Below are positions 1-64,000 of a stretch of 64,000 nt of DNA, one piece after another. The stretch is from positions 124,001 to 188,000 of the forward strand of contig JAIQZU010000084.1 of assembly GCA_021776915.1 (NCBI GenBank), in the 5' to 3' direction. Each line of letters opens with the position of its first letter. The first letter of the stretch is position 1. The stretch comes from Candidatus Scalindua sp. Lineage in GTDB: Bacteria; Planctomycetota; Brocadiia; Brocadiales; Scalinduaceae. A model generated the notes under the pieces. That model searched no databases and was not told where the DNA came from. It worked only from the letters and a program-made list of their open reading frames with translations. A program made the translations under genes and the position numbers.

Positions 1-689
1 ATAAATGATTTAATACCATCCAGAACAGGTCTGACTTTAGAACCTTCATAATGCTTCCAGTTAACTGGCACCTCTTTAATTTTCAGATTGTACTTTTCCA
101 CCAGAAACAATGTCTCTAAATCAAAGCTCCAGTCATTCATTCGCTGTCTGGAAAAAATCTTTTTTGCCACATTGCTTTTAAACATTTTGAAGCCGCAATT
201 ATAATCCCTTACACTAATTTTAAAAAACAATCGTGAAATATATATATATATTTCACCTAGAATGTGACGATATGAAGGCTGAGATATCACAATGTCATCA
301 GGTATATTCTTCAATCTTCTGGAGCCAATAATAATATCATAACCATCTTCAAAACATGGCAGCATTCTCTCTAATTCAAATATTCTTGTTGAATTATCTG
401 CGTCCATAAAGAGTACATAGCCACCGGATGCTTCCATAATCCCCTTTCTTACAGCATGCCCTTTTCCTCTATTAGGTTTATTCTTTAATATCCTTATGCA
501 TCCGTTACTATTTAAAGCCTTATATCTTTTAATAATATCAAGTGTATCGTCCTCGCTCCCATCGTCAACAATAATAAGCTCGTAACCATATCCTTTCCCG
601 CTTAAATACCCTGTAACCTCATTTATGGTAACCTCAATTTTTTTTGCCTCATTAAAGGCAGGAATCACTACGGTTAATTTCTCATTCAT
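1..689 (-). CDS. Family 2 glycosyltransferase, C-terminus beyond window edge
   Basis: The reading frame opens with ATG at 689 (MNEKLTVVIPAFNEAKK) and runs off the left edge after about 229 codons. It has the GT2/DPM1-type pattern: an N-terminal VVIPAFNE, then VDDGSEDDT, then a MDADNS acceptor/metal motif, then IIGSR and the CGFKMF segment typical of dolichyl- or polyprenyl-phosphate glucose/mannose synthases. Such enzymes load sugar onto a polyprenyl phosphate at the cytoplasmic membrane face. The start overlaps the stop of the upstream GT39-type gene by 8 bp, so the two are translationally linked, and the membrane GT would be the natural user of the lipid-sugar. It resembles the GT2 at 53853-54569. 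The exact sugar is unknown. Confidence 0.88.
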   Translation of the reverse strand, partial: MNEKLTVVIPAFNEAKKIEVTINEVTGYLSGKGYGYELIIVDDGSEDDTLDIIKRYKALNSNGCIRILKNKPNRGKGHAVRKGIMEASGGYVLFMDADNSTRIFELERMLPCFEDGYDIIIGSRRLKNIPDDIVISQPSYRHILGEIYIYISRLFFKISVRDYNCGFKMFKSNVAKKIFSRQRMNDWSFDLETLFLVEKYNLKIKEVPVNWKHYEGSKVRPVLDGIKSF

Positions 690-2304
690 TTCGATAAAGC
701 ACCTTATACAAAAGCAAATTCAAATCTTTTGATTTACCCTTATATGTATGTTGATAAACAAGTTCAACGTCCTCACTATTGACAGATTCAAAAAAATCAG
801 GGCATGTTCTGGCAATCTTTTCCTTATAAATCTCAAGGTAATTAACTCCTGACGACCTTGCCCGCGCAATCATATCGTTATAACTTTCCGGATTCATATA
901 CACATGCTTGCCACCTGCATAAAAAGCCATTCGCGGAGACATGCCCATAATGATTGAAGGAACTTCTTGTGCATTTTCCCTAAGCCAGTAACCGGCCTCC
1001 TTCACGCCCACTCTTTCTGCCCTATGAAATTTCAGTGTCTTTGGCAAAAGCAAGCAGATAATAATCACTGGCAAGATTGTCTTAGCGTTTAAATATTTAT
1101 TATATTCTATTGATTGAAATACAGATATCTTTTCTGCCCAATTACATAATGTTTGTACTCCTATCGCAGAGCAAAACATGGTCGGTATAACCAATGGCAT
1201 CAAATGCCTGCGACTTAGATAATAAAATCCTTCCCCGGAGAATACCAGTGCCAATGCATAAAGTATGAATAGATAAAAGGCTAGTACAAAACTGAGATAT
1301 ACACCAGGCATTCCCAGTCTGGGTATCTTTTTACACTTTATTAATCCTATAATAATAAATAAGAACAAAAGTGGATGATACGTAGAAACAAATTTACTTA
1401 TCACAAAGAGAAAAGTTTTAAAATATCTCCTGTATCCTAGATTCCATATCTTTCTCAAAGGTTTTGCTATTACAGACTTATAGTTTGAGACACTTCTTGC
1501 ATCATTCTCAAATGTCTTATTTTCTACATCCTGTTTAAATGAAATATTTTCGAAACCCAGCAACTCGGTTACACCTTTCTTTTTAGTCAACGCCCAATAA
1601 CCAGTTTGCTTTTTAATATATACCAGATATGGAGACGCCAGAAAAGAGAAAGCCAACAGCATGACTCCCAAACACCACAATCTCCTTGACAAAGAAACTC
1701 TTACATTTGAAATCTTCCAGAATACAGTAAAAAAACCTACTATAATTAATACGCCTACCCCTTCAGGCCTAGCCAAATAAGCAAGTGCAGAACTTAGACC
1801 CGTACCCACAAAATACCAAAGCCTCAAATTGTTTACGGCAATATATCCTAACCCAATTGCTAATACAAAGAAAAAGAAATATGTTGACTCCGACAAGATT
1901 TCTGCTGAAAATCTAGCGGCATACGGATGAAAAGCCACAAGAAGGGCACAGAGAAGTGCTATCCTGAAATCAAAAACCTTTTTACCAAACATATAAACAA
2001 CAATAACAAGCGATACTCCCATAACCATTGATATAGCCTTTGCAGAAATCTCATAGTTGTTTATACATTTGTACAATACTGCTATTAGAAATGGATATAA
2101 AGGATGATATGAAGATACCAAACCTGTAGTTTCAGAATAGTCTATTCTGCCAAATCTTCCTTCTACAAAATTCCTTGCCTGATCAATATATGGTACTGCA
2201 TCTGTCGTTATTACAAATGTAGTCAATCCTGCGTACAACCTAATAGCCAGTGCAGCAATCAACACTATCCACAAATATTTATCTTTAATCACTGAATATT
2301 TCAT
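682..2304 (-). CDS. GT39/PMT-like polytopic membrane glycosyltransferase
   Basis: A 540-residue integral membrane protein with about ten hydrophobic segments. An early luminal loop carries the acidic DAVPYIDQARNF stretch, followed by GLVSSYHPLYPFL. This arrangement (first TM, acidic loop, H-P-L-Y/F) is typical of the PMT_2/GT39 and ArnT-like GT-C superfamily, which transfers sugars from polyprenyl-phosphate donors on the outer membrane face. A periplasmic C-terminal domain begins near residue 440. It overlaps the preceding GT39-like gene by 4 bp (ATGA) and the following GT2 by 8 bp, giving a tight GT39-GT39-GT2 unit. Acceptor and sugar cannot be read from the sequence. Confidence 0.8.
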   Translation of the reverse strand: MKYSVIKDKYLWIVLIAALAIRLYAGLTTFVITTDAVPYIDQARNFVEGRFGRIDYSETTGLVSSYHPLYPFLIAVLYKCINNYEISAKAISMVMGVSLVIVVYMFGKKVFDFRIALLCALLVAFHPYAARFSAEILSESTYFFFFVLAIGLGYIAVNNLRLWYFVGTGLSSALAYLARPEGVGVLIIVGFFTVFWKISNVRVSLSRRLWCLGVMLLAFSFLASPYLVYIKKQTGYWALTKKKGVTELLGFENISFKQDVENKTFENDARSVSNYKSVIAKPLRKIWNLGYRRYFKTFLFVISKFVSTYHPLLFLFIIIGLIKCKKIPRLGMPGVYLSFVLAFYLFILYALALVFSGEGFYYLSRRHLMPLVIPTMFCSAIGVQTLCNWAEKISVFQSIEYNKYLNAKTILPVIIICLLLPKTLKFHRAERVGVKEAGYWLRENAQEVPSIIMGMSPRMAFYAGGKHVYMNPESYNDMIARARSSGVNYLEIYKEKIARTCPDFFESVNSEDVELVYQHTYKGKSKDLNLLLYKVLYRNE

Positions 2305-4025
2305 TTATACCAATATCTGAAATCATAAACAAAAAGAGAATATCCTATTTTACATCTAGGCTTAAACTTTTCAGCCCACTCAAATTCATCAATGTGATGT
2401 ACACTAATCGCATAAACATCATTCTCTGGAATTTCCTTCTCTATTTCCTTGATAGGTAATTTAGTAATATTGTATATTTCAGGCGATGCAAATCCCCAGT
2501 AACTCAATTTCACCCTACTAATATTATTCTCAGCCAGATAGTTTGCCAAACCCTTAAGATCCTGCCCTAAATCAGTATTCACCCTGGTCAAACATTTATA
2601 ACCATTGTTGGCCCCACCACCTAATATATTGAAATACGGCAGGTAATGAGGGAATGCCTTTACCGAACTAAACAAATGGCAAAAAGCAAGAAGCAATATC
2701 AATAAATAAACAAGTCTTCTTTGTGTAAATCCCTTACTATCAGGAACGTTCACATTGACAATCTTACTTATATAAACGAACAAGAAAGGATATATTGGCA
2801 AAATGTACCTCACTCCTAATTGTAATACACTGAACATCGTAAACATCATCAACAAAATAACAGGCACTGTAATGAATAATTCACTCATCCTATTCCTTGA
2901 CAATCCTCTATTAAACAAAATAGCAACAATTAATAGTATTAGTACGGAAAAAGAGGTTTTCAGCAAAAATACTATAAAATAATAATACCACCACCCATCT
3001 GAACTATAATTTCCAAATATCATTGATGAAAACTTATTTTCTACAAGTGTTTGGTTGGATGCACCCAGAAACCCCATTATGTAAGTACTGAATGGAACAG
3101 GTTGATTAAGGGCGAAGTCAACAAATTTCTCTTTCAATACATCACTATCATTACCAAATACCTTTGTAATAAATGTTTCAAAGAATGCAATTTTCTCACC
3201 AACATCTATGTCATTTAAAAGTAGAGGCTTTAATTCAAAGAAGTACCCGCAAAACACAACTAAATTCCCTATCAGGAATATGAAAATAATACTTAACAAA
3301 AGTTTTCTAATGTTTCTGATAACCTTGTAATCTGCCATAAAATCTTTCTTGGAAAGAAACCAGATGCAGAAAAAGAAAACAAGGTATACCAGGTACAGAT
3401 ATACAGCCGTATATTTAGATAATTGAGCTAAACCAAATGCTATTCCAGAAAGAAATAAATTTGCAAATGAGGGATTTCTGCAATACAAATAAAAACAGAA
3501 TATTGCAAGAAAAATGAAACAACTTGCACCAATGTCCATTGTAACAAGTCGAGTGTGTGCCAAAACGGTTGGAGAGAAAGCATATAGAAACAGTGCAAAT
3601 ACCCCGGCATTAAAACCATACAATCTGTTAGACCACAAGAAAACCAGGAATCCCAAGAAGACACCGGTTAACACAATAGGTATCCTCGACCAGAATACAA
3701 TGCGGTCAACTTTATCCTTGTTATCCACATATAAAAACTGCCAGCCAAATTCAGTTCGTTGAATCCTGTCCCAGGAGGAGTGCTCCAGTGGCAACCTCAA
3801 ATCATTCATGAAAAGAAGAGGAAGCGCTGCCAATTCCTCCATAAGGGGTGGTCCTGTAGAGTTGAGACGAAAGTCTCTTGTTTTCAGAAATGAATACCCG
3901 GGAGCAATATGATGCGCCGCTTCGTCGGCTGTGGGTGATTTCTGTACCATACTGGCCACAGCCTGGAGAAAAAATATGGCAAGCAACCCACCGACAAGGA
4001 AACTCTTTTTAAACTTTCCTATCAA
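2301..4025 (-). CDS. GT39/PMT-like membrane glycosyltransferase
   Basis: A 574-residue polytopic membrane protein. After the first TM segment it has the PTADEAAHHIAPGYSFLKT loop, in which the D-E pair matches the catalytic acidic residues of PMT/ArnT-type GT-C enzymes, followed by STGPPLMEELAALPLL. About ten further hydrophobic helices follow, then a soluble C-terminal part with NTDLGQDLKGLANYL, commonly seen in bacterial GT39 proteins. It should use a polyprenyl-phosphate sugar made by a neighbouring GT2 and act on the outer face of the inner membrane. It sits 6 bp after the B12 radical SAM gene and overlaps the next GT39 gene by 4 bp. Confidence 0.82.
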   Translation of the reverse strand: MIGKFKKSFLVGGLLAIFFLQAVASMVQKSPTADEAAHHIAPGYSFLKTRDFRLNSTGPPLMEELAALPLLFMNDLRLPLEHSSWDRIQRTEFGWQFLYVDNKDKVDRIVFWSRIPIVLTGVFLGFLVFLWSNRLYGFNAGVFALFLYAFSPTVLAHTRLVTMDIGASCFIFLAIFCFYLYCRNPSFANLFLSGIAFGLAQLSKYTAVYLYLVYLVFFFCIWFLSKKDFMADYKVIRNIRKLLLSIIFIFLIGNLVVFCGYFFELKPLLLNDIDVGEKIAFFETFITKVFGNDSDVLKEKFVDFALNQPVPFSTYIMGFLGASNQTLVENKFSSMIFGNYSSDGWWYYYFIVFLLKTSFSVLILLIVAILFNRGLSRNRMSELFITVPVILLMMFTMFSVLQLGVRYILPIYPFLFVYISKIVNVNVPDSKGFTQRRLVYLLILLLAFCHLFSSVKAFPHYLPYFNILGGGANNGYKCLTRVNTDLGQDLKGLANYLAENNISRVKLSYWGFASPEIYNITKLPIKEIEKEIPENDVYAISVHHIDEFEWAEKFKPRCKIGYSLFVYDFRYWYK

Positions 4026-4031
4026 TATATT

Positions 4032-5495
4032 TTACCTGCCAAGCCCGATAGCCATCTTTAAACCTTTATAATATCTCTTCATGTCCTCAAACGATCTTAT
4101 CTTGCTGAATTTACTGTAAAAAAACTTTGGCCTGAAATAGAACTTCCTGATAGCCCTCTTTTCCATCTTCGCAACTTCGTCACTATCCTTGTATCCATAA
4201 GGCACAAAAACCGGACTCCACAGACTATACTTGGAATAATCCTTAGAGAGATTACCATATTGTTCTACGTTATCATATAAACTGGTACCAGGATAGGGTG
4301 TTGTTACTGAAAACTGAGCATAATCAGGATCGAGTTCAATAGCAAACTTGATTGTTTCTTCGGCCATCTCAGGCGTCTCTCCAGGGAGAGCCAGCATAAA
4401 AGAAGCTCGAACTTCTATTCCCTCTTCCTTCATCCATTTCATTACCTTCTTACTTTGTTCAACCTTTATACCTTTCTTTATGTTGTCCAGAAGTTGCTGG
4501 TTTCCTGCTTCAAAGCCAAAGAATATATTCCAACATCCCGCTTTTTTCATTAAACTCACCATTTCACGGTCAATTGTATCTACCCGTGAAAGGCACGTCC
4601 ACGTAATATCCAGCTTTTCATCAATCATCCTTCTGCATACATCCTTAATCCACTTCTTGTTTACTGTTATAGTATCATCCCAGAATGAAATCTCCTTTGT
4701 GCCATATTTTTCCATAACATGCTTTATAGATTCAATTACCCTTTGAGGACTATGAGAACGGATTGTTCTCCCGAATACGGCGTTGCATGAACAGAAACTA
4801 CAGGGAAATGGGCAACCTCTGGTTGTGATCATATGTACAACAGGTTGTCTCAGATATTGATTTGGAAGAGGTATATATTTTTCCATCGGCAATAAATCCC
4901 ATGCAGGAAAAGGCAACGTGTCTAAATCTTGTATATGGTTACTTGGTGGATTTTGAGCTATTGTACTACAATTGCGAAAAGCTATACCATTAATCTTTGA
5001 CAAGCAATCTATATTTCCCAATAATTCCTTCTTGTCATAATTACATGCCCTGAATGAGTTCATCAACTCCAGGACAGAATTCTCACCTTCACCGCAAACT
5101 ACGATATCGAAACACTCGTTTTCGGATAGGACCTCACTGGTCATAATCGTTGCGTGCTGCCCGCCAATAATCATCAGTTTTTCTGGAAAGCACTCCCGTA
5201 TCTTCTTAGAAAGCTGCACAGCTCTGTTAAACATCGGAGTCAGAGAAGAAAGACCAATCACCTTCGGATTTCCTACCCTTATTGCCTCTATTATCTCTTC
5301 TTCCGTCATTTGCAATGATAAGGCATCAATTACATCAACCCTATAGCCGCTTTGACGAATATAGGAGGCAATATAAGATATCCCCAGTGGGGGCAGAAAC
5401 CCTCCCACATTCCCTACCTTTCTCTCTCCGTACCTTTCATACAATGTTAATGGAGGAAAAATAAACAACGCGTCAATATTTGAATTCTCAATCAT
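4032..5495 (-). CDS. B12-binding radical SAM enzyme
   Basis: A 487-residue protein with an N-terminal cobalamin-binding-like Rossmann domain (about residues 5-150, containing GGQHATIMT and VVCGEGE) and a radical SAM barrel (about 215-430) with the [4Fe-4S] motif CPFPCSFC, cysteines at 228, 232 and 235. Family members use SAM, often with methylcobalamin, for radical methylations or rearrangements; the substrate here is unknown. It is strikingly similar to the protein at 54581-56029, including the shared openings LFPP-ERYG-RK-G-VGG and the same C-terminal FRFKF/RSFEDMKRY pattern, so the two are paralogs at opposite ends of the cluster. No clear Shine-Dalgarno sequence precedes the ATG. Confidence 0.9.
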   Translation of the reverse strand: MIENSNIDALFIFPPLTLYERYGERKVGNVGGFLPPLGISYIASYIRQSGYRVDVIDALSLQMTEEEIIEAIRVGNPKVIGLSSLTPMFNRAVQLSKKIRECFPEKLMIIGGQHATIMTSEVLSENECFDIVVCGEGENSVLELMNSFRACNYDKKELLGNIDCLSKINGIAFRNCSTIAQNPPSNHIQDLDTLPFPAWDLLPMEKYIPLPNQYLRQPVVHMITTRGCPFPCSFCSCNAVFGRTIRSHSPQRVIESIKHVMEKYGTKEISFWDDTITVNKKWIKDVCRRMIDEKLDITWTCLSRVDTIDREMVSLMKKAGCWNIFFGFEAGNQQLLDNIKKGIKVEQSKKVMKWMKEEGIEVRASFMLALPGETPEMAEETIKFAIELDPDYAQFSVTTPYPGTSLYDNVEQYGNLSKDYSKYSLWSPVFVPYGYKDSDEVAKMEKRAIRKFYFRPKFFYSKFSKIRSFEDMKRYYKGLKMAIGLGR

Positions 5496-5537
5496 TTTTT
5501 TTCTAAACTAATATCACAAGTTCAACTAACAACCTTC

Positions 5538-6575
5538 TTATTGTAAAAGTTTTTCATAAACTCTTATATTCTGATCTGCCGAATGAGACCAGAGATAATT
5601 ATTCAGCATATGCTGTTTCAGGTCATATGTTTTTTCTCTCTGTAGAGCACACTCTACAGCTTCCCTTATACTGCCCAGACTCGCAGGGTTTAAATACTCA
5701 ACATAGTCTTTAAAATATTCTCTGGTCGAGCCGCCACTTGTTATCGCCAACCTGGCCCCGGCCAAAGCTGCTTCTAATGCTGACAGCCCTGGTGTTTCAA
5801 ACCAACTCTGTAGCACAAATACGCCACATGCCGCATAAGCAGAAGATAGAAGTGTATCATCGTGCTCTACACGGCGGATAAACAGAGTATCTTTGTCAGC
5901 CTCTCGCTTACATTGCCTATAATATTCATCATAGTGAGGAACTACATCCCCAATCAATACAAGTCTCCTGCCTAAACCTTTCAATGCCCTGATCAAGTTA
6001 AGTTGATTCTTACGAGGCTCAATGCGTCCTACTGAGAGAATAAAATCTTTAATTTTATATTTCTTTATAAACTCAGATCCATCGGAATCCATAAATCTCT
6101 CGTCTGCCGCCAGATAAACAACATGCATTTTACTTTTCTTTATGTAAAACAATCTCGACACCTGTTCTGCCTCTGCCTGTGAATTAGGAACGATAGCGTC
6201 TGCCAGCAGAAACATATTTCTTCTTTCTGAGGGAAGAAAAGGCAATGCCACCTTTGCCACATGCCTTAGTACCATTTGTGTTCTCTTATAAATACCCCCA
6301 TATTCAAAGAAGGTTCTCTGTAAGGTCGACCAGAATATGGGAGAAAGTACAATCTTTACCCCAAGACTCCTGGCAGTCCTCATAAGCCATACACAATCCC
6401 TGAAACTTCCGAATACATGCAGTATGTCAAAGTCTTTGAGCTTGTCTTCCCATTGATTGAACAGTCTTACGGTAATACCTTTCCGTTCAAGCGCCTCTTT
6501 CGTCTTCAACAATAATATCTCACCACCACCAGGTGACTGAAACGCCGAAGGATAAACAAAAAATGCTACTTTCAT
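5538..6575 (-). CDS. GT4-type glycosyltransferase
   Basis: A 345-residue GT-B fold enzyme. The N-terminal domain has the GGGEILLLKTKEAL loop expected in GT4 family proteins. The C-terminal donor-binding domain starts at SVGRIEPRKN (181-190) and carries FETPGLSALEAALAGA, the E-x7-E-type motif that contacts the nucleotide sugar. It is cytoplasmic and would extend a lipid-linked oligosaccharide. It begins 4 bp inside the end of the UDP-GlcNAc 2-epimerase gene (ATGA overlap), so the two are probably coupled and it may use ManNAc or a derivative. No N-terminal signal is seen. Confidence 0.88.
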   Translation of the reverse strand: MKVAFFVYPSAFQSPGGGEILLLKTKEALERKGITVRLFNQWEDKLKDFDILHVFGSFRDCVWLMRTARSLGVKIVLSPIFWSTLQRTFFEYGGIYKRTQMVLRHVAKVALPFLPSERRNMFLLADAIVPNSQAEAEQVSRLFYIKKSKMHVVYLAADERFMDSDGSEFIKKYKIKDFILSVGRIEPRKNQLNLIRALKGLGRRLVLIGDVVPHYDEYYRQCKREADKDTLFIRRVEHDDTLLSSAYAACGVFVLQSWFETPGLSALEAALAGARLAITSGGSTREYFKDYVEYLNPASLGSIREAVECALQREKTYDLKQHMLNNYLWSHSADQNIRVYEKLLQ

Positions 6576-7699
6576 CTATTATATTTCATCAATACCTTTA
6601 ATATTCGCTCTGAAGCCTTGCCATCACCAAGTGGATTTCTCCACTTTTTTCTGGATTTCAACATCTTTTTACATGCCTTAACAATATTTACAGGGTTTGT
6701 GCCTGCAATTATATTAGAACCCACCTCAACAGTCTCCGGCCGTTCTGTATTATCGCGTAGCGTTACACATCCAATCCTTAGAGTGCAAGCCTCTTCCTGC
6801 ACACCCCCTGAATCTGTCATCACCAGTGCCGCATTGGTTTCAAGCCACAAAAAATCCAGGAATCCCATTGGATTTACCACTTTTATATCGCGAGGAATCT
6901 TTAATTTAAACCTGGCCAGCATCTTAGCAGTACGTGGATGCATAGGAAAAATAACCTGTAGCTTCAATGCACTCTTTACCTCTTTTAAACTTTTTAATAT
7001 ATTTTGAAATGTCTTCTTCGAATCCACATTTTCCTGACGATGTAGAGTCAATAGCACATATGAACCCTTAGACAATCCAAGTTTATCTAATATCAGGCTT
7101 TCCTTCTCAGCAACAGCAACACATTGCTTAACCGTGTCAACTATAGTGTTACCAGTCTTATAGATCCTGGAACCTGGCACACCCTCTTTCCGGAGAATCT
7201 TTCCCTCTTTAGCTGTAGGTACAAACAGAAAATCTGAAAGATGGTCGGCTATGAACCTGTTTGTCTCTTCCGGCATTGTTCTATCGTAACTTCTCAGGCC
7301 TGCCTCCACGTGTGCTACCTTTATGTGAAATCCGGTATAACTCTCGGTGGTAGAAATCTTTTCAGCCGTAAGTGCACCAGCCAATGCACTATTAGTGTCT
7401 CCCTGCACTATGACGCAATAAGGCATTTCTTTCAGCATTATATCCTCTATTGCGATAAGCATACGTCCTGTATGATCACCCTGTCGGAATGGAGCCTTAG
7501 ACTTTATACGCAATCTGTATTGTGGCGCGGGTAGGCTCAACTCTTTAAAAAATATTCTATCCAACTGATATGACCAATGCTGTCCGGTATGTATACAAAA
7601 GAAAGGTATCTTACTTTTCCTGCATAACTTAATAACAGGGCTTAGTTTTATTATTTCAGGCCTTGTTCCATATACAAAACATAATTTTCTCTTTGGCAT
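6572..7699 (-). CDS. wecB: UDP-N-acetylglucosamine 2-epimerase (non-hydrolysing)
   Basis: A 375-residue cytoplasmic enzyme interconverting UDP-GlcNAc and UDP-ManNAc. Family landmarks are all visible: GTRPEIIKLSPVI at 11-23, HTGQHWSYQLD at 37-47, the QGDTNS Asp at 101, VEAGLR with Glu132, the MPEETNR glutamates at 144/145, the LHRQENVD His at 220, and near the C-terminus TDSGGVQEEA and RDNTERPET for UDP binding. Length is usual for WecB/MnaA. It is distinct from the hydrolysing 2-epimerase at 46923-48086, so the cluster can make both UDP-ManNAc and free ManNAc-type sugars. It is followed with a 4-bp overlap by a GT4. Confidence 0.92.
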   Translation of the reverse strand: MPKRKLCFVYGTRPEIIKLSPVIKLCRKSKIPFFCIHTGQHWSYQLDRIFFKELSLPAPQYRLRIKSKAPFRQGDHTGRMLIAIEDIMLKEMPYCVIVQGDTNSALAGALTAEKISTTESYTGFHIKVAHVEAGLRSYDRTMPEETNRFIADHLSDFLFVPTAKEGKILRKEGVPGSRIYKTGNTIVDTVKQCVAVAEKESLILDKLGLSKGSYVLLTLHRQENVDSKKTFQNILKSLKEVKSALKLQVIFPMHPRTAKMLARFKLKIPRDIKVVNPMGFLDFLWLETNAALVMTDSGGVQEEACTLRIGCVTLRDNTERPETVEVGSNIIAGTNPVNIVKACKKMLKSRKKWRNPLGDGKASERILKVLMKYNR

Positions 7700-7713
7700 A
7701 CTCTCTCTTTTAT

Positions 7714-8907
7714 TTATATTAGCAGATATATCAACTGCTCTTCTTCAAATATTAAATTCCTATGCTGACAACTTGCCAATGCCTGCATAGCAAACATTGT
7801 ACACCATGAATTAACACATTGGCTTTCCTTGTCATATAAAAATCCACCTTTCTGGCCCATATCTTCACCAGAGTACTGATAGGCTAATAAAACCGATTTC
7901 AATTCATCAATTTTACTACCAATCGAAAAGATGATCCCCAGTCTTAAAACCTGTGCAATGATGTCACTCCTTTGTGAAGTATTAAAGGTTTTAGTAAGTG
8001 GATTGTATAACTCATTGATACCATTGGCTGATGTGTTTGCAAAAGCCCATTCAGTCGCCTTTTTTGCTGATTCAATAAAGCTTGTTATTTTAAGTAGAGT
8101 TCCCGTATACCAGAGGCCCTCTGCTGAATAACAATGCGGATGTAAATGTGTTGTTTTATCAGTATTATCAGTAATAAATCTGCCAGACTCATCTTGAGTA
8201 GTTACGGCATATTCACAAAGTCTCACAGCCGCATCACGGTATTTATTGCTTCGTTTAATTCTATAAAGATCAGCCAGTCCCATCGAGACCTTTGCATGGA
8301 AACCACTTCTCCGGTTTGACCATTTATCATCTGATTCTAGTACCTCACCTTTCTTAGCATCATAAACAGGCGATAATGAACCATCCTGACCCTGCATCCT
8401 ATCAATTAAAAAATCTGCCAGGGTCTCTGAAACCTGAAGGTATTCTGCGTTTCCTGTTAATTTATATAAATTGACTATGCCATAAAGCACCATCCCTGTA
8501 TCAAAAGAGAATACCTTTTCACCTGTAAAAGAATAACTTGTGTCTGCCATTTCATCATCGTCAAAAAGCCTGGTTCTAACGCCACCGCAAGGATGCATAG
8601 ATCTGCTGGTTATCCAGTGAGCAGCTTGTTTCGCTTTGTCTACAAACGCCTCCTCTCCAAACAGCTTGTAGAGAAAAAGTAATGAAGTTATACCGTAGCC
8701 GGTTATTTCAGAGTAAAGGTAGGAATAATTCTCATCCTGCAAATTGAACCATGCAAAGAAACCACCCTGATCAGACTGTATACCTGAGCTGGCAATCCAT
8801 TTCGCAGCTAAATCTACAGAACTATTTCCAACTCTAGTATCTTCTGACACGTTACTCTGGCTTCTTTTCATTTTTTCTTTGTATCCTGGCAGGGTTCCCG
8901 CATACAA
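7714..8907 (-). CDS. Alpha/alpha-toroid protein of the polysaccharide locus
   Basis: A 397-residue soluble protein without signal peptide or TM segment. It is built of repeating helical pairs with conserved glycine/aromatic turns (for example [53 protein letters not shown]), the look of an (alpha/alpha)6 barrel as in GlcNAc 2-epimerase-like, uronyl epimerase or glycoside hydrolase folds. It could epimerise or trim a sugar, but no catalytic residue could be assigned. The ATG at 8907 gives a 56-bp overlap with the acetyltransferase gene. An internal ATG at 8871 ([11 protein letters not shown]) would cut this to 20 bp and is at least as plausible. Confidence 0.55.
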
Positions 8908-9361
8908 CTACACCGTCAGGTACGGATTTCGTTACAACAGACCCTGCTCCAATAAATGCATTACTTCCAATATTTATGTCTGGTAATATAGTAGAATTTG
9001 CACCTATAGATGCGCCTTTCCTGATTCTCCAGCTTATGCCCTTAAGATCTCTTGTATTATTATACGTGGGATACTTGTCATTAGTAAAACAAACACCCGG
9101 GCCGATGTAACAATTATCCTCAACTATAAGTCCATCATATAAAAGGGCCTTATTATGTATTTTAACATTATCACCTATAATAACATTCCTATCAATATAG
9201 ACACCATTCCCTATAACGCAATTCCTGCCAATCTTTGCTTTATTGCCTATCTGAGCAAAGGCCCAAATCTTTGTTCCTTCCCCGATCTCTGCTGTTTCTG
9301 ATACTACTGCCAGTTTATCAACAAAAACACCATTTAAGGTTTTTGATTTGCTTTTACCCAT
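8852..9361 (-). CDS. WbpD-like left-handed beta-helix acetyltransferase
   Basis: A 169-residue protein made of hexapeptide repeats (for example [20 protein letters not shown]), the left-handed parallel beta-helix of trimeric acyltransferases. The pattern of an early [20 protein letters not shown], a mid-helix [12 protein letters not shown] and a late [23 protein letters not shown] matches WbpD/WlbB-type N-acetyltransferases that acetylate a C3- or C4-amino group on a UDP-sugar. It overlaps the SDR gene by 28 bp. Together they suggest that a dehydrated or aminated sugar is acetylated, although no PLP aminotransferase is visible in the window. Confidence 0.85.
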
Positions 9362-10305
9362 TCTATATTTTTTCTCAAACCTTCATCTATAAATACTTTA
9401 GGCTTCCATCCAAAAAGTTTTCTTGCCAAAGAGTAGTTACACAACAGCTTCGGTACCTGTGCTTTCCTGTCTTTAGTATGTACAATCTTTGAGTTTGACC
9501 CCACAATTGCTTTAATCTTTTTTGCTACATAGTTAACGGTAATAGCTTCACCTGTACCAAAATTCACTGCCTTTCCAACAGCATTTTTGTGACTACCCAT
9601 AATCATGAAAGCATCTACCATATCATCTACATAGGTAAAGTCCCTGGATTGTCTACCGGTACCATGCACAGTGAGTGTTTTGCCTTTAAGTGCCAGCTTT
9701 ATAAACTTTGGTATTACATCATATGTATGCCTGGGACCGTATGTATTAAACGGCCTGATTATGGCAACTGGAAGATGATATGTATTCTGGTATGAATAGC
9801 AATATCTATCCGCAGCCACTTTACTTGCTGCATACGGTGATGACGGATAAAGCGGATGCTCTTCATCAATAGAACCACCCATAGTAAGTCCATATATTTC
9901 ACTGGAAGAAGTGCATACAATCCTTTTTATACCTTTACCTTCCTTTGCAGCCTGCAATATATTCAATGTACCTATCACATTTGTCTCCATAACTTCTATA
10001 GGATGAGCAAAAGAGTTGGGCACATAAGCATCTGCAGCAAGATGAAAAATGATTTCCGGTTTGTTCTTTATAACCAGCTCCTTTGCATCGGTACTGGATA
10101 TGTTGCCGGTAATAATCTCTTCCAGCTTACCTTCTATATGTTTTATGTTCTTAAGTGTATACTGAGTAGTTCCTGACGTAGAATTCCCCCTGATATACAC
10201 AGAAACCTTCGCACCTTCTGCAAGTAACCTTTCGGTAAGGTGTGAACCCATGAAACCGTCCGCACCGGTAACCAAGACCCTCTTTTGTTTATAATAGTTT
10301 TTCAT
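9334..10305 (-). CDS. NAD-dependent nucleotide-sugar epimerase/4,6-dehydratase (extended SDR)
   Basis: A 323-residue extended short-chain dehydrogenase. The Rossmann motif TGADGFMG (13-20) binds NAD, the catalytic YxxxK is Tyr158/Lys162, and TSSSEIYG near 132-139 retains the Ser-Glu pair seen in GDP-mannose-type 4,6-dehydratases where epimerases lack the Glu. [10 protein letters not shown] and [14 protein letters not shown] are classic substrate-binding segments. It most resembles LegB/dTDP-glucose 4,6-dehydratase-like enzymes, so it may feed a 6-deoxy amino sugar. A simple epimerase is the alternative. It overlaps the downstream acetyltransferase gene by 28 bp and the upstream methyltransferase gene by 4 bp. 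Confidence 0.83.
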
Positions 10306-11273
10306 TTGTCCTCCTGCCGTGTTTTCTTCAGATAATGATATGGAATTGAGAAATCCATGAGATAACGTGGAGACACCTTTACACTTCGTTTCTTTTCAAC
10401 TGTTGGATCCTTTATGATTACATATGAGACTCCGTTGTAAGGGCTTGTATATTTACAGACAAGCTCATCCAGCCGTATCAAAAGAGATGCCACCCTCTTT
10501 CCGCATATCTTCCTCAGAACAGGAATAAAGGCATTATAACCATGAATGACAATCTTAGGGTATTTCATATTCTCATTATGTTTTCGCGGTACAGCCTCGA
10601 TGATTCTTGCAGAAATTCTCAATAAGAGTGATGGGCTGTAAAATCCTGTAGCAATGACAGGATACTCCAAGTGGTCAAGGCTGTTTAAATCAAAACTATG
10701 AACATGGCTCGAACCTTTCCCTTTGCCGGTAATATTTCTTTCTATAAGTTCTGGAGACTCGTGTGGCACAGTTATTACTACAGCTTTCCGGGCAACCCTT
10801 ATCAGTTCACTGAGGGCTTTAGGTAAGTCTGGAATATGCTCTAACGTTTCAGTGCACAAGACTACATCAAACTCATTGTCTTTATATGGCAGTTCGGATC
10901 CGTCTGCCACCTTTGAGTCCATACCAAACAGATCTCTTGATTTGTTACAAAACTCTTCACAGAAATCACATAACGAAACCTTAACTCCGAACAGCTTCCC
11001 TATCAGGTATGCAGAGTATCCTTCAGCAGCACCAACGTCTAAGTATGAATCAAAATCCAGGCATGCCAGCTTATTTAAGATATGGTAGTTTATGATATAC
11101 CACTGGATGTCTCCTGGATGTCTGACACCTTTTCTAAAACCGTAGATTGGCTGAAAAGACCTGTATATACCGTGTTCATCAGGCGTTCTAAACTGTTCAT
11201 TTAACTCTGTCGCATCCATACAGTTTAAAGCCATTTTCTCTTCATCAAATCCTCTTATAAGTTTGTGCCCCAT
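10302..11273 (-). CDS. Class I SAM-dependent methyltransferase
   Basis: A 323-residue cytoplasmic protein. The SAM-binding motif I is YLDVGAAEGYSAYLIG near residues 97-112, followed by an acidic LCDFCEE, by ADGSELPYKDNEFDVVLCTETLEHI (motifs of the Methyltransf_11 family) and by KAVVITVPHE. The C-terminal third (about 220-320) is not recognised. It probably methylates a sugar or glycolipid intermediate. It is preceded by a 92-bp gap with no obvious promoter and overlaps the SDR gene by 4 bp. Confidence 0.8.
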   Translation of the reverse strand: MGHKLIRGFDEEKMALNCMDATELNEQFRTPDEHGIYRSFQPIYGFRKGVRHPGDIQWYIINYHILNKLACLDFDSYLDVGAAEGYSAYLIGKLFGVKVSLCDFCEEFCNKSRDLFGMDSKVADGSELPYKDNEFDVVLCTETLEHIPDLPKALSELIRVARKAVVITVPHESPELIERNITGKGKGSSHVHSFDLNSLDHLEYPVIATGFYSPSLLLRISARIIEAVPRKHNENMKYPKIVIHGYNAFIPVLRKICGKRVASLLIRLDELVCKYTSPYNGVSYVIIKDPTVEKKRSVKVSPRYLMDFSIPYHYLKKTRQEDK

Positions 11274-11365
11274 ATTTTACTTCCTCCGTTACTTAAATCA
11301 TAAAATCATGAAAATTCTATTGAAAATGTCTTCATGGTTGTTTTTGACTACCCTCTTTAGTTCAA

Positions 11366-13063
11366 TTATAATACCTTTCTCAGGATCTTTTTGAATGTCT
11401 TCCTTGGTTCAGAACAGCATAACTCTTTATCAGGCGTCAATTTCTCAAAATCTAAAGCCTTTTTTAATGCATTCTTGAATGCCCTTACTGTTCCAACACT
11501 TGCTTCTCTACCTAAGAAACAATCTCCGGGAACCTTAATATAACTCTCATCTATCTTCATATCCTGCTTATATGTGAACTTCTTTCTCCACAAATCAGAA
11601 AATGCCGTCATATCAAGAGGTCTCAAACCTTTCTTTAAAACAGCATATTCAACGATGTCATTCAGCATACCCGGGATTTCCAGAAATTTACTAGTATGAG
11701 CATAAACAATAACAGGCAATGCACATGATATCATTTCATCTATAGCTTGTTTGTAAAACTTCAGAACCTCCCTGGTATCACAAGCTCCTTTTTGGAAAAA
11801 AAGCTCCGGAGCAACAGGAAAGATAGGTATTTCGAGTACTTCTGATATCCGCCCTCTTAAAGCAGGATAACTTGGCAAGCCAAGATAGTCATATGCAAAA
11901 TCAGAAGAATATTCATACCCCTCATCCTCCAATGCCATCATTAGATTGGTATTCCATCTTCCCATAGGAGAAGCAAAGCCCTTTGTTTCAATACCCAAAT
12001 CTTTGAAAAATACCTTCGCCTTTCTAATACTATGCCTGTTACTCGCATAATCACTATAAGTATAATGGTAGAAGCCGTGAGATTGAATATCAAGACCCAT
12101 ATTTTTACATTCCATGATTTTATCTTTTGCATGAAGAAAGGAATGCACATTGAAAAAAACCGTGACTGCATCACCATGCTTTCTGAACAGATCTATATAA
12201 TCATTGAATGTTTCATCGTGAAATTCATCTGCATCAATTCTCAGACAAAAGAGATGAGAATAATCTGTTTGTTGCCCTGCCATAAAATCTACAAGCGGTC
12301 TGCGAGCAACCTCCTCTTTCACGTAGACAGAATCATTACCAAACCGCTTTATCTTAGAATTACGTTTTATCCAATATTTTCTTCTCCTATTCAGACTTTT
12401 TATGTCATCATTCTTAGCAGAACGATAAGTTTTGGCATACAACTCTCCCTGTTTTACACGAGGACTTTTGCCAGATTCGATGAGTGATATTGCCTCGTTT
12501 ACCTTTTTTGCCCCCAGAATAATATTTTTCTTTCTTAACTGGCTATGAGTATCATTTGGTAATACTATCTGGCGTTCATACAGAATTATATCTCCGGTAT
12601 CAAGACCTTCTTCTATATAATGTATTGTAACGCCTATCTTGTCCGGCTCATTATTATACAGCGCCCAGAATTCCGAATCAGACCCCCTGTAGAAAGGAAG
12701 TAGTCCCGAATGTAAATTAATAGCACCTTTAGAGGCAGTGCTAAAAACTTCTCTCTGTAATTTTCTGGTACCTACCACAACTATAAGATCAGGATTAATT
12801 GTTTTTAATAATTCTACATTTTCTTTCGTATTAATATCAGTTACAGCCTTAACTAAAATACCACCTTTATTCCTCGCCATACTCTCATAACTAAAATGTT
12901 TGAGCCTTCTTAACAGGAGAAAAAGCAGCAACTTTATCCTTGTTTTAAACCCTTTTTGTTTCTGCTCATAGACTATTGCTTTAATATCCCTACCTGCATT
13001 AATGAGCGCCTGAGTCACTATTCTCCCATCTATAATATCACTGGTTAGGATTACTAATTTCAT
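11366..13063 (-). CDS. Formyltransferase-polysaccharide deacetylase fusion
   Basis: A 565-residue two-domain protein. Residues 1-230 form a methionyl-tRNA/sugar formyltransferase-like domain with INLHSGLLPFYRG (Asn116, His118) and GLDTGDI (Asp155), the Asn-His-Asp set of N10-formyl-THF-dependent transferases. Residues about 270-480 form a NodB-type polysaccharide deacetylase domain with RIDADE (Asp277/Asp279) and SHGFYHY (His329/His333, the HxxxH metal motif), followed by FASPMGRWN. The fusion could acylate an amino sugar and later remove an acyl group, a pairing reminiscent of the separate ArnA formyltransferase and ArnD deformylase. No signal peptide is seen, so both domains are probably cytoplasmic. 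It overlaps the upstream GT2 gene by 4 bp. Confidence 0.82.
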   Translation of the reverse strand: MKLVILTSDIIDGRIVTQALINAGRDIKAIVYEQKQKGFKTRIKLLLFLLLRRLKHFSYESMARNKGGILVKAVTDINTKENVELLKTINPDLIVVVGTRKLQREVFSTASKGAINLHSGLLPFYRGSDSEFWALYNNEPDKIGVTIHYIEEGLDTGDIILYERQIVLPNDTHSQLRKKNIILGAKKVNEAISLIESGKSPRVKQGELYAKTYRSAKNDDIKSLNRRRKYWIKRNSKIKRFGNDSVYVKEEVARRPLVDFMAGQQTDYSHLFCLRIDADEFHDETFNDYIDLFRKHGDAVTVFFNVHSFLHAKDKIMECKNMGLDIQSHGFYHYTYSDYASNRHSIRKAKVFFKDLGIETKGFASPMGRWNTNLMMALEDEGYEYSSDFAYDYLGLPSYPALRGRISEVLEIPIFPVAPELFFQKGACDTREVLKFYKQAIDEMISCALPVIVYAHTSKFLEIPGMLNDIVEYAVLKKGLRPLDMTAFSDLWRKKFTYKQDMKIDESYIKVPGDCFLGREASVGTVRAFKNALKKALDFEKLTPDKELCCSEPRKTFKKILRKVL

Positions 13064-13989
13064 CTAATAATATCACTATCCTTTAATACTCTCATCCTCC
13101 ATTGCGGGTTGCATTTATACCTTCTGGAAAGCGCTGCTGGAAGTCTTGATAACGCAAGCCAGAAACCTTGAGCCAATTCAACATTACCAAAAACGATGGA
13201 GTGAACAATCCTGAACGGGAGAAAGAATAAATGTGCTGCAATTAACCTCTTATTATGTATATTTTTCCAGAAAAACAAGAACACGTTTCTATGAGCTATT
13301 ACCATCTTGCCACGTTCACCATATTCCCTGTTAAATGTAGTCGATTCCTGATGCCAGATTATACTTTTAGGCTCATACACTCCTTTCATACCTGAAACAA
13401 GTGCTCTATAACATAGGTCCACCTCTTCACATATACCTGGTAAATACAGTGAATCAAAACCGCCTAAACCCAGGAAAGCCTCTCTTCTGAATGCGCCTGT
13501 TGAAATGCTATGGGTACTGCCTGGCACTGCCGCATTAGTTTCATCAACAATATTCTGCAATATGCCATACTTAATCTTTAAATATGACCTTCCGCCATTG
13601 TAAGTACCGTCAAAATTCAAGAGCCTAGGTGCAACAAAGAAAACATTTTCATCTTTAAAATGCTCAACAAGATAGTCTACAAAATCTTCTTCAACCTTTA
13701 TATCATTATTCAGCAAGATAACAATATCACTATCAATAGCCTTCAACACCTCATTATAAGAACATAACACTTCATTCTTTTTGCTGACATATAACTCAAT
13801 TGAAGGGAGATTATTTCTTACATATTCAACACTTCCATCAGTACTCACATTATCAACAACGTAGACTTTACATTTATGAATGGACTGCTTAGCCGCTTTG
13901 CATACGGACGGCAAAAAGGCGCTGAGAAGATCTTTCCCGTTATAATTCAATATAAGTATATCTACTTTCATCCAACTTTGTAAATCCAC
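13060..13989 (-). CDS. Family 2 glycosyltransferase (rhamnosyltransferase-like)
   Basis: A 309-residue GT2 of the WcaA/rhamnosyltransferase type. VDILILNYNGKDLL opens the GT-A fold, VDNVSTDGSVEYV binds the nucleotide sugar, LLNNDIKVEEDF holds the acidic metal motif and GFDSLYLPGICEEVDLCYR is the ED-containing acceptor/catalytic segment. A hydrophobic C-terminal helix (HLFFLPFRIVHSIVFG) suggests peripheral membrane attachment. It should add a sugar to a lipid-linked glycan on the cytoplasmic face. The stop lies within the start of the formyltransferase fusion (4-bp overlap). Confidence 0.88.
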   Translation of the reverse strand: MDLQSWMKVDILILNYNGKDLLSAFLPSVCKAAKQSIHKCKVYVVDNVSTDGSVEYVRNNLPSIELYVSKKNEVLCSYNEVLKAIDSDIVILLNNDIKVEEDFVDYLVEHFKDENVFFVAPRLLNFDGTYNGGRSYLKIKYGILQNIVDETNAAVPGSTHSISTGAFRREAFLGLGGFDSLYLPGICEEVDLCYRALVSGMKGVYEPKSIIWHQESTTFNREYGERGKMVIAHRNVFLFFWKNIHNKRLIAAHLFFLPFRIVHSIVFGNVELAQGFWLALSRLPAALSRRYKCNPQWRMRVLKDSDIIR

Positions 13990-13994
13990 CGGTT

Positions 13995-14735
13995 TTATGT
14001 CATAATCCTTCTCTGAAGCCTCTTCTGATATAAATGCTCAATAGCCAGGGCATATTTTGATACCCTCCTCTGTGCTAGATTATGATGTTTTATGTAATTC
14101 ATCAACCACAACGGCATTTTATTATTGAATTTTATTTCTAGGACAACCAGCCTGCCCGGAAGGCAATACTCTGCATTAGAGAAATCCACATTCAACATAC
14201 CCGCATCCATGCATTTAATAGAGTGATCAAAAGTAATCCTGAAGTTATGGTAATGCTTCAACATCAAAGGCAGCCGCTTATATTGTATAGCAGCCACGGG
14301 TTTTATATGCCAGCGCTTATGGTAATATATAAACCTTTTTACCACATAATGATCGGCAAAATCACTCAGGTTCTCCACATCAATATTGTCAGATATCAGT
14401 TGCGAACAAATATCATGAGGCAAGAAACAACGATCTTTCATAATGGTAAAGTTATCCTTTGCCTTAATCTCAAGAAATAAACCGTTAGGATTATCATCTT
14501 TATTTTTTTTATATGACCGAACCCTGAACTTTACCCTTTTTTCTAACCCTTCAATCTTCTCTCTATAAAACCTGAAATTATGCGTATCAAAATAGATTGA
14601 AAAAACATTATACCCATGTTCCAGGCTGTTTTTGTCCAACTCAGCAAAACGCATTAGGGTGTCCATAATCTCCTGTTTCTGCTGAAAGGATATTAGATAT
14701 TTAATCTCAAAACGGTTTTTGTGTGCCAACCTCAT
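13995..14735 (-). CDS. VTC-domain protein (polyphosphate polymerase-like)
   Basis: A VTC-type triphosphate-tunnel domain protein, about 246 residues from the chosen start. It begins RFEIKYLIS and continues with KRVKFRVRSY, LEIKAK, VVKRF, QYKRLPL, RITFD and VVLEIKF, the spaced basic and acidic residues that line the tunnel in yeast Vtc4-like polyphosphate polymerases. A longer frame reaches ATG 14774. I chose ATG 14735 because GGAGG lies 10 bp upstream and the protein then starts just before the conserved fold. The gene overlaps the end of the CotH gene by 29 bp. Bacterial VTC proteins are commonly found beside CotH-kinase and DUF4956 genes, as here. The substrate may be polyphosphate or another phosphorylated polymer. 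Confidence 0.85.
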   Translation of the reverse strand: MRLAHKNRFEIKYLISFQQKQEIMDTLMRFAELDKNSLEHGYNVFSIYFDTHNFRFYREKIEGLEKRVKFRVRSYKKNKDDNPNGLFLEIKAKDNFTIMKDRCFLPHDICSQLISDNIDVENLSDFADHYVVKRFIYYHKRWHIKPVAAIQYKRLPLMLKHYHNFRITFDHSIKCMDAGMLNVDFSNAEYCLPGRLVVLEIKFNNKMPLWLMNYIKHHNLAQRRVSKYALAIEHLYQKRLQRRIMT

Positions 14736-17562
14736 CTTCTTTAAACCTCCCCAGCCTTTCAACTGTTTTTGCAATCTGTCTGTTTAGTCTATCTACGTGA
14801 ATAACCCTTTCTTCCCCGACAATGTCAGCTTTGCAGTCAGATTCAAATACATTCAGACTGCTATCATTATCAAGTACAATACCGGTTTTATTATCAACCG
14901 TTATCTTTGAATTTATAAGATAGCCATAGCCTGCAGAACCGTATTTCCATTTTTTAAGATACGCATGATAAGCCGTATCGTTTTCCCTGAAATCACACCC
15001 GTATATAACAGGCGTTGATCCATCTTTACTCTCTATAGCTATTTTACAACCGGTAAATTTGCAATTGTAGATAACTGGACTGGATTTCTCCCCTATAGAT
15101 ATACCCTTATCACCGGCGCTGGTAAAAGAACAATTTGACACAAATACATCCGAAGTCATCAAATCCAATGAATCATTACCGGAATTCTCAAAAACACAAG
15201 ATAGAATCGTTCCCTCTGCATAATCAAGATCAATAGAATCAGCGTTAGTATTATAGAAACTTGAATTTCTTATCGTGATATTTGAATGCACCACATGTAA
15301 ACAATCATCCGAGATAGTATTTTCTGAAAATTCACAATTCTCAATAACTGCCGACGGGCACCAATGAATAGAAACCATACCAGAATAGTCTATGTTAAAG
15401 GCTCTATCCAGAGTACCGCCTGTAAAATTTGTATATTTAAGAACACTGCCAGATGTATCTTTTCCCTGTAATACAAAGGCCCCCCATCCATGATCAGGGT
15501 CAGACCTCCTGAAATTTATTGGCTTGTCCTTATTACCAGAAAGTATTGCCTTTCCCTTGCAAAAGATTGATACCCCAGGGAACATCATAATGTCAGTTCC
15601 CTCTGCAACCATTAGTGTATCCCCAGGGCCAACATACATATCTTCTCTTATATGTACTTCTCCGGGTCCCAGGTGTATAATCTGCGGCGCCTTATTGTCC
15701 AAATCCCATGGATGTACAATTTCCATATTGTGGACTACTGGCAGGTCCTTGTTTACGATATGCGTTTCAGGAATTATAGAAGTGCCTGTAACAGCATTGT
15801 TAAAGCTATTACTCAAAAAAGCAAGTAACGCCTTTTGATTTAAGCCACTAAAGGTAACAACATAATCGCACGATCCTGCATCTAATGCATACTCAGGATA
15901 TCGTAATCCGAAAAAGTGTTTAAAAGAAGGGTCCGAGTCTATAATTTTCAGACCGGGATGAAATAAAATAGTCGTATCTTCTTCCATATTAATATCTCTG
16001 TTTCCATATGCAATGCTGATATGAAAGCCTATATTAGATTTCCTTAATTCTTTGGTTTCAAGTCCAGCGGCTGAATTACCCCACACCCTTATAAGGCATT
16101 TAATACCTGCTTCATTATTGCCAACACTATCCAGATCTGAAGACACAAATATTTCAACATTACATTTTTCCAACTCCGATTTAATAAAGTCTTCGCGCTT
16201 TCTTATCCACCTCTTCACAACCCGAATCTCGTCTCTAAAAAGAAGATAAGGAAAGGGTAGTCTATGAACTCCAGCCGGTGTAAATCTTAAATAACCCCTG
16301 TATGAATCTGCATGGGCAGCACCGTCGATTTGCATGACATTATCATCTATAAATTTAGCCTGTTCTTCATAAGAACCAAAGCTATTAAGAGCATCCCAAA
16401 GATATAGATTACGTCTATGTATAAAGGTTGGATCTCTCAAGGCAATATCTAGTAACGGCATAAGTCTTTCATTAAGTGATATCCTGTATTCAGGCACAAG
16501 ACCCAACTTAAGTGTTGTTAAAAACCGGAACGGGCTATAAGGTGTAGTTCCTCCATGACCAAAAATATCGTCGGCAATCGGTTCCAAAAGCCCACGTGAG
16601 GGATCAAAATAGTATACGTGGTTATGTATGGAATCCGTATGAATTCCCTGAAGCAAATTCATAGCCGCCTGCCATCTCGCTAACTTGTCTTTATCCATAA
16701 TTTCCCACAACTCCTGAACCGACTCATGTGAAATCCCTGAACTGATAGCCGCTATAAGCTTTCCCATAGGCCAAAAGTTATCACCCTCTTTATCCTTGAC
16801 GTGCATAATGTTCCAGGAGGTTGCTTCTTCCCATAACCCGAGCCTATCTGTTTTTTTCCCCCTGTACTTATATATGATCCCCGGCATTCTTTCATGTTCT
16901 ATCAAGAATATATCTAAAGGACGAAGTGTCATATGATACAGGCCGTAATATTTGTTGTTTACAAAAAACTTTACAAAAGAGGTGTTGGATGCCATCACAC
17001 CAAACTTATGCATAAAATTGTCCGCCATCAGGTTGCGCATCATAAGCTTGTCCTCTGGATTTACCAGCTCGATATATCGCCGCCCTTCGTAGAGTCTGTT
17101 CTTGGGAGTTTTTACCCTGACTGAAGGCTTGTGAATATCCCAATGCCATATATTAGCTCCGCGCAACCTGTACTTTACCCTTCTGTACCTACCATCAGGA
17201 TATTTCAAGTATGCGTTGTAATAATCCTTTGTAGAGGCAGGTACGTCGGAAAGGAGATTATTAAGACTGTTTCTGTCAATAAAGAGCCGAATTTCAGGGA
17301 CATCTTCTGATCCCCTTAGTTCGCGAGACTCTGACCCGGAAATACAGGAAGAAACAGCCGTGTATGCTGAGAAGAAAAGTGTACCAAGCTCTCTTTTAAG
17401 CGAAAATTTGGCATGGGCGTCTGTATAAGTAACCTTAAAAAATATCAAATATGATGATAAAAATATAAAACCAAAAAGAATAAAAGGCATAGAGAGGAAA
17501 AACAGTTTTTCCCACAACCTCATTCTCCTATAACTCCTATCTTTATATCTTATTCCTAACAC
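14707..17562 (-). CDS. CotH-like kinase fused to a right-handed beta-helix domain, membrane-anchored
   Basis: A 951-residue protein. One TM segment (about 18-43) places the rest outside the cytoplasm. Residues about 90-480 form a CotH-type atypical kinase domain: RLRGANIWHWDIHKPSVRVK near 132-151, NNKYYGLYHM at 202-210, HNHVYYFDPSRG at 313-324 and the acidic pair in IADDIFG at 331/332, typical of the CotH spore-coat kinase family. Residues about 630-930 are a parallel beta-helix with repeated short strands (IENCEFSENT, IRNSSFYNTN, ISNCSFTSAG-like units), a glycan-binding or processing fold. It is followed by VTC (29-68 bp overlap depending on start) and preceded by DUF4956. A phosphotransferase acting on extracellular polymer is a reasonable guess. 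Confidence 0.85.
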   Translation of the reverse strand: MLGIRYKDRSYRRMRLWEKLFFLSMPFILFGFIFLSSYLIFFKVTYTDAHAKFSLKRELGTLFFSAYTAVSSCISGSESRELRGSEDVPEIRLFIDRNSLNNLLSDVPASTKDYYNAYLKYPDGRYRRVKYRLRGANIWHWDIHKPSVRVKTPKNRLYEGRRYIELVNPEDKLMMRNLMADNFMHKFGVMASNTSFVKFFVNNKYYGLYHMTLRPLDIFLIEHERMPGIIYKYRGKKTDRLGLWEEATSWNIMHVKDKEGDNFWPMGKLIAAISSGISHESVQELWEIMDKDKLARWQAAMNLLQGIHTDSIHNHVYYFDPSRGLLEPIADDIFGHGGTTPYSPFRFLTTLKLGLVPEYRISLNERLMPLLDIALRDPTFIHRRNLYLWDALNSFGSYEEQAKFIDDNVMQIDGAAHADSYRGYLRFTPAGVHRLPFPYLLFRDEIRVVKRWIRKREDFIKSELEKCNVEIFVSSDLDSVGNNEAGIKCLIRVWGNSAAGLETKELRKSNIGFHISIAYGNRDINMEEDTTILFHPGLKIIDSDPSFKHFFGLRYPEYALDAGSCDYVVTFSGLNQKALLAFLSNSFNNAVTGTSIIPETHIVNKDLPVVHNMEIVHPWDLDNKAPQIIHLGPGEVHIREDMYVGPGDTLMVAEGTDIMMFPGVSIFCKGKAILSGNKDKPINFRRSDPDHGWGAFVLQGKDTSGSVLKYTNFTGGTLDRAFNIDYSGMVSIHWCPSAVIENCEFSENTISDDCLHVVHSNITIRNSSFYNTNADSIDLDYAEGTILSCVFENSGNDSLDLMTSDVFVSNCSFTSAGDKGISIGEKSSPVIYNCKFTGCKIAIESKDGSTPVIYGCDFRENDTAYHAYLKKWKYGSAGYGYLINSKITVDNKTGIVLDNDSSLNVFESDCKADIVGEERVIHVDRLNRQIAKTVERLGRFKEDEVGTQKPF

Positions 17563-17597
17563 AACACATCTCCCTGCAGTGTACGTCTACACATTTT

Positions 17598-18293
17598 TTA
17601 TAAATCTACGCTATCCTGGCCAAGAATTAAGCTAACCTTGGTTTCCTTATCTATTTTAGATATCTCGCTTATTATATATTCAGGCTTTAGCTTTCTCTTC
17701 GGTTCTATAACATAAAGGAGTTCTTTCATTTGGTCTTTACCCAATGCATCAATTGAAACAATCGCAAAATAATTTACTGTTTTCTTTAGTACCTTGTGTA
17801 TAGTTGCTTCGTGATCTATACTTGAAGGAATCTGAATTCTTAACATTAGCTCTTTGGCCTCCCTTGCCCCAAAATCCATATGATGCATGGCCAATACTAT
17901 GCCGGAAAGTAATACCGTAGCTACGGCCGCCACCAGAAAGAAGTGTGTCCCGCAGGCCATACCAACAGCCATAGCCATAAATATAAAACCAACATCCCTG
18001 GACTCCTTAACAGGATTTCTAAACCTGATTATGGAAAGAGCGCCTACCAGGCTGAATGCACGTGCGATATTTGAACCTATTATTATCATAATAAGAGATA
18101 CCGTGACTCCCATGATAACCACCGTTTGTACGAAAGACTGTGAATAAGAAACACCTCTATGAGTTGTTGAATAAATCTTCGACATAAGCAGGCATAACAA
18201 AAATGACAGTGATAGAGAAACAATTACGTTCGTAATGGTTACACCGCTTGTCAATGAAATATCACGTGAGAATTCTTTTATTAACACATCCAT
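17598..18293 (-). CDS. DUF4956 membrane protein
   Basis: A 231-residue protein with four hydrophobic segments in the first 150 residues (about 19-40, 55-80, 105-130 in clustered form) and a soluble alpha/beta C-terminal domain (about 150-231). The central RAFSLVGALSIIRFRNPVKESRD followed by FIFMAMAVGMACG is the hallmark of DUF4956 (related to MgtC-like folds). No activity is established. It lies 35 bp before the CotH-beta-helix gene and 24 bp after an LPG-synthase-like gene. DUF4956 + VTC + CotH recur together in many bacteria, supporting a joint function. Confidence 0.87.
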   Translation of the reverse strand: MDVLIKEFSRDISLTSGVTITNVIVSLSLSFLLCLLMSKIYSTTHRGVSYSQSFVQTVVIMGVTVSLIMIIIGSNIARAFSLVGALSIIRFRNPVKESRDVGFIFMAMAVGMACGTHFFLVAAVATVLLSGIVLAMHHMDFGAREAKELMLRIQIPSSIDHEATIHKVLKKTVNYFAIVSIDALGKDQMKELLYVIEPKRKLKPEYIISEISKIDKETKVSLILGQDSVDL

Positions 18294-18317
18294 CTTCTTC
18301 TCCTTTTTGTATTACCG

Positions 18318-19262
18318 TTAGTTACGTTTTAAGAAATAAACACAAGAAATTGCCCCTAGGCTAAACACAAGAATCACAGAAACCGCCCTGTCCAGACTTG
18401 TCACAACCACCGCCTGTAACATATCTCCATCTATCAAGCGGTAACCTGCGCCAACAGCAAACTCTCTTATGCCAAGAGAGGCTGGAGTAAGGGCCATAAA
18501 TGTGGAAAGTACTCCCAATATTGAAATTAACATACAACTTAAAAAAGGCACATCTTCATAAAAGATATGAAACCCGTATTTAAGCCGGAATGCATATACC
18601 ACAAAATTTAGAAATATAAGGAAGGATAGCCCATAAACGACCGTCCTGTTTTTGCTCAAACTCTTCCAGGAATTCCATATTTCGTACAACTTCTTTAAGA
18701 AATAATTTTCACTTCTTCCAAATTTATTGTGAACAGCAGACAACTTAATGAAACTAAAGACTACTGCCGTAATAACGCCAAAAGCAAAAAAAAGATTAAT
18801 ATTAGCATTTCCCTGCATAATGTAAATAAGGATCAAAATACCTGTCCCTGTTAATCCTGCCACCATAAAATGCATCAATATCATAGCCCCCATGCTGACT
18901 GCAAAATCGGTATACGAAAAGCTATGGATCTTTTTCAAAAAATACCCTTTTGCAACCACACCGCCTTTTATGGAAATATAATTGAGAAACGTGTTCAAAG
19001 CTGAATACGCCAGCCCGTCTTGAAATGACACCCGCACACCATAAACATGAAGCACTACCAACAACATAAAGGCGTTTATGACAACAGTGACAATTTGAAG
19101 GACAAGGAATATACAGACCTGTGTTGCTGAAATATCCATGATCCTCTTGAATGAGTCAATATTCTTATATACATAAACCGCAGTTAACCCTAAAATAATT
19201 ACTGTAGAGGCGACAAAAATAAATCTCTTCCATTTCATATTATCTGCAACTTGCTCCATCAT
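18318..19262 (-). CDS. LPG synthase TM-like / UPF0104 flippase-type membrane protein
   Basis: A 314-residue protein with about eight TM helices, no soluble catalytic domain, and the late signature LTPASLGIREFAVGAGYRL typical of the lysylphosphatidylglycerol-synthase membrane domain family (UPF0104/AglD C-terminal-like). Family members translocate lipids or lipid-linked sugars or act with glycosyltransferases. In this setting it may flip a lipid or support the neighbouring DUF4956-CotH-VTC unit. Two Met codons open the gene (MMEQVADNMKW); the first is retained. Confidence 0.82.
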   Translation of the reverse strand: MMEQVADNMKWKRFIFVASTVIILGLTAVYVYKNIDSFKRIMDISATQVCIFLVLQIVTVVINAFMLLVVLHVYGVRVSFQDGLAYSALNTFLNYISIKGGVVAKGYFLKKIHSFSYTDFAVSMGAMILMHFMVAGLTGTGILILIYIMQGNANINLFFAFGVITAVVFSFIKLSAVHNKFGRSENYFLKKLYEIWNSWKSLSKNRTVVYGLSFLIFLNFVVYAFRLKYGFHIFYEDVPFLSCMLISILGVLSTFMALTPASLGIREFAVGAGYRLIDGDMLQAVVVTSLDRAVSVILVFSLGAISCVYFLKRN

Positions 19263-19363
19263 ATCACCAGCACAAGATACAAATAGTTCTCGTTATAGTT
19301 TTGCAGGAAGCATACTGAAGTAGCAGTTAGTAATTTTTCTCATCATTCGCCCCTACCCTGTGC

Positions 19364-20497
19364 TTATAAAATTAATTTGTTTGAAATAATCCATTTACAC
19401 ACTCGATCAGCAACGACACTGTGACCCAAGGAATTCCAATGGCCATCCACATCGTGCTCAATCCTCTTCCCCTTTGCCTTCCATGTCTCTTGAAACGTCT
19501 CCGTTAAATCTATAAACGGTATGCCTAATCTCTCTGTTACTTCCGCAGTAGCTTTATTGAGCATATACACACGCGTTGTCTTTGGGTCATCTCCGTTGTA
19601 TATAGGCTGACGGTTTGTATCCATCACAAGAAGAAGCTTAAAATCATACTCCCGCGCTACTGCAGCATATTCCTTAAACACATATTCAAGCATTTGCTTA
19701 AGAAACTCCCGATTAGCAAAGATATCAAGGTCTTTAGTGTTGACGTTTGCTTCATATCTGCGTGTCTCTGCATAAAATAGTCGTTTTATTATTTTTGATG
19801 TCTTGAAGAGATTTAGGTTTACAACCAGATATCGAACCAGGGCGAACTTTCTTATGAACCGCTTAAATGAAAGATTACTGACCGGTCTAGGCATCATCTC
19901 GGCAAAATGACCGTCTGTAAACGAAAGCATCCAGTTGTCTTTACGGCCGTATCCATATAAGCTTTCCTTGAAGTCATTATGTATTATGTTAATCACTACC
20001 AGGTCCGGACTGTATTGCGGTGCAATATTCCGTAATACAGTCAGGTACTGTACTAAATTTGCACCTGAGTGGCCAAAGCTGTATACCTCTATTTCAGGCT
20101 TCCACAACTTCTCCTTCAGCCTGTTTTCCATTAGATACGGATATGATTTGTCGTAATCAACCTGAAATGCCTCTACATAGGAATCTCCAATAACAGCAAT
20201 TCTAAATGTCGATGGCAACTTTTCGTTAATATACTCATAGGGAGAATTCCAACCATTTGAATTAATTCTATACTTCGAATGTATCTCCGAACGTTTCCCT
20301 TTTATTAAAACTCCTTCCTGGTTTGGTATAAAGTGGTTGCCCAATACCGGATCAAACAGCGTATCAGGAATATCACTTACTGGCATGACGACACGTACTA
20401 ACACTTCCAGGATAATGATACAGACAATCAACGATGGAATGGTCAAGATAAAGAAATAGAAAATTACCGCATTGATCGTTTTAAGTAGGCTCTTCAT
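19364..20497 (-). CDS. Membrane-anchored SGNH/GDSL hydrolase-like protein
   Basis: A 377-residue protein with an N-terminal TM anchor (about 10-37) followed by an extracytoplasmic SGNH domain. AVIGDSYVEAFQV (Ser about 106) is the nucleophile block, HSGANLVQYL gives the Gly/Asn oxyanion region (block II-like), and DVDGHWNSLGHSVVAD near the C-terminus supplies the catalytic Asp-x-x-His. Enzymes of this type add or remove O-acetyl groups on exopolysaccharides (AlgX/AlgJ-like) or on glycans. Its position between the B12 radical SAM gene and the LPG-synthase-like gene fits glycan decoration in the periplasm. Esterase versus transferase cannot be decided. Confidence 0.8.
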   Translation of the reverse strand: MKSLLKTINAVIFYFFILTIPSLIVCIIILEVLVRVVMPVSDIPDTLFDPVLGNHFIPNQEGVLIKGKRSEIHSKYRINSNGWNSPYEYINEKLPSTFRIAVIGDSYVEAFQVDYDKSYPYLMENRLKEKLWKPEIEVYSFGHSGANLVQYLTVLRNIAPQYSPDLVVINIIHNDFKESLYGYGRKDNWMLSFTDGHFAEMMPRPVSNLSFKRFIRKFALVRYLVVNLNLFKTSKIIKRLFYAETRRYEANVNTKDLDIFANREFLKQMLEYVFKEYAAVAREYDFKLLLVMDTNRQPIYNGDDPKTTRVYMLNKATAEVTERLGIPFIDLTETFQETWKAKGKRIEHDVDGHWNSLGHSVVADRVCKWIISNKLIL

Positions 20498-20532
20498 TTA
20501 AATTTAATCCTGGTTGAAACCGTCAGGTATCG

Positions 20533-22029
20533 CTATAACTTTGTTGGAGAAACGTTGCGTTTTCTTAGAATACCAAAAGCAAATTTAATATAACTTGATT
20601 TTTCCTTACTTTTGATCATACATACAATATATTTTAGATTTATAATAAAATTAAAATATCTGAGGAAATTTCTCATGTACTTCAGGTTAAATTTTAATTT
20701 GATATTCCTGGGAACAGGCACAGTAGCCTGAATTTTTGCCAACAGGTCATCTATAGGTATATTGTGGGCTGAAAGTTTACATTTAGATTCTATAAAATCA
20801 ATATATGTTCTATAGGAAACGTATGAAGACATCTTAGTATAATCATCGGTTGTAAGCTTATGTTTAAGGTATGAGTGTAATTCTGTACCCGGAAACGGAC
20901 ATGTAACATTAAAGATGGAAATATCACTTTTTATTTCATCAGCCAGAGATAGCGTTTTCTCTACATCCTCTTCTGTTTCTGTAGGCAGATTTATCATAAA
21001 ATTTGAGAAAACCCTTACCCTGTACTTTCTGCATATCTTGACAGCATTCCTAACCTGCTCTACCGTTATGCCTTTTTGAAGAAGTTTTAACAATCTTTCA
21101 GAGCCAGATTCTATACCAAAATCCACCTGAATACACCCTGCCCTCTTCAGGCTCTTCACAAACTCTTCATTTATTAAATGCACACGTGTCTCACACCCCC
21201 ACACGATTGGAAGCCCTCTTTTAGCAATCGCATCACACAAGTCAATGGCTTGTGACTTCCTGACTCCGAAGGTATCATCAAACAGATAAAACGCATCTAT
21301 ATTATATTTATTGTAAACATATTCGATCTCATCCACTACCTTTGATGGGCTACGATAACGAATGGTCCTCCCAAAAACATTTTTACTCACACAAAACCGG
21401 CAACCATAAGGGCAGCCTCTGGTAGAAAAGAAATAGAAGCCCCTTAGAGGAACGCCACGTACAAGGTGAATATTCGGCTGGAGATAAAAATCCATATTTA
21501 TCTTATCAAATGCAGGCATAGGAAGATCATCAAGGTTCTCTATAGATGCCCTTCTCGCATTTACTACAATCTTGCCGTGATCCTTGAATGCAATACCCGT
21601 AATAGAGTAAAGATCAGTGCTTTCATCACTACAAACAATATCATAGAATATTTCTTCGCCCTCACCAAGAACGACATAATCTATGTTCTCATCTGCCAGC
21701 ATCTGATCGGGAAACATTGTAGGATGTACTCCACCCACCGTTATCTTCGTACGTGGAAGTTCAGCCTTTATATCCTTTGCCATCTTAAATACACATGGTA
21801 CATCTGTGGTCAGACAGCTGATGCCTACATGCTCGGGATTAACGTCCACTGTCTCCTTCACAAGCCGGTCAACAAGTATATCTTCTGGAATATCACCCTT
21901 TTGATCAATCACATGATTGTCTACATTATGCTGAGAAAGATATGAAGATATATACATCAGGCCAAGTGGTGGCCTGAGGCTTAAACTCCTTGTCGGAGGA
22001 TTTATCAAACAAGTTCTAACTTTTCCCAT
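20533..22029 (-). CDS. B12-binding radical SAM enzyme
   Basis: A 498-residue protein. The N-terminal half is a cobalamin-binding-like domain (PPLGLMYISSYLSQ, GGVHPTMFP, VVLGEGEE). The radical SAM domain follows with RGCPYGCRFC as the CxxxCxxC iron-sulfur motif, FDDTFG and FGIESGSERLL as SAM-contacting strands. It belongs to the same broad BchE-like class as the other three B12 radical SAM proteins in the window but is clearly diverged from the 4032/54581 pair. A clean Shine-Dalgarno AAGGAGTG precedes the ATG. The substrate is not predictable. It is the first gene after a 224-bp gap containing an inverted repeat. Confidence 0.88.
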   Translation of the reverse strand: MGKVRTCLINPPTRSLSLRPPLGLMYISSYLSQHNVDNHVIDQKGDIPEDILVDRLVKETVDVNPEHVGISCLTTDVPCVFKMAKDIKAELPRTKITVGGVHPTMFPDQMLADENIDYVVLGEGEEIFYDIVCSDESTDLYSITGIAFKDHGKIVVNARRASIENLDDLPMPAFDKINMDFYLQPNIHLVRGVPLRGFYFFSTRGCPYGCRFCVSKNVFGRTIRYRSPSKVVDEIEYVYNKYNIDAFYLFDDTFGVRKSQAIDLCDAIAKRGLPIVWGCETRVHLINEEFVKSLKRAGCIQVDFGIESGSERLLKLLQKGITVEQVRNAVKICRKYRVRVFSNFMINLPTETEEDVEKTLSLADEIKSDISIFNVTCPFPGTELHSYLKHKLTTDDYTKMSSYVSYRTYIDFIESKCKLSAHNIPIDDLLAKIQATVPVPRNIKLKFNLKYMRNFLRYFNFIINLKYIVCMIKSKEKSSYIKFAFGILRKRNVSPTKL

Positions 22030-22049
22030 TTATCACACTCCTTTTTATA

Positions 22050-22213
22050 CAATTTGCATACTAATAACGTTACCAGAATATGTTTTCAGGCAGCCTGCGG
22101 GGTCGCACATATTCAAGCATAAAAGGAATCTATATCAGTCTGGCAAATCTTTCTAGGTATAAGAATTTTTTGTTAGTACATCACTCTATCTTACATACGT
22201 TTTATGCAAATTG
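22050..22213. repeat. Inverted repeat spanning an intergenic gap
   Basis: The 11-mer CAATTTGCATA (22050-22060) recurs inverted as TATGCAAATTG (22203-22213), with a further AACGT / ACGTT pair just inside (22066-22070 and 22197-22201). The arms bracket about 140 bp of the gap between the CDP-alcohol transferase gene and the radical SAM gene. It might be a small mobile-element remnant or a regulatory structure; no ORF lies inside. Confidence 0.4.
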
Positions 22214-22253
22214 CGTAATAACCATATTAATAGCTCTATTCTTTTAATCACAA

Positions 22254-22934
22254 TCAGACATCCGGAGATCTTTGAGATTTTATGTGTAGATCATACATGT
22301 TTATAAATATCTTTATCCAGCCCAGAGCACCTATCGTCGCCAAGAAAAACAAACCTATATATAAACAGTTAATCAAGGCAAAAAAAGTTAATACCAGATA
22401 TAATGACACCTCATATCCAACATAGACATTACTCTTTAATCTAACGGCAAACGAATCAGACTGCATAAACAGTTTCCTTCCAACCATCATGTAAAATGAC
22501 AAGAATGCATTTGATAGGGCAACAAAACCCAATATCAGAACCAATGGGTTATGTGTTTGCATATAAACACCACCGGAAATTGCCAGAAACAAAAAGACCA
22601 CCTTGATAACATCAAGCATTGCATCAAAAAGACGTCCGAACTGAGAAGCCATGTTCTTATACCTTGCAAGCTGTCCATCCAGCACATCAAATAAATATGC
22701 CATATTCAAAAATAAGGCGCCTAAGACTAGATACAAATAATCATAAAGAAAGAACAAATAAGAAGCAATGAGTGCCATAATCAATGATATAACAGATACC
22801 ATATTAGGAGTAAGGCTGGTGTCTTTCAGAAACCTCAATAGAATGATATTTGCAACTGGCCTGTAAAGAAGCATGCTGAAAAGCTCCTTATTGCCCTTGT
22901 CTTCCGGCTTGTAAATATTGTCTTCTTTTGTCAT
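22254..22934 (-). CDS. CDP-alcohol phosphotransferase family membrane protein
   Basis: A 226-residue membrane enzyme with about six TM helices. It contains the full family signature DG-x2-AR-x8-G-x3-D-x3-D, read as DGQLARYKNMASQFG then RLFDAMLD, which binds the metal and the CDP moiety. Enzymes of this family displace CMP from a CDP-alcohol or CDP-lipid to make phospholipids or phosphodiester-linked head groups. Inside a glycan cluster it could make a dedicated lipid (for example an inositol or archaetidyl-like carrier) or attach a phospho-alcohol. Translation is coupled to the upstream GT39-like gene by a 4-bp overlap. Confidence 0.88.
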   Translation of the reverse strand: MTKEDNIYKPEDKGNKELFSMLLYRPVANIILLRFLKDTSLTPNMVSVISLIMALIASYLFFLYDYLYLVLGALFLNMAYLFDVLDGQLARYKNMASQFGRLFDAMLDVIKVVFLFLAISGGVYMQTHNPLVLILGFVALSNAFLSFYMMVGRKLFMQSDSFAVRLKSNVYVGYEVSLYLVLTFFALINCLYIGLFFLATIGALGWIKIFINMYDLHIKSQRSPDV

Positions 22935-24487
22935 ATGCTGCCAGCCTCTTTATCATTCATTTTCAGTGCATAAACAATCTTAGAAAGTGTAAAAAATGTC
23001 ATTCCGATTATAAATACAAGCAAAATCAGGACAAAGGGCATCATGGAACTATGGACCTTTAGAATGTGAAACCACCATATATCTAACAAATCATAGCCGG
23101 ACAGAGATGCCTTTGTTGGTGTTATAAGCCTATGATCAGGATCAAAATCAAAAACTAAACTTTTGCCGGATGTCAGTTTATATAAAAAAGAAAGAAACAT
23201 ATACCACGTTCCTTTTATGGGACTTATATCTGGAATATAATTAATCATGTATTCGTCAATGTTCAATTTCTCTTTCAGGAAGAATAACCATCTCGAATTA
23301 TTGACAAAAAGGGATGGTAGCTGTACCAGGAACCCCATAATAGCTAATACCCATATTGCTATTTTTCCGGATAAATGTCTAGATTCATATATTGCATGTG
23401 CCAGGAAAACAGCAAGGAAAGGAATAGATAAGAAAAGATAGCGTGGACCCCATGAAAACAAAGACCCTCTGTCAAAATGAAAGATATGAAATGAAAAATT
23501 TAACAGGATAATTGACAGTACAAGAAATGAAAATACCTTATTCTTGCTACAAAAATCTTTAATACTGAACAAAAACAGGATAATCGGAATATTGAAGAAA
23601 AGAAATCCCTTACCGCTGCTGAATAGAAAATAAAAGGAACCTTTAAAATATTTATATTCTGTTGACGCCTTTGCGATCATATTCGAGACAGATCCATATT
23701 CCGTATTAAAGATACCTTCATATCTGACATAATTAAAACCAAAAATTATCAAAAGATAGATTACCAGGGGAAAAGCGAATATTGACAGATTGATAACCGT
23801 CTTACGAATATCTTTTTCCTTATACCCATACACAATAAATGTTAGTACGAAGCAGATAATGTAAATCAAATAATTCTTCTTAATAAACATTGAATACCCG
23901 GAAAACAAACCACTGTAAAATATATAACATAACGATCCGGTATTCAGGTATCTAAGGATAAAGTAGGCAGCAAAAAGAAAACAGAAGGTAACTGCGGGCT
24001 CTGAAAAGCCGCAACGTGAATATGCAAAACTCATAGTGCAAAATGAAAAAATAAGAGATGATATAAAGGAAATTCTCATAGAATATTTTAATTCCGACAA
24101 CAATAAAATAAATACTACAGATAACCCGGCACACATAATTGGATTTACAAAAGAGACAAATAGCTGGGTAACATACTCAGGATGAACGCCCTTAACAAAA
24201 AACGACATTACCGTGCCCAGGAAATAGAACGGAACCAGTAAAATAGGCATCCCGAGACCCTGGCCTGAATAGATTTTCCCTCCCCTGCCTATCTTGCCTC
24301 TTTTCTGGTATTTCATTTCCTTAACGCCGAATTCCGTATCATGGATAGAAAGGTCACCATCGCTAACGATACTCTTAGCCACAAGATAATTTTCAAGACC
24401 ATCTCCTCCATAGTGGCCTGAGGAAAAGAATGCAAAGATAGCCAGAAAAAACAGAAAAAAAGTCACATAAATCTTTTTACTGTACAT
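22931..24487 (-). CDS. Polytopic GT39-like membrane protein
   Basis: A 518-residue protein with about ten TM helices. Its first extracytoplasmic loop is acidic (GDGLENYLVAKSIVSDGDLS, then DTEFGVKEM) and the gene lies next to a GT4 and a CDP-alcohol transferase, consistent with a GT-C glycosyltransferase. The loop lacks the clear DE-(A/x)-H of the 2301 protein, so function is less secure. The SRCGFSEPAVTFCFLFAAYFILRY region resembles PMT_2 membrane helices. It overlaps the GT4 gene by 11 bp and the CDP-alcohol gene by 4 bp. Confidence 0.68.
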   Translation of the reverse strand: MYSKKIYVTFFLFFLAIFAFFSSGHYGGDGLENYLVAKSIVSDGDLSIHDTEFGVKEMKYQKRGKIGRGGKIYSGQGLGMPILLVPFYFLGTVMSFFVKGVHPEYVTQLFVSFVNPIMCAGLSVVFILLLSELKYSMRISFISSLIFSFCTMSFAYSRCGFSEPAVTFCFLFAAYFILRYLNTGSLCYIFYSGLFSGYSMFIKKNYLIYIICFVLTFIVYGYKEKDIRKTVINLSIFAFPLVIYLLIIFGFNYVRYEGIFNTEYGSVSNMIAKASTEYKYFKGSFYFLFSSGKGFLFFNIPIILFLFSIKDFCSKNKVFSFLVLSIILLNFSFHIFHFDRGSLFSWGPRYLFLSIPFLAVFLAHAIYESRHLSGKIAIWVLAIMGFLVQLPSLFVNNSRWLFFLKEKLNIDEYMINYIPDISPIKGTWYMFLSFLYKLTSGKSLVFDFDPDHRLITPTKASLSGYDLLDIWWFHILKVHSSMMPFVLILLVFIIGMTFFTLSKIVYALKMNDKEAGSI

Positions 24488-25700
24488 TTGTTCTCTTTTC
24501 TATAGCACAATAATATTTTTCTGCTATGAGTAAATATGAATTATTTTTTGCTGTCTTTATGGCTTGTTTCCTAAAACCTTCAAGACTTTCTAAACTTATA
24601 ACTTCTTCCATCTTATTTGCTAACGATAACGCATCGGCAGGCTTGACAAGCCAACCGTTTTTCCCATTTTTCACGATATCAGGTATGCCGCTTATCTCAC
24701 TTGCAAGCACAGGTATGCCACAAGCCATAGACTCCTGTATTACAACCGGCATACCTTCAGTTTCACCCTTTCTATCAAAGACTGATGGCACAACTATAAC
24801 ATCACCTAAAGAATATATCTCAGGCAAGAGTTCATTCTTGGTCCATCCTAAAAACCTCACATTATCTGAAATACCATATGCTTCTACCAGTTTTGTTATA
24901 TGATTATATAAAGGCCCTCCTCCCACAAGAATAAGGTTAAATTTGTAACCCTTCTCTTGTAATATGGCAGAAGCCTTGATCAAAAACTCTATCCCCTTCT
25001 TCTCAGAAAACTTACCAACAAAAAGAAAAGTAAAAATATTGCTCAAGCTAAACTTAGCTCTTAAACTATCTTTTTCCACATTATATTTAAACTTATTTGT
25101 ATCCACACCCATAGGTATAATATGGCTTGTTATATCTTTATGGCTTACTTCTCTAACCTGCTCTTTAATGTAATTACTTACAGGGAGCATTATGTCTGTT
25201 CTCTCTAAGATAAGCCTGCAGATATGTGTGCCAAAAATACCACATCTCTTGAGCATGAAGATATCTGCGGCATGAACTGTCAGGACATGATTAAATTTTA
25301 AGAGCCTTCCAATTAATGCACAAATTAAACCTTGAGGCACGATCCAGTGAGTATTAACTACATCTATCTTGTTCTTTATTATTACATTGATTGTGGCCAA
25401 ACATTGAAACAATAAAAAAAAAGGGATTTGCAAGTATGCCAGGAGGCTACTCTTTAAATCACTTAAAATCCCTTCTCCACTCCCAAGAAGCTGAAGTCTT
25501 AAAGGTAAAAAATATATAAATCTATGTATTTTCAATCCCTCTGACTCTTCGTAACGCAACAAGCCGGTAGAGTGAGGCACCAGTACGTGCACCTCGTAGA
25601 AGCGACATAACGCCTTTGCAAGGTCGAAGACAAATCGAGCGGAGACAGCGTCATCTTTGCTTTTAGGAAAAGTACTAGTTAAAATAAGTAGCTTCTTCAT
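24477..25700 (-). CDS. GT4-type glycosyltransferase
   Basis: A 407-residue GT-B enzyme. N-terminal LILTSTFPKSKDDAVSARF and VNTHWIVPQG, VLTVHAADIF (H-G-like acceptor region) lead into the donor domain with FVGKFSEKKGIEFLI, LVGGGPLY and PVVIQESMACGIPVLASEISGIPDIV, where the E-x7-E-like motif binds the nucleotide sugar. Length and motif order are standard for GT4. It should be cytoplasmic and follow the methyltransferase gene by 31 bp. Specific sugar unknown. Confidence 0.9.
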   Translation of the reverse strand: MKKLLILTSTFPKSKDDAVSARFVFDLAKALCRFYEVHVLVPHSTGLLRYEESEGLKIHRFIYFLPLRLQLLGSGEGILSDLKSSLLAYLQIPFFLLFQCLATINVIIKNKIDVVNTHWIVPQGLICALIGRLLKFNHVLTVHAADIFMLKRCGIFGTHICRLILERTDIMLPVSNYIKEQVREVSHKDITSHIIPMGVDTNKFKYNVEKDSLRAKFSLSNIFTFLFVGKFSEKKGIEFLIKASAILQEKGYKFNLILVGGGPLYNHITKLVEAYGISDNVRFLGWTKNELLPEIYSLGDVIVVPSVFDRKGETEGMPVVIQESMACGIPVLASEISGIPDIVKNGKNGWLVKPADALSLANKMEEVISLESLEGFRKQAIKTAKNNSYLLIAEKYYCAIEKRTNVQ

Positions 25701-25731
25701 TACGATCTGCCACCTTCACTCCTTTAATATA

Positions 25732-26532
25732 CTAACGCTTATTAGCTATTACCAGTATTGAACCTGCGCTTGTCCATCTTAAAATTTCTTCCAATAAATT
25801 CCCTGTAAAAACGGCCAGTTTATTCTCACCATCGTAGCTATCCTTATTTCTAAAAATACTGCAAAATTCCACAAGACTGAATACATGGTCCACCGGCATT
25901 ATTTCTTCTATTAGAAACCCACTCTTTGATATTACATCTTCCAATTCCCTCACTTTGAAGTATCTCTGGTAATAGCAAACCCTGGGAGGTTTATTGAATA
26001 TATTACGTATAAACGAGTTGTGTTTTAAATAATCTAAAGGCTTTTTTATCTTCAAAAATATGTTTTTGTATGGAACAGTCAGTATCAACTTCCCTTCAGG
26101 CTTTAAAACTCTATAGGCCTCATTCAACACACCGTCAGGGCCCTCTGCAAAATGTTCTATCACCCCCCAGGATAAATAGGTACTGAAATAGTTAGTCTCA
26201 AAGGGCATACTTCTTACATCAGCAGTATATACCTCCAGCGTAGCATCATAAGCCTTAATCTTATCTATACATTCCTGTTGATAATCTATCCCAACCATTT
26301 TATATCCCAACATGCTAAGCTTGATAACCCACGGCCCAAGGCCACAACCGGCTTCTAATATACGCCCATCTTTCGGAAGGTAATCAATAATAATATCTAA
26401 GAACTTTTTGACCCGAGGGTAGCTGAATACTTCCATGATAGTCTCGATATCAGTATTTATCCAGTTTTCACACCATGCCTCTTTTGTGACTCTATTAATA
26501 CTGTCAATGTCGCTGTCTTTCATTTTATCCAT
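25732..26532 (-). CDS. Class I SAM-dependent methyltransferase
   Basis: A 266-residue methyltransferase with motif I ILEAGCGLGPWVIKLSMLG, motif II acidic GIDYQQECIDKIK, then ADVRSMPFETNYFSTYLSWGVIEHF and KPEGKLILTVPY, all of Methyltransf_11/25 type. It has no TM or signal. It likely O- or N-methylates a sugar in the growing glycan. Another in-frame start at Met4 (MKDSDIDS) would shorten it by three residues only. Confidence 0.84.
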   Translation of the reverse strand: MDKMKDSDIDSINRVTKEAWCENWINTDIETIMEVFSYPRVKKFLDIIIDYLPKDGRILEAGCGLGPWVIKLSMLGYKMVGIDYQQECIDKIKAYDATLEVYTADVRSMPFETNYFSTYLSWGVIEHFAEGPDGVLNEAYRVLKPEGKLILTVPYKNIFLKIKKPLDYLKHNSFIRNIFNKPPRVCYYQRYFKVRELEDVISKSGFLIEEIMPVDHVFSLVEFCSIFRNKDSYDGENKLAVFTGNLLEEILRWTSAGSILVIANKR

Positions 26533-26645
26533 AACCTACCCTGTAAAGAATATATCCATTACCCATATTTCCATTTGGAAGGATAACCCTGCATTTATTC
26601 ATTTTATAAGAGAGTAGACTTTTATGGTATGTTATAATTTCAGCA

Positions 26646-27599
26646 TTAATTTGATTCAGTTTTATCAAAAGAGTCCTTCTTAAGTCTGTAGAGTATTTCT
26701 TCGTTAAGCTTCCTGTTTGCCGACATAATATCCCCTAACAGACCTATCATCATAATCAGAATACCTATGATTATGCCTACAGATGCTATAATCAATGATT
26801 GCACATGACCTCCATGCATCCTGGTATAATGTGATATAAGAAATCTGATAATGAGAATAATGCTGAACGATATGGGAATCAGTCCTATCTTAAAGAAACT
26901 CCTCAGAGGTTCGTACATCAGATAGATACGAAGCAGCGTAGTTGTAGACCTCAAAACATATGAGGGAATACTCTTTATAAGCCTCGATTCCCTCAGCTTT
27001 TGGTTTGTTGATATTCCAATATAGTTGATTGGTATCTCTTTTCTGCCTGCCTGAATTATTGTCTCCAGGGTATACGTGTAGGTTGAAAACACATTAAGCC
27101 TTAATGCAGCATCCCTGCTATATGCCCTGAAGCCGCTTGTTGTATCAGGTATATCAGTGTCCGACAATCTTCGCACAACGTAACTGCCGACCTTCTGAAG
27201 TATTTTCTTCGTCAGAGAGAAATGCTTGATATTCAGAATATCACGACAGCCGATAACAATTTCAGCTTTTTTATCAAGTATCGGTTTGACTAGTTTTGTA
27301 ATATCCGCGCCTCTGTATTGATTATCTCCGTCAGTGTTCACTATTATATCTGCACCCAGTTCAAGGGATCTTTCTATGCCTCTCCTGAATGCCTCTGCAA
27401 GGCCGCTTCTTACTGGAAGATCCAGAATGTGACCTACCCCTTCTTTCTTTGCCACCTCCACCGTAGAATCTGTTGAACCATCGTTTATCACGAGGGTTTT
27501 AATTTCATCAATACCTTCTATTTCTTTAGGTAAATCCCTCAAAGTAACAGGCAAGGTCGCCTCCTCATTATGGCATGGAATCTGGATAATAAGTTTCAT
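26646..27599 (-). CDS. DPM1-like GT2 with C-terminal TM segments
   Basis: A 317-residue enzyme. The GT-A domain has IQIPCHNEEATLP, VINDGSTDST, NTDGDNQY (acidic metal motif) and IVIGCRD, matching polyprenyl-phosphate glycosyltransferases. RRLSDTDIPDTTSGFRAYSRDAALRLNVF is the conserved C-terminal part. Two TM helices (about 233-252 and 262-285) anchor it in the membrane. It would produce a polyprenyl-phosphate sugar for one of the GT39-type proteins. A degenerate partial duplicate lies at 32425-32979, with recognisable similarity even in the 60 bp upstream of the start. Confidence 0.9.
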   Translation of the reverse strand: MKLIIQIPCHNEEATLPVTLRDLPKEIEGIDEIKTLVINDGSTDSTVEVAKKEGVGHILDLPVRSGLAEAFRRGIERSLELGADIIVNTDGDNQYRGADITKLVKPILDKKAEIVIGCRDILNIKHFSLTKKILQKVGSYVVRRLSDTDIPDTTSGFRAYSRDAALRLNVFSTYTYTLETIIQAGRKEIPINYIGISTNQKLRESRLIKSIPSYVLRSTTTLLRIYLMYEPLRSFFKIGLIPISFSIILIIRFLISHYTRMHGGHVQSLIIASVGIIIGILIMMIGLLGDIMSANRKLNEEILYRLKKDSFDKTESN

Positions 27600-27659
27600 G
27601 TGATCTCTTTAATATACAACTGTTTAGAAAGTCAAAAATCTAAATGATGCTTTTATGGT

Positions 27660-29117
27660 TTATAATTTGCTGACATCAAAGCTTTTGCTATGTTTCGCAA
27701 TTCTAGCCTGAATAGATTCAAGCAGTCCTTCTCTCAGGATCCCCTGCTTTATTGCTAAGGTAGCCCATGCGGGGCATAAAGGGTCTTCCCTTTGTTCACT
27801 ATAGTTGTTCAACTCATCATTTTTTACAATTAATCCGGTATCATAATCTACTCTTGAATAAGCAGACCTGGTCGCACATCCACCCTGACACAAATCATTC
27901 TTATACAAATCACAAACATCAGGAGAACATACGTACGTGCCATATCCTTTTGCAAATTCTGTTCTGTAATTAACTAGTTTCTTGCTATTTGCCAAACGCT
28001 TCAAAGAAAAATCATTCTCATAAATATTCCCAAATGTATATTCATCTGTAGCGTCTTTTCCGGGTGATTCAGAACATGCAGTAACGTCTCCATTCGCCCT
28101 TATATGTAATCCAGATCTATTACGATTACATGTCTTGTTATATGTAAATGCCGACCATGGAGTCCAATCAATATTAAATATATCTTTGTCAATCATTGAT
28201 ATTAAGTCATATAGTACCTTAACATGTAGTGATGTGATTCCAATTTCCTGATCTTCACCTTCAGCAGCTCCACAATAATGAACTGGTACTATCGAGTGAT
28301 CAAATCCATTCTCCATAACCCACATATGAAGGTCAAGCATCCCGTCGAATGTTGTATGGTCCAGAACAGAGTTTACGACTAGTCTCAGCGATGGATTCTT
28401 ACCGTAACCAACGTTTATCAGGTTCCGATAGCCATCCTGCATCTTCTTAAATGCACCGGTCTGGTTTGCTTTATAATCCTGGAGTTCTTCAATTAATGTG
28501 TCTCCTTTAGTACACAAACTTATTTCGTATGCAGCAAATTGTTCTGCAATTTCTGGAGTAATTAAGGCTACATCATCAAATGTCATTATCTTGGATTTTT
28601 TCCCTCTTTTGTTGTAGATATCATATATCATATTAACAACTTTAAAGAAATGCTCCGCTCTCTTTTTTTGTTTTCCTAATTTCGGATCTTTATATATTAA
28701 AGGTTCTCCGCCAGTTAGTATAAAAAGCATAACCCCTAAATCGAATGCTTCTTCAGTAATCTTCTTTAACTTGTCATAAGGCAGATATTCGTCTTTGGAA
28801 GGCCCTGAAGAGGCAAAACACCATGTACATTCAAAGTTGCATCCCCTTGTAATCATATAATCAAGAGATGTAATCTTAATTCCCTGCTTTATCATGCTTA
28901 ACAGCTTATCAGGAGTAACTCCGCCCATACCAGGATGCAAATCTACAACGCTTCCTCTAAGCCTTCTGATTTTATTAATTTCCTCTGAGGTTAACGAATA
29001 CACTTTATCCCCTTTCTCAGGCTTTTTCAAAGGTCTTGTGAAAGGTTTCTTTTCTGAGTTTAGTCCTGGACTTAGAAGCGCTTTTAACGTATCTGTCATT
29101 GGAACTTTATTTTTCAT
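27660..29117 (-). CDS. Radical SAM/SPASM domain protein
   Basis: A 485-residue enzyme. The SAM cluster motif is CNFECTWC (Cys93, 97, 100), followed by LTGGEPLIY, the second SAM-binding strand. A cysteine-rich C-terminal region (CNRNRSGLHIRANGDVTACSES, then CSPDVCDLYKNDLCQGGC) looks like a SPASM/Twitch auxiliary cluster domain. SPASM enzymes modify peptides or carry out alcohol oxidation or C-C chemistry on small substrates. No small peptide gene is seen beside it. It is 39 bp from the iron alcohol dehydrogenase gene, so it may act in the same short pathway. The substrate is unknown. Confidence 0.85.
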   Translation of the reverse strand: MKNKVPMTDTLKALLSPGLNSEKKPFTRPLKKPEKGDKVYSLTSEEINKIRRLRGSVVDLHPGMGGVTPDKLLSMIKQGIKITSLDYMITRGCNFECTWCFASSGPSKDEYLPYDKLKKITEEAFDLGVMLFILTGGEPLIYKDPKLGKQKKRAEHFFKVVNMIYDIYNKRGKKSKIMTFDDVALITPEIAEQFAAYEISLCTKGDTLIEELQDYKANQTGAFKKMQDGYRNLINVGYGKNPSLRLVVNSVLDHTTFDGMLDLHMWVMENGFDHSIVPVHYCGAAEGEDQEIGITSLHVKVLYDLISMIDKDIFNIDWTPWSAFTYNKTCNRNRSGLHIRANGDVTACSESPGKDATDEYTFGNIYENDFSLKRLANSKKLVNYRTEFAKGYGTYVCSPDVCDLYKNDLCQGGCATRSAYSRVDYDTGLIVKNDELNNYSEQREDPLCPAWATLAIKQGILREGLLESIQARIAKHSKSFDVSKL

Positions 29118-29156
29118 TTTATCGCTGCTAAAAAGAAGGTTAATATGAATAAGGTA

Positions 29157-30278
29157 TTATAAAACGGCATGGTAGATATCTTTTACTTGCTTTAAAGATA
29201 AATTACATAGCATATTGTTAAATCTGTCCGGGTGAAATGCATTATCAACTAGCCTCGGTATATCCGCTTGCCTAACTCCGTATTCACTTAATTTAGAAGG
29301 TACTTCACAATCCTCTAGAAAGAGCTCATAGCAGTCATGAAAACTGGAATCTCTATTTCCATATCTGTTTTTAAAAATATCTAAAACTTCATTTAGCCCT
29401 GCATCATTTTTAGTTATATTATAATCAAAAATAGATCCCAAGGTAATACTGCATGCAAAACCATGAGGAATATCGTGAAATAAGGTTAATGGATATGACA
29501 AGGCGTGAGCTGCGGAAGTTCGCGTCTGTGAAAAAGCATATCCTGCAAGCAAACACGCTTTTGACATAGCGGTTCTATATTCTAAAGAATCTAATTTTTT
29601 TAAAAGTTTGGGTAATGCCTCAATGCAAAACCTGATTGAATCGAGTGCAAAGTTAATAGTGATAAAATTCCTTTTTTTATTCCAAATAGACTCTAATGCA
29701 TGAGATAATACATCCAGCCCTGTAAAAGCAGTAATTTCCTTTGGAGCGGAGAGGCTTAATCGAGGATCAACCAATGCCGTATCCGCATATAAAACTTCAT
29801 TATCAACAGAAAACTTCTTTTTCTTCTCGAAATCCCAAAGTGTTCCCCATTTTGTAATTTCTGATGACGAACCAGAAGTTGTTGGAACAAGGATCAATTT
29901 ATATTGTGCTCTTGCTGATTTAAAAGGGTCCAGAAGATGTGGATTCTCGACAAGTTTTTCCAAAGACATCAAATTATTCGAAATTAATTTTGCAAATAGC
30001 GCTTTTGTTATATCTAGCTTGCTGCCACCACCAATTCCAACTACCTGAGAACAAGATTCAGGAAATATTATTTTGTCAATAGTCTGTAAGACTGGATTAC
30101 TTCCTGATGTACTGTAAAGAAATGTATCTTCTGGAAAAAAGGAAGGAATTTCAGGCCTTAAGTTTAATAACGTTTCAGAAATAACTAATAATGTTTTTTT
30201 ATGCAAACTTATAAATGATGAAATTTCACTTAAGTTAAATTCTGAAAAAATGACGCGTGTTGGATTATAATTTTCCAT
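29157..30278 (-). CDS. Iron-containing alcohol dehydrogenase, phosphonoacetaldehyde reductase-like
   Basis: A 373-residue group III ADH. VGIGGGSKLDITKAL is the NAD(P) GGGS motif. Metal ligands are visible as the Asp and His of GLDVLSHALES and two histidines 14 residues apart in AAHALSYPLTLFHDIPHG. From memory, the combination of KWGTLWD, ALESIWN and AFSQTRTSAAHALSYPLT is that of the phosphonoacetaldehyde reductase (PhpC-like) subgroup, which makes 2-hydroxyethylphosphonate. However no pepM or ppd gene is in this window, so another small aldehyde is possible. It lies directly after a kinase-nucleotidyltransferase fusion that could activate the product. Confidence 0.82.
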   Translation of the reverse strand: MENYNPTRVIFSEFNLSEISSFISLHKKTLLVISETLLNLRPEIPSFFPEDTFLYSTSGSNPVLQTIDKIIFPESCSQVVGIGGGSKLDITKALFAKLISNNLMSLEKLVENPHLLDPFKSARAQYKLILVPTTSGSSSEITKWGTLWDFEKKKKFSVDNEVLYADTALVDPRLSLSAPKEITAFTGLDVLSHALESIWNKKRNFITINFALDSIRFCIEALPKLLKKLDSLEYRTAMSKACLLAGYAFSQTRTSAAHALSYPLTLFHDIPHGFACSITLGSIFDYNITKNDAGLNEVLDIFKNRYGNRDSSFHDCYELFLEDCEVPSKLSEYGVRQADIPRLVDNAFHPDRFNNMLCNLSLKQVKDIYHAVL

Positions 30279-30325
30279 AAATTATAGACTACATATAAAA
30301 CTATGCAACCAATTTGTAACAATCT

Positions 30326-31654
30326 TCATGAGGTTTTGCACTCCTTTTTTCCCCAAAACTGTTCGGACACTGTTAGATCTCTTGGTATATCGATCTCAGT
30401 CCAATTTCCCTTAATTTGCACAAGATCTACTGAATATCCTCTATTTATTATCTCTTGTAACATATCTGTTAAATAAGCTTTTTTAAAGGATTTCGCAGTA
30501 TGGAAGGCTTGACCTGGATTCTCATAATAATATTGCAATAAGTCATTAAAAACATCTTTAAGTATTTCAGCTCCTTTCCTACTAAAATATGCAACTCCCA
30601 GAAATTCACCAAAAGCATTTTTGGAATCTGCATCTTTTCTGATTAACGTTACAGTCTTCCTGTTTTCAGAGAATACCAGTTCTGCTTCTGATATCGGATG
30701 ATCAACTCTATCTTCGTAATATTCAAGCCAGTTACAATCAACCGCTATTGCAATATCCGAATTTGTTTCGAGCATTTGACGAATAATAACTTCATCATAG
30801 ATTATATCTGAGTATGAAAACAGAAATCCGGAATTCATAGCTTCTTCAGCGTAAAAAAGGGAATGGAGAATATTGTTATTCTCGTAATCAGGATTAACGT
30901 AACATTGATACCGGTCATCATTAAAATACTCTTTCTTATAACCAACTACTATATTAATGCCTGTAATCCCGCAATTTAGAAGATTATCAATCAACCTGTC
31001 TAGTATTGTTTTTCCATTAACATTCAACATGCATTTTGGTTTTTCTTTCTTAAAATGATTCATGCGATTTCCCATTCCTGCTGCAACAATTATTGCGTTT
31101 AAAGGTTTTCTGCCCAAAAATCTGACGACTTCGCCTAATAATAATCTCTGACACTCCTCAATTGTTAAGGATTTCGTATTAATTACTAACTCTGGCGAAT
31201 CCGATGTTTCATAAGATTCAGTAACACCTATAAAGTTTTCATACTCCCCATTCAGAGCCTTCTGATAATGGCCTTTGTAATCTCTCTCGATACATACTTC
31301 TAAAGGACAGTTCAGGAAAACTTCCATAAAATTGGTTATTGTATCTCTTGCCTTTTGCCTTATGTCTCTCTTATGGGATATTGCAGTAACGATAACAATA
31401 ATTCCATTTTCATTGTACTTACTAGCCATCTGTATAGTTTTTCCCAGTATTGCATTCCGCTCATCAGTCATATATCCATGGGTTTCTCCTAACTCTTCCC
31501 TGATAGCTTCTCCATCCAACAACTTAACATTATTTACACCAATTGCTTTCAAATCATTAAAAAGTTTTCCCCCTAACGTACTTTTTCCCGATGCGCTTAC
31601 CCCTGTAATCCAAATAGTCCCGGAAATTAATTCCTGATTTCTCATTATATTCAA
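30326..31654 (-). CDS. APS-kinase-like domain fused to a sugar/phosphoalcohol nucleotidyltransferase
   Basis: A 442-residue bifunctional protein. Residues 10-180 form a CysC/APS-kinase-like P-loop kinase: GVSASGKST (18-26), LLDGEAIREELG, AISHKRDIRQKARDT, and PLEVCIERDYKGHYQKA. From residue 185 a nucleotidyltransferase domain follows with IIVAAGMGNRM and KPKCMLNVNGK, the GxG-x-R and PK motif of LicC/PntC/RmlA-like enzymes. In Campylobacter jejuni the CysC-like Cj1415 and cytidylyltransferase Cj1416 are separate enzymes of O-methyl phosphoramidate capsule modification. Here equivalents are one chain. Making a CDP- (or NDP-) activated phospho substituent is the best guess. An ATG three codons in is also possible. 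Confidence 0.83.
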   Translation of the reverse strand: MNIMRNQELISGTIWITGVSASGKSTLGGKLFNDLKAIGVNNVKLLDGEAIREELGETHGYMTDERNAILGKTIQMASKYNENGIIVIVTAISHKRDIRQKARDTITNFMEVFLNCPLEVCIERDYKGHYQKALNGEYENFIGVTESYETSDSPELVINTKSLTIEECQRLLLGEVVRFLGRKPLNAIIVAAGMGNRMNHFKKEKPKCMLNVNGKTILDRLIDNLLNCGITGINIVVGYKKEYFNDDRYQCYVNPDYENNNILHSLFYAEEAMNSGFLFSYSDIIYDEVIIRQMLETNSDIAIAVDCNWLEYYEDRVDHPISEAELVFSENRKTVTLIRKDADSKNAFGEFLGVAYFSRKGAEILKDVFNDLLQYYYENPGQAFHTAKSFKKAYLTDMLQEIINRGYSVDLVQIKGNWTEIDIPRDLTVSEQFWGKKECKTS

Positions 31655-32460
31655 ACCTTGATCTCCACTATATCCTTAACACCATGATAATTCAATGAAT
31701 CCATAATATGCTTATTAAGTATCTGTATTAAACCATGCTTTATGCCAGGCTCCGCTGTTGCGAAGACATTCTCTCGCTCTCCCGGATCTACCTCTAAATC
31801 GTATAACTCAAACTTCTCTTCATTCCTTGAAAAGTTTTTAAAAGATGTGCCGTTAAATCTGGTACGATAAATAAAGGTATTTCTTTTATTCCTGATAGAA
31901 ACAGAATAGCGATCTATATACAAGTCTTCACTGATCACAACATCTTTGTGACTTGCAGGTTCATCTGTATTATTCAACAGGGTTTTTCCGTTGACCATGC
32001 ATCCGGACTGCAGGTTCAACATATCCAGTATAGTTGGCAGAATATCTATATTTGCCTCTACAAGTCCATGGTCTACACCTTGTCTATTAAGGCTCCTGGG
32101 AAACTTAATTGCCATGCCTACATTAACAGATTCCTGATAAAGGTCAAATACATCAATAGGATTATGTTCATTAAAATTGCTTCCATGGTCTCCCATAATA
32201 ACTACCAGGGAGTCATCATATACATTTCTATCCTTGAGATACGCCAGAAACTGGTCTATTTGATACATACAGTAATCAAGCTCAGCCCTATAAAGATCTT
32301 TAAAAAATGTGATCTGATCCTTATCGAAATCAAGTGCACCCTTAATACTCCTATATTCCTTTACATCCCGGAAAACTTCTTTTTTAGAAACCCTGCTGTA
32401 AGCCCATTCAAAATCTCTGGGCGGCTAATATCTCCAATGTGTCCCTATAATAGATGCAGG
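31651..32460 (-). pseudogene. C-terminal fragment of an alkaline-phosphatase-superfamily (sulfatase-like) gene
   Basis: The open part from 32268 encodes 205 residues matching the last third of the intact protein at 34839-37034 (shared AYLKDR, MGDHG-NF-EH, LVEANIDI, VVISEDLY, EKFELYD). Homology continues upstream without a stop through RDVKEYRS-like and PPRDFEW, then a TAG and small indels interrupt it, and a last trace (LHLL) reaches about 32460. There it abuts the GT2 fragment at an A8 run. The catalytic Thr block and membrane anchor are missing, so this is a remnant, though the C-terminal piece might still be translated because its stop overlaps the kinase-fusion start by 4 bp. Confidence 0.85.
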
Positions 32461-32979
32461 AAAAAAAACATTAAGCCTTAATGCGGCATCCCTACTATAC
32501 ACCCTGAATCTGCTTGTTGTATCCGAGATATCAGTATTTGACAACCTTCTTACAACGTAACTACCAACCTTCTGGAGTAGCTTCTTTGCCAAAGAAAAAT
32601 ATTCAATATTTAAGATATCTCTACAACCAATAACAATCTCAGCTTTTTTATCAAGTATTGGTTTGACTAATTTTGATATATCTGCACCTCTGTATTGATT
32701 GTCTCCGTCAGTATTAACCACAATATCTGCGCCCAGTTTCAGCGATCTTTCTATACCCCTTCGGAATGCCCCTGCAAGGCCACTTTTTAAAGGAAGGTCC
32801 AGTAATATATGGCTAGCTCCTTCTTTCCTTGCCACCTTAACCGTAGAATCAGTATAGCCATCGTTTATGATAAGGGTTTCAACTTCATCAATACCTTCAA
32901 TTTTCTTTGGTAAATTCCTTAAAGTAATAGGCAAGGTATCCTCCTCATTATGGCACGGAATCTGGATAGTGAGTTTCAT
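32425..32979 (-). pseudogene. Truncated duplicate of the DPM1-like GT2
   Basis: A 184-residue frame whose first ~172 residues are a close copy of the GT2 at 26646-27599 (IQIPCHNEEDTLP, NTDGDNQYRGADI, IVIGCRDILN, SRDAALRLNVF). Right after LNVF the similarity stops at a run of eight A (T on the coding strand), and the frame ends in unrelated FPASIIGTHWRY. The rest of the GT2 including both TM helices is lost. DGS has become DGY in the nucleotide-binding motif, and other conserved positions have drifted, as expected after loss of function. The two gene fragments appear joined by a deletion. Confidence 0.86.
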
Positions 32980-33115
32980 ATGACCTCATTAGTTTTTAAC
33001 TGGTTGGAAAATAAATACCTAAACGACGCATTTATAGTATGAATTCTTATTCCTATAAAATAAACTTTTTGAGTTGTTTTGAATAATGGCAACCTAAATG
33101 CTTCAAATAAGTTAT

Positions 33116-34639
33116 TCAAAGACAATCTTGATTATTCCTGATTCTAAATTTGTTTTTTATAATATTAATAATTATATTTACTACTCCCGTGCGTTTATTT
33201 ATGTAAAAGACAATACCAAGTGAGCATATCATAAACAAAAGCAGCCTTATTAAACACTCTAACACCGGATTCGCAGAAACAATAAAACGTTCAATCAGAA
33301 ATATCTCAAATATTACTAAGAATAACGGGGCAAACACAGAAACAAGAAACAAAAACAATCCTTTCAAATTCTCAAGGTAACGCATACCCAGGAAGGTAAA
33401 TGCAATAAACACAGAAAATGTGGTAAAGGCACTTGCCGCAGCCACACCCGTAATACCAAAATGCATTCTTATTGCGATAAAATCTAAAACGGTGTTTATA
33501 ATTATTGCAGCCAGTGATATAAGCACAAGGACATTCTGCCGCTCTTTAACCACTAATAGATTCTGCCATTGACCATACATAATCAGAAAGAACGTATAAA
33601 AAAGCATTGCCTTCATCGCATTTATGCCAGGCTTAAACTTTGGCATTGTATAATCCACAAATACAGGAAAGGCGATGTACACACAGCCCAGAATAATAGC
33701 CATAACACATGCGATTATTTCAGTATACTTGATCACATATTTTTTTATATATAACATATCTCCTTCTTTTCCATAATCCTCTATAAAATATGGTGAAATA
33801 ACAGATGCAAAGCTTTTTGACATCCCAATTGTGTATGACCGAGACATAACTGCTATTGAATAATAGCCTAATGGCACCATACCCAGCATCTTGGCTACCA
33901 TGAGTCTGTCAACACTATAAAGTATGATATTGAGGAATGATGAAATAAATATAGGAAATCCAAAAACAATATATTCCTTAATCTTATCCAAAGGCAGCTT
34001 AAATTTGAGTATAAATTTAGCATTGCATTGAATATACCATATGTTAAAGATAACAAGCAGCACACTTGCTGCATACATACCGTATAGTCCGAACTTTTTT
34101 ACCAGAAGGAAGATCAGCAGTAAATGTATTATGCTGTCAAGGATATAAGATTTACCCAGAAGTATGAACTTTCTATTGGCGCGCAGAAGCATGACAAAAT
34201 ATGTATAAAATCTCTGTCCAAAGAAAATCAGCGGGAATATGAGTAACCCGACAAAAAGCCCCTCTGCTATTTTGCCTTTTAATATAAATGCAGCAATCAG
34301 AATACAAAATATGACCGGAATGCTTGTAACCAGCAAAAAGCTAAACACCACATTCTGGACGGTATCTGCCTCTTCCTTGTCACCCTTTCCATTATAAAGT
34401 GGAATCTTATAATACAAGGCATTCGGAGTGCCAATATTGGTACAGAGTGAGTAATCTATAATGACCCTTACAATACTCCATGTCCCCATGTGAAATGGAC
34501 CCAAATACCTTCTTATAAAGACAGATACAAAAAAACCGATAATCTGGCTTACATATCCGCTGATCCCATACGCGACTATGTCTGTAAATATCTTTTTTTT
34601 ACGCTCGTGAATATAGTCATTTTCCATTAACAAAACCAT
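33116..34639 (-). CDS. Wzx/MATE-like polysaccharide flippase
   Basis: A 507-residue protein with about 12-14 TM helices, opening with FTDIVAYGISGYVSQIIGFFVSVFIRRYLGP, the polysaccharide-biosynthesis-protein (Wzx, RfbX-like) signature. It should flip the undecaprenyl-linked repeat unit across the inner membrane. The AGGAG at 34643-34647 is only 3 bp before the ATG at 34639 and 15 bp before ATG 34627 (MENDYIHER), so the precise start is uncertain. It is the only full-length flippase recognised in the window and lies between the GT2 remnant and the sulfatase-like gene. Confidence 0.88.
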   Translation of the reverse strand: MVLLMENDYIHERKKKIFTDIVAYGISGYVSQIIGFFVSVFIRRYLGPFHMGTWSIVRVIIDYSLCTNIGTPNALYYKIPLYNGKGDKEEADTVQNVVFSFLLVTSIPVIFCILIAAFILKGKIAEGLFVGLLIFPLIFFGQRFYTYFVMLLRANRKFILLGKSYILDSIIHLLLIFLLVKKFGLYGMYAASVLLVIFNIWYIQCNAKFILKFKLPLDKIKEYIVFGFPIFISSFLNIILYSVDRLMVAKMLGMVPLGYYSIAVMSRSYTIGMSKSFASVISPYFIEDYGKEGDMLYIKKYVIKYTEIIACVMAIILGCVYIAFPVFVDYTMPKFKPGINAMKAMLFYTFFLIMYGQWQNLLVVKERQNVLVLISLAAIIINTVLDFIAIRMHFGITGVAAASAFTTFSVFIAFTFLGMRYLENLKGLFLFLVSVFAPLFLVIFEIFLIERFIVSANPVLECLIRLLLFMICSLGIVFYINKRTGVVNIIINIIKNKFRIRNNQDCL

Positions 34640-34838
34640 TAACTCCTAATCGAATAAAGCCCTTGGCAGGAAGGTTACCTCTCATGATTTAAATCTCTTA
34701 CTAACCATTAACTTACAAGAACAGAATAAAACACCCAGTAACGATGTTTTAAGACCTGCCAGACTTTACAAGAAAAGAATTCTCAATGTCATCAGTAATC
34801 TTCGCCTTACTAAATACAAATAATTGTGGTTTGGCTTG

Positions 34839-37034
34839 TCACTCGTGTATTTCAAATTTCGGATTTAACCCGTAATGGACTAAAGAATTTCTTACATGTG
34901 TATTCAGTAATGCAAAAAATTCATTTTTCACAGAAGAATTACCCTGAAAAAAGATGTTTTCTTTTTCTTGTGGATCATCCTCCCTATCATACAATTCAAA
35001 GGTTTCGCTGTTTCTTTCAAGCTTTGCAAAGGAGGGAGCCTTAAAATATGTCCTGTAAATAAATGTATACTTCTTATTTCTCAAGGCTATATAATACCTA
35101 TTCACATACAAATCTTCACTGATCACCACTTTTCCAAGACTATTCACCCATTTTTCTGTTATTTCATTCAGAAGGCTTCTTCCATTGAAAGGCCAATCTC
35201 CCTTCAACGAAAGCATATCAACTATTGTGGGGGCTATATCAATGTTCGCACTCACCAGACCTGATTCTACCCCTTTCCTATTGAGAGCGAGTGGATACTT
35301 AGCCGTCATGACTACATGTACAAATTCATCATATACGTCAAACGAACCGATTGTTATGTGTTCCCCGAAATTATTCCCGTGGTCTCCCATAAGCACAATA
35401 AGAGAGTCTTCGTACAAATCCCTGTCTTTCAGGTATGCAAGATATCTCTCAACTTCATACAAGCAACAGTCTATCTCTGCTCTATAAAGATCCTTAAAAA
35501 AAACGATCTGATCTTCATCAAAATCAAGAGCCCCTTTCTTCCCTCTGTGTTTCTTCACGTCCCTAATCACATCTATTTTCGATGTATGATTGTACATCCA
35601 TTCAAAATCCCTCGGTGGATGAAACGGCCAGTGTGCTTCCAGAAGATGCAGGTAATAGCACTGTCCGTTTCTGTATCCAGATTTTCGATCCTGTTGCCGT
35701 GCCCAGGAAAACACTTCTTCTGCTGTTGCTACACCATGTTCTTTATCACACATCTTATAGTAATATTTGTCAAATCCGCGAGAATACCCATAAATGGGAG
35801 ATGTTCTTGGACCTGTACCATACCCAAAAGTAGTATACCCTTCTCGATGCAGGATTTCAGGGAGCAGGGTAATGTTCTCACTTATTGGTTTATATTCCCT
35901 TGGATGATGCGTATCATGATAGGATAAATACTGTCCTGAAAGCAATGAGGCAAAGGTCGGTAGAGTCCAGGGGCCTTGGGTATATGCATTATCGTAAAGA
36001 ACACTATCCTGTAAAAGCTGAGCAACGTGCATGTACCCACGTTCCTGTAGGACTGTTTGGGAGGGCAGATAATCTCTTCTCAGGCTGTCTATTACCAATA
36101 TATAGATATTACTTTTCCCCTGAGAGGAATGTGTTGCCGTAAACGGAAAACTTAGGTAAACAGACGAATCTTTCTTTGCACCTTCCAGAGTGTAGATAAC
36201 TGAATCCGGATTTCCTTCTTGGGCAGAAGATGTTTCAATTAAGACATCGTTCCACACCCTGTCACGAAATTCAGTACTTGGTTCAAATACCTTATCAAAC
36301 AACATACTTTTCTGTCCTGAGCACAAAGCTTTTTCTATCTTAAGCCGCATGGGAGAAGGGTTAATTGCCTTGGTACCAACCCCCAGACTGAGCACATCTG
36401 CTCCTTTAAGGTCAATTCGCACCGGTATCCCATTTTTCAATGCAAGACAGTTTCTTACCTCTCCAGAAATCTGAACCTTCTTCACGCTACAAGATGCAGC
36501 ATCTTTAATTGTAGAAATATCCACTGTTGCATCTACTGGAAGATCCACAACATAGGTTAAATCAGGCTGTTTCTTCTTCCAACGCCTTATTGTATAATCT
36601 GCAACGAAAATACCATTGAGAAAGAAAAATAAAATAGTAGATACTGATATCCCAAACGGTAAGAATCCAGATGCAACCACTGTTGATATAAAAAGCTGTA
36701 AAGAGGCATCCCTTATACATACTCCATACTCAGTTCGGTACTTGCGAAAGTAGTAATCTGCCAACCCTTTCCAGCATGCAAAGATAGAAACAGAAGCTAT
36801 CACAAAGGATCCCACTGATATAAAGTAGGAGGGATGTATTATGGCACGCAGAAGAATGTATGCATAGACACAGAACAATGCATATGTAAGAATACAAATT
36901 GGGAAAAACCATATCTTCTGCATTCTCTGCTCCTGCATCCCAATTCTGAGAAATCTCTCAAAGAAAATAATCAAACGCCCTGTTTTTTTCCATTGAGAAA
37001 CATAAAAACCAAAAACTTCAAAATAGTTATCCAT
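34839..37034 (-). CDS. Membrane-anchored alkaline-phosphatase-superfamily phosphotransferase (sulfatase-like)
   Basis: A 731-residue protein. Two pairs of TM helices lie in residues 42-145, then a probable beta-rich extracytoplasmic region (160-300), then a sulfatase/LtaS-type domain from 309: VIDSLRRDY (Asp316 metal ligand), QGPWTLPTFASLLSGQY, and MGDHGNNFGEH near residue 560. At the position of the sulfatase Cys/Ser nucleophile sits Thr357, as in lipoteichoic acid synthase and phosphoethanolamine transferases, so phospho-group transfer is more likely than sulfate ester hydrolysis. It could add a phospho-alcohol to the exported glycan. A C-terminal fragment of a paralog is at 31651-32460. 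Confidence 0.83.
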   Translation of the reverse strand: MDNYFEVFGFYVSQWKKTGRLIIFFERFLRIGMQEQRMQKIWFFPICILTYALFCVYAYILLRAIIHPSYFISVGSFVIASVSIFACWKGLADYYFRKYRTEYGVCIRDASLQLFISTVVASGFLPFGISVSTILFFFLNGIFVADYTIRRWKKKQPDLTYVVDLPVDATVDISTIKDAASCSVKKVQISGEVRNCLALKNGIPVRIDLKGADVLSLGVGTKAINPSPMRLKIEKALCSGQKSMLFDKVFEPSTEFRDRVWNDVLIETSSAQEGNPDSVIYTLEGAKKDSSVYLSFPFTATHSSQGKSNIYILVIDSLRRDYLPSQTVLQERGYMHVAQLLQDSVLYDNAYTQGPWTLPTFASLLSGQYLSYHDTHHPREYKPISENITLLPEILHREGYTTFGYGTGPRTSPIYGYSRGFDKYYYKMCDKEHGVATAEEVFSWARQQDRKSGYRNGQCYYLHLLEAHWPFHPPRDFEWMYNHTSKIDVIRDVKKHRGKKGALDFDEDQIVFFKDLYRAEIDCCLYEVERYLAYLKDRDLYEDSLIVLMGDHGNNFGEHITIGSFDVYDEFVHVVMTAKYPLALNRKGVESGLVSANIDIAPTIVDMLSLKGDWPFNGRSLLNEITEKWVNSLGKVVISEDLYVNRYYIALRNKKYTFIYRTYFKAPSFAKLERNSETFELYDREDDPQEKENIFFQGNSSVKNEFFALLNTHVRNSLVHYGLNPKFEIHE

Positions 37035-37066
37035 AAGTGATTTCTGTCCTGCTTTTCAATGCTCCC

Positions 37067-38095
37067 TTATACAGGCCTCAACTCAAAGTACGGTTTCGCA
37101 AGATAATTGGCATTGCAGTTTTTGCAAAGGGGTATCTTATCAAAGTCCCCATTTATATGGAGCTGTCTAAAGTGTTTCATTCTGGAATTATTCCACAACG
37201 CCTTTAGGCTGCCTTCTTTGAAAACGTTACCTATCTCGTTATCAACCTCATAATCCCAGCAACAAAGCTGTATGTTGCCATTTACTGAAACAATTATCAT
37301 AAAATTCCATATACGCCCACATGGTATTCGAAGCATTTTCGAGTCAAGATTCCCTGTATACTCTATATCCGTAAGGCCGGCATAGTTGGTAGCATGCAGA
37401 AATGCAATATCATCAACACCTGGAACCAGACGACTCTTCCAGGTGTTAAAATAATCATCCACTTCGTGCCTGTTTTTGTCGTATACAACCATTTGCATTC
37501 TCACCCTTAAATCAAAACGTTTGGCCTTTTTTCTTAGACGCAAGAATGTAAGAATATTGTTCTCAACTACATTGTAGTCCAATCCCCTGATTGACTTATA
37601 GGTATCTTTCTTCGCTCCATCTACAGAAAAGCTTATGGATTTCCAGGGGTACCCTAACAGCCTTTCTGAAGTTTCCTTGTCCAATAAACTTGCATTTGTC
37701 GTAATTGAATAAAGCTCCATACCGCATCGAGCTGCATAATCCATTTTATCAACAATGCCATTATCTGCAAACGGCTCACCTAATTGCCCTAGATACAAGT
37801 GAGTAATATCTTCTTTTATCGCTATATCTATTATCTTACAGTACTCCTCATACGGCATAATCGCCTTTGCACGTTTCATACTTTTGTGCGCACACATTGT
37901 ACAAGAAGCGTTACATATGTTGGTATTCTCTATTGCGATATCAGTCAGATTAACAAACGAACTTCTGTTAGACCATAAAGCCTTATAGTACATTCTAACA
38001 GCAAACTTCACCGCCGGGTTATACAGCAAGAAAGGATGCCTACACATAGTAGATTTCATTGAATCTTTTAAACTCTTAAAGATATTGTTGTTCAC
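37067..38095 (-). CDS. Radical SAM/SPASM protein
   Basis: A 342-residue enzyme. NICNASCTMCAHKS holds CxxxCxxC, LGQLGEPFAD replaces the usual GGEP strand, and the C-terminal VSVNGNIQLCCWDYE plus PLCKNCNANYL form a SPASM-type cysteine cluster. Similar stand-alone proteins are frequent in surface polysaccharide clusters and their substrates are largely unknown. It is adjacent to the sulfatase-like gene, but the sulfatase has Thr in place of Cys/Ser, so a formylglycine-forming (anSME) role is unlikely. It follows hisH by 90 bp. Confidence 0.85.
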   Translation of the reverse strand: MNNNIFKSLKDSMKSTMCRHPFLLYNPAVKFAVRMYYKALWSNRSSFVNLTDIAIENTNICNASCTMCAHKSMKRAKAIMPYEEYCKIIDIAIKEDITHLYLGQLGEPFADNGIVDKMDYAARCGMELYSITTNASLLDKETSERLLGYPWKSISFSVDGAKKDTYKSIRGLDYNVVENNILTFLRLRKKAKRFDLRVRMQMVVYDKNRHEVDDYFNTWKSRLVPGVDDIAFLHATNYAGLTDIEYTGNLDSKMLRIPCGRIWNFMIIVSVNGNIQLCCWDYEVDNEIGNVFKEGSLKALWNNSRMKHFRQLHINGDFDKIPLCKNCNANYLAKPYFELRPV

Positions 38096-38185
38096 CTTTC
38101 CAATTTTATTGCCCGGATAATAAATTATGTTGCCATTCGTTGGATTTTACTGTCAACCTCTTATTAATAATATGTTAACCTGTTA

Positions 38186-38821
38186 TCAAAGCTTCAAGAA
38201 ATTTTCTATAATCTTCAGGCCTGTCTTACCACTCTTTTCCGGATGGAACTGACATCCGTAAACGTTATCCTTTCTTGTACTTGAACAGAACCAGTCGGAA
38301 CCATATGGTGTACGGCTTAACCAGTACTTATCCTTTTCCGGATAAGGAGCATACGAATGCACAAAATACATATCTTTTCCAGGAGAAATTCCTCTTAAAA
38401 TCGAGTCGCCCCAGAAAGCATGATCCCTCCCTTCGGGGATATCAATCGAATTCCATCCTATGTTTGGTATCTTTGTACCAGGTTGCTCTATTAATCTCTT
38501 TACTGTACCCGGTATTATATTCAGGCCTTTATGAACACCAAACTCTTCGCTGCATGTAAACAGAAGCTGCATCCCAAGGCAAATACCCAGGAATGGCTTT
38601 CCTTTTTTTATGAAATCAAGTGCTGGCATGATGAGATTCTGCTCTTGTAATCGCCTGATTCCTTCTCCAAATGCTCCAACCCCCGGCAAAACAATGTAGT
38701 CGGCATCCTTAAATTCATCGGGACAATTGCCGATCGTAACGTTACATCCAAAATACTCAAATGCCTTAGCCACGCTGAATATATTTCCATAAAAATAATT
38801 AATAATCTTGACTTGTTTCAT
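38186..38821 (-). CDS. hisH: HisH-like glutamine amidotransferase subunit
   Basis: A 211-residue class I glutamine amidotransferase. PFLGICLGMQLLF has the nucleophile Cys81 and VYGCQFHPEKSGKTG the His/Glu pair. It hydrolyses glutamine to deliver ammonia to a HisF partner. The start shares the TGATG with the end of hisF (1-bp overlap), so the two are co-translated. No other histidine genes are near; instead an N-acetyl sugar amidotransferase is 6 kb upstream in the same transcription unit, the arrangement used in amidino-sugar pathways (WbpG with HisH2/HisF2 in Pseudomonas aeruginosa). Confidence 0.92.
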   Translation of the reverse strand: MKQVKIINYFYGNIFSVAKAFEYFGCNVTIGNCPDEFKDADYIVLPGVGAFGEGIRRLQEQNLIMPALDFIKKGKPFLGICLGMQLLFTCSEEFGVHKGLNIIPGTVKRLIEQPGTKIPNIGWNSIDIPEGRDHAFWGDSILRGISPGKDMYFVHSYAPYPEKDKYWLSRTPYGSDWFCSSTRKDNVYGCQFHPEKSGKTGLKIIENFLKL

Positions 38822-39582
38822 CAGTGTCTGACAGCTGCAATACTATTTCTCCCCAGTATCTCTTTTATCTCAGCAATAGTGAATCTTCCATAGTGCAGCA
38901 TCGAAGCGACAGCCACTGCATCCACACCAGCATCGCGTATCACGCCTCCTATGTCCTCAGGTGTTTTTGCACCACCACTTGCAATCACAGGAATAGAAAC
39001 AGACTCAACAACTTTCCTGATAAGTTCAGTCTCGAACCCCTCACCCGTTCCGTCCATATCAACCGAGGTCACCAATATCTCACCCGCACCTAAATCTTCA
39101 ACCTTCTTTACCCAGTAGAGTACATCAATGCCTGTCTTCTCACGTCCACAATCTATGTATATTTCCCATTTTCCGCCGGACATACGCTTAACCTGCAACG
39201 ACACTACCACAGCCTGCGAACCGAGTGCAGTGGCAATCTCGGTAATAAGTTCAGGTCTTTTTACGGCTGCAGTGTTAATTGCTACCTTATCTGCACCGCT
39301 GTGCAAAAGCTTTTGCGCATCCTCCACACTGCGTATACCCCCGCCTACTGTCATAGGTATGAAAATATGCGTTGCAGCTTTTCTAACTATATCAGTCAGA
39401 TTATTTCTTTCGTATAGACTCGCAACGGTATCGATATAAAGAACTTCGTCTGCTCCCTGTTCGTAATATATACCCGCCATTTCATCCGGCTTTCCCATAA
39501 CCCTCAAGCCATCGTAACGAATACCTTTTATTACGTTTGGACCTTTTATATCTAGCCGGGCAATAATTCTAATTTTGTCCAT
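38821..39582 (-). CDS. hisF: HisF-like ammonia-channel subunit with altered catalytic Asp
   Basis: A 253-residue beta/alpha barrel. Using Thermotoga HisF numbering, which matches this sequence nearly exactly, Arg5, Glu46 and Lys99 of the ammonia gate and the catalytic Asp11 (ARLDIKG) are kept, as is the later gate Glu in GAGEILVTS. The general acid Asp130 is replaced: the strand reads VVSLQVKRM with Gln130 where the biosynthetic enzyme has VVAIDAKR. Ammonia conduction is thus plausible without normal IGP synthesis. It is best read as the partner of HisH feeding the sugar amidotransferase at 44937-46178. Confidence 0.9.
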   Translation of the reverse strand: MDKIRIIARLDIKGPNVIKGIRYDGLRVMGKPDEMAGIYYEQGADEVLYIDTVASLYERNNLTDIVRKAATHIFIPMTVGGGIRSVEDAQKLLHSGADKVAINTAAVKRPELITEIATALGSQAVVVSLQVKRMSGGKWEIYIDCGREKTGIDVLYWVKKVEDLGAGEILVTSVDMDGTGEGFETELIRKVVESVSIPVIASGGAKTPEDIGGVIRDAGVDAVAVASMLHYGRFTIAEIKEILGRNSIAAVRH

Positions 39583-39615
39583 TCCTGTTCCAAATGTACA
39601 AACTATAACTAAACC

Positions 39616-41385
39616 TCACGCTACTGTTGTATCTAACGATTTCTCAAAAAAGAAAGAGAGATTGATAAGCTGCCATATATAAAAAGAATTACTCATGTCA
39701 TTACTGTTATAGAAATTGTCGAATACACGAAAATAAGTTTCAGGCAGGAAATTCGACCGTTTCAGTATATGTATTCGTTCAAATGCCCAATCCTTAAGCC
39801 TGCCCCGCAGCCATACGGTTTGAGGTGTAACCACTGACCTTTTCGGCACCGAATAAACTTGTTTCATGTGCCTTTTTATTATCATGCGCAAAGGATATTT
39901 ACTAAGCCCTTCTCTGTATTTCAATGAGTGGTCGAACGCCAGTCCATACGCCAGGACATTGTGGTCAAGCAAAGGAAACCTCACTTCCCTGCCGCACGCC
40001 ATCGAGGCTCGGTCGTGAAATCTTAAAGTACGGGGAATCTTATTCTGCAGTATGTCATAAACCTGAATAGTCCTTAACCAGTCCATGAACATCGTTACAG
40101 GCTTCTCCGCTTTACTTCTAAGATCAGTAAGGTCTGTATGCGAGCTGAATCCTGACCGGGTCAATTTCTCCGAGACTTTTATAACCTTATCCAGCGTTGT
40201 ACTTGTAACGTCTAACAACTTTTCCAACAGTGAATGATGTTTTCCTAAACGGTGAAGGTCATACATTGCCATGTATATATGATAGAGATAACCTCCAAAG
40301 GTTTCATCTCCTCCCTGCCCTTCGATGGAGACAATATAGTCACTCTTACGTTCCTGCATGTTTAATTTATAATATGCTATCACAGGAATTCCAGCGTAGG
40401 GCTCATCTTCAAAATTGTGCAGAACCCTTGCATACTCTGGCACCTCTTCAGGAGAAAGAAAGACTTTCCGGTTCTCTACGCCTACATAACTGCAATATTC
40501 TTCAGTCAAACGTGATTCATCAAACTCTTCCTCGCAATATCCCATGGTATAAGCTACGATAGGATAATCCCACCCCCAAACCTCCTTTATTTTTAATAAG
40601 AGTGCTGTGCTGTCAGTCCCGCCACTATAATGTATTGATATAGGCACATCACTCCTTAACCTTATCCTTATCGATTCGGAGAGAAGGGATTCATACTCCT
40701 CAACCGAAAGCTTTCTCTCTGCAAGATGCATACACTCTTTTTTCAGGTCATAATATATATTCTCTTTCACTTCCTCGTCCCTGTATTGCACCCATGTACC
40801 AGGCTCAACCTGGACAATACCGCGATAGAAGGTTTCTTTTCCAAAAGGATATATACCCATATCGAGATAGTCTGTAACTTTCTCTCTATCCAACTTCAAA
40901 TCAGTCATTCCCCTGAAACATTTTATCTCAGAAGCGAAATACAAAGAATTTCCAGACTTCAGATAATACAAAGGCTTTATACCGAATCTGTCTCGTATAA
41001 GAGATAGAGACCTCTCTTGCTTATTATAAATAACCATAGCGAACATACCGTTAAGCATATCCAGCTTATCCAGGCTATATTTTGATAGAAATTCCACCAA
41101 AACGCGGGTATCCCCGTTGGAAGCCAGATCAGGTTCATCCAGAAACTCTGCAATTTCCCGATAATTATAAATCTCCCCATTAAAAACAACTACAATGCTG
41201 CCGTCTCTTGAAACCATCGGCTGTCTGGCATATTTCTCTTCGCCAAGTATTGCCAACCTGAAATGTTTCAGGTACAACTCGTCGTCTCTGTATTCGCCCT
41301 CTGAATCAGGCCCACGGTGCCGGATGTTAAAAGCCCCGGCGATCCGGGCAGGATCTGCATTTACCAAACCAAAGAATCCGCACAT
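39616..41385 (-). CDS. asnB: Asparagine synthetase-like glutamine amidotransferase
   Basis: A 589-residue class II glutamine-dependent amidotransferase. The chain starts MCGFFG (Cys2 nucleophile), continues NIRHRGPDSEG and FNGEIYNYREI, and has the synthetase PP-loop SIHYSGGTDSTALLLK followed by SIEGQGGDETFGGY. It converts a carboxylate to an amide through an acyl-AMP. In O-antigen and capsule loci, relatives amidate uronic acids. It lies 8 bp downstream of a second paralog and 33 bp upstream of hisF. The two proteins are clearly diverged and may have different substrates. Confidence 0.9.
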   Translation of the reverse strand: MCGFFGLVNADPARIAGAFNIRHRGPDSEGEYRDDELYLKHFRLAILGEEKYARQPMVSRDGSIVVVFNGEIYNYREIAEFLDEPDLASNGDTRVLVEFLSKYSLDKLDMLNGMFAMVIYNKQERSLSLIRDRFGIKPLYYLKSGNSLYFASEIKCFRGMTDLKLDREKVTDYLDMGIYPFGKETFYRGIVQVEPGTWVQYRDEEVKENIYYDLKKECMHLAERKLSVEEYESLLSESIRIRLRSDVPISIHYSGGTDSTALLLKIKEVWGWDYPIVAYTMGYCEEEFDESRLTEEYCSYVGVENRKVFLSPEEVPEYARVLHNFEDEPYAGIPVIAYYKLNMQERKSDYIVSIEGQGGDETFGGYLYHIYMAMYDLHRLGKHHSLLEKLLDVTSTTLDKVIKVSEKLTRSGFSSHTDLTDLRSKAEKPVTMFMDWLRTIQVYDILQNKIPRTLRFHDRASMACGREVRFPLLDHNVLAYGLAFDHSLKYREGLSKYPLRMIIKRHMKQVYSVPKRSVVTPQTVWLRGRLKDWAFERIHILKRSNFLPETYFRVFDNFYNSNDMSNSFYIWQLINLSFFFEKSLDTTVA

Positions 41386-41392
41386 AGCTTAC

Positions 41393-43249
41393 TCACTGTA
41401 AAGTACATTCTGAAAACCATTTCATAAATACGTATATCCTAAACCACTTCTCAGCACTAAGATGATCATAGTTATTTCTGTCCAGTTGGAATGCATCCTC
41501 ACAATCGGATTTCAATATGGACCCCTTCCTGAACTTACCGGAATGTAACAAATCCAACATTTCATCACCTAAAATCTTGTAGATAAAATGAGCGTTGTTT
41601 CCCGGACGGGGACTCTTTGTCTTGCGCTGTACGACCTCAAGTGGAAGATACTTCTCCATGGCCTTGCGAAGCATGGCTTTATTCCTGCCATTCTCCATGA
41701 ATTCAACATATTTGTATTTAAATACCGTCTCCAACAATTTATGGTCTAAGAACGGAACGCGGGCTTCTATGCTAAAGGCCATAGAATTTCTATCTTCCAT
41801 CCTGAGCACATACGGGAGGTCTCTCTCGAAAAGATGCTGCCTGGTGTGAGCAAAAAAATAGTTACCGCAATTATCTGAGATTTGTGGATAATGAGATCTT
41901 TCAACGATATCCGTGTGGGCATTAATAAACTCAGATGCAAGAGTATTATAAGCAGTAATATTCTCCTGTCCGCTCAACCTCGATAAAACTATTTCTTCGT
42001 ATGAATTCAGGCCCTTCCTGATACTCTCCTCGGTCACCTCCATGAAATCTACTGCACCCTTTATGGCGCGGCTATATTCATCGATCTTCTCTTCCTTCAG
42101 CAACATAAATAAAAATGGATACAACATCCGCCTGTAACCACCGAAAACTTCATCTCCACCCTCCCCAACGAGCAAAACCTTTATTTTCTCTTTTGAGATA
42201 GCCCTCCTTAACAAATACTGATAAATACAACTACTTGACTGGAAAGGCTCATCATGTGCGTTAAGCACATCACTAACTACCTGAGGAATATTTTTGAAAT
42301 CCAGCCCCAGATAAGAGTGCTTCACACCGGTATACTCAACTGTCCTTTCTATCCAGGACGATTCATCAAGTGTTTCCGGAGGTATCACACTAAATGCCTG
42401 GAGTGTGTATGGAGAATCATTTACTGAATTAGCTACCGCTGTCACTGAGGAAGAGTCCATGCCTCCGCTTAATGTCGTAGCTACCGGTACGTCAGAACGC
42501 AGATGCAAAGACATGGCCTCAAGAAAGATGTGGTTGAATTCGTCTATGTTGAAATCTCTATCTCCTTCGCAGGAAAGAGACCAGTACTTCTGCCTGATAA
42601 CGCTATCTTCGGCAATCCTAATATAAGTGGCAGGAGGTACTGAGCTTATATACCTGAAAAATGTTGCATCCGAATCATCCAACCATCCCTTTGCAAGATA
42701 CTTAAAGACTGTGTTCTCATCAACAGCCCTGCTGTGAGGAACATATTCGAGAATGCATTTGATCTCCGAGGATATCGCATAAAAGTTTTTGTCTTCATAA
42801 ATGTATAGCGGTTTTATCCCTAAGCGATCCCTGTAAATATGCAGTTCCTGTCGCTTCGTATCCCATACGGTAAAGGCAAACATACCCCTGAGATGCTCTG
42901 TACAGGAAGAACCAAAATGCTCAAAACTCTTCAGTAATACCTCAGTATCCGAATTGGTTCGGAAAGAATACCCCTTCTTTACCAAATAATCCCGCAGTTC
43001 TGTGTAGTTGTATATCTCACCGTTAAAAGCGATAACAAACCTTTTATCGTCGGATAACATGGGCTGATGTCCCATATCTGAAGTGTCTATGATACTGAGA
43101 CGTCGGAAATAGACTCCCCACCGTTCGTCAACATACACTCCCTCATCATCAGGCCCGCGATGAAGCAGTTTCTTGCCAACTTCCATAATTCTGGCCTTTT
43201 TGCCAGACAGATTTTCTGTCTTACTTAAAACTCCAAAAAATCCACACAC
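41393..43249 (-). CDS. asnB: Asparagine synthetase-like glutamine amidotransferase
   Basis: A 618-residue class II amidotransferase, second copy. MCGFFGVLSK (Cys2), LLHRGPDDEGVY, FNGEIYNYTEL, the ATP PP-loop TTLSGGMDSSSVTAVA and LLVGEGGDEVFGGYRR are all present, and the C-terminal ARVPFLDHKLLE is conserved. It is closer to canonical AsnB than the downstream paralog but its location among sugar genes suggests glycan amidation. It abuts the methyltransferase gene (stop at 43250, start at 43249). Possible role in asparagine synthesis for the cell is not excluded. Confidence 0.9.
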   Translation of the reverse strand: MCGFFGVLSKTENLSGKKARIMEVGKKLLHRGPDDEGVYVDERWGVYFRRLSIIDTSDMGHQPMLSDDKRFVIAFNGEIYNYTELRDYLVKKGYSFRTNSDTEVLLKSFEHFGSSCTEHLRGMFAFTVWDTKRQELHIYRDRLGIKPLYIYEDKNFYAISSEIKCILEYVPHSRAVDENTVFKYLAKGWLDDSDATFFRYISSVPPATYIRIAEDSVIRQKYWSLSCEGDRDFNIDEFNHIFLEAMSLHLRSDVPVATTLSGGMDSSSVTAVANSVNDSPYTLQAFSVIPPETLDESSWIERTVEYTGVKHSYLGLDFKNIPQVVSDVLNAHDEPFQSSSCIYQYLLRRAISKEKIKVLLVGEGGDEVFGGYRRMLYPFLFMLLKEEKIDEYSRAIKGAVDFMEVTEESIRKGLNSYEEIVLSRLSGQENITAYNTLASEFINAHTDIVERSHYPQISDNCGNYFFAHTRQHLFERDLPYVLRMEDRNSMAFSIEARVPFLDHKLLETVFKYKYVEFMENGRNKAMLRKAMEKYLPLEVVQRKTKSPRPGNNAHFIYKILGDEMLDLLHSGKFRKGSILKSDCEDAFQLDRNNYDHLSAEKWFRIYVFMKWFSECTLQ

Positions 43250-44179
43250 TTATTCGTCTCTCTTAATACTGTCCAACCGGTCGAACCTGGCCAAAGTTTC
43301 ATCTATAGAATCCCGCTTGCCGGCATCTATGATACTAAAAAAACGTTTCTCATCAGGAATATCTGATACCCTACCCATACAAAAGATGCCACCGGGCCGC
43401 GTCGGCCCACAGATAGGATCGTCTGTAGTAAGCACAGGTTCCCAGCCATGCTTAATCATCATTAGTTCCATGGAAGTAAATGTAAAATACCTATGGTGAT
43501 TGTGATTGAAATAGACTTTTGACTCGCCCTGAGGATGGCCCCTGCCTTCGAGAAGAAGATACCCGTCAGGCGCCGACGCCTTCCTGCAAATCTCAAGTAC
43601 TCTATTCGGTGCATACACATGCTCAAGAGAACCCAGGATTATGGTAAATGCATATTTTCCGTTTTCCAGTTTCATATCTTCAGCACTCATCGCCTCAACC
43701 GGAAGGCCAAGTTTTTCTTTACCGTACTTGACAAACCCGGCATCAGGATCAGTGCCGTATGCTTCCCATCCGGCTTTCATAAAAGGGATAAGCATTGTCC
43801 CAACCGAACAACCAACATCAAGCACAGCCCCTGATCCGTTGAAATATCCTTTTACTGCCTCGTATAAAAGGTCACCGCGCCTTTTCTGGTCATCAATAAA
43901 CTTCTGGTCAGGCACTGAATTACCTTTAACTATATTGCGGTAAAACTTAGTATAATAATCATCATAAAACTTCCGGTTGAAACGCGGACTCTGGTAAAGA
44001 AACCCACACCTGTTACACGCTACCACAGGTAATTTACCAAAGGTATCCTTTCCGATTGATATTATTTCTCGGACAACCGTTGTCTCTGCACACCCACAAA
44101 CTTCACAAGGGACATCTTCAGCGCTGTACTCCCCCTCCATGCCAAGATGTGCGAGATAATCCCCCAAATATTTTTCCAT
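43250..44179 (-). CDS. Zinc-finger class I methyltransferase
   Basis: A 309-residue protein. N-terminal VPCEVCGCAETTV and VACNRCGFLYQSPRF give two CxxC pairs, a zinc ribbon seen in sugar C- and N-methyltransferases. The SAM site is AVLDVGCSVGTMLIPFMKAG with YGTDPDAGFVKYGK, then TIILGSLEHVYAPNRVL and PDGYLLLEGRGHP. It sits between the AsnB-like genes and a CmoA-like methyltransferase. In amidino-nonulosonic acid chemistry, methylation of the acetimidoyl nitrogen is known (Legionella), which this gene or the next could do, but that is inference. Confidence 0.82.
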   Translation of the reverse strand: MEKYLGDYLAHLGMEGEYSAEDVPCEVCGCAETTVVREIISIGKDTFGKLPVVACNRCGFLYQSPRFNRKFYDDYYTKFYRNIVKGNSVPDQKFIDDQKRRGDLLYEAVKGYFNGSGAVLDVGCSVGTMLIPFMKAGWEAYGTDPDAGFVKYGKEKLGLPVEAMSAEDMKLENGKYAFTIILGSLEHVYAPNRVLEICRKASAPDGYLLLEGRGHPQGESKVYFNHNHHRYFTFTSMELMMIKHGWEPVLTTDDPICGPTRPGGIFCMGRVSDIPDEKRFFSIIDAGKRDSIDETLARFDRLDSIKRDE

Positions 44180-44191
44180 GCGTTATCTCCT

Positions 44192-44920
44192 TTATTTAAT
44201 ACAGAGGAACCCTTCAAAACATATATACTTAAACACAGTCACAACATCTACAAACCCCGCCCTCTTAAGAAGATCAATATTTCCTTGGGTGGAAAAAGGT
44301 TCTAATATTCCTTTTAGGCTTCTGGATTTGGCAATTATCTCCTCAGAACTGTAACTTTGCTTTAATTTATAATCAGTGTACAGGCTTGTCATCATATCCT
44401 GAAACCTGGCGTCAGGGCCTCTAACCTTTTCGAACATAAGAAAAGCCCCTCCCCAGTTTAAAGTTTTATATATCTTATTTAACAACTCTTGTCTTAATCT
44501 TGGAGGAACAAACTGGAGGGTGTAATAAGAGACAATGAAATCGCTGGGACTATAACCATAAAGGCTGATATCATCAACCACTAAGTCTACATTGTCTAGT
44601 CTTTCTTTCTCCTTGCCCAATTCCTTTTGGGCCTGCTCAATCATCACAGGTTCAATATCGATGCCTATCCACCTTACGGAAGGCTTATGCCTTTTAGCAA
44701 GCAGCTTGATCAACGTAGCAGTAGATGCTCCCAGTTCATAGCAAGTAGAATCAGGCTTAACAAAGAAATCACTGATTTCAACGACTAACTCGTGTCCTGC
44801 ATCGTAGAATGGCACTGATCTTCTGACATGTTCATCAAAATTCTTCGGTGTATTATCTCCAAAAGTCCATGAAGCATTACCCGCGTTAATGCCCTCGCCA
44901 ACTCCATTTAAATTATCCAT
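44192..44920 (-). CDS. CmoA-like SAM/carboxy-SAM-fold methyltransferase
   Basis: A 242-residue protein strongly reminiscent of CmoA: the FDEHVRRSVPFYDAGHELV opening, YELGASTATLIKLLA as SAM motif I, GIDIEPVMIEQAQ, NFTLQFL-like YYTLQFVPPRLRQELLNKIYKTLN and the closing FKYICFEGFLCIK. CmoA normally makes carboxy-SAM for tRNA wobble uridine modification with CmoB. No cmoB is seen here and the gene lies between a zinc-finger methyltransferase and the sugar amidotransferase, so it may have been recruited to methylate or carboxymethylate the amidino sugar. A housekeeping CmoA remains possible. Confidence 0.78.
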   Translation of the reverse strand: MDNLNGVGEGINAGNASWTFGDNTPKNFDEHVRRSVPFYDAGHELVVEISDFFVKPDSTCYELGASTATLIKLLAKRHKPSVRWIGIDIEPVMIEQAQKELGKEKERLDNVDLVVDDISLYGYSPSDFIVSYYTLQFVPPRLRQELLNKIYKTLNWGGAFLMFEKVRGPDARFQDMMTSLYTDYKLKQSYSSEEIIAKSRSLKGILEPFSTQGNIDLLKRAGFVDVVTVFKYICFEGFLCIK

Positions 44921-44936
44921 AACGCCCTCCTTTCAT

Positions 44937-46178
44937 TCACTGATCTTCGTAGAAGACAGCATGTCTTAACTTCCACACTCCTCCCTCCTTTTTCCAGAGG
45001 TGAGGAGATCTGGCCTGGTCTATCAACTCCCAGAAATACTCCTCGTCTATATCCATATACTCAAGGATTTCTTTAAAGTACTTCTGAGGAAACTCGCCAT
45101 CATATTTCTTAACAAGCGCAGCCCCTTCCGCTCTGACAATCTTGTGATTTCGTATTTCCTGGGCAGCATCCATGGTAGCTCTACCAAGACCGAATTTTAT
45201 AAAACTTGTATAATAATGGAAGCCGTCTATTCTGTCATCGAGGCTGGCATATTTTGAATATGTCCCTTCCGTTCTTTCCGGATTGGCCTCGAATCCCGTA
45301 TTTTCGACAGCGTGATAATATACCTCCTGGGGGTCCCATCTTAGATAATAGCCAAGGAAATGATATTCCAGAGGGAAATCCTTCAATTCTTTTTCAATAA
45401 GAGGCAGATATAACTGCAGATCATTAAGATCGATGTCAAATTCCTTGATCAGTTCATTCACATTCACTCCTCCCAGATATATCGATTCGTGATTGGAATC
45501 TGAATAAAAATATTTCTTCCTGAAACCCCTTTCTTCCGTTTCATTCATAGTAGAACATCCATACTCAAAAGGGCTCTCCCCATGAAAGACAAGAGGTATA
45601 TTAAATTTCAGCGCCATCCTGAGACCGGCAAGCCTTTGTCCAAAGACAAAAGGCTGGAACGGATGCAAGAGGTTTATGAAGGCAAGTCTTGTCAATAGCC
45701 GGTGCACCCTGCCGTTCGGAGTTATCAGGATATTATCAAAACCGGAATGTATCCAGCTTTGGAAATTCTTCCAGCCGATATCCGTATATTTATGGGGCGC
45801 CCAGGTCACTGTCAGGGGGTGCATCCCGTATTTATCTTTCAAGGTATGTGCAGTAAAGCCGCTGTCCTTGCCGCCGCTTCCGGGAATAATACAATCATAA
45901 CTGCCGTCATCAGACCGGAAACGATCACACAGTTCTATCAATTCTTTCTCGCGCTCCTCCCAGTCGATCACGTTATCCTTCATTTCTGCGTATCTGCAGG
46001 CAGAACAAACCCCTTCTTCATCAAAGAAGGTCGTCTCTTTTACGGAGTCTTTTGTGAATCCAGCTTCATTGGTAGGCTGGGGACGCTGATTTGACAGAAC
46101 GCACTTTTTGCAGAATTTAACCTCTGCGGGGAGGCCATATTTGACCTCAAGCTCGTTGTTTGTAGTAATCTGGCCCAT
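44937..46178 (-). CDS. wbpG: N-acetyl sugar amidotransferase (WbpG-like)
   Basis: A 413-residue protein. Two CxxC pairs (Cys23/26 in CKKCVLSNQRP and Cys58/61 in CSACRYAE) probably bind zinc, and PGSGGKDSGFTAH (from 99) is the ATP pyrophosphatase PP-loop. This is the WbpG/PseA/LgaG class that converts an N-acetyl group into an acetamidino group using ammonia from HisH/HisF. NFQSWIHSGFDNILITPNG and LVFHGESPFEYG are characteristic. It precedes the CmoA-like gene by 16 bp and follows the CMP-nonulosonate synthetase gene by 6 bp, so the substrate is probably a legionaminic- or sialic-type sugar precursor. Confidence 0.91.
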   Translation of the reverse strand: MGQITTNNELEVKYGLPAEVKFCKKCVLSNQRPQPTNEAGFTKDSVKETTFFDEEGVCSACRYAEMKDNVIDWEEREKELIELCDRFRSDDGSYDCIIPGSGGKDSGFTAHTLKDKYGMHPLTVTWAPHKYTDIGWKNFQSWIHSGFDNILITPNGRVHRLLTRLAFINLLHPFQPFVFGQRLAGLRMALKFNIPLVFHGESPFEYGCSTMNETEERGFRKKYFYSDSNHESIYLGGVNVNELIKEFDIDLNDLQLYLPLIEKELKDFPLEYHFLGYYLRWDPQEVYYHAVENTGFEANPERTEGTYSKYASLDDRIDGFHYYTSFIKFGLGRATMDAAQEIRNHKIVRAEGAALVKKYDGEFPQKYFKEILEYMDIDEEYFWELIDQARSPHLWKKEGGVWKLRHAVFYEDQ

Positions 46179-46184
46179 AATAAT

Positions 46185-46910
46185 TTATCCTCCGCATTTT
46201 TTCTTGATAAAACTTTCGGCTATCAACCAATCGTTTGCATCATCTATATTTATTGAAAACTCTTCAGACATGACATACGCCAGTACCTTGCCGCCGTAAA
46301 TAGAGCCAGTCTCTTGAAAAATAGTTTTTCTGAATGCATATACCGCACCGTTTCTGGTATATGTCGGTTGGAGTTGTTGCCTCCGTGATATGATGGAGTT
46401 CCATTCATCTCCTGTGAAAATCGACAGTTCATTGTGCTCGTTAATCAATAACTGCCAACCCGGATGGTATTTGGAAGGCAACATTGAGACGCTAACGATA
46501 GAATCAGCACCGGAAGCAACAAGAGTGTCAATACACTCATCTATGTCCTTCGGAGATCTAAAAGGAGTCGTAGGTTGCAATAAAACTATTATTTGAGGCT
46601 CATACCTCTCTTCATCTTTCAGATAATTCAATGCATGTAAAACATAGTCTATTGCGGGAGAATCATCCTGTGAAATTCCAGGTGGCCTTAAAAATGGAAC
46701 TTCTATCTCTGCAAGCCTTCCTATTCCAGCTATCTCCGGGCTGTCCGTACTCAAAATAATACGGGTAAGACGTCTACTCTGTTTTGCCGAATCAAAAGTG
46801 TATTCTATTAAAGGTTTGTCGCCGAGCATTTTAATATTTTTCTTCTCTATACCCTTTGAGCCACCTCTAGCAGGTATAATCCCCAGAATATCTAATTTGT
46901 TGTTTCCCAC
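46185..46910 (-). CDS. neuA: CMP-N-acetylneuraminate/legionaminate cytidylyltransferase
   Basis: A 241-residue cytidylyltransferase. IIPARGGSKGIEKKNIKMLG is the CTP-binding motif of NeuA/PseF/LegF, followed by STDSPEIA, RPPGISQDDSPAIDYVLHAL and LLQPTTPFRS. It activates a nonulosonic acid as CMP-sugar for a transferase. Spacing of 12 bp after the hydrolysing epimerase gene and 6 bp before wbpG indicates one operon. It is about the usual length for the catalytic domain without the extra C-terminal phosphatase of some NeuA proteins. Confidence 0.92.
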   Translation of the reverse strand: MGNNKLDILGIIPARGGSKGIEKKNIKMLGDKPLIEYTFDSAKQSRRLTRIILSTDSPEIAGIGRLAEIEVPFLRPPGISQDDSPAIDYVLHALNYLKDEERYEPQIIVLLQPTTPFRSPKDIDECIDTLVASGADSIVSVSMLPSKYHPGWQLLINEHNELSIFTGDEWNSIISRRQQLQPTYTRNGAVYAFRKTIFQETGSIYGGKVLAYVMSEEFSINIDDANDWLIAESFIKKKCGG

Positions 46911-46922
46911 TCTAAATAATTG

Positions 46923-48086
46923 TCAGTAAGTAAACTTCTTATTCAGGTTCAGAGGCACTTTTTCAAGATGCCTGGCGATTTTTTCACCAGCGCTTCCGTC
47001 CCCAAAAATAGTCTCTTGCGAATATCGTCCGTGTTCAAGCTGGTACTGAATCTTTTGTATTATATCTTCCCTGTCGTAGCCTGCGAAAACCACGTTCTTT
47101 CCGTGCTCCCGCCCTTCCTGTCTGTCACCGATAATAACAGCCGGAACCCCAAGAAACGACCCTTCTCTGATAAAAGAGCTGCTATTACCAATAAGACATT
47201 TGGCATTGGCCAGGAGACTAACAAAAATTTCAGGAGGAAAATTTATGTGAAATGAAAAGTCCGCTTCTGTCCTTGCTTCATGAAATTCCCGTATAGCCTT
47301 GGAGACATCATCACTTCCGGCATCCGGATTAGGCCACAGTACTAATTTTGTCATAGGCATATCTTTAACTGCGGAAAGAGTAGTTTTCATTTGAACTGCC
47401 CCTTCTCCAAACGATGTAGTTACAGGATGCTGGAGGATTAACATGTAATCTTTACCCGGATCAAATGGGTTTCCGGTGCCTCTATTTATAAAATATTCTT
47501 TTGAAGGCGGAGTTTTATCTATATTATGAACAACATCCATAGCCGGACAACCTGCAAAGAAAACCCTGTCCGGATCCTCCCCCATCCTGATAATACGATC
47601 GGCACTTTCTCTGGTAGCAGGAAAATGTAAATGCGACAATTTGGTCACAGCATGTCTGACAGAGTTATCAATATTTCCGGATATTTCTCCACCCTGTACA
47701 TGTGCCAGAGGAATGTTTAAATACGTTGATGCTATTGCGGTAGCCATAGTCTCATATCTGTCAGCAACGGTAACTACCACATCCGGCTTTAATTCCTGAA
47801 AAGCTGTGGACAACTCAATAATACCCATCCCTGTGGATTTAGCCTGAGTGGTTAAATTTTCACCCTCTACCAGATAGTGTATCTTCCAATCTGGTTCAAA
47901 TCCGTCTTCCGCCATCACATCAACTGCGCGACCATATTTATAAAGCAATGCTGATGCGCCCACAATCAGCTGAAGCTCAAGATTATTGCTCTCTTTTACT
48001 GCTTTCAAAAGATATTTGATGCGGCCGTAGTTCGCCCGGCTCGCCACAACTACACATATTTTTCTCTTATACTCTCTATTTGACAT
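46923..48086 (-). CDS. neuC: Hydrolysing UDP-N-acetylglucosamine 2-epimerase
   Basis: A 387-residue protein of the NeuC/LegG type. VVVASRANYGRIKYLLKAV, VTVADRYETMATAIA, HVQGGEISGNIDNSVRHAVTKL and GNSSSFIREGSFLGVPAVIIGDRQ are characteristic and differ from WecB. It produces free ManNAc (or the 2,4-diacetamido-hexose in legionaminic acid synthesis) from the UDP-sugar. It overlaps neuB by 11 bp and is followed by neuA. The pair with the SDR and acetyltransferase at 8.8-10.3 kb would suit a legionaminic route, but plain sialic acid also fits. Confidence 0.92.
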   Translation of the reverse strand: MSNREYKRKICVVVASRANYGRIKYLLKAVKESNNLELQLIVGASALLYKYGRAVDVMAEDGFEPDWKIHYLVEGENLTTQAKSTGMGIIELSTAFQELKPDVVVTVADRYETMATAIASTYLNIPLAHVQGGEISGNIDNSVRHAVTKLSHLHFPATRESADRIIRMGEDPDRVFFAGCPAMDVVHNIDKTPPSKEYFINRGTGNPFDPGKDYMLILQHPVTTSFGEGAVQMKTTLSAVKDMPMTKLVLWPNPDAGSDDVSKAIREFHEARTEADFSFHINFPPEIFVSLLANAKCLIGNSSSFIREGSFLGVPAVIIGDRQEGREHGKNVVFAGYDREDIIQKIQYQLEHGRYSQETIFGDGSAGEKIARHLEKVPLNLNKKFTY

Positions 48087-49098
48087 CTTCCTCCCTTATG
48101 AAACTGTTTTTCTTTATATCTACTTTTAATATTTTCCCGATGACTTTCTGGTAATGTTTTGTGGGAATTCCAAGAGTGCGTGGCTTTCTGTCTTCAAGGT
48201 CATTTTGTGTTATTTTTTGACCTTGCCTAAGATCCTTGTTAACAACCAGCGATTTACCAAACATGGCTTTGAGCTTTTGGAATTTGGAAGCATCACCTTT
48301 ATCAACAGGATGCTTGAGCATACCTTCTATAAACCTGATCCCTTTTACCAAAAGCTTAAATTCATCAATACTCAACGATGATGGTGAATCAGGGCCGAAC
48401 ATCCTTTTGTCAAAGACAGCATGACACTCTATAAACACAGCTCCCAGAGATACCGCCGCTAATGAAGGAAAAATCTCCCCGGAATGGTCTGAAAGCCCAA
48501 CTTTCACACCAAATCGCTTAGAAAGTTCAGGGATTACATTTAAGCCTACTTCTTGAGGTTTCGTCGGGTAACTAGTGGTGCATTGAAATAATGCAATCCT
48601 GCTTTCTGGATATTTAAAGAATCTGATTGTTTCCTCAATTTCCGTAAATGTACTCATTCCCGTTGAGATTAATACCTCCTTACCGGTTTTCTTTATTCTG
48701 TCCAACATCAGAAAGTTATCGATTTCACCGGAAGCAATCTTATAACGTTTCACTCCTAAATCTTCCAAAAGTTCAACTGCAGAAAGAGAAAATGGTGAGG
48801 CTAGAAACTCAACTCCTTTCTCATCGCAATGATGCTTGACGCCTATCCATTGCTCCCTTGTAAATTCCATCCGCTTCCAATAATCAAAACGAGTTTTGTC
48901 TACATAGCTGAAAGGCACACGAAACTTTTCATACTTAGAACTTTCCTTTTCCGCAATATGAACCTGAAATTTAATGATATCTACACCAACCGTCGCCAAG
49001 GCATCGATATATGAGTGAAGTATACCTAAACTCCCCTCATACGCCTGTGCTAACTCGGCTATAATCTTTACGTTGTAATCACTATCCATTGATTCCAT
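48076..49098 (-). CDS. neuB: N-acetylneuraminate/legionaminate synthase
   Basis: A 340-residue enzyme. KIIAELAQAYEGSLG, DIIKFQVH, FLASPFSLSAVELLEDLGV, YKIASGEIDNF, LISTGMSTFTEIEE and GLSDHSGEIFPSLAA are the NeuB barrel motifs. A C-terminal SAF-type antifreeze-like domain (about 280-340, SLVVNKDLRQGQKIT) is present. It condenses phosphoenolpyruvate with ManNAc or its analogue to make the nonulosonic acid. The first ATG (49098) is used; a second Met three codons later (MDSDYNVK) is possible. It heads the nonulosonate block, 42 bp after the YfhO-like gene. Confidence 0.93.
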   Translation of the reverse strand: MESMDSDYNVKIIAELAQAYEGSLGILHSYIDALATVGVDIIKFQVHIAEKESSKYEKFRVPFSYVDKTRFDYWKRMEFTREQWIGVKHHCDEKGVEFLASPFSLSAVELLEDLGVKRYKIASGEIDNFLMLDRIKKTGKEVLISTGMSTFTEIEETIRFFKYPESRIALFQCTTSYPTKPQEVGLNVIPELSKRFGVKVGLSDHSGEIFPSLAAVSLGAVFIECHAVFDKRMFGPDSPSSLSIDEFKLLVKGIRFIEGMLKHPVDKGDASKFQKLKAMFGKSLVVNKDLRQGQKITQNDLEDRKPRTLGIPTKHYQKVIGKILKVDIKKNSFIREEDVK

Positions 49099-49140
49099 TA
49101 TGCGCTCAATGTGGAATTTCTAATTACCAAAACATTATAA

Positions 49141-51549
49141 TCAAATTCTTTTCAACACAGGTGTTCTAGATACAAATAATAAGATTGGTATGCCGATAAG
49201 GGTGCAAAGACCAAACCTTAAACCGATATTAAAAGGCCTTGGATTGTAAACAAATTTTATCATATGTTTACCTTCAGGGACAACAACCGCCCTCAAGACA
49301 GTATTTGCCTTCATGATTTTTGTTTCTTCCCCATCAACAGAAGCTTTCCAGCCAGGATAGAACAAATCACTGAGAATCAAAATACCACTTGATGGAGTGG
49401 TTACATCTAAAATAATCTTTTGCGGTGAATATTTTCTGATCTCAATAATAGCATTGTCCTGTGTATCAGATGATTTACTTTCCAACCCAGAGGGTTCTTC
49501 ATCAAGCACTACAATATCCTGTGGATGGAAATTTTTGCTTTTCAAGAATCCGAGCGATTGTTCTTCATTATTAATTACTTTGTAATTTGAAACAAAGAAT
49601 GCGCGAGGCAATGATTCTTCATTCTTATATACATTGATCTGCTCATCTTGATATACCAACTCTAACCGGCTGTCATCTATATCCTTCCTGGCCAGGATAT
49701 ACTTCACATTTAACAGACTCAACAGATTAAAACTCTCATCTAACGAATCCAAAGACGGCTCTAATCTCCCTACTGAATCATCAACGCACCCCAAGTCACC
49801 CAGGAGCTTATAGTAACTGTTCAGTACAAGGGGGCTGTAAGCGCTGATATCAGAAAGCTGGTAGAACATATTATAATTAGGTATATACCTTGAATGTCTG
49901 CCTTGCAACGCCTTCGGTATATAACAATAGACTCTATGCAAACCTGTGTCTTTCTTTAGAAACTCTACCGCCTCCGGCGTTTTTAAAGTTTCATTGATTG
50001 GAGCCCTGTCCCCTCTAAAACTATTCGGAAAAAAACTGAATACATACAGGTCGATGGTAATAACGACAACACATGCAATCTTAAAATCCCTTAACGAAAC
50101 CACTCTTCTCATATAGAGAATAATGAATATTGAGATTATAAGTATGATTATTGATAGTATGTTAAATGTATCGAATATGTAAGTTTTTGATACTAACATC
50201 TGATACACGTTATCAACCTTCGCGTAATATGTATCCAGTGTTTTCCTGTGAAAAGGCTGTCCATAGACTTTCTTATCTACATAATTTCTACCATAATTTA
50301 TTAAGAACTCCTTACCATAATACAAAATTGTATTTGTAATAATCAAAACTGTGACTGCACCGGCAGAAAGACAATATATTATCCTCTTGAATCTTGTGTA
50401 TTGTTTCTCTTCTGCGGGAAACGAGCAAAATCTATCAAAACCATAGCCTGCCAGGACTGCAAGTGCAAAAGCCGTAAAGAACAAAAGCTTTGAGGGAATC
50501 CTTAACCCATAAAACCCGATAGCCTTGATAAGCCCGACATACAAAGGGTTATACTTTCCAAATGCCAAAAGTAGTGAAAGAAATGCGAGAAAAATGAAGA
50601 ATTTACCAAATCTGTCCTTTTTACAGAAAATCAAAACAAGGCAAAGAAAGAAAGGAATGATCCCTACATATAACTCTTCTCCAGAGTAATTAGTACATCG
50701 CGGGAAAACCAACTGAATCAATCCTAACGGGATGTAAGAACCTAACATGCTGAATCCAATTCCGCTGCCCAAACGACCTGAAAATTTAGCTAGTTCTATG
50801 GAGGCAAATAATTGTGCAGCAGAAAGGCCAAATGCAGCAATTGCCCCTATCAGGTAGTACAGGGAGACGACAATACTTCTTTTTAAACCCTTACCCTTTA
50901 AAAAATAGAAAATCAAGTGTGTAAAAAAATAAATGGTTGAGATTATAATTGAGTACAATGCTATCTGAAGATACCCTGCCAGAACCTGGAAACTCAGGAA
51001 AATTCCTATCAGGATTCCATAAGATAAATTCTCCTTTTCAAACAGTTTTTCCGTAAAGAAGAGAATAAGCGGAAACCAAACCAGCACCTTCATCGACATC
51101 ATACCATAAAAGCATCCTCCATAACCGCTGCCAAAGAGAAAAACCACTACACTAATAGTGGCTCCTACCTTGCTCATATTAATTTGCCTTGTATAAATAT
51201 ACATAAAGACGCCGGCAAGGACAAAATGTAGAATTATGTTATAGGTATATGCAGCTTCAAAGGGAAACAGAAAGTACAAGGCAATATTTGGTGGGTAAAA
51301 TGCACCAATCTGTCCTTCCGCCAGAATAGGAAAGCCACTGTGCATATAAGATGTCCAGAGAGGAAAAGAAAAGTCTTTAAGCGAATCATCAAGGAATTTA
51401 GCCCACGGAACATGCTGTACACTATAGTCGCCCAGAAGGAATGACTCCTGTAAGATTATAAACCTCCAGAAGAAAATAAAAATCACAAATACAAATGTAA
51501 CTGCAAACACATTTTCTTCTAAAAATAAAGTAACCTTTTCTCTATTCAC
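49141..51549 (-). CDS. YfhO-family membrane protein
   Basis: An 802-residue protein with about 12-13 TM helices and a C-terminal periplasmic domain. An early loop (GDYSVQHVPWAKFLDDSLKDF, then SGFPILAEGQIGAFYPPN) with acidic residues and a late beta-rich module (LILSDLFYPGWKASVDGEETKI, FVYNPRPFNIGLRF) are the marks of the YfhO/GT-C family. YfhO proteins are implicated in transfer of sugars to teichoic or other surface polymers from polyprenyl-phosphate donors. It lies 9 bp after a B12 radical SAM gene and 42 bp before neuB. Confidence 0.87.
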   Translation of the reverse strand: MNREKVTLFLEENVFAVTFVFVIFIFFWRFIILQESFLLGDYSVQHVPWAKFLDDSLKDFSFPLWTSYMHSGFPILAEGQIGAFYPPNIALYFLFPFEAAYTYNIILHFVLAGVFMYIYTRQINMSKVGATISVVVFLFGSGYGGCFYGMMSMKVLVWFPLILFFTEKLFEKENLSYGILIGIFLSFQVLAGYLQIALYSIIISTIYFFTHLIFYFLKGKGLKRSIVVSLYYLIGAIAAFGLSAAQLFASIELAKFSGRLGSGIGFSMLGSYIPLGLIQLVFPRCTNYSGEELYVGIIPFFLCLVLIFCKKDRFGKFFIFLAFLSLLLAFGKYNPLYVGLIKAIGFYGLRIPSKLLFFTAFALAVLAGYGFDRFCSFPAEEKQYTRFKRIIYCLSAGAVTVLIITNTILYYGKEFLINYGRNYVDKKVYGQPFHRKTLDTYYAKVDNVYQMLVSKTYIFDTFNILSIIILIISIFIILYMRRVVSLRDFKIACVVVITIDLYVFSFFPNSFRGDRAPINETLKTPEAVEFLKKDTGLHRVYCYIPKALQGRHSRYIPNYNMFYQLSDISAYSPLVLNSYYKLLGDLGCVDDSVGRLEPSLDSLDESFNLLSLLNVKYILARKDIDDSRLELVYQDEQINVYKNEESLPRAFFVSNYKVINNEEQSLGFLKSKNFHPQDIVVLDEEPSGLESKSSDTQDNAIIEIRKYSPQKIILDVTTPSSGILILSDLFYPGWKASVDGEETKIMKANTVLRAVVVPEGKHMIKFVYNPRPFNIGLRFGLCTLIGIPILLFVSRTPVLKRI

Positions 51550-51558
51550 CCTATTCTG

Positions 51559-52983
51559 TTAAGTACTAAACAAATTTGCCCAGGCCCTCTTTACAATAAA
51601 CCTTAACTGAGAAATAGATTTTATTTCCCTGAGAAGTTTGTAAAAAATTGTCGGCCTCAGATAAAATTTCAGATTAGCAGACCTCTGAAGCTCCTTTAAC
51701 TGGTCAGCCTTCATCCCATCCGGTACGTATGGGACATCACATTGAGACATCCTTGTCCAGTCTAAACCGTTTATTTTATGACCTTCAAGCAGATCTTCAT
51801 AAACACTTGTACCAGGAAGCGGCAGAAAATTGTAAAAGGCAGCCCTGGACAGGTCTAACTCTCTGGCAAAATCTATAGTCTGTTTGATCTCCTCTATGGT
51901 TTCACCTGGATATCCCAGTATGAAGAAACCATTAACATCCAGGCCGACACTCCTGACCATGTCAACCTGTCTTTTAATCTCTGAGAGTTTTAGTTTCTTC
52001 TTCATCATGTCTAGTATTCTTTGACTGCCTGACTCTATACCAATCGAAATATAGTAACAACCCGCTTTGCGCATTAATATCAGTATATCCCTGTCAAGGC
52101 TATCCAGCCTCAAACCGTTTGGACAACACCAGCTGATGTCAAGTTTTCGACGTATCAGTTCTTCACAGAACCTGCGGGCAAACTCCTTATCTAACGTAAA
52201 ATTATCATCTAATATGTGTATCTCCCTGACACTATACTTATGATAAAGAAGCTCGATTTCCTTCATCACATTTTCAATAGTCCTGAATCTCAGTTTTCTT
52301 CCAGTTATATTATAACCTGCACAAAACGTGCAAAGAAAAGGACATCCGCGTGTTATAATCATGGGTGCGACTGGCTGTTTCTTAAAGATAACACCTTGTG
52401 GAGCAGACTGATAATCTTTCAAATCAATCAGATCCCATGATGGAAAGTCAATAGTATCCAGGTCATTCGAAAAAGCCTGGTCATTGCAGTAAACATTGCC
52501 ATTATCCCTCCATATCAACCCTTGAACATTTTGTAGCTGACTTTCGTCCAACGAACTCCAATTCCATGGTTCATTAATACCTGATAGATACTTTACTATT
52601 TCCGGAAATCCAGTCTCGCCTTCTCCCCTGAAACCATAGTCCACGCTGGGAAAGTCGTCCCAGATGTTTTCTGGTCTGGCAGATGGATGTGGTCCGCCAA
52701 CAAAAGTTACTATCTTACTACTCACTTCCTTTACAAGTCTTATACTCTGCTCAATAGAAGGAACATCGTGTGAAAAGGAAGTGAATCCAACAATATCAGG
52801 ATTATATCCTTTGACAAAATCAGTAAATTGAGAATAACCATACTTTCGCTGAACACAATCCAGAATGTCAACGATAATACCACTATTCTTGAGGGAGGAC
52901 GCCAGATATCCCAGGCCCATTGGAGGAACCACATTCAGTACAACCCTTTCAGGAGTTACGGGTCTAACCAGCAGTACTTTCAT
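51559..52983 (-). CDS. B12-binding radical SAM enzyme
   Basis: A 474-residue protein. A cobalamin-type N-terminal domain (PPMGLGYLASSLKN, GGPHPSARP, FRGEGETGF) precedes the radical SAM core with RGCPFLCTFC, LDDNFT and IGIESGSQRIL. It is a BchE-like relative of the other three in the window, intermediate between 20533 and the 4032/54581 pair. It overlaps the start of the upstream GT2 by 20 bp. Its substrate may be a polyprenyl or glycan lipid given GT2 and YfhO neighbours, but this is inference. Confidence 0.88.
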   Translation of the reverse strand: MKVLLVRPVTPERVVLNVVPPMGLGYLASSLKNSGIIVDILDCVQRKYGYSQFTDFVKGYNPDIVGFTSFSHDVPSIEQSIRLVKEVSSKIVTFVGGPHPSARPENIWDDFPSVDYGFRGEGETGFPEIVKYLSGINEPWNWSSLDESQLQNVQGLIWRDNGNVYCNDQAFSNDLDTIDFPSWDLIDLKDYQSAPQGVIFKKQPVAPMIITRGCPFLCTFCAGYNITGRKLRFRTIENVMKEIELLYHKYSVREIHILDDNFTLDKEFARRFCEELIRRKLDISWCCPNGLRLDSLDRDILILMRKAGCYYISIGIESGSQRILDMMKKKLKLSEIKRQVDMVRSVGLDVNGFFILGYPGETIEEIKQTIDFARELDLSRAAFYNFLPLPGTSVYEDLLEGHKINGLDWTRMSQCDVPYVPDGMKADQLKELQRSANLKFYLRPTIFYKLLREIKSISQLRFIVKRAWANLFST

Positions 52984-53686
52984 TTATCTTCAGCTTCTTG
53001 ATTTCTTTGTTAATCCTGTACAATTCTATTAAAGTCAAAGGAATGTGCCTTAGTGTGACAGTTGTCTTACCTGCCGTTCTTGGAAAATGAGGAACTCCAA
53101 CCTCGAGAACATTGTATCCAAAGTACCTTGCCTTTGCTAAGATTTCCGTATTAACAAAGAAGTTCTTTGATTCAATGTCTATCTTAGAAAATATATCTTT
53201 GCGAAATATTTTAAACGCACAGTCTATGTCCTTGACATTCAGATCAAACAAATATCCAACAAGGCTGTTATACCCCCAGGATAAAAACCGTCTAATGAAA
53301 GGATCTTGCCGTTTGAGTCTATAGCCTATTATTATCTCTACTGCATCTGTCCTTATTAAGGGTAGTAAAATATCCAGGCCCTTGACATCAAACTGCCTGT
53401 CTGAATCAGTGAAGAAAACATACTTATATTTACTGATACCAAACCCTTTTTTAAGTGCACTGCCGTATCCCTTATTTACCGGGTGATTAACAACCCTAAC
53501 AGCCCGATTTTCACCAGCTACTTTTTCAGCAATTTCGCCGGTACGGTCAGTAGAGCCATCATTTATTACAATCACCTCATACTTCTCATCTCCGGAATCG
53601 AAGTATGTTAAAATATCATGTATCGCAGCCTTGATGTTTCCTTCTTCATTCAGAGCAGGAAGAATAATAGATATGCCGTCTATCAT
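52964..53686 (-). CDS. DPM1-like family 2 glycosyltransferase
   Basis: A 240-residue GT2 lacking TM helices. SIILPALNEEGNIKAA, VINDGSTDRT, NKGYGSALKKGF, FTDSDRQFDVKGLD and the DCAFKIFRKD segment match polyprenyl-phosphate glycosyltransferases. It ends with basic LYRINKEIKKLKINE that may touch the membrane. It likely loads a sugar on the carrier for a GT-C protein. The end overlaps the radical SAM gene by 20 bp. It is preceded by a 166-bp gap. Confidence 0.89.
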   Translation of the reverse strand: MIDGISIILPALNEEGNIKAAIHDILTYFDSGDEKYEVIVINDGSTDRTGEIAEKVAGENRAVRVVNHPVNKGYGSALKKGFGISKYKYVFFTDSDRQFDVKGLDILLPLIRTDAVEIIIGYRLKRQDPFIRRFLSWGYNSLVGYLFDLNVKDIDCAFKIFRKDIFSKIDIESKNFFVNTEILAKARYFGYNVLEVGVPHFPRTAGKTTVTLRHIPLTLIELYRINKEIKKLKINESTAG

Positions 53687-53852
53687 AAATTAGTATCTGA
53701 CATGAGTGAGCGAAAGCTTCATTGTGCTAAAAGGAGTTGGGGAATTCAAACAATTCAATGCAGATTGCAGGATGAACAAAGTTCTATAACCTTAGAAGCT
53801 TGTTCTAATATGTGTTTTAATAATATTTCTGTTTATAAGAACATAGGCCGTC

Positions 53853-54569
53853 TTATTTTCCGGGTTTGACATAACCAAACCTGATTTGCAGAACATCCCA
53901 AAACATCTTTGATGAATCTCGTATCAACCTGACTTTACTTCCAGCTGAGTTATACCAGCAAATCGGGACTTCTTTTACCTTTAGTCCCAGATGTTTGGCA
54001 ATATACAAGGCTTCCACATCGAAAGAGAATCGACAGGACTTTAAACCCTTAAATACTTCCAATGCGGCATCTCTCTGAAAACACTTAAATCCACATTGAG
54101 TATCATAATAATCTAAATTGAGAACCAGTTGAATAATCTTATTAAATGACTTTCCCATGAGTTGACGATACCATGCCTGATATATCTTAATCTGTGAATC
54201 AGGCATGGCTCTTGAACCTATTGCTATTTGATAGCCATTATTCAACCAATAAATTAATTTGTCAATTTCTTCAATTGGAGTAGAGAAATCCGCATCGGTA
54301 AATAAAACAACTTCCCCCTTACTTTTAAGAATACCTCTTTTTACGGAATATCCTTTTCCACGATTATTTTCATTTTCCAAGATTATAAGGTTAGTGATCT
54401 TCTGTGAATATTTTCTCAATAAATCTAATGTTTTATCACTGCTGCCATCATCAACCACGATTATCTCAAAATCAAATCCACGTTTCTTCAGGTAATCATA
54501 TGTTTTTATCAATGAATCCCCAATTCTTTCCTCTTCATTATAAGCCGCTATCACTACTGATAAATACAT
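53853..54569 (-). CDS. DPM1-like family 2 glycosyltransferase
   Basis: A 238-residue GT2. LSVVIAAYNEEERIG, VVDDGSSDKT, NNRGKGYSVKRGIL, FTDADFSTPIEEIDKLI, IAIGSRAM and TQCGFKCFQRDAA are clear. It belongs to the same subgroup as the partial gene at 1-689 (both have NRGKG, CGFK, RFSFD/WSFDLE and PVCW/PVNW-like endings). It lies 11 bp after the B12 radical SAM gene that has a paralog at 4032-5495. The donor is probably UDP-hexose. Confidence 0.9.
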   Translation of the reverse strand: MYLSVVIAAYNEEERIGDSLIKTYDYLKKRGFDFEIIVVDDGSSDKTLDLLRKYSQKITNLIILENENNRGKGYSVKRGILKSKGEVVLFTDADFSTPIEEIDKLIYWLNNGYQIAIGSRAMPDSQIKIYQAWYRQLMGKSFNKIIQLVLNLDYYDTQCGFKCFQRDAALEVFKGLKSCRFSFDVEALYIAKHLGLKVKEVPICWYNSAGSKVRLIRDSSKMFWDVLQIRFGYVKPGK

Positions 54570-54580
54570 AAGTCTACCAA

Positions 54581-56029
54581 TTAAGTTGTAAATCCGATAG
54601 CCATTTTGAAGCCATTAATATATCTTTTAATATCTTCAAAAGAACGTATACGTTTGATTTTTTCGTAAATAAATCTAAACCGAAAATAGAATTTCCTCAT
54701 AGCCATTTTCTCCATGGCCAGTATTTGTTCTTCATCCTTATAGCCATATGGCACGTACACGACTTCCCACATATTATATTTTGAGAAATCATCGCGTAAT
54801 TTTCCTGACTGCTTTGCTGTGTCATAAAGTTTGGTACCAGGATAAGGAGTAGTGATGCTGAACTGAGCGTACTCAGGTTCAAGCTCAATGGCAAAATCTA
54901 TAGTTTTCTTTGCCATTTCCGGGGTTTCACCGGGTAGTGCTATCATAAAGGAAGCCCTGACCTCTATACCGGCTTCCTTTGTCCATTTATTCGCATTTCT
55001 TATCTGCTCCAATGTAATTCCCTTATTGATATTATCCAGCAGCTGCTGGTTACCGGACTCATAACCATAAAAGATATTCCAACACCCGGCCTTCTTCATA
55101 AGTTTCAGGATTTCAAGATTAACAGTATCAACCCTTGAATAACATGTCCATGTCACATTAACTTTATTCTCAATTAAGCAATTACAAAACCTCTCCAACC
55201 ATTTCCTGTTAACAGTCATCGTATCATCCCAGAATGAGATTTCTTTGATATTGTACTCAGATTTGACATACTTTATGTCTTCTACCACTTTTTCAGGAGA
55301 TCTTGCCCTGATCTTTCTTCCAAAGACCGAGTTATTGGAACAGAAACCGCAATCGAACGGACAGCCGCGAATAGATACCATATGAATTACAGGCTTGTTT
55401 AAATATTGATTCGGTAATGGTAAATATCTTTCTACAGACAACAAATCCCATGCAGGACTGGGCAAACTGTCTAGATCCTCAATCTGCCTTCTGGGTTTAT
55501 TAATTTTAACATTGTTATCGTCGTCACGAAAAGCAATCCCATCAATAGCCCTTAAACTCTCAGTACCTTTTAAAAACTCTTCTTTATCACCGCCATTTTC
55601 TCTATATTTATTCAATACTTCGAGAAAAGTCTCCTCACCTTCCCCATAGACAAGGATATCCAGGCCATTATTCTCTTTGAGGGTCTTATCAGGCATAATA
55701 GACGCATGGTGTCCTCCTATTACAGTCAGAATCTCAGGAAAGTTTTTAGAGATATCTTTAGCAATCTGTACCGTTCTTTGAAATTGTGGGGTCATTGCAG
55801 TAATCCCGATTACCTTTGGCTGGTGTTTTCCAATGTAATCCAACACCTGCACTGATTCCATATTCTCAGCCAGAGCGTCTATAATACTAACAGAAAAGGA
55901 GTACTCCCTTATATAAGAAGCGATACATGCAAGCCCAAAAGGCGGCAAATGCCCCCCGACATCTCCAAGCTTTCGATTGCCATACCTTTCTTCTACTGAT
56001 AGCGGTGGGAATAATAAGAGAATGTCCAT
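54581..56029 (-). CDS. B12-binding radical SAM enzyme, paralog of 4032-5495
   Basis: A 482-residue protein. B12-like domain: LFPPLSVEERYGNRKLGDVGG, GGHHASIMPDKTL and VYGEGEETFL. Radical SAM core: RGCPFDCGFCSNNS with CxxxCxxC, FWDDTMTVNRKWL, YGYESGNQQLLDNINKG, and SFMIALPGETPEMA. Nearly every segment has a direct counterpart in the protein at 4032-5495 (same WDDT-TVN-KW, ESGNQQLLDNI-KGI, VPYGYKD), so the duplication is fairly recent or both are under strong selection. It heads the GT2 (11-bp gap). Confidence 0.9.
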   Translation of the reverse strand: MDILLLFPPLSVEERYGNRKLGDVGGHLPPFGLACIASYIREYSFSVSIIDALAENMESVQVLDYIGKHQPKVIGITAMTPQFQRTVQIAKDISKNFPEILTVIGGHHASIMPDKTLKENNGLDILVYGEGEETFLEVLNKYRENGGDKEEFLKGTESLRAIDGIAFRDDDNNVKINKPRRQIEDLDSLPSPAWDLLSVERYLPLPNQYLNKPVIHMVSIRGCPFDCGFCSNNSVFGRKIRARSPEKVVEDIKYVKSEYNIKEISFWDDTMTVNRKWLERFCNCLIENKVNVTWTCYSRVDTVNLEILKLMKKAGCWNIFYGYESGNQQLLDNINKGITLEQIRNANKWTKEAGIEVRASFMIALPGETPEMAKKTIDFAIELEPEYAQFSITTPYPGTKLYDTAKQSGKLRDDFSKYNMWEVVYVPYGYKDEEQILAMEKMAMRKFYFRFRFIYEKIKRIRSFEDIKRYINGFKMAIGFTT

Positions 56030-56193
56030 GACACAAACAAAAACTCAAACGCTTTTAAAATAAATACCCCAGGTTATATAAAGAAAGCTACTTGATTCCA
56101 GACAAGGTGCTTCTGCATAGTAATGTCATATTAAACTTAAATAAACAGATAACATACTTACTACTAAAAGCGTTGTTTCGTTGTTTCGTTGTT

Positions 56194-57987
56194 TCAATTT
56201 CTAGAGTTCAATTTATATATATAAATTATTTCTCCGTTTCGTTCCCGCGCATAAAGTTCTTCGCTTTTCAATGGCCCACCTGTTTTCGTTACATTGCTTA
56301 CAGAGAACTTTCTTTCTTTATCTTTATATGGTGTAAACATCGCAACAACTTTTCCATTTTTCTTCAAATCTAAGAACAATTTTTCATTATTTCTGGATAT
56401 TCCTTCGTTGGTCACTATCACATATTCAATGCCATTATCTTGCAAGTAATCGTATTCAAAGGGGATAACAGGACGGGCAAATAAGAACTCACTACTGGGA
56501 TCAGTGCCTTCTTTGGTTGGGAAATATAGGTTATAATTAGGCTTTCTTTCAACTATATTAAGCAGCAATCGAATTCCTTTTTCTTGAGCAGGACTTAGCC
56601 TCTTTTCCAGAATTTGTTTGCCAAATATATTTACTATCTTTATCTTCGAAACATAATTTAATTTATCCTCAAGCTGTTCTTTACTTTGGTATAACTTAGG
56701 AGCATGAAAAGGGTGATCAATAGCAATCTTCGTCCCATAAGGAATTTTATCCTCTATCCATTCCTTTGCTAATATTCTTGTATCTTTCTTAGAAAAGACA
56801 TAATCCGAATAAACAGACTTAAAACCTGATGGCAAAATCACCATTATAGAAACTGCCGTAATCAATATTTTTGCTTTCGTGTTTAATACACCTCCTCTAG
56901 ATATTATTGATTCCAAAAACCATGCAGCAAGAACCAACATAAATGGAACCAATGGAAGAACATACCTGGCATGCTGTTGACTAAAAATCACGATAGATAA
57001 GAAATACACAAGAGGAAAGGAAACAAAAACGATTAATTTTCTGGAATTTTTATAAAAAGAGTAAAAGAAACCAATAAGACATAATACAGATAAAGGTACA
57101 CCTAATCCCTGAAACAAAGAGTGTCTCAAATGATATAAAAACCCTTGTGGGGTTTGTGAATGAGCTTGACTAAGAAAAGAATTTAGAAAAAATTTTATGT
57201 CGATTATACAGAAAGGATTAAGTACAATAAAAGTCAATACCATAAATACTAAAGACAAAACAATTTTTGAATTAACTACTTTAATTTTACCAGAACTTTT
57301 GTTTTTTAATTTTAAACAGTACACCAAGTGTCCTGTCATGAGGGATGCTAGGACTAAAGCAGCATTGTACTTAACTGCTACTGCGATCCCGGCAAAGCAT
57401 CCTGCCAGGATATAATCCTTTCTCAAACCTGTCTCAAGAAATTTATAAATATAAATATATGTTAGGATTAGAAACAAAACCATAGTTATATCGAAATATA
57501 TGTAATGTGAATTCCGTACATGCAGGAAAGCTAAAGAAAGGAAGAGTGCGCTTATAATACCAACAGTTTTAGAAAAGACATTTTTGCCCAAGATATAGAC
57601 AAAAAAAACAGAAGCTGTACCTGTTATAGCACCAACAGTTATCCTACCAATTAAATAAAATGACGTAGGATCTTCAAAAAAGAGAGTTTGGAAATCAACA
57701 ATAGAACCGAAGAATCCGAAAACCCTACCTATCAAATAGAAAACGCCGTACTCAAAGAATAAAAAATATGAAACCAACGGTGGAACCTGAAAATAATGAG
57801 GATTAAGATCCCACGTACTGTATGCTATTGCGTGATTAACAACAATAGTTTCATCGGCATGATAGAGCCCGGGCAGACCAAATTGAATACCGTAAAGCCT
57901 GATCCCAAGGGCTAAGACCAGGATTGCGTAAAGCACCGGGTTATCTTTCAAATGTTTAAGAAAAATTTTTGTTTGACATGGCTTCAT
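56194..57987 (-). CDS. GT39/PMT-like membrane glycosyltransferase
   Basis: A 597-residue polytopic protein. After the first TM comes LPGLYHADETIVVNHAIAY with the catalytic D-E pair, then QVPPLVSYFLFFEYGVFYLIG; about ten TM helices follow and a periplasmic C-terminal domain. It is a strong PMT_2-type enzyme expected to use polyprenyl-phosphate sugar. It has a 164-bp gap to the radical SAM gene and 137 bp to the regulator, so it may start or share the operon transcript. The first ATG (57987) is supported by the following MKPCQTKIF reading into the TM segment. Confidence 0.87.
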   Translation of the reverse strand: MKPCQTKIFLKHLKDNPVLYAILVLALGIRLYGIQFGLPGLYHADETIVVNHAIAYSTWDLNPHYFQVPPLVSYFLFFEYGVFYLIGRVFGFFGSIVDFQTLFFEDPTSFYLIGRITVGAITGTASVFFVYILGKNVFSKTVGIISALFLSLAFLHVRNSHYIYFDITMVLFLILTYIYIYKFLETGLRKDYILAGCFAGIAVAVKYNAALVLASLMTGHLVYCLKLKNKSSGKIKVVNSKIVLSLVFMVLTFIVLNPFCIIDIKFFLNSFLSQAHSQTPQGFLYHLRHSLFQGLGVPLSVLCLIGFFYSFYKNSRKLIVFVSFPLVYFLSIVIFSQQHARYVLPLVPFMLVLAAWFLESIISRGGVLNTKAKILITAVSIMVILPSGFKSVYSDYVFSKKDTRILAKEWIEDKIPYGTKIAIDHPFHAPKLYQSKEQLEDKLNYVSKIKIVNIFGKQILEKRLSPAQEKGIRLLLNIVERKPNYNLYFPTKEGTDPSSEFLFARPVIPFEYDYLQDNGIEYVIVTNEGISRNNEKLFLDLKKNGKVVAMFTPYKDKERKFSVSNVTKTGGPLKSEELYARERNGEIIYIYKLNSRN

Positions 57988-58124
57988 TTTGTTTTAGATT
58001 CTTTCTCTGTACAGACCAGTTCCCTCTCAGCTACACACAAAAATGCATATAACCGCATAAACAACAAACACTTAAGCCAATTTGCAATGAATATACATAG
58101 CCTTCTCAAAGACCATCCTTATGC

Positions 58125-58718
58125 CTACTCTCTAAGCGCTACAAGCTTTACATCTTCCCGCTCTTTACAAAAACCGTCTATCTCATCTTTATCAAAAGAG
58201 GCGAGTATTAATATATTAGAATTTGATTTAAGATTAACAAACTCATCAATACCTATCACCTTATAACCGAACCACTCTTTCCCTTTCCTATTTTCATCTA
58301 CCACAAACTCCAACTCCAATCCTAATTCTCTTAGTACTATATATAGAACCTCTGAAATGTGATTTATACCATATATTGAAACTTTTTCAACACCTTCATT
58401 TTTTAAATGCATTACCTTATATTTGATTACCCTTTTTGCCTCCAAATAGAAATGAATCGTGCTTTCTACCCTTTTATACAATAAGCTCGACTTCTCCCTG
58501 GCACCTTCTGGAGTAATTAAATATCTTATACGCTTAGCATCAACGTTCTTTATATTGATCCAGCCCTTTCGAACCATCTTTTTCAGGAGATGGTTTACCA
58601 AGCCTAATGCTATCCCAACCTCTTTAGATAGATCCCTCTGTGTTAGATGTCCGTTATTTTCTAACTTTTCTAAAATTTCTAATTCTCTAATATCCAGTTT
58701 GGCAGATTTTTCTTTCAT
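58125..58718 (-). CDS. Winged-helix regulator with Rossmann-like C-terminal domain
   Basis: A 197-residue protein. Residues 8-75 form a MarR/winged-helix DNA-binding domain (ILEKLENNGHLTQRDLSKEVGIALGLVNHLLKKMVRKG, then a wing with RIRYLITPEG), as in EPS-associated MarR-type regulators. Residues about 110-197 look like a small Rossmann domain (VEKVSIYGINHISEVLYIVLRELG, VVDENRKGKEWFGYKVIGIDEF), similar to the N-terminal nucleotide-sugar domain of PglD-like acetyltransferases. This suggests sensing of a nucleotide sugar. It lies at the head of the minus-strand cluster; palindromes at 58788-58802 and 58865-58879 in its leader are candidate operators for itself. Confidence 0.83.
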   Translation of the reverse strand: MKEKSAKLDIRELEILEKLENNGHLTQRDLSKEVGIALGLVNHLLKKMVRKGWINIKNVDAKRIRYLITPEGAREKSSLLYKRVESTIHFYLEAKRVIKYKVMHLKNEGVEKVSIYGINHISEVLYIVLRELGLELEFVVDENRKGKEWFGYKVIGIDEFVNLKSNSNILILASFDKDEIDGFCKEREDVKLVALRE

Positions 58719-58787
58719 CTCATATCACTATAAAATTTTTAAACATCTTTAAAACTTCTATACAGAAAGATTTTCCTTATATTTGTC

Positions 58788-58802
58788 GTTCATACAATGA
58801 AC
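58788..58802. promoter_or_regulatory. Operator-like palindrome O1
   Basis: GTTCAT-aca-ATGAAC, a perfect 6-3-6 inverted repeat. It lies 4 bp downstream of the -10-like TATAAA (minus strand), so a bound repressor would cover the start point. Confidence 0.7.
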
Positions 58803-58806
58803 ACAC

Positions 58807-58835
58807 TTTATAAAAAAATTTCAAAACACAGTAAA
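58807..58835 (-). promoter_or_regulatory. Candidate promoter of the regulator/glycan operon
   Basis: On the minus strand TTTACT (58830-58835) and TATAAA (58807-58812) are separated by 17 bp. The -35 has four of six consensus bases and the -10 five of six. Transcription would start near 58800, inside O1, giving a leader of about 80 nt before the regulator ATG. Confidence 0.45.
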
Positions 58836-58864
58836 ACCAATCAAGACTTAAACTTGCAACTATT

Positions 58865-58879
58865 GTTCATCTTATGAAC
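58865..58879. promoter_or_regulatory. Operator-like palindrome O2
   Basis: GTTCAT-ctt-ATGAAC, the same half-sites as O1 with a different 3-bp centre, 77 bp upstream of O1 (about seven helical turns). Two identical half-site pairs so close together are unlikely by chance. Confidence 0.7.
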
Positions 58880-58946
58880 GCTAATTCTAAAAAAAACCCT
58901 TCTCTTGTCAACAGTTTTTTAAGGGATAACGAAAACGATACCTTCG

Positions 58947-58961
58947 TCTTACATCGTAAGA
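58947..58961. promoter_or_regulatory. Third 6-3-6 palindrome in the leader
   Basis: TCTTAC-atc-GTAAGA, same geometry as O1/O2 but a different sequence, 82 bp upstream of O2. It could be a site for another regulator or a short hairpin. Confidence 0.4.
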
Positions 58962-59061
58962 TATTGCCAAATAATAGCTTATCTGCATAACAGTACCCGT
59001 GTTTTTCTTTTTCAATTATCATAATACCCAAATGCATTCCCTTGGAATTTTACCATCCAAA

Positions 59062-59694
59062 TTATTCGATTCTTCCTTGATTGTACTTTTCCCAATAAGT
59101 TATTTTATCAATATCAAATCTTGGCCTTGGGGCAGGATCCTCATCAGGAATGCCAACTGGCAAAAGTGCCATTACCTCAATGTGATCAGGAATATCAAGG
59201 ATTTCTTTTACCTTATTATCTTTGTACCATCTTACCCAACAGGTGCCAAGGCCAATTTCCACTGCCTGCAAAACAATATGTTCTACTGCTATAGCTACAT
59301 TTGCCGCTGCAGCAACCATAAGAGCGTCCTTTGTAACAGTATCCATGCCTTTCTTAAGGAATGGAACAAATACTTCCTTTGTTCCTTCCGGAAGTGCACC
59401 AGATTCAATAAGCTCATCCACTCTTTCCGGAAATTCCTTGAATGCTTTTAAATCTGCACAGCAGGCAATTATTACTGGAGCACGTCCTATATGTCTTTGA
59501 TTATGTGCCGCTCCCTGTAACTTCTTTTTAGTATCATCATCTTTAACTACTATAAACCTCCAAGGCTGCGTATTTGTCCCTGATGGCGCCAACCTGGCAC
59601 TCTCAAGTAAAAGACTGATTTTCTCTTCAGGAATAGAATCCGGTTTAAATTTCCTTATACTCCTTCGTTTCTTTATTGCTTCACTTACATCCAT
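59062..59694 (-). CDS. Nitroreductase family FMN oxidoreductase
   Basis: A 210-residue protein. AIKKRRSIRKFKPDSIPEEKI, RLAPSGTNTQPWRFIVVKDD and GLGTCWVRWY, VMALLPVGIPDEDP are standard nitroreductase segments binding FMN and NAD(P)H. The ATG follows a strong GGGGGAG Shine-Dalgarno. It is on the same strand as the glycan genes but separated from them by 343 bp and the operator region, so it is probably a separate unit. Substrate (quinone, nitro compound, or dehalogenation) is not predictable. Confidence 0.9.
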   Translation of the reverse strand: MDVSEAIKKRRSIRKFKPDSIPEEKISLLLESARLAPSGTNTQPWRFIVVKDDDTKKKLQGAAHNQRHIGRAPVIIACCADLKAFKEFPERVDELIESGALPEGTKEVFVPFLKKGMDTVTKDALMVAAAANVAIAVEHIVLQAVEIGLGTCWVRWYKDNKVKEILDIPDHIEVMALLPVGIPDEDPAPRPRFDIDKITYWEKYNQGRIE

Positions 59695-59739
59695 TACATC
59701 TCCCCCAACCCGGTCGAGCCAGAACCAAACAGGAATTAA

Positions 59740-59875
59740 TAAAATAAATTACAAAACTCAAATCACAAATTACAAACAAATATCAAATTACAATGTCCGA
59801 ATGCCCAAAATCAGTTTTTTGGAATTTCAGATTTCTTGATTGGAATTTGTTTGTGATTTGGAATTTATTATTTGG
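59740..59875. repeat. AT-rich imperfect inverted repeat
   Basis: The left arm has AATCACAAATTACAAACAAAT and variants; the right arm ATTTGTTTGTGATTTGGAAT reads as its approximate reverse complement (AAATCACAAACAAATT). The arms flank a short non-palindromic middle (59794-59834). Such AAATYCCAAATCACAAA-type repeats are familiar as dispersed intergenic elements in several environmental genomes. Whether others exist in this genome cannot be judged here. Confidence 0.55.
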
Positions 59876-59970
59876 TGCTTAACAGGCAACCTGAAAAACT
59901 CTATCAATAGATATTTTACCAAAAATGGTCAATAAACTTTCATTAAGCGCCTAAATGAAAATACATAAGA

Positions 59971-59998
59971 TTGACTATTTTAAAGTATACAATATAAT
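59971..59998 (+). promoter_or_regulatory. Sigma-70-type promoter of aroDE-aroK
   Basis: TTGACT (59971-59976), a 16-bp spacer, and a perfect TATAAT (59993-59998). Transcription would begin near 60005, 29 bp before the aroDE ATG. No Shine-Dalgarno is obvious in this short leader. Confidence 0.7.
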
Positions 59999-60033
59999 AA
60001 TCAACTAATTCTTACAAACGCCCTATTATAAAC

Positions 60034-61500
60034 ATGATTTGCATTCCAATTACGGCCAGAAGCACTGAAGATACTATTTCGGAAATGTCATCGGCTTCCA
60101 AATGTGCTGACATAATTGAACTACGTATTGATTACATTCCTGAATTACAAGATGCAGAAAGATGCATTGAAGAATCATTAAAGAGCAAGACTAAGCCAGT
60201 AATAGTCACAAACAGGCCGGAAAGAGAAGGTGGCAAATTCAGTGGCAACGAACAGGATAGATTACGTCTGCTACAAAAGGCTATCGACCTGGGAGCAGAT
60301 TACGTTGACGTTGAATATGATTCGATTAAGCAGATTGTCAGACAAACGAACAGCAAAGTAATTATTTCTTATCATAATTTTAAAGAGACACCTCAAGGCT
60401 TAAGCAAAATATATAACGATATTTGTCAACATAAACCTGACATTGTAAAGATCGTAACACACGCAAATGACATTACTGATAATATCAGGATATTTGATCT
60501 TTTAAATACCGCAAACATACCCATTATATCTTTCTGCATGGGAGAATTGGGCCACATAAGCAGGATTCTTACAAGAAAGTTTGGGGGGTTACTGACATTC
60601 GCTTCTCTCGAAAGTGGTAAAGAATCGGCGCCCGGGCAACTAACCGTTGACGAACTTTACAAAACATATCACTTTAAGAATATAAACAAAGAAACAAAGC
60701 TTTATGGTATTATTGGAAATCCGGTTTATCATAGTATGAGTCCAGCTATCCACAATGCCTCCTTTATGGAAAAAGGGCTGAATAACGTCTATGTCCCACT
60801 GAAAGTATCGAACATAAGCACCTTCATTAAAGAATACAGGAAAATGGATTTCCAGGGTTTCAGTGTTACCATTCCACATAAAGAAAGTGTTTTACCGTTC
60901 CTGGATGACATTGAGCACACAGCTAAGAAAATTGGCGCCATTAATACCATTGTAAGACAGGATGGAAAATTAACAGGTTACAACACCGACTGCATGGCAG
61001 CCATAACCGGTCTGGAATGCGGCATGCGCAAAAACGGAGACACATTAAATAATAAGAAAATATCCATTATAGGAGCAGGTGGTGCAGCACGGGCAATTGC
61101 CTTTGGATTAAAAGAGAAAGGTTGCGACATAACAATTTATAATCGCACCATTGAGCGGGCAGAAAAACTGGCTAGTGACGTTAAATGTAGATTTGAAAGA
61201 TTTGAAGAAATCAACAAACTTGATTCTGACATCCTCATAAATACTACACCTATCGGTATGTTTCCAAAGACTGATGAAACGCCTGTTCCAAAAAAAGTAC
61301 TGAAGGAAGGTATGATAGTCTTTGATGCTGTATACAATCCGATTGATACAAGGCTTCTCCGTGAAGCAAGTGAGGTAGGATGCCATACGGTTAATGGGAT
61401 CACTATGTTCATTAATCAGGCAGCAGAGCAATTCAGGCTCTGGACAAATATTGATCCACCGGTAGAATTAATGAGTAATGTAGTAAGGGAAATGTTATGA
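60034..61500 (+). CDS. aroDE: Bifunctional 3-dehydroquinate dehydratase/shikimate dehydrogenase
   Basis: A 488-residue fusion catalysing two successive shikimate pathway steps. Residues 1-220 are type I dehydroquinase (MICIPITARS, ELRIDYI, VIISYHNFKETP with the His, VKIVTHAND with the Schiff-base Lys, SFCMGELGHISRI). Residues about 228-488 are AroE: YGIIGNPVYHSMSPAIHNASF, VTIPHKESVLPFLD (catalytic Lys), GAINTIV, NTDCMA (Asp) and the NADP-binding GAGGAARAIAFGL, NRTIERA. The fusion occurs in plants, chlamydiae and planctomycetes among others. aroK starts 4 bp before its stop. Confidence 0.95.
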   Translation: MICIPITARSTEDTISEMSSASKCADIIELRIDYIPELQDAERCIEESLKSKTKPVIVTNRPEREGGKFSGNEQDRLRLLQKAIDLGADYVDVEYDSIKQIVRQTNSKVIISYHNFKETPQGLSKIYNDICQHKPDIVKIVTHANDITDNIRIFDLLNTANIPIISFCMGELGHISRILTRKFGGLLTFASLESGKESAPGQLTVDELYKTYHFKNINKETKLYGIIGNPVYHSMSPAIHNASFMEKGLNNVYVPLKVSNISTFIKEYRKMDFQGFSVTIPHKESVLPFLDDIEHTAKKIGAINTIVRQDGKLTGYNTDCMAAITGLECGMRKNGDTLNNKKISIIGAGGAARAIAFGLKEKGCDITIYNRTIERAEKLASDVKCRFERFEEINKLDSDILINTTPIGMFPKTDETPVPKKVLKEGMIVFDAVYNPIDTRLLREASEVGCHTVNGITMFINQAAEQFRLWTNIDPPVELMSNVVREML

Positions 61501-62021
61501 ACATAGTTTTAATCGGTTTTAGAGGAACTGGGAAAAGTACAGTTGGCAAACTCTTAGCGAATCGTTTAGAAAAGGATTTTATTGATTCAGACAAATACGT
61601 CGAAGATTCTACCGGAAAAACTATTAAGCATATATTCGAAGGAGATGGTGAGGAGGGCTTTCGTAAGATAGAAGCGGATGTTATTGCAAAATTAAGCAGG
61701 ATGGACAACAAGATAGTAGCAGTAGGAGGAGGAGCTATCCTCAGAGAAGACAACGTAAGAAATTTAAAGGATAACGGATTCCTCGTCCTCCTGGAAGCTA
61801 CTCCGGAAATAATCCATAACCGCATAACACAAGATGAAAAAACAACACAACAAAGACCTTCATTAACAGACAAAGAGCCCCTGGACGAAATCAAACATTT
61901 GTTAAAACAGAGGGAGATACCTTACAAAGATGCGGCCGACTACACAATAAACACATCCTACGTTGCATGTAAAGATATTGTTAATGAAATAATTACAGCA
62001 ATAAACAAACAGTCAAAATAA
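61497..62021 (+). CDS. aroK: Shikimate kinase
   Basis: A 174-residue kinase with Walker A GFRGTGKSTVGKLLA, DSDKYVEDSTG for shikimate binding, FRKIEADVI and VGGGAILREDNVR. It phosphorylates shikimate to shikimate-3-phosphate with ATP. The ATGA overlap with aroDE shows coupling, so three consecutive pathway steps are encoded together. Confidence 0.95.
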   Translation: MNIVLIGFRGTGKSTVGKLLANRLEKDFIDSDKYVEDSTGKTIKHIFEGDGEEGFRKIEADVIAKLSRMDNKIVAVGGGAILREDNVRNLKDNGFLVLLEATPEIIHNRITQDEKTTQQRPSLTDKEPLDEIKHLLKQREIPYKDAADYTINTSYVACKDIVNEIITAINKQSK

Positions 62022-62030
62022 AGACAAAAC

Positions 62031-62056
62031 CACAGATTACGCAGATTTCACTGATT
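62031..62056. repeat. CACAGATTACGCAGATT-type dispersed motif
   Basis: Immediately after aroK stands CACAGATTACGCAGATTTCA followed by CTGATT, in which CAGATT/TGATT recurs with about 9-10 bp period. This wording is familiar from intergenic repeats in many environmental genomes; only one copy is seen here. Confidence 0.3.
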
Positions 62057-62111
62057 GTATTCAAAAAAAATAGACCGCACATAAATTTATGTATAAGAAT
62101 TTCAATGTTTT

Positions 62112-62161
62112 GGTAGGAGCCAACTCCCGTTGGCGATCGCCGTCAGGAGACAGCTCCTACC
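62112..62161. repeat. REP-like palindromic element
   Basis: GGTAGGAGC (62112-62120) pairs with GCTCCTACC (62153-62161). Inside are smaller stems: CCAAC/GTTGG (62120-62133), GGCGATCGCC (62132-62141) and GTC/GAC (62142-62151). This branched GTAGGAGC...GCTCCTAC layout is that of REP elements mobilised by RAYT transposases. It is GC-richer than its surroundings. Confidence 0.65.
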
Positions 62162-62208
62162 GTGTCAAAAGTCGCCGAAGGCTTAATTTATTGAAGGAGG
62201 TTTTAAGG

Positions 62209-62562
62209 ATGAAGTACATTAAGACGCTATTATTAGTTTTTTCAATATTTTACTGTTCAACAACTTTCGCACAAAATAGAGATGTTTCTGTCAAGCTTAG
62301 ACATGGCCTTCCAAATGTGTTAAAAGTAACAAACGTAAGAGTGTATTCAGACAGTTCTACATCAGCAAAAATAAGCATTTGGATAGCTGTTAAGAAGGGA
62401 AAAGTAGTAAGCGTAAGCCGAGGAAAGGGAGACTGGATAATTACAATAAGGACACGCGGTCAGGTTTCAACCTATGTTGTTTCAGAAAAATCCTTCAAGA
62501 TCGTCGGTGAAGAATCCAAGGCTGTACAAATAAGAGCCTTACATTTCACAGAAGGTGGTTGA
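62209..62562 (+). CDS. Small secreted SH3-like protein
   Basis: A 117-residue protein whose ATG at 62209 follows GGAGG at 62196-62200 (8-bp spacing); an upstream in-frame ATG at 62089 would read through the REP-like hairpin and is rejected. Residues 1-21 (MKYIKTLLLVFSIFYCSTTFA) are a signal peptide with an FA-Q cleavage site. The mature part (VTNVRVYSDSSTSAKISIWIAVKKG, VVSVSRGKGDWIIT) resembles bacterial SH3 (SH3b) domains that bind cell wall or peptides. No partner is evident; it is a free-standing gene downstream of aroK. Confidence 0.7.
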   Translation: MKYIKTLLLVFSIFYCSTTFAQNRDVSVKLRHGLPNVLKVTNVRVYSDSSTSAKISIWIAVKKGKVVSVSRGKGDWIITIRTRGQVSTYVVSEKSFKIVGEESKAVQIRALHFTEGG

Positions 62563-62685
62563 TACCTCACATAACGAGTGGAAAAGCTACAAAGAATGGT
62601 CATTTTAGAGCATTCACCAAAAAATAGATAAAAAGTTGGTAAATAGTTCGCCTTTGGGGCAGGACGAAAATATAATTGGGAATTT

Positions 62686-64000
62686 ATGATGAAGCTAGTA
62701 ATTTTATCTAACTATGATCAATATAAAAAATTAGTTGAATATTGTCCAAACATTGAAGACATTCAGGTAGTTTGCGACAGTTTGTCATTTCAACATTTTC
62801 TGAAAAAGAAGAAGATTAATTTTTTGCTTCTAGAGGAGGGAATCTTAAAAGAAGATTGGAACAAGATAAATATCTGGGGTTGTGATAAAGCATTGAATTG
62901 GGGTGATTTTCTGAAGGAGCAATTGCTCTTTCAAGACATTGAACTCAATAATGCAATATACGTATTTTTTTCCTGTTTCCTGATTGAGTTCTTAAAAAAC
63001 TATCTTTATGTAAGATATATTTGTGAAAAATATAACCCGAAAGAGCTGATTGTTTTTGAGGGCTATAATTCAAAGTCATTCCCTGTCTCTAACGGTAACA
63101 TTATTTTGAATACAATTTTACTAAAAATGAAAGATAAATATGAATATGATTTGCACGTCCTAGAGATTAAGAATAAAAAAAACAGGGACGAACAACAATC
63201 TATAAAGAATAGAATCCGAAAACAACTTCAAAAATATTATTCATCTTTTCAAAACATAGAATGGTCAAGGGAGGCCTTCCTGGCCTGTGGATCATTAAGA
63301 CATTTAGGGCTCGTATTGGAAGAAATAAAAAAAAGAGATTGTCACGTTTTTGTGTATGATTTCGAATTTCATTTAGAACAATATAAATTTTGCAGGAAGA
63401 ATAAATTTAATTATATTCTTCCTGATTATTTTCTTTCTCAAGCTCCAAAAGACTCAGGTTTTGCTGAATATCAAGAAGATTTCATGAAATTGCTTGATAC
63501 ATTTGAGCACGAGTCCTGGTTTGAGTATTATGGTGAAAATCTGAGTGTGATGATATGCGAGGCAATAAGAGATTCATATGAAAATTACATTAGTACAATT
63601 ACATCCGATACCGCAATTTATAAACAGATTCTGAATATATTAAAGATAAAGGCCTTAATAGTTGATGAAGATTGGGGTGTAAAACGCGGTTTCATGACTG
63701 CTTTCTTCAAGTCCAGAGGTATCAAGACATTTTGTATTTCGCATGGATACGGAGCTCAAAGGTTTTCTGTTGATATAGAGAAGAGAAACTTTTCCTTATC
63801 TGAAACCCTGGTTAATTCAAAATTTGAGAGATCATTATACGGTGCCAGAGGATGGGATGAAAAACATATACATGTTACAGGAATCCCAAAACATGATAAT
63901 CTTGTCGAAAAGATTAAGAAAGGAAAAAAGAAGGGTAATAGGCCTGTCTTTTTCTTCTGTGGAACATCTTTACATGAATATGAACTTTCTCAAGCCTCGT
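62686..64000 (+). CDS. GT-B-like surface carbohydrate biosynthesis protein, 3' end outside window
   Basis: An open frame of 438 codons from tandem ATGs at 62686/62689 to the right edge. No signal or TM segment. It opens MMKLVILSNYDQYKKLVEY and later has LIVDEDWGVKRGFMTAFFKSRGIKTFCISHGYGAQRF, then SKFERSLYGARGWDEKHIHVTGIPKHDNL, a layout seen in CDP-glycerol glycerophosphotransferase-like and capsule GT-B proteins (acceptor-domain His-Gly followed by a VTG-P strand). Function is inferred from this weak pattern only. It may start another glycan cluster on the plus strand. Confidence 0.6.
   Translation, partial: MMKLVILSNYDQYKKLVEYCPNIEDIQVVCDSLSFQHFLKKKKINFLLLEEGILKEDWNKINIWGCDKALNWGDFLKEQLLFQDIELNNAIYVFFSCFLIEFLKNYLYVRYICEKYNPKELIVFEGYNSKSFPVSNGNIILNTILLKMKDKYEYDLHVLEIKNKKNRDEQQSIKNRIRKQLQKYYSSFQNIEWSREAFLACGSLRHLGLVLEEIKKRDCHVFVYDFEFHLEQYKFCRKNKFNYILPDYFLSQAPKDSGFAEYQEDFMKLLDTFEHESWFEYYGENLSVMICEAIRDSYENYISTITSDTAIYKQILNILKIKALIVDEDWGVKRGFMTAFFKSRGIKTFCISHGYGAQRFSVDIEKRNFSLSETLVNSKFERSLYGARGWDEKHIHVTGIPKHDNLVEKIKKGKKKGNRPVFFFCGTSLHEYELSQAS

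Follow-up and report, generated by a model that had tools for sequence, protein, structure and literature searches.

The locus and its genes

The window analyzed here, a stretch of 64,000 nucleotides from a genome of Candidatus Scalindua sp., contains ten minus-strand genes running from neuB (49098) to hisH (38186), in which neighbours either overlap slightly or stand no more than 33 bases apart. In gene order (neuB, neuC, neuA, wbuX, a CmoA-like methyltransferase gene, a second methyltransferase gene, two asnB-like genes, hisF2 and hisH), and with one codon of hisF2 that is central to what follows, the features are:

48076..49098, minus strand: NeuB-type nonulosonate synthase (PF03102; TIGR03569 at 276 bits, below the cut-off of 399.7)
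46923..48086, minus strand: NeuC-type hydrolysing 2-epimerase (TIGR03568 at 363 bits, above the cut-off of 235.9)
46185..46910, minus strand: NeuA/PseF-type CMP-sugar cytidylyltransferase (PF02348; TIGR03584 at 132 bits, below the cut-off)
44937..46178, minus strand: WbuX/WbpG-type N-acetyl sugar amidotransferase (TIGR03573 at 354 bits, above the cut-off of 203; PDB 8WEX, E=4.7e-158)
44192..44920, minus strand: CmoA-like SAM methyltransferase, candidate glycan N-methyltransferase (TIGR00740 at 139 bits, below the cut-off of 193.3)
43250..44179, minus strand: SAM methyltransferase (PF13489/PF08241)
41393..43249, minus strand: AsnB-like amidotransferase with its own Cys2 glutaminase domain (TIGR01536 at 413 bits, above the cut-off; N-terminus MCGFFG)
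39616..41385, minus strand: second AsnB-like amidotransferase with its own Cys2 glutaminase domain (TIGR01536 at 310 bits, above the cut-off; N-terminus MCGFFG)
38821..39582, minus strand: HisF2 of the Arg9 clade, 253 aa, a (beta/alpha)8 barrel and proposed ammonia conduit with D130Q
39193..39195, minus strand: CAG codon for Gln130 (Asp130 in HisF), placed by alignment
38186..38821, minus strand: HisH-type class I glutaminase (TIGR01855 at 195.5 bits, above the cut-off of 105.4; catalytic Cys, His and Glu intact in the alignment), overlapping the hisF2 stop by 1 base

The original prediction placed HisF2 in one operon with HisH, a WbpG-like amidotransferase and NeuA/B/C, and both the tight spacing and the profile matches agree with this. 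The two asnB-like genes and the two methyltransferase genes had no place in it. As both AsnB-like proteins carry glutaminase domains of their own, HisH is not needed by them. The traits by which WbuX-type enzymes (NASATs) are recognized, namely a score above the TIGR03573 cut-off, a PP-loop of the form SGGxDS (here SGGKDS) and a tetracysteine motif, are all found in the protein encoded at 44937-46178. The identical ten-gene order occurs in an Omnitrophota MAG (L055), with gene products 55-75% identical, and a LegC-like aminotransferase gene is absent from both operons. PADLOC gave no match.

HisF2 has lost one of the two catalytic aspartates

In an alignment with Thermotoga maritima HisF, HisF2 has S128-L129-Q130-V131-K132 in strand beta5 where the Thermotoga protein has A-I-D-A-K, and Arg5, Asp11, Glu46, Lys99 and Glu167 are retained. 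The replacement of Asp130 by Gln next to a kept Asp11 and intact gate residues is thus as originally predicted. Changes that had gone unmentioned there are C9R and, in loop 1, T21I, N22R and F23Y. The predicted barrel has a pLDDT of 91.3 and TM values of 0.91-0.95 against solved HisF structures. We rejected a sequencing error behind Gln130, and an error of assembly is likewise unlikely, because codon 130 is also CAG in two independent genomes, L055 and L056, to whose proteins the window HisF2 is 71% and 63% identical.

In HisF, D130 acts as general base and D11 as general acid (PMC11350729); HisF needs, or is much helped by, D11, D130 and D176, and its Cys9 is conserved (PMC2667513). Canonical HisF proteins carry both D11 and D130, whereas the window HisF2 combines D11 with Q130, and from these residues PrFAR cyclase activity appears to have been lost; the R5/E46/K99/E167 gate is complete. 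The protein scores below the cut-offs of three NCBIfam models: its best score is for TIGR00735 (HisF; 278.3 bits, cut-off 294.55), followed by TIGR03572 (WbuZ; 273.4 bits, cut-off 299.7) and NF038364 (AglZ/HisF2; 201.6 bits, cut-off 310).

The Arg9 clade and its sister lost different aspartates

A genome scan yielded 80 relatives from many phyla and some DPANN archaea, which we compared with 49 canonical HisF proteins and nine WbuZ/AglZ proteins; an additional search for WbuZ in the Legionella class, run at too strict a threshold, gave one match. In a tree built without positions 9, 11, 98, 130 and 176, support was 100/99 for the Arg9 clade, 100/100 for the WbuZ/AglZ clade (n=9) and 97/90 for their grouping as sisters, with bootstrap values not fully settled. 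The window HisF2 lies within the monophyletic Arg9 clade, has its R9, invariant D11, gate and adjoining hisH, and forms a branch with L055 and L056 (support 100/98). The only other Arg9 copy seen in the same genus (G688) is 56% identical and placed elsewhere in the clade, and horizontal transfer is therefore likely.

R9 (C9R), D11, R5, E46, K99 and E167 are each found in 80/80 members, and GGG80-82, N103, G177 and G203 are also invariant. Position 176 is Glu in 74 and Asp in 6, and position 225 is Asp in 54. At position 130 we find Glu in 70, Gln in 5, Asp in 2 and His, Val and Ala in one each (the Ala in L118). D11, D130 and D176 are present in 49/49 canonical HisF proteins, and the difference in D130 (49/49 vs 2/80) is more than expected by chance. 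The nine WbuZ/AglZ proteins show the reverse pattern: D11 is Leu in 9/9, D130 and the gate are kept in 9/9, and six of them have Glu in place of D98. One clade has thus lost Asp130 and the other Asp11, and both retain the same gate. The tree requires 10 changes at position 130 and 1 at position 11. Gln130 is accordingly a local variant of a small branch with sporadic recurrences; since Glu is the norm, we discarded it as a hallmark of the clade, and the idea of Gln130 as a defining, fixed trait does not hold.

We likewise rejected plain WbuZ membership. WbuZ resembles the window system in that a HisF-like protein with an intact gate, a HisH-like protein (WbuY) and WbuX occur in saccharide loci, and the window locus does combine a HisH homologue with WbuX. 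However, the window HisF2 scores below the WbuZ cut-off, the two belong to separate sister clades, and the Arg9 clade keeps D11 (80/80), has C9R and has lost D130. Some members of the Arg9 clade, among them those of Legionella (307-309 bits), do pass the WbuZ cut-off. AglZ/HisF2 has the same inferred role in acetamidino sugar synthesis, but AglZ-type members sit in the D11L clade.

hisH adjoins hisF2 in 80/80 loci, and within the flanking stretch examined wbuX is near in 73/80, neuB in 66/80 and a LegC-like aminotransferase gene in 52/80. Where aligned, the HisH partners have Cys84 in 79/79 and both His178 and Glu180 in 76/76. HisF and HisH are naturally fused in three genomes; an AlphaFold model of the fusion, with only 3 sequences, was poor (pLDDT 66.0, pTM 0.51).

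Histidine synthesis

The source assembly (3.79 Mb, 89 contigs, 95.2% complete, 3.6% contamination) encodes a canonical HisF with D11 and D130 on contig C37 (387.8 bits), so that the window HisF2 is not the only HisF of its genome; the case named as contrary to the original prediction, a histidine-making genome with no other hisF, does not apply here. hisD lies on contig C1. There are two hisH-hisA loci with parallel gene order around them, and a second hisF start lies at a contig edge, which suggests that the bin holds two related strains.

We examined 24 genomes, picked for having an Arg9 HisF2. Six have no HisD, several of these being small MAGs that may be incomplete, and in five (G398, G406, G706, G707 and G711) the Arg9 HisF2 is the only HisF homologue; G398 is Legionella worsleiensis, a named ATCC strain. 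A canonical D11/D130 HisF is also present in 17 of the 18 HisD-positive genomes (Fisher p=8e-4). Because of these five genomes, Arg9 HisF2 appears to persist without a histidine pathway.

These data bear on whether the window HisF2 could still be a subunit of imidazole glycerol phosphate synthase that tolerates Gln130. Its best score is after all that for TIGR00735, and in one genus (G010/G098) a HisF above the TIGR00735 cut-off has Gln130, so that Gln130 alone is no proof of lost histidine function. On the other hand, C9R and the loop 1 changes accompany D130Q, a canonical hisF is found elsewhere in the genome, and relatives are kept where both HisD and canonical HisF are missing. We find this reading barely credible.

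The former catalytic face

Twenty residues are shared by the whole Arg9 clade but seldom seen in HisF. Using face boundaries that we set from the predicted model, 16 of them fall on the former catalytic face, where ammonia would leave the barrel, against an expectation of 7.4 (p=6e-5); the HisH face has none. This clustering points to a partner or effector site that has been rebuilt rather than left to decay, and the former catalytic face has probably taken on a new function that is conserved. The claim that the HisH-HisF pair had become only an ammonia generator was in this respect overstated.

A rebuilt face might mean that HisF2 gained another catalytic activity, on a sugar or phosphate-bearing ligand. 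R9 and D11 are invariant and E130 and E176 nearly so, alongside the invariant glycines and N103; moreover, removal of the charge at D130 gives HisF weak TrpF activity (PMC2667513), and HisF with D130V and D176V binds a TrpF ligand analogue (PDB 4ewn). However, position 130 tolerates Glu, Gln, His, Val, Ala and Asp, unlike a catalytic residue, and no step in the operon's pathway requires an extra activity. Profile search showed no tryptophan genes in the window operon. We consider a new catalytic activity improbable.

Somewhat less improbable, yet still unlikely, is a looser arrangement in which HisF2 stabilizes or activates HisH, the ammonia escapes into the cytosol and WbuX uses it from there without docking. 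No HisF2-WbuX or HisH-WbuX fusion, which would be a sign of docking, was found in the 80 loci. According to the notes of the WbuZ curators, the WbuY/WbuZ pair is not strictly required for WbuX activity, so that WbuX can act without HisHF-like partners. Against release to the cytosol stand the crowding of clade-specific residues on the ammonia exit face, their absence from the HisH face and the nearness of WbuX in so many of the loci.

Discussion

We favor the explanation, which we hold to be likely, that HisH-HisF2 is a non-cyclase ammonia donor for the WbuX-type amidotransferase in the formation of an acetamidino group on a nonulosonate. HisF2 and HisH (38821-39582 and 38186-38821) would form a complex like imidazole glycerol phosphate synthase that makes no imidazole glycerol phosphate. 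HisH would hydrolyse glutamine, and the ammonia would cross the Arg5/Glu46/Lys99/Glu167 gate, travel through the barrel of HisF2, exit at the rebuilt C-terminal face and be handed to, or released near, WbuX (44937-46178), to which the complex is presumed to dock. With ATP, WbuX could then convert an N-acetyl group to an acetamidino group on the nonulosonate produced by NeuB, NeuC and NeuA. For the L. pneumophila NASAT, an ATP-dependent addition of ammonia to the N-acetyl group of a sugar has been proposed (PMC10607449). The core of the original prediction, namely a loss of cyclase activity (as read from the residues) with a kept gate, alongside HisH and a WbuX/WbpG-type partner in a nonulosonate-type operon, is supported. 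What counts against this explanation is that D11 is invariant, which a mere conduit would not require.

Wild-type HisH of Thermotoga has only basal activity until PrFAR binds HisF, which activates it ~4500-fold (PMC8115485), and a generator of ammonia that works free of PrFAR therefore needs another trigger. We tentatively propose, at somewhat less than even chances, that a single recruitment brought HisF2 into sugar amidation, that cyclase activity was then lost in opposite ways (through Asp11 in one lineage and Asp130 in the other), and that in the Arg9 lineage the former PrFAR site became a site at which WbuX docks and, in place of PrFAR, allosterically triggers the glutaminase.

Judged by gene content, the putative product of the operon is an acetamidino-nonulosonate. 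A gene for a LegC-like aminotransferase, scoring near the cut-off, is found elsewhere in the genome but not in the operon, so that a legionaminic-type and a neuraminic-type sugar are both possible. The Legionella legionaminic-acid locus (8WEX, PMC10607449; ORF28/ptmG homologue, PMC3766260) likewise joins a WbuX-type enzyme to nonulosonate genes, and sequenced Legionella relatives (L064, L067) have an Arg9-type HisF2-HisH pair. The window operon differs from that locus by its extra asnB-like and methyltransferase genes and by the lack of a local LegC-like aminotransferase gene. In Legionella, the acetamidino step on CMP-Leg and N-methylation have been described as the work of separate genes (PMC3766260), and by analogy N-methylation is a possible role of both operon methyltransferases.

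A role as amidation partner is not new in itself, since NCBIfam already curates WbuZ as "glycosyl amidation-associated protein" as well as AglZ/HisF2. Compared with HisF (TIGR00735; T. maritima 1thf/1gpw), the window HisF2 shares the barrel fold, gate, D11 and HisH partner and is set apart by D130Q, C9R, loop 1, its score, its sugar operon and the canonical HisF in the same genome. Our search of open-licence papers found nothing on the catalytic residues of HisF2/WbuZ, and no description of the Arg9 clade, of the loss of Asp11 in one clade and Asp130 in the other, or of the presence of Arg9 proteins without histidine synthesis.

In conclusion, the Arg9 HisF2 proteins are widespread and probably supply ammonia to an enzyme that modifies sugars. 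Allostery and the channelling of ammonia are both studied with HisHF as a model. Natural relatives in which glutaminase and gate persist, but cyclase residues have been lost in two complementary ways, offer a direct test of what channelling and glutaminase activation need in HisF and what cyclization needs. The family also flags many genes annotated as hisF or hisH as likely sugar-amidation genes.

The nonulosonate operon also holds two AsnB-like amidotransferases (window 39616-43249), which are kept in L055, the Omnitrophota MAG locus with the same ten-gene order. Elsewhere in the window lies a fused gene:

30326-31654, adenylyl-sulfate kinase domain fused with a sugar nucleotidyltransferase domain

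Across contigs C23, C72, C37 and C21 of the window's own genome assembly (G000), there are duplicated hisH-hisA segments in parallel gene order and an extra, second hisF start at a contig edge, which together suggest that the assembly is a mixture of two strains.

Valine occupies position 130 (T. maritima numbering) in L114, a member of the Arg9 clade of HisF2 proteins; removal of the charge at this position of HisF gives weak TrpF activity (PMC2667513). Among WbuZ/AglZ-type HisF2 proteins, D98E occurs naturally at six loci (L135, L136, L155, L167, L171 and L197), and the same substitution in T. maritima HisF hyperactivates the glutaminase (PMC8115485). Natural fusions of HisF and HisH are present at L060, L077 and L090, with the HisF part first, whereas eukaryotic HIS7 has the opposite domain order.

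Two kinds of HisF are present in one planctomycete genus (genomes G098 and G010; loci L211, L212 and L213, L214). The first is linked to hisH, carries Gln130 with an intact ammonia gate and scores above the TIGR00735 cut-off (294.55), and the second has D11 and D130 but is missing gate residues (R5S, D98S, K99S, E167R). Judged from these residues, channelling and catalysis may be divided between the two proteins.
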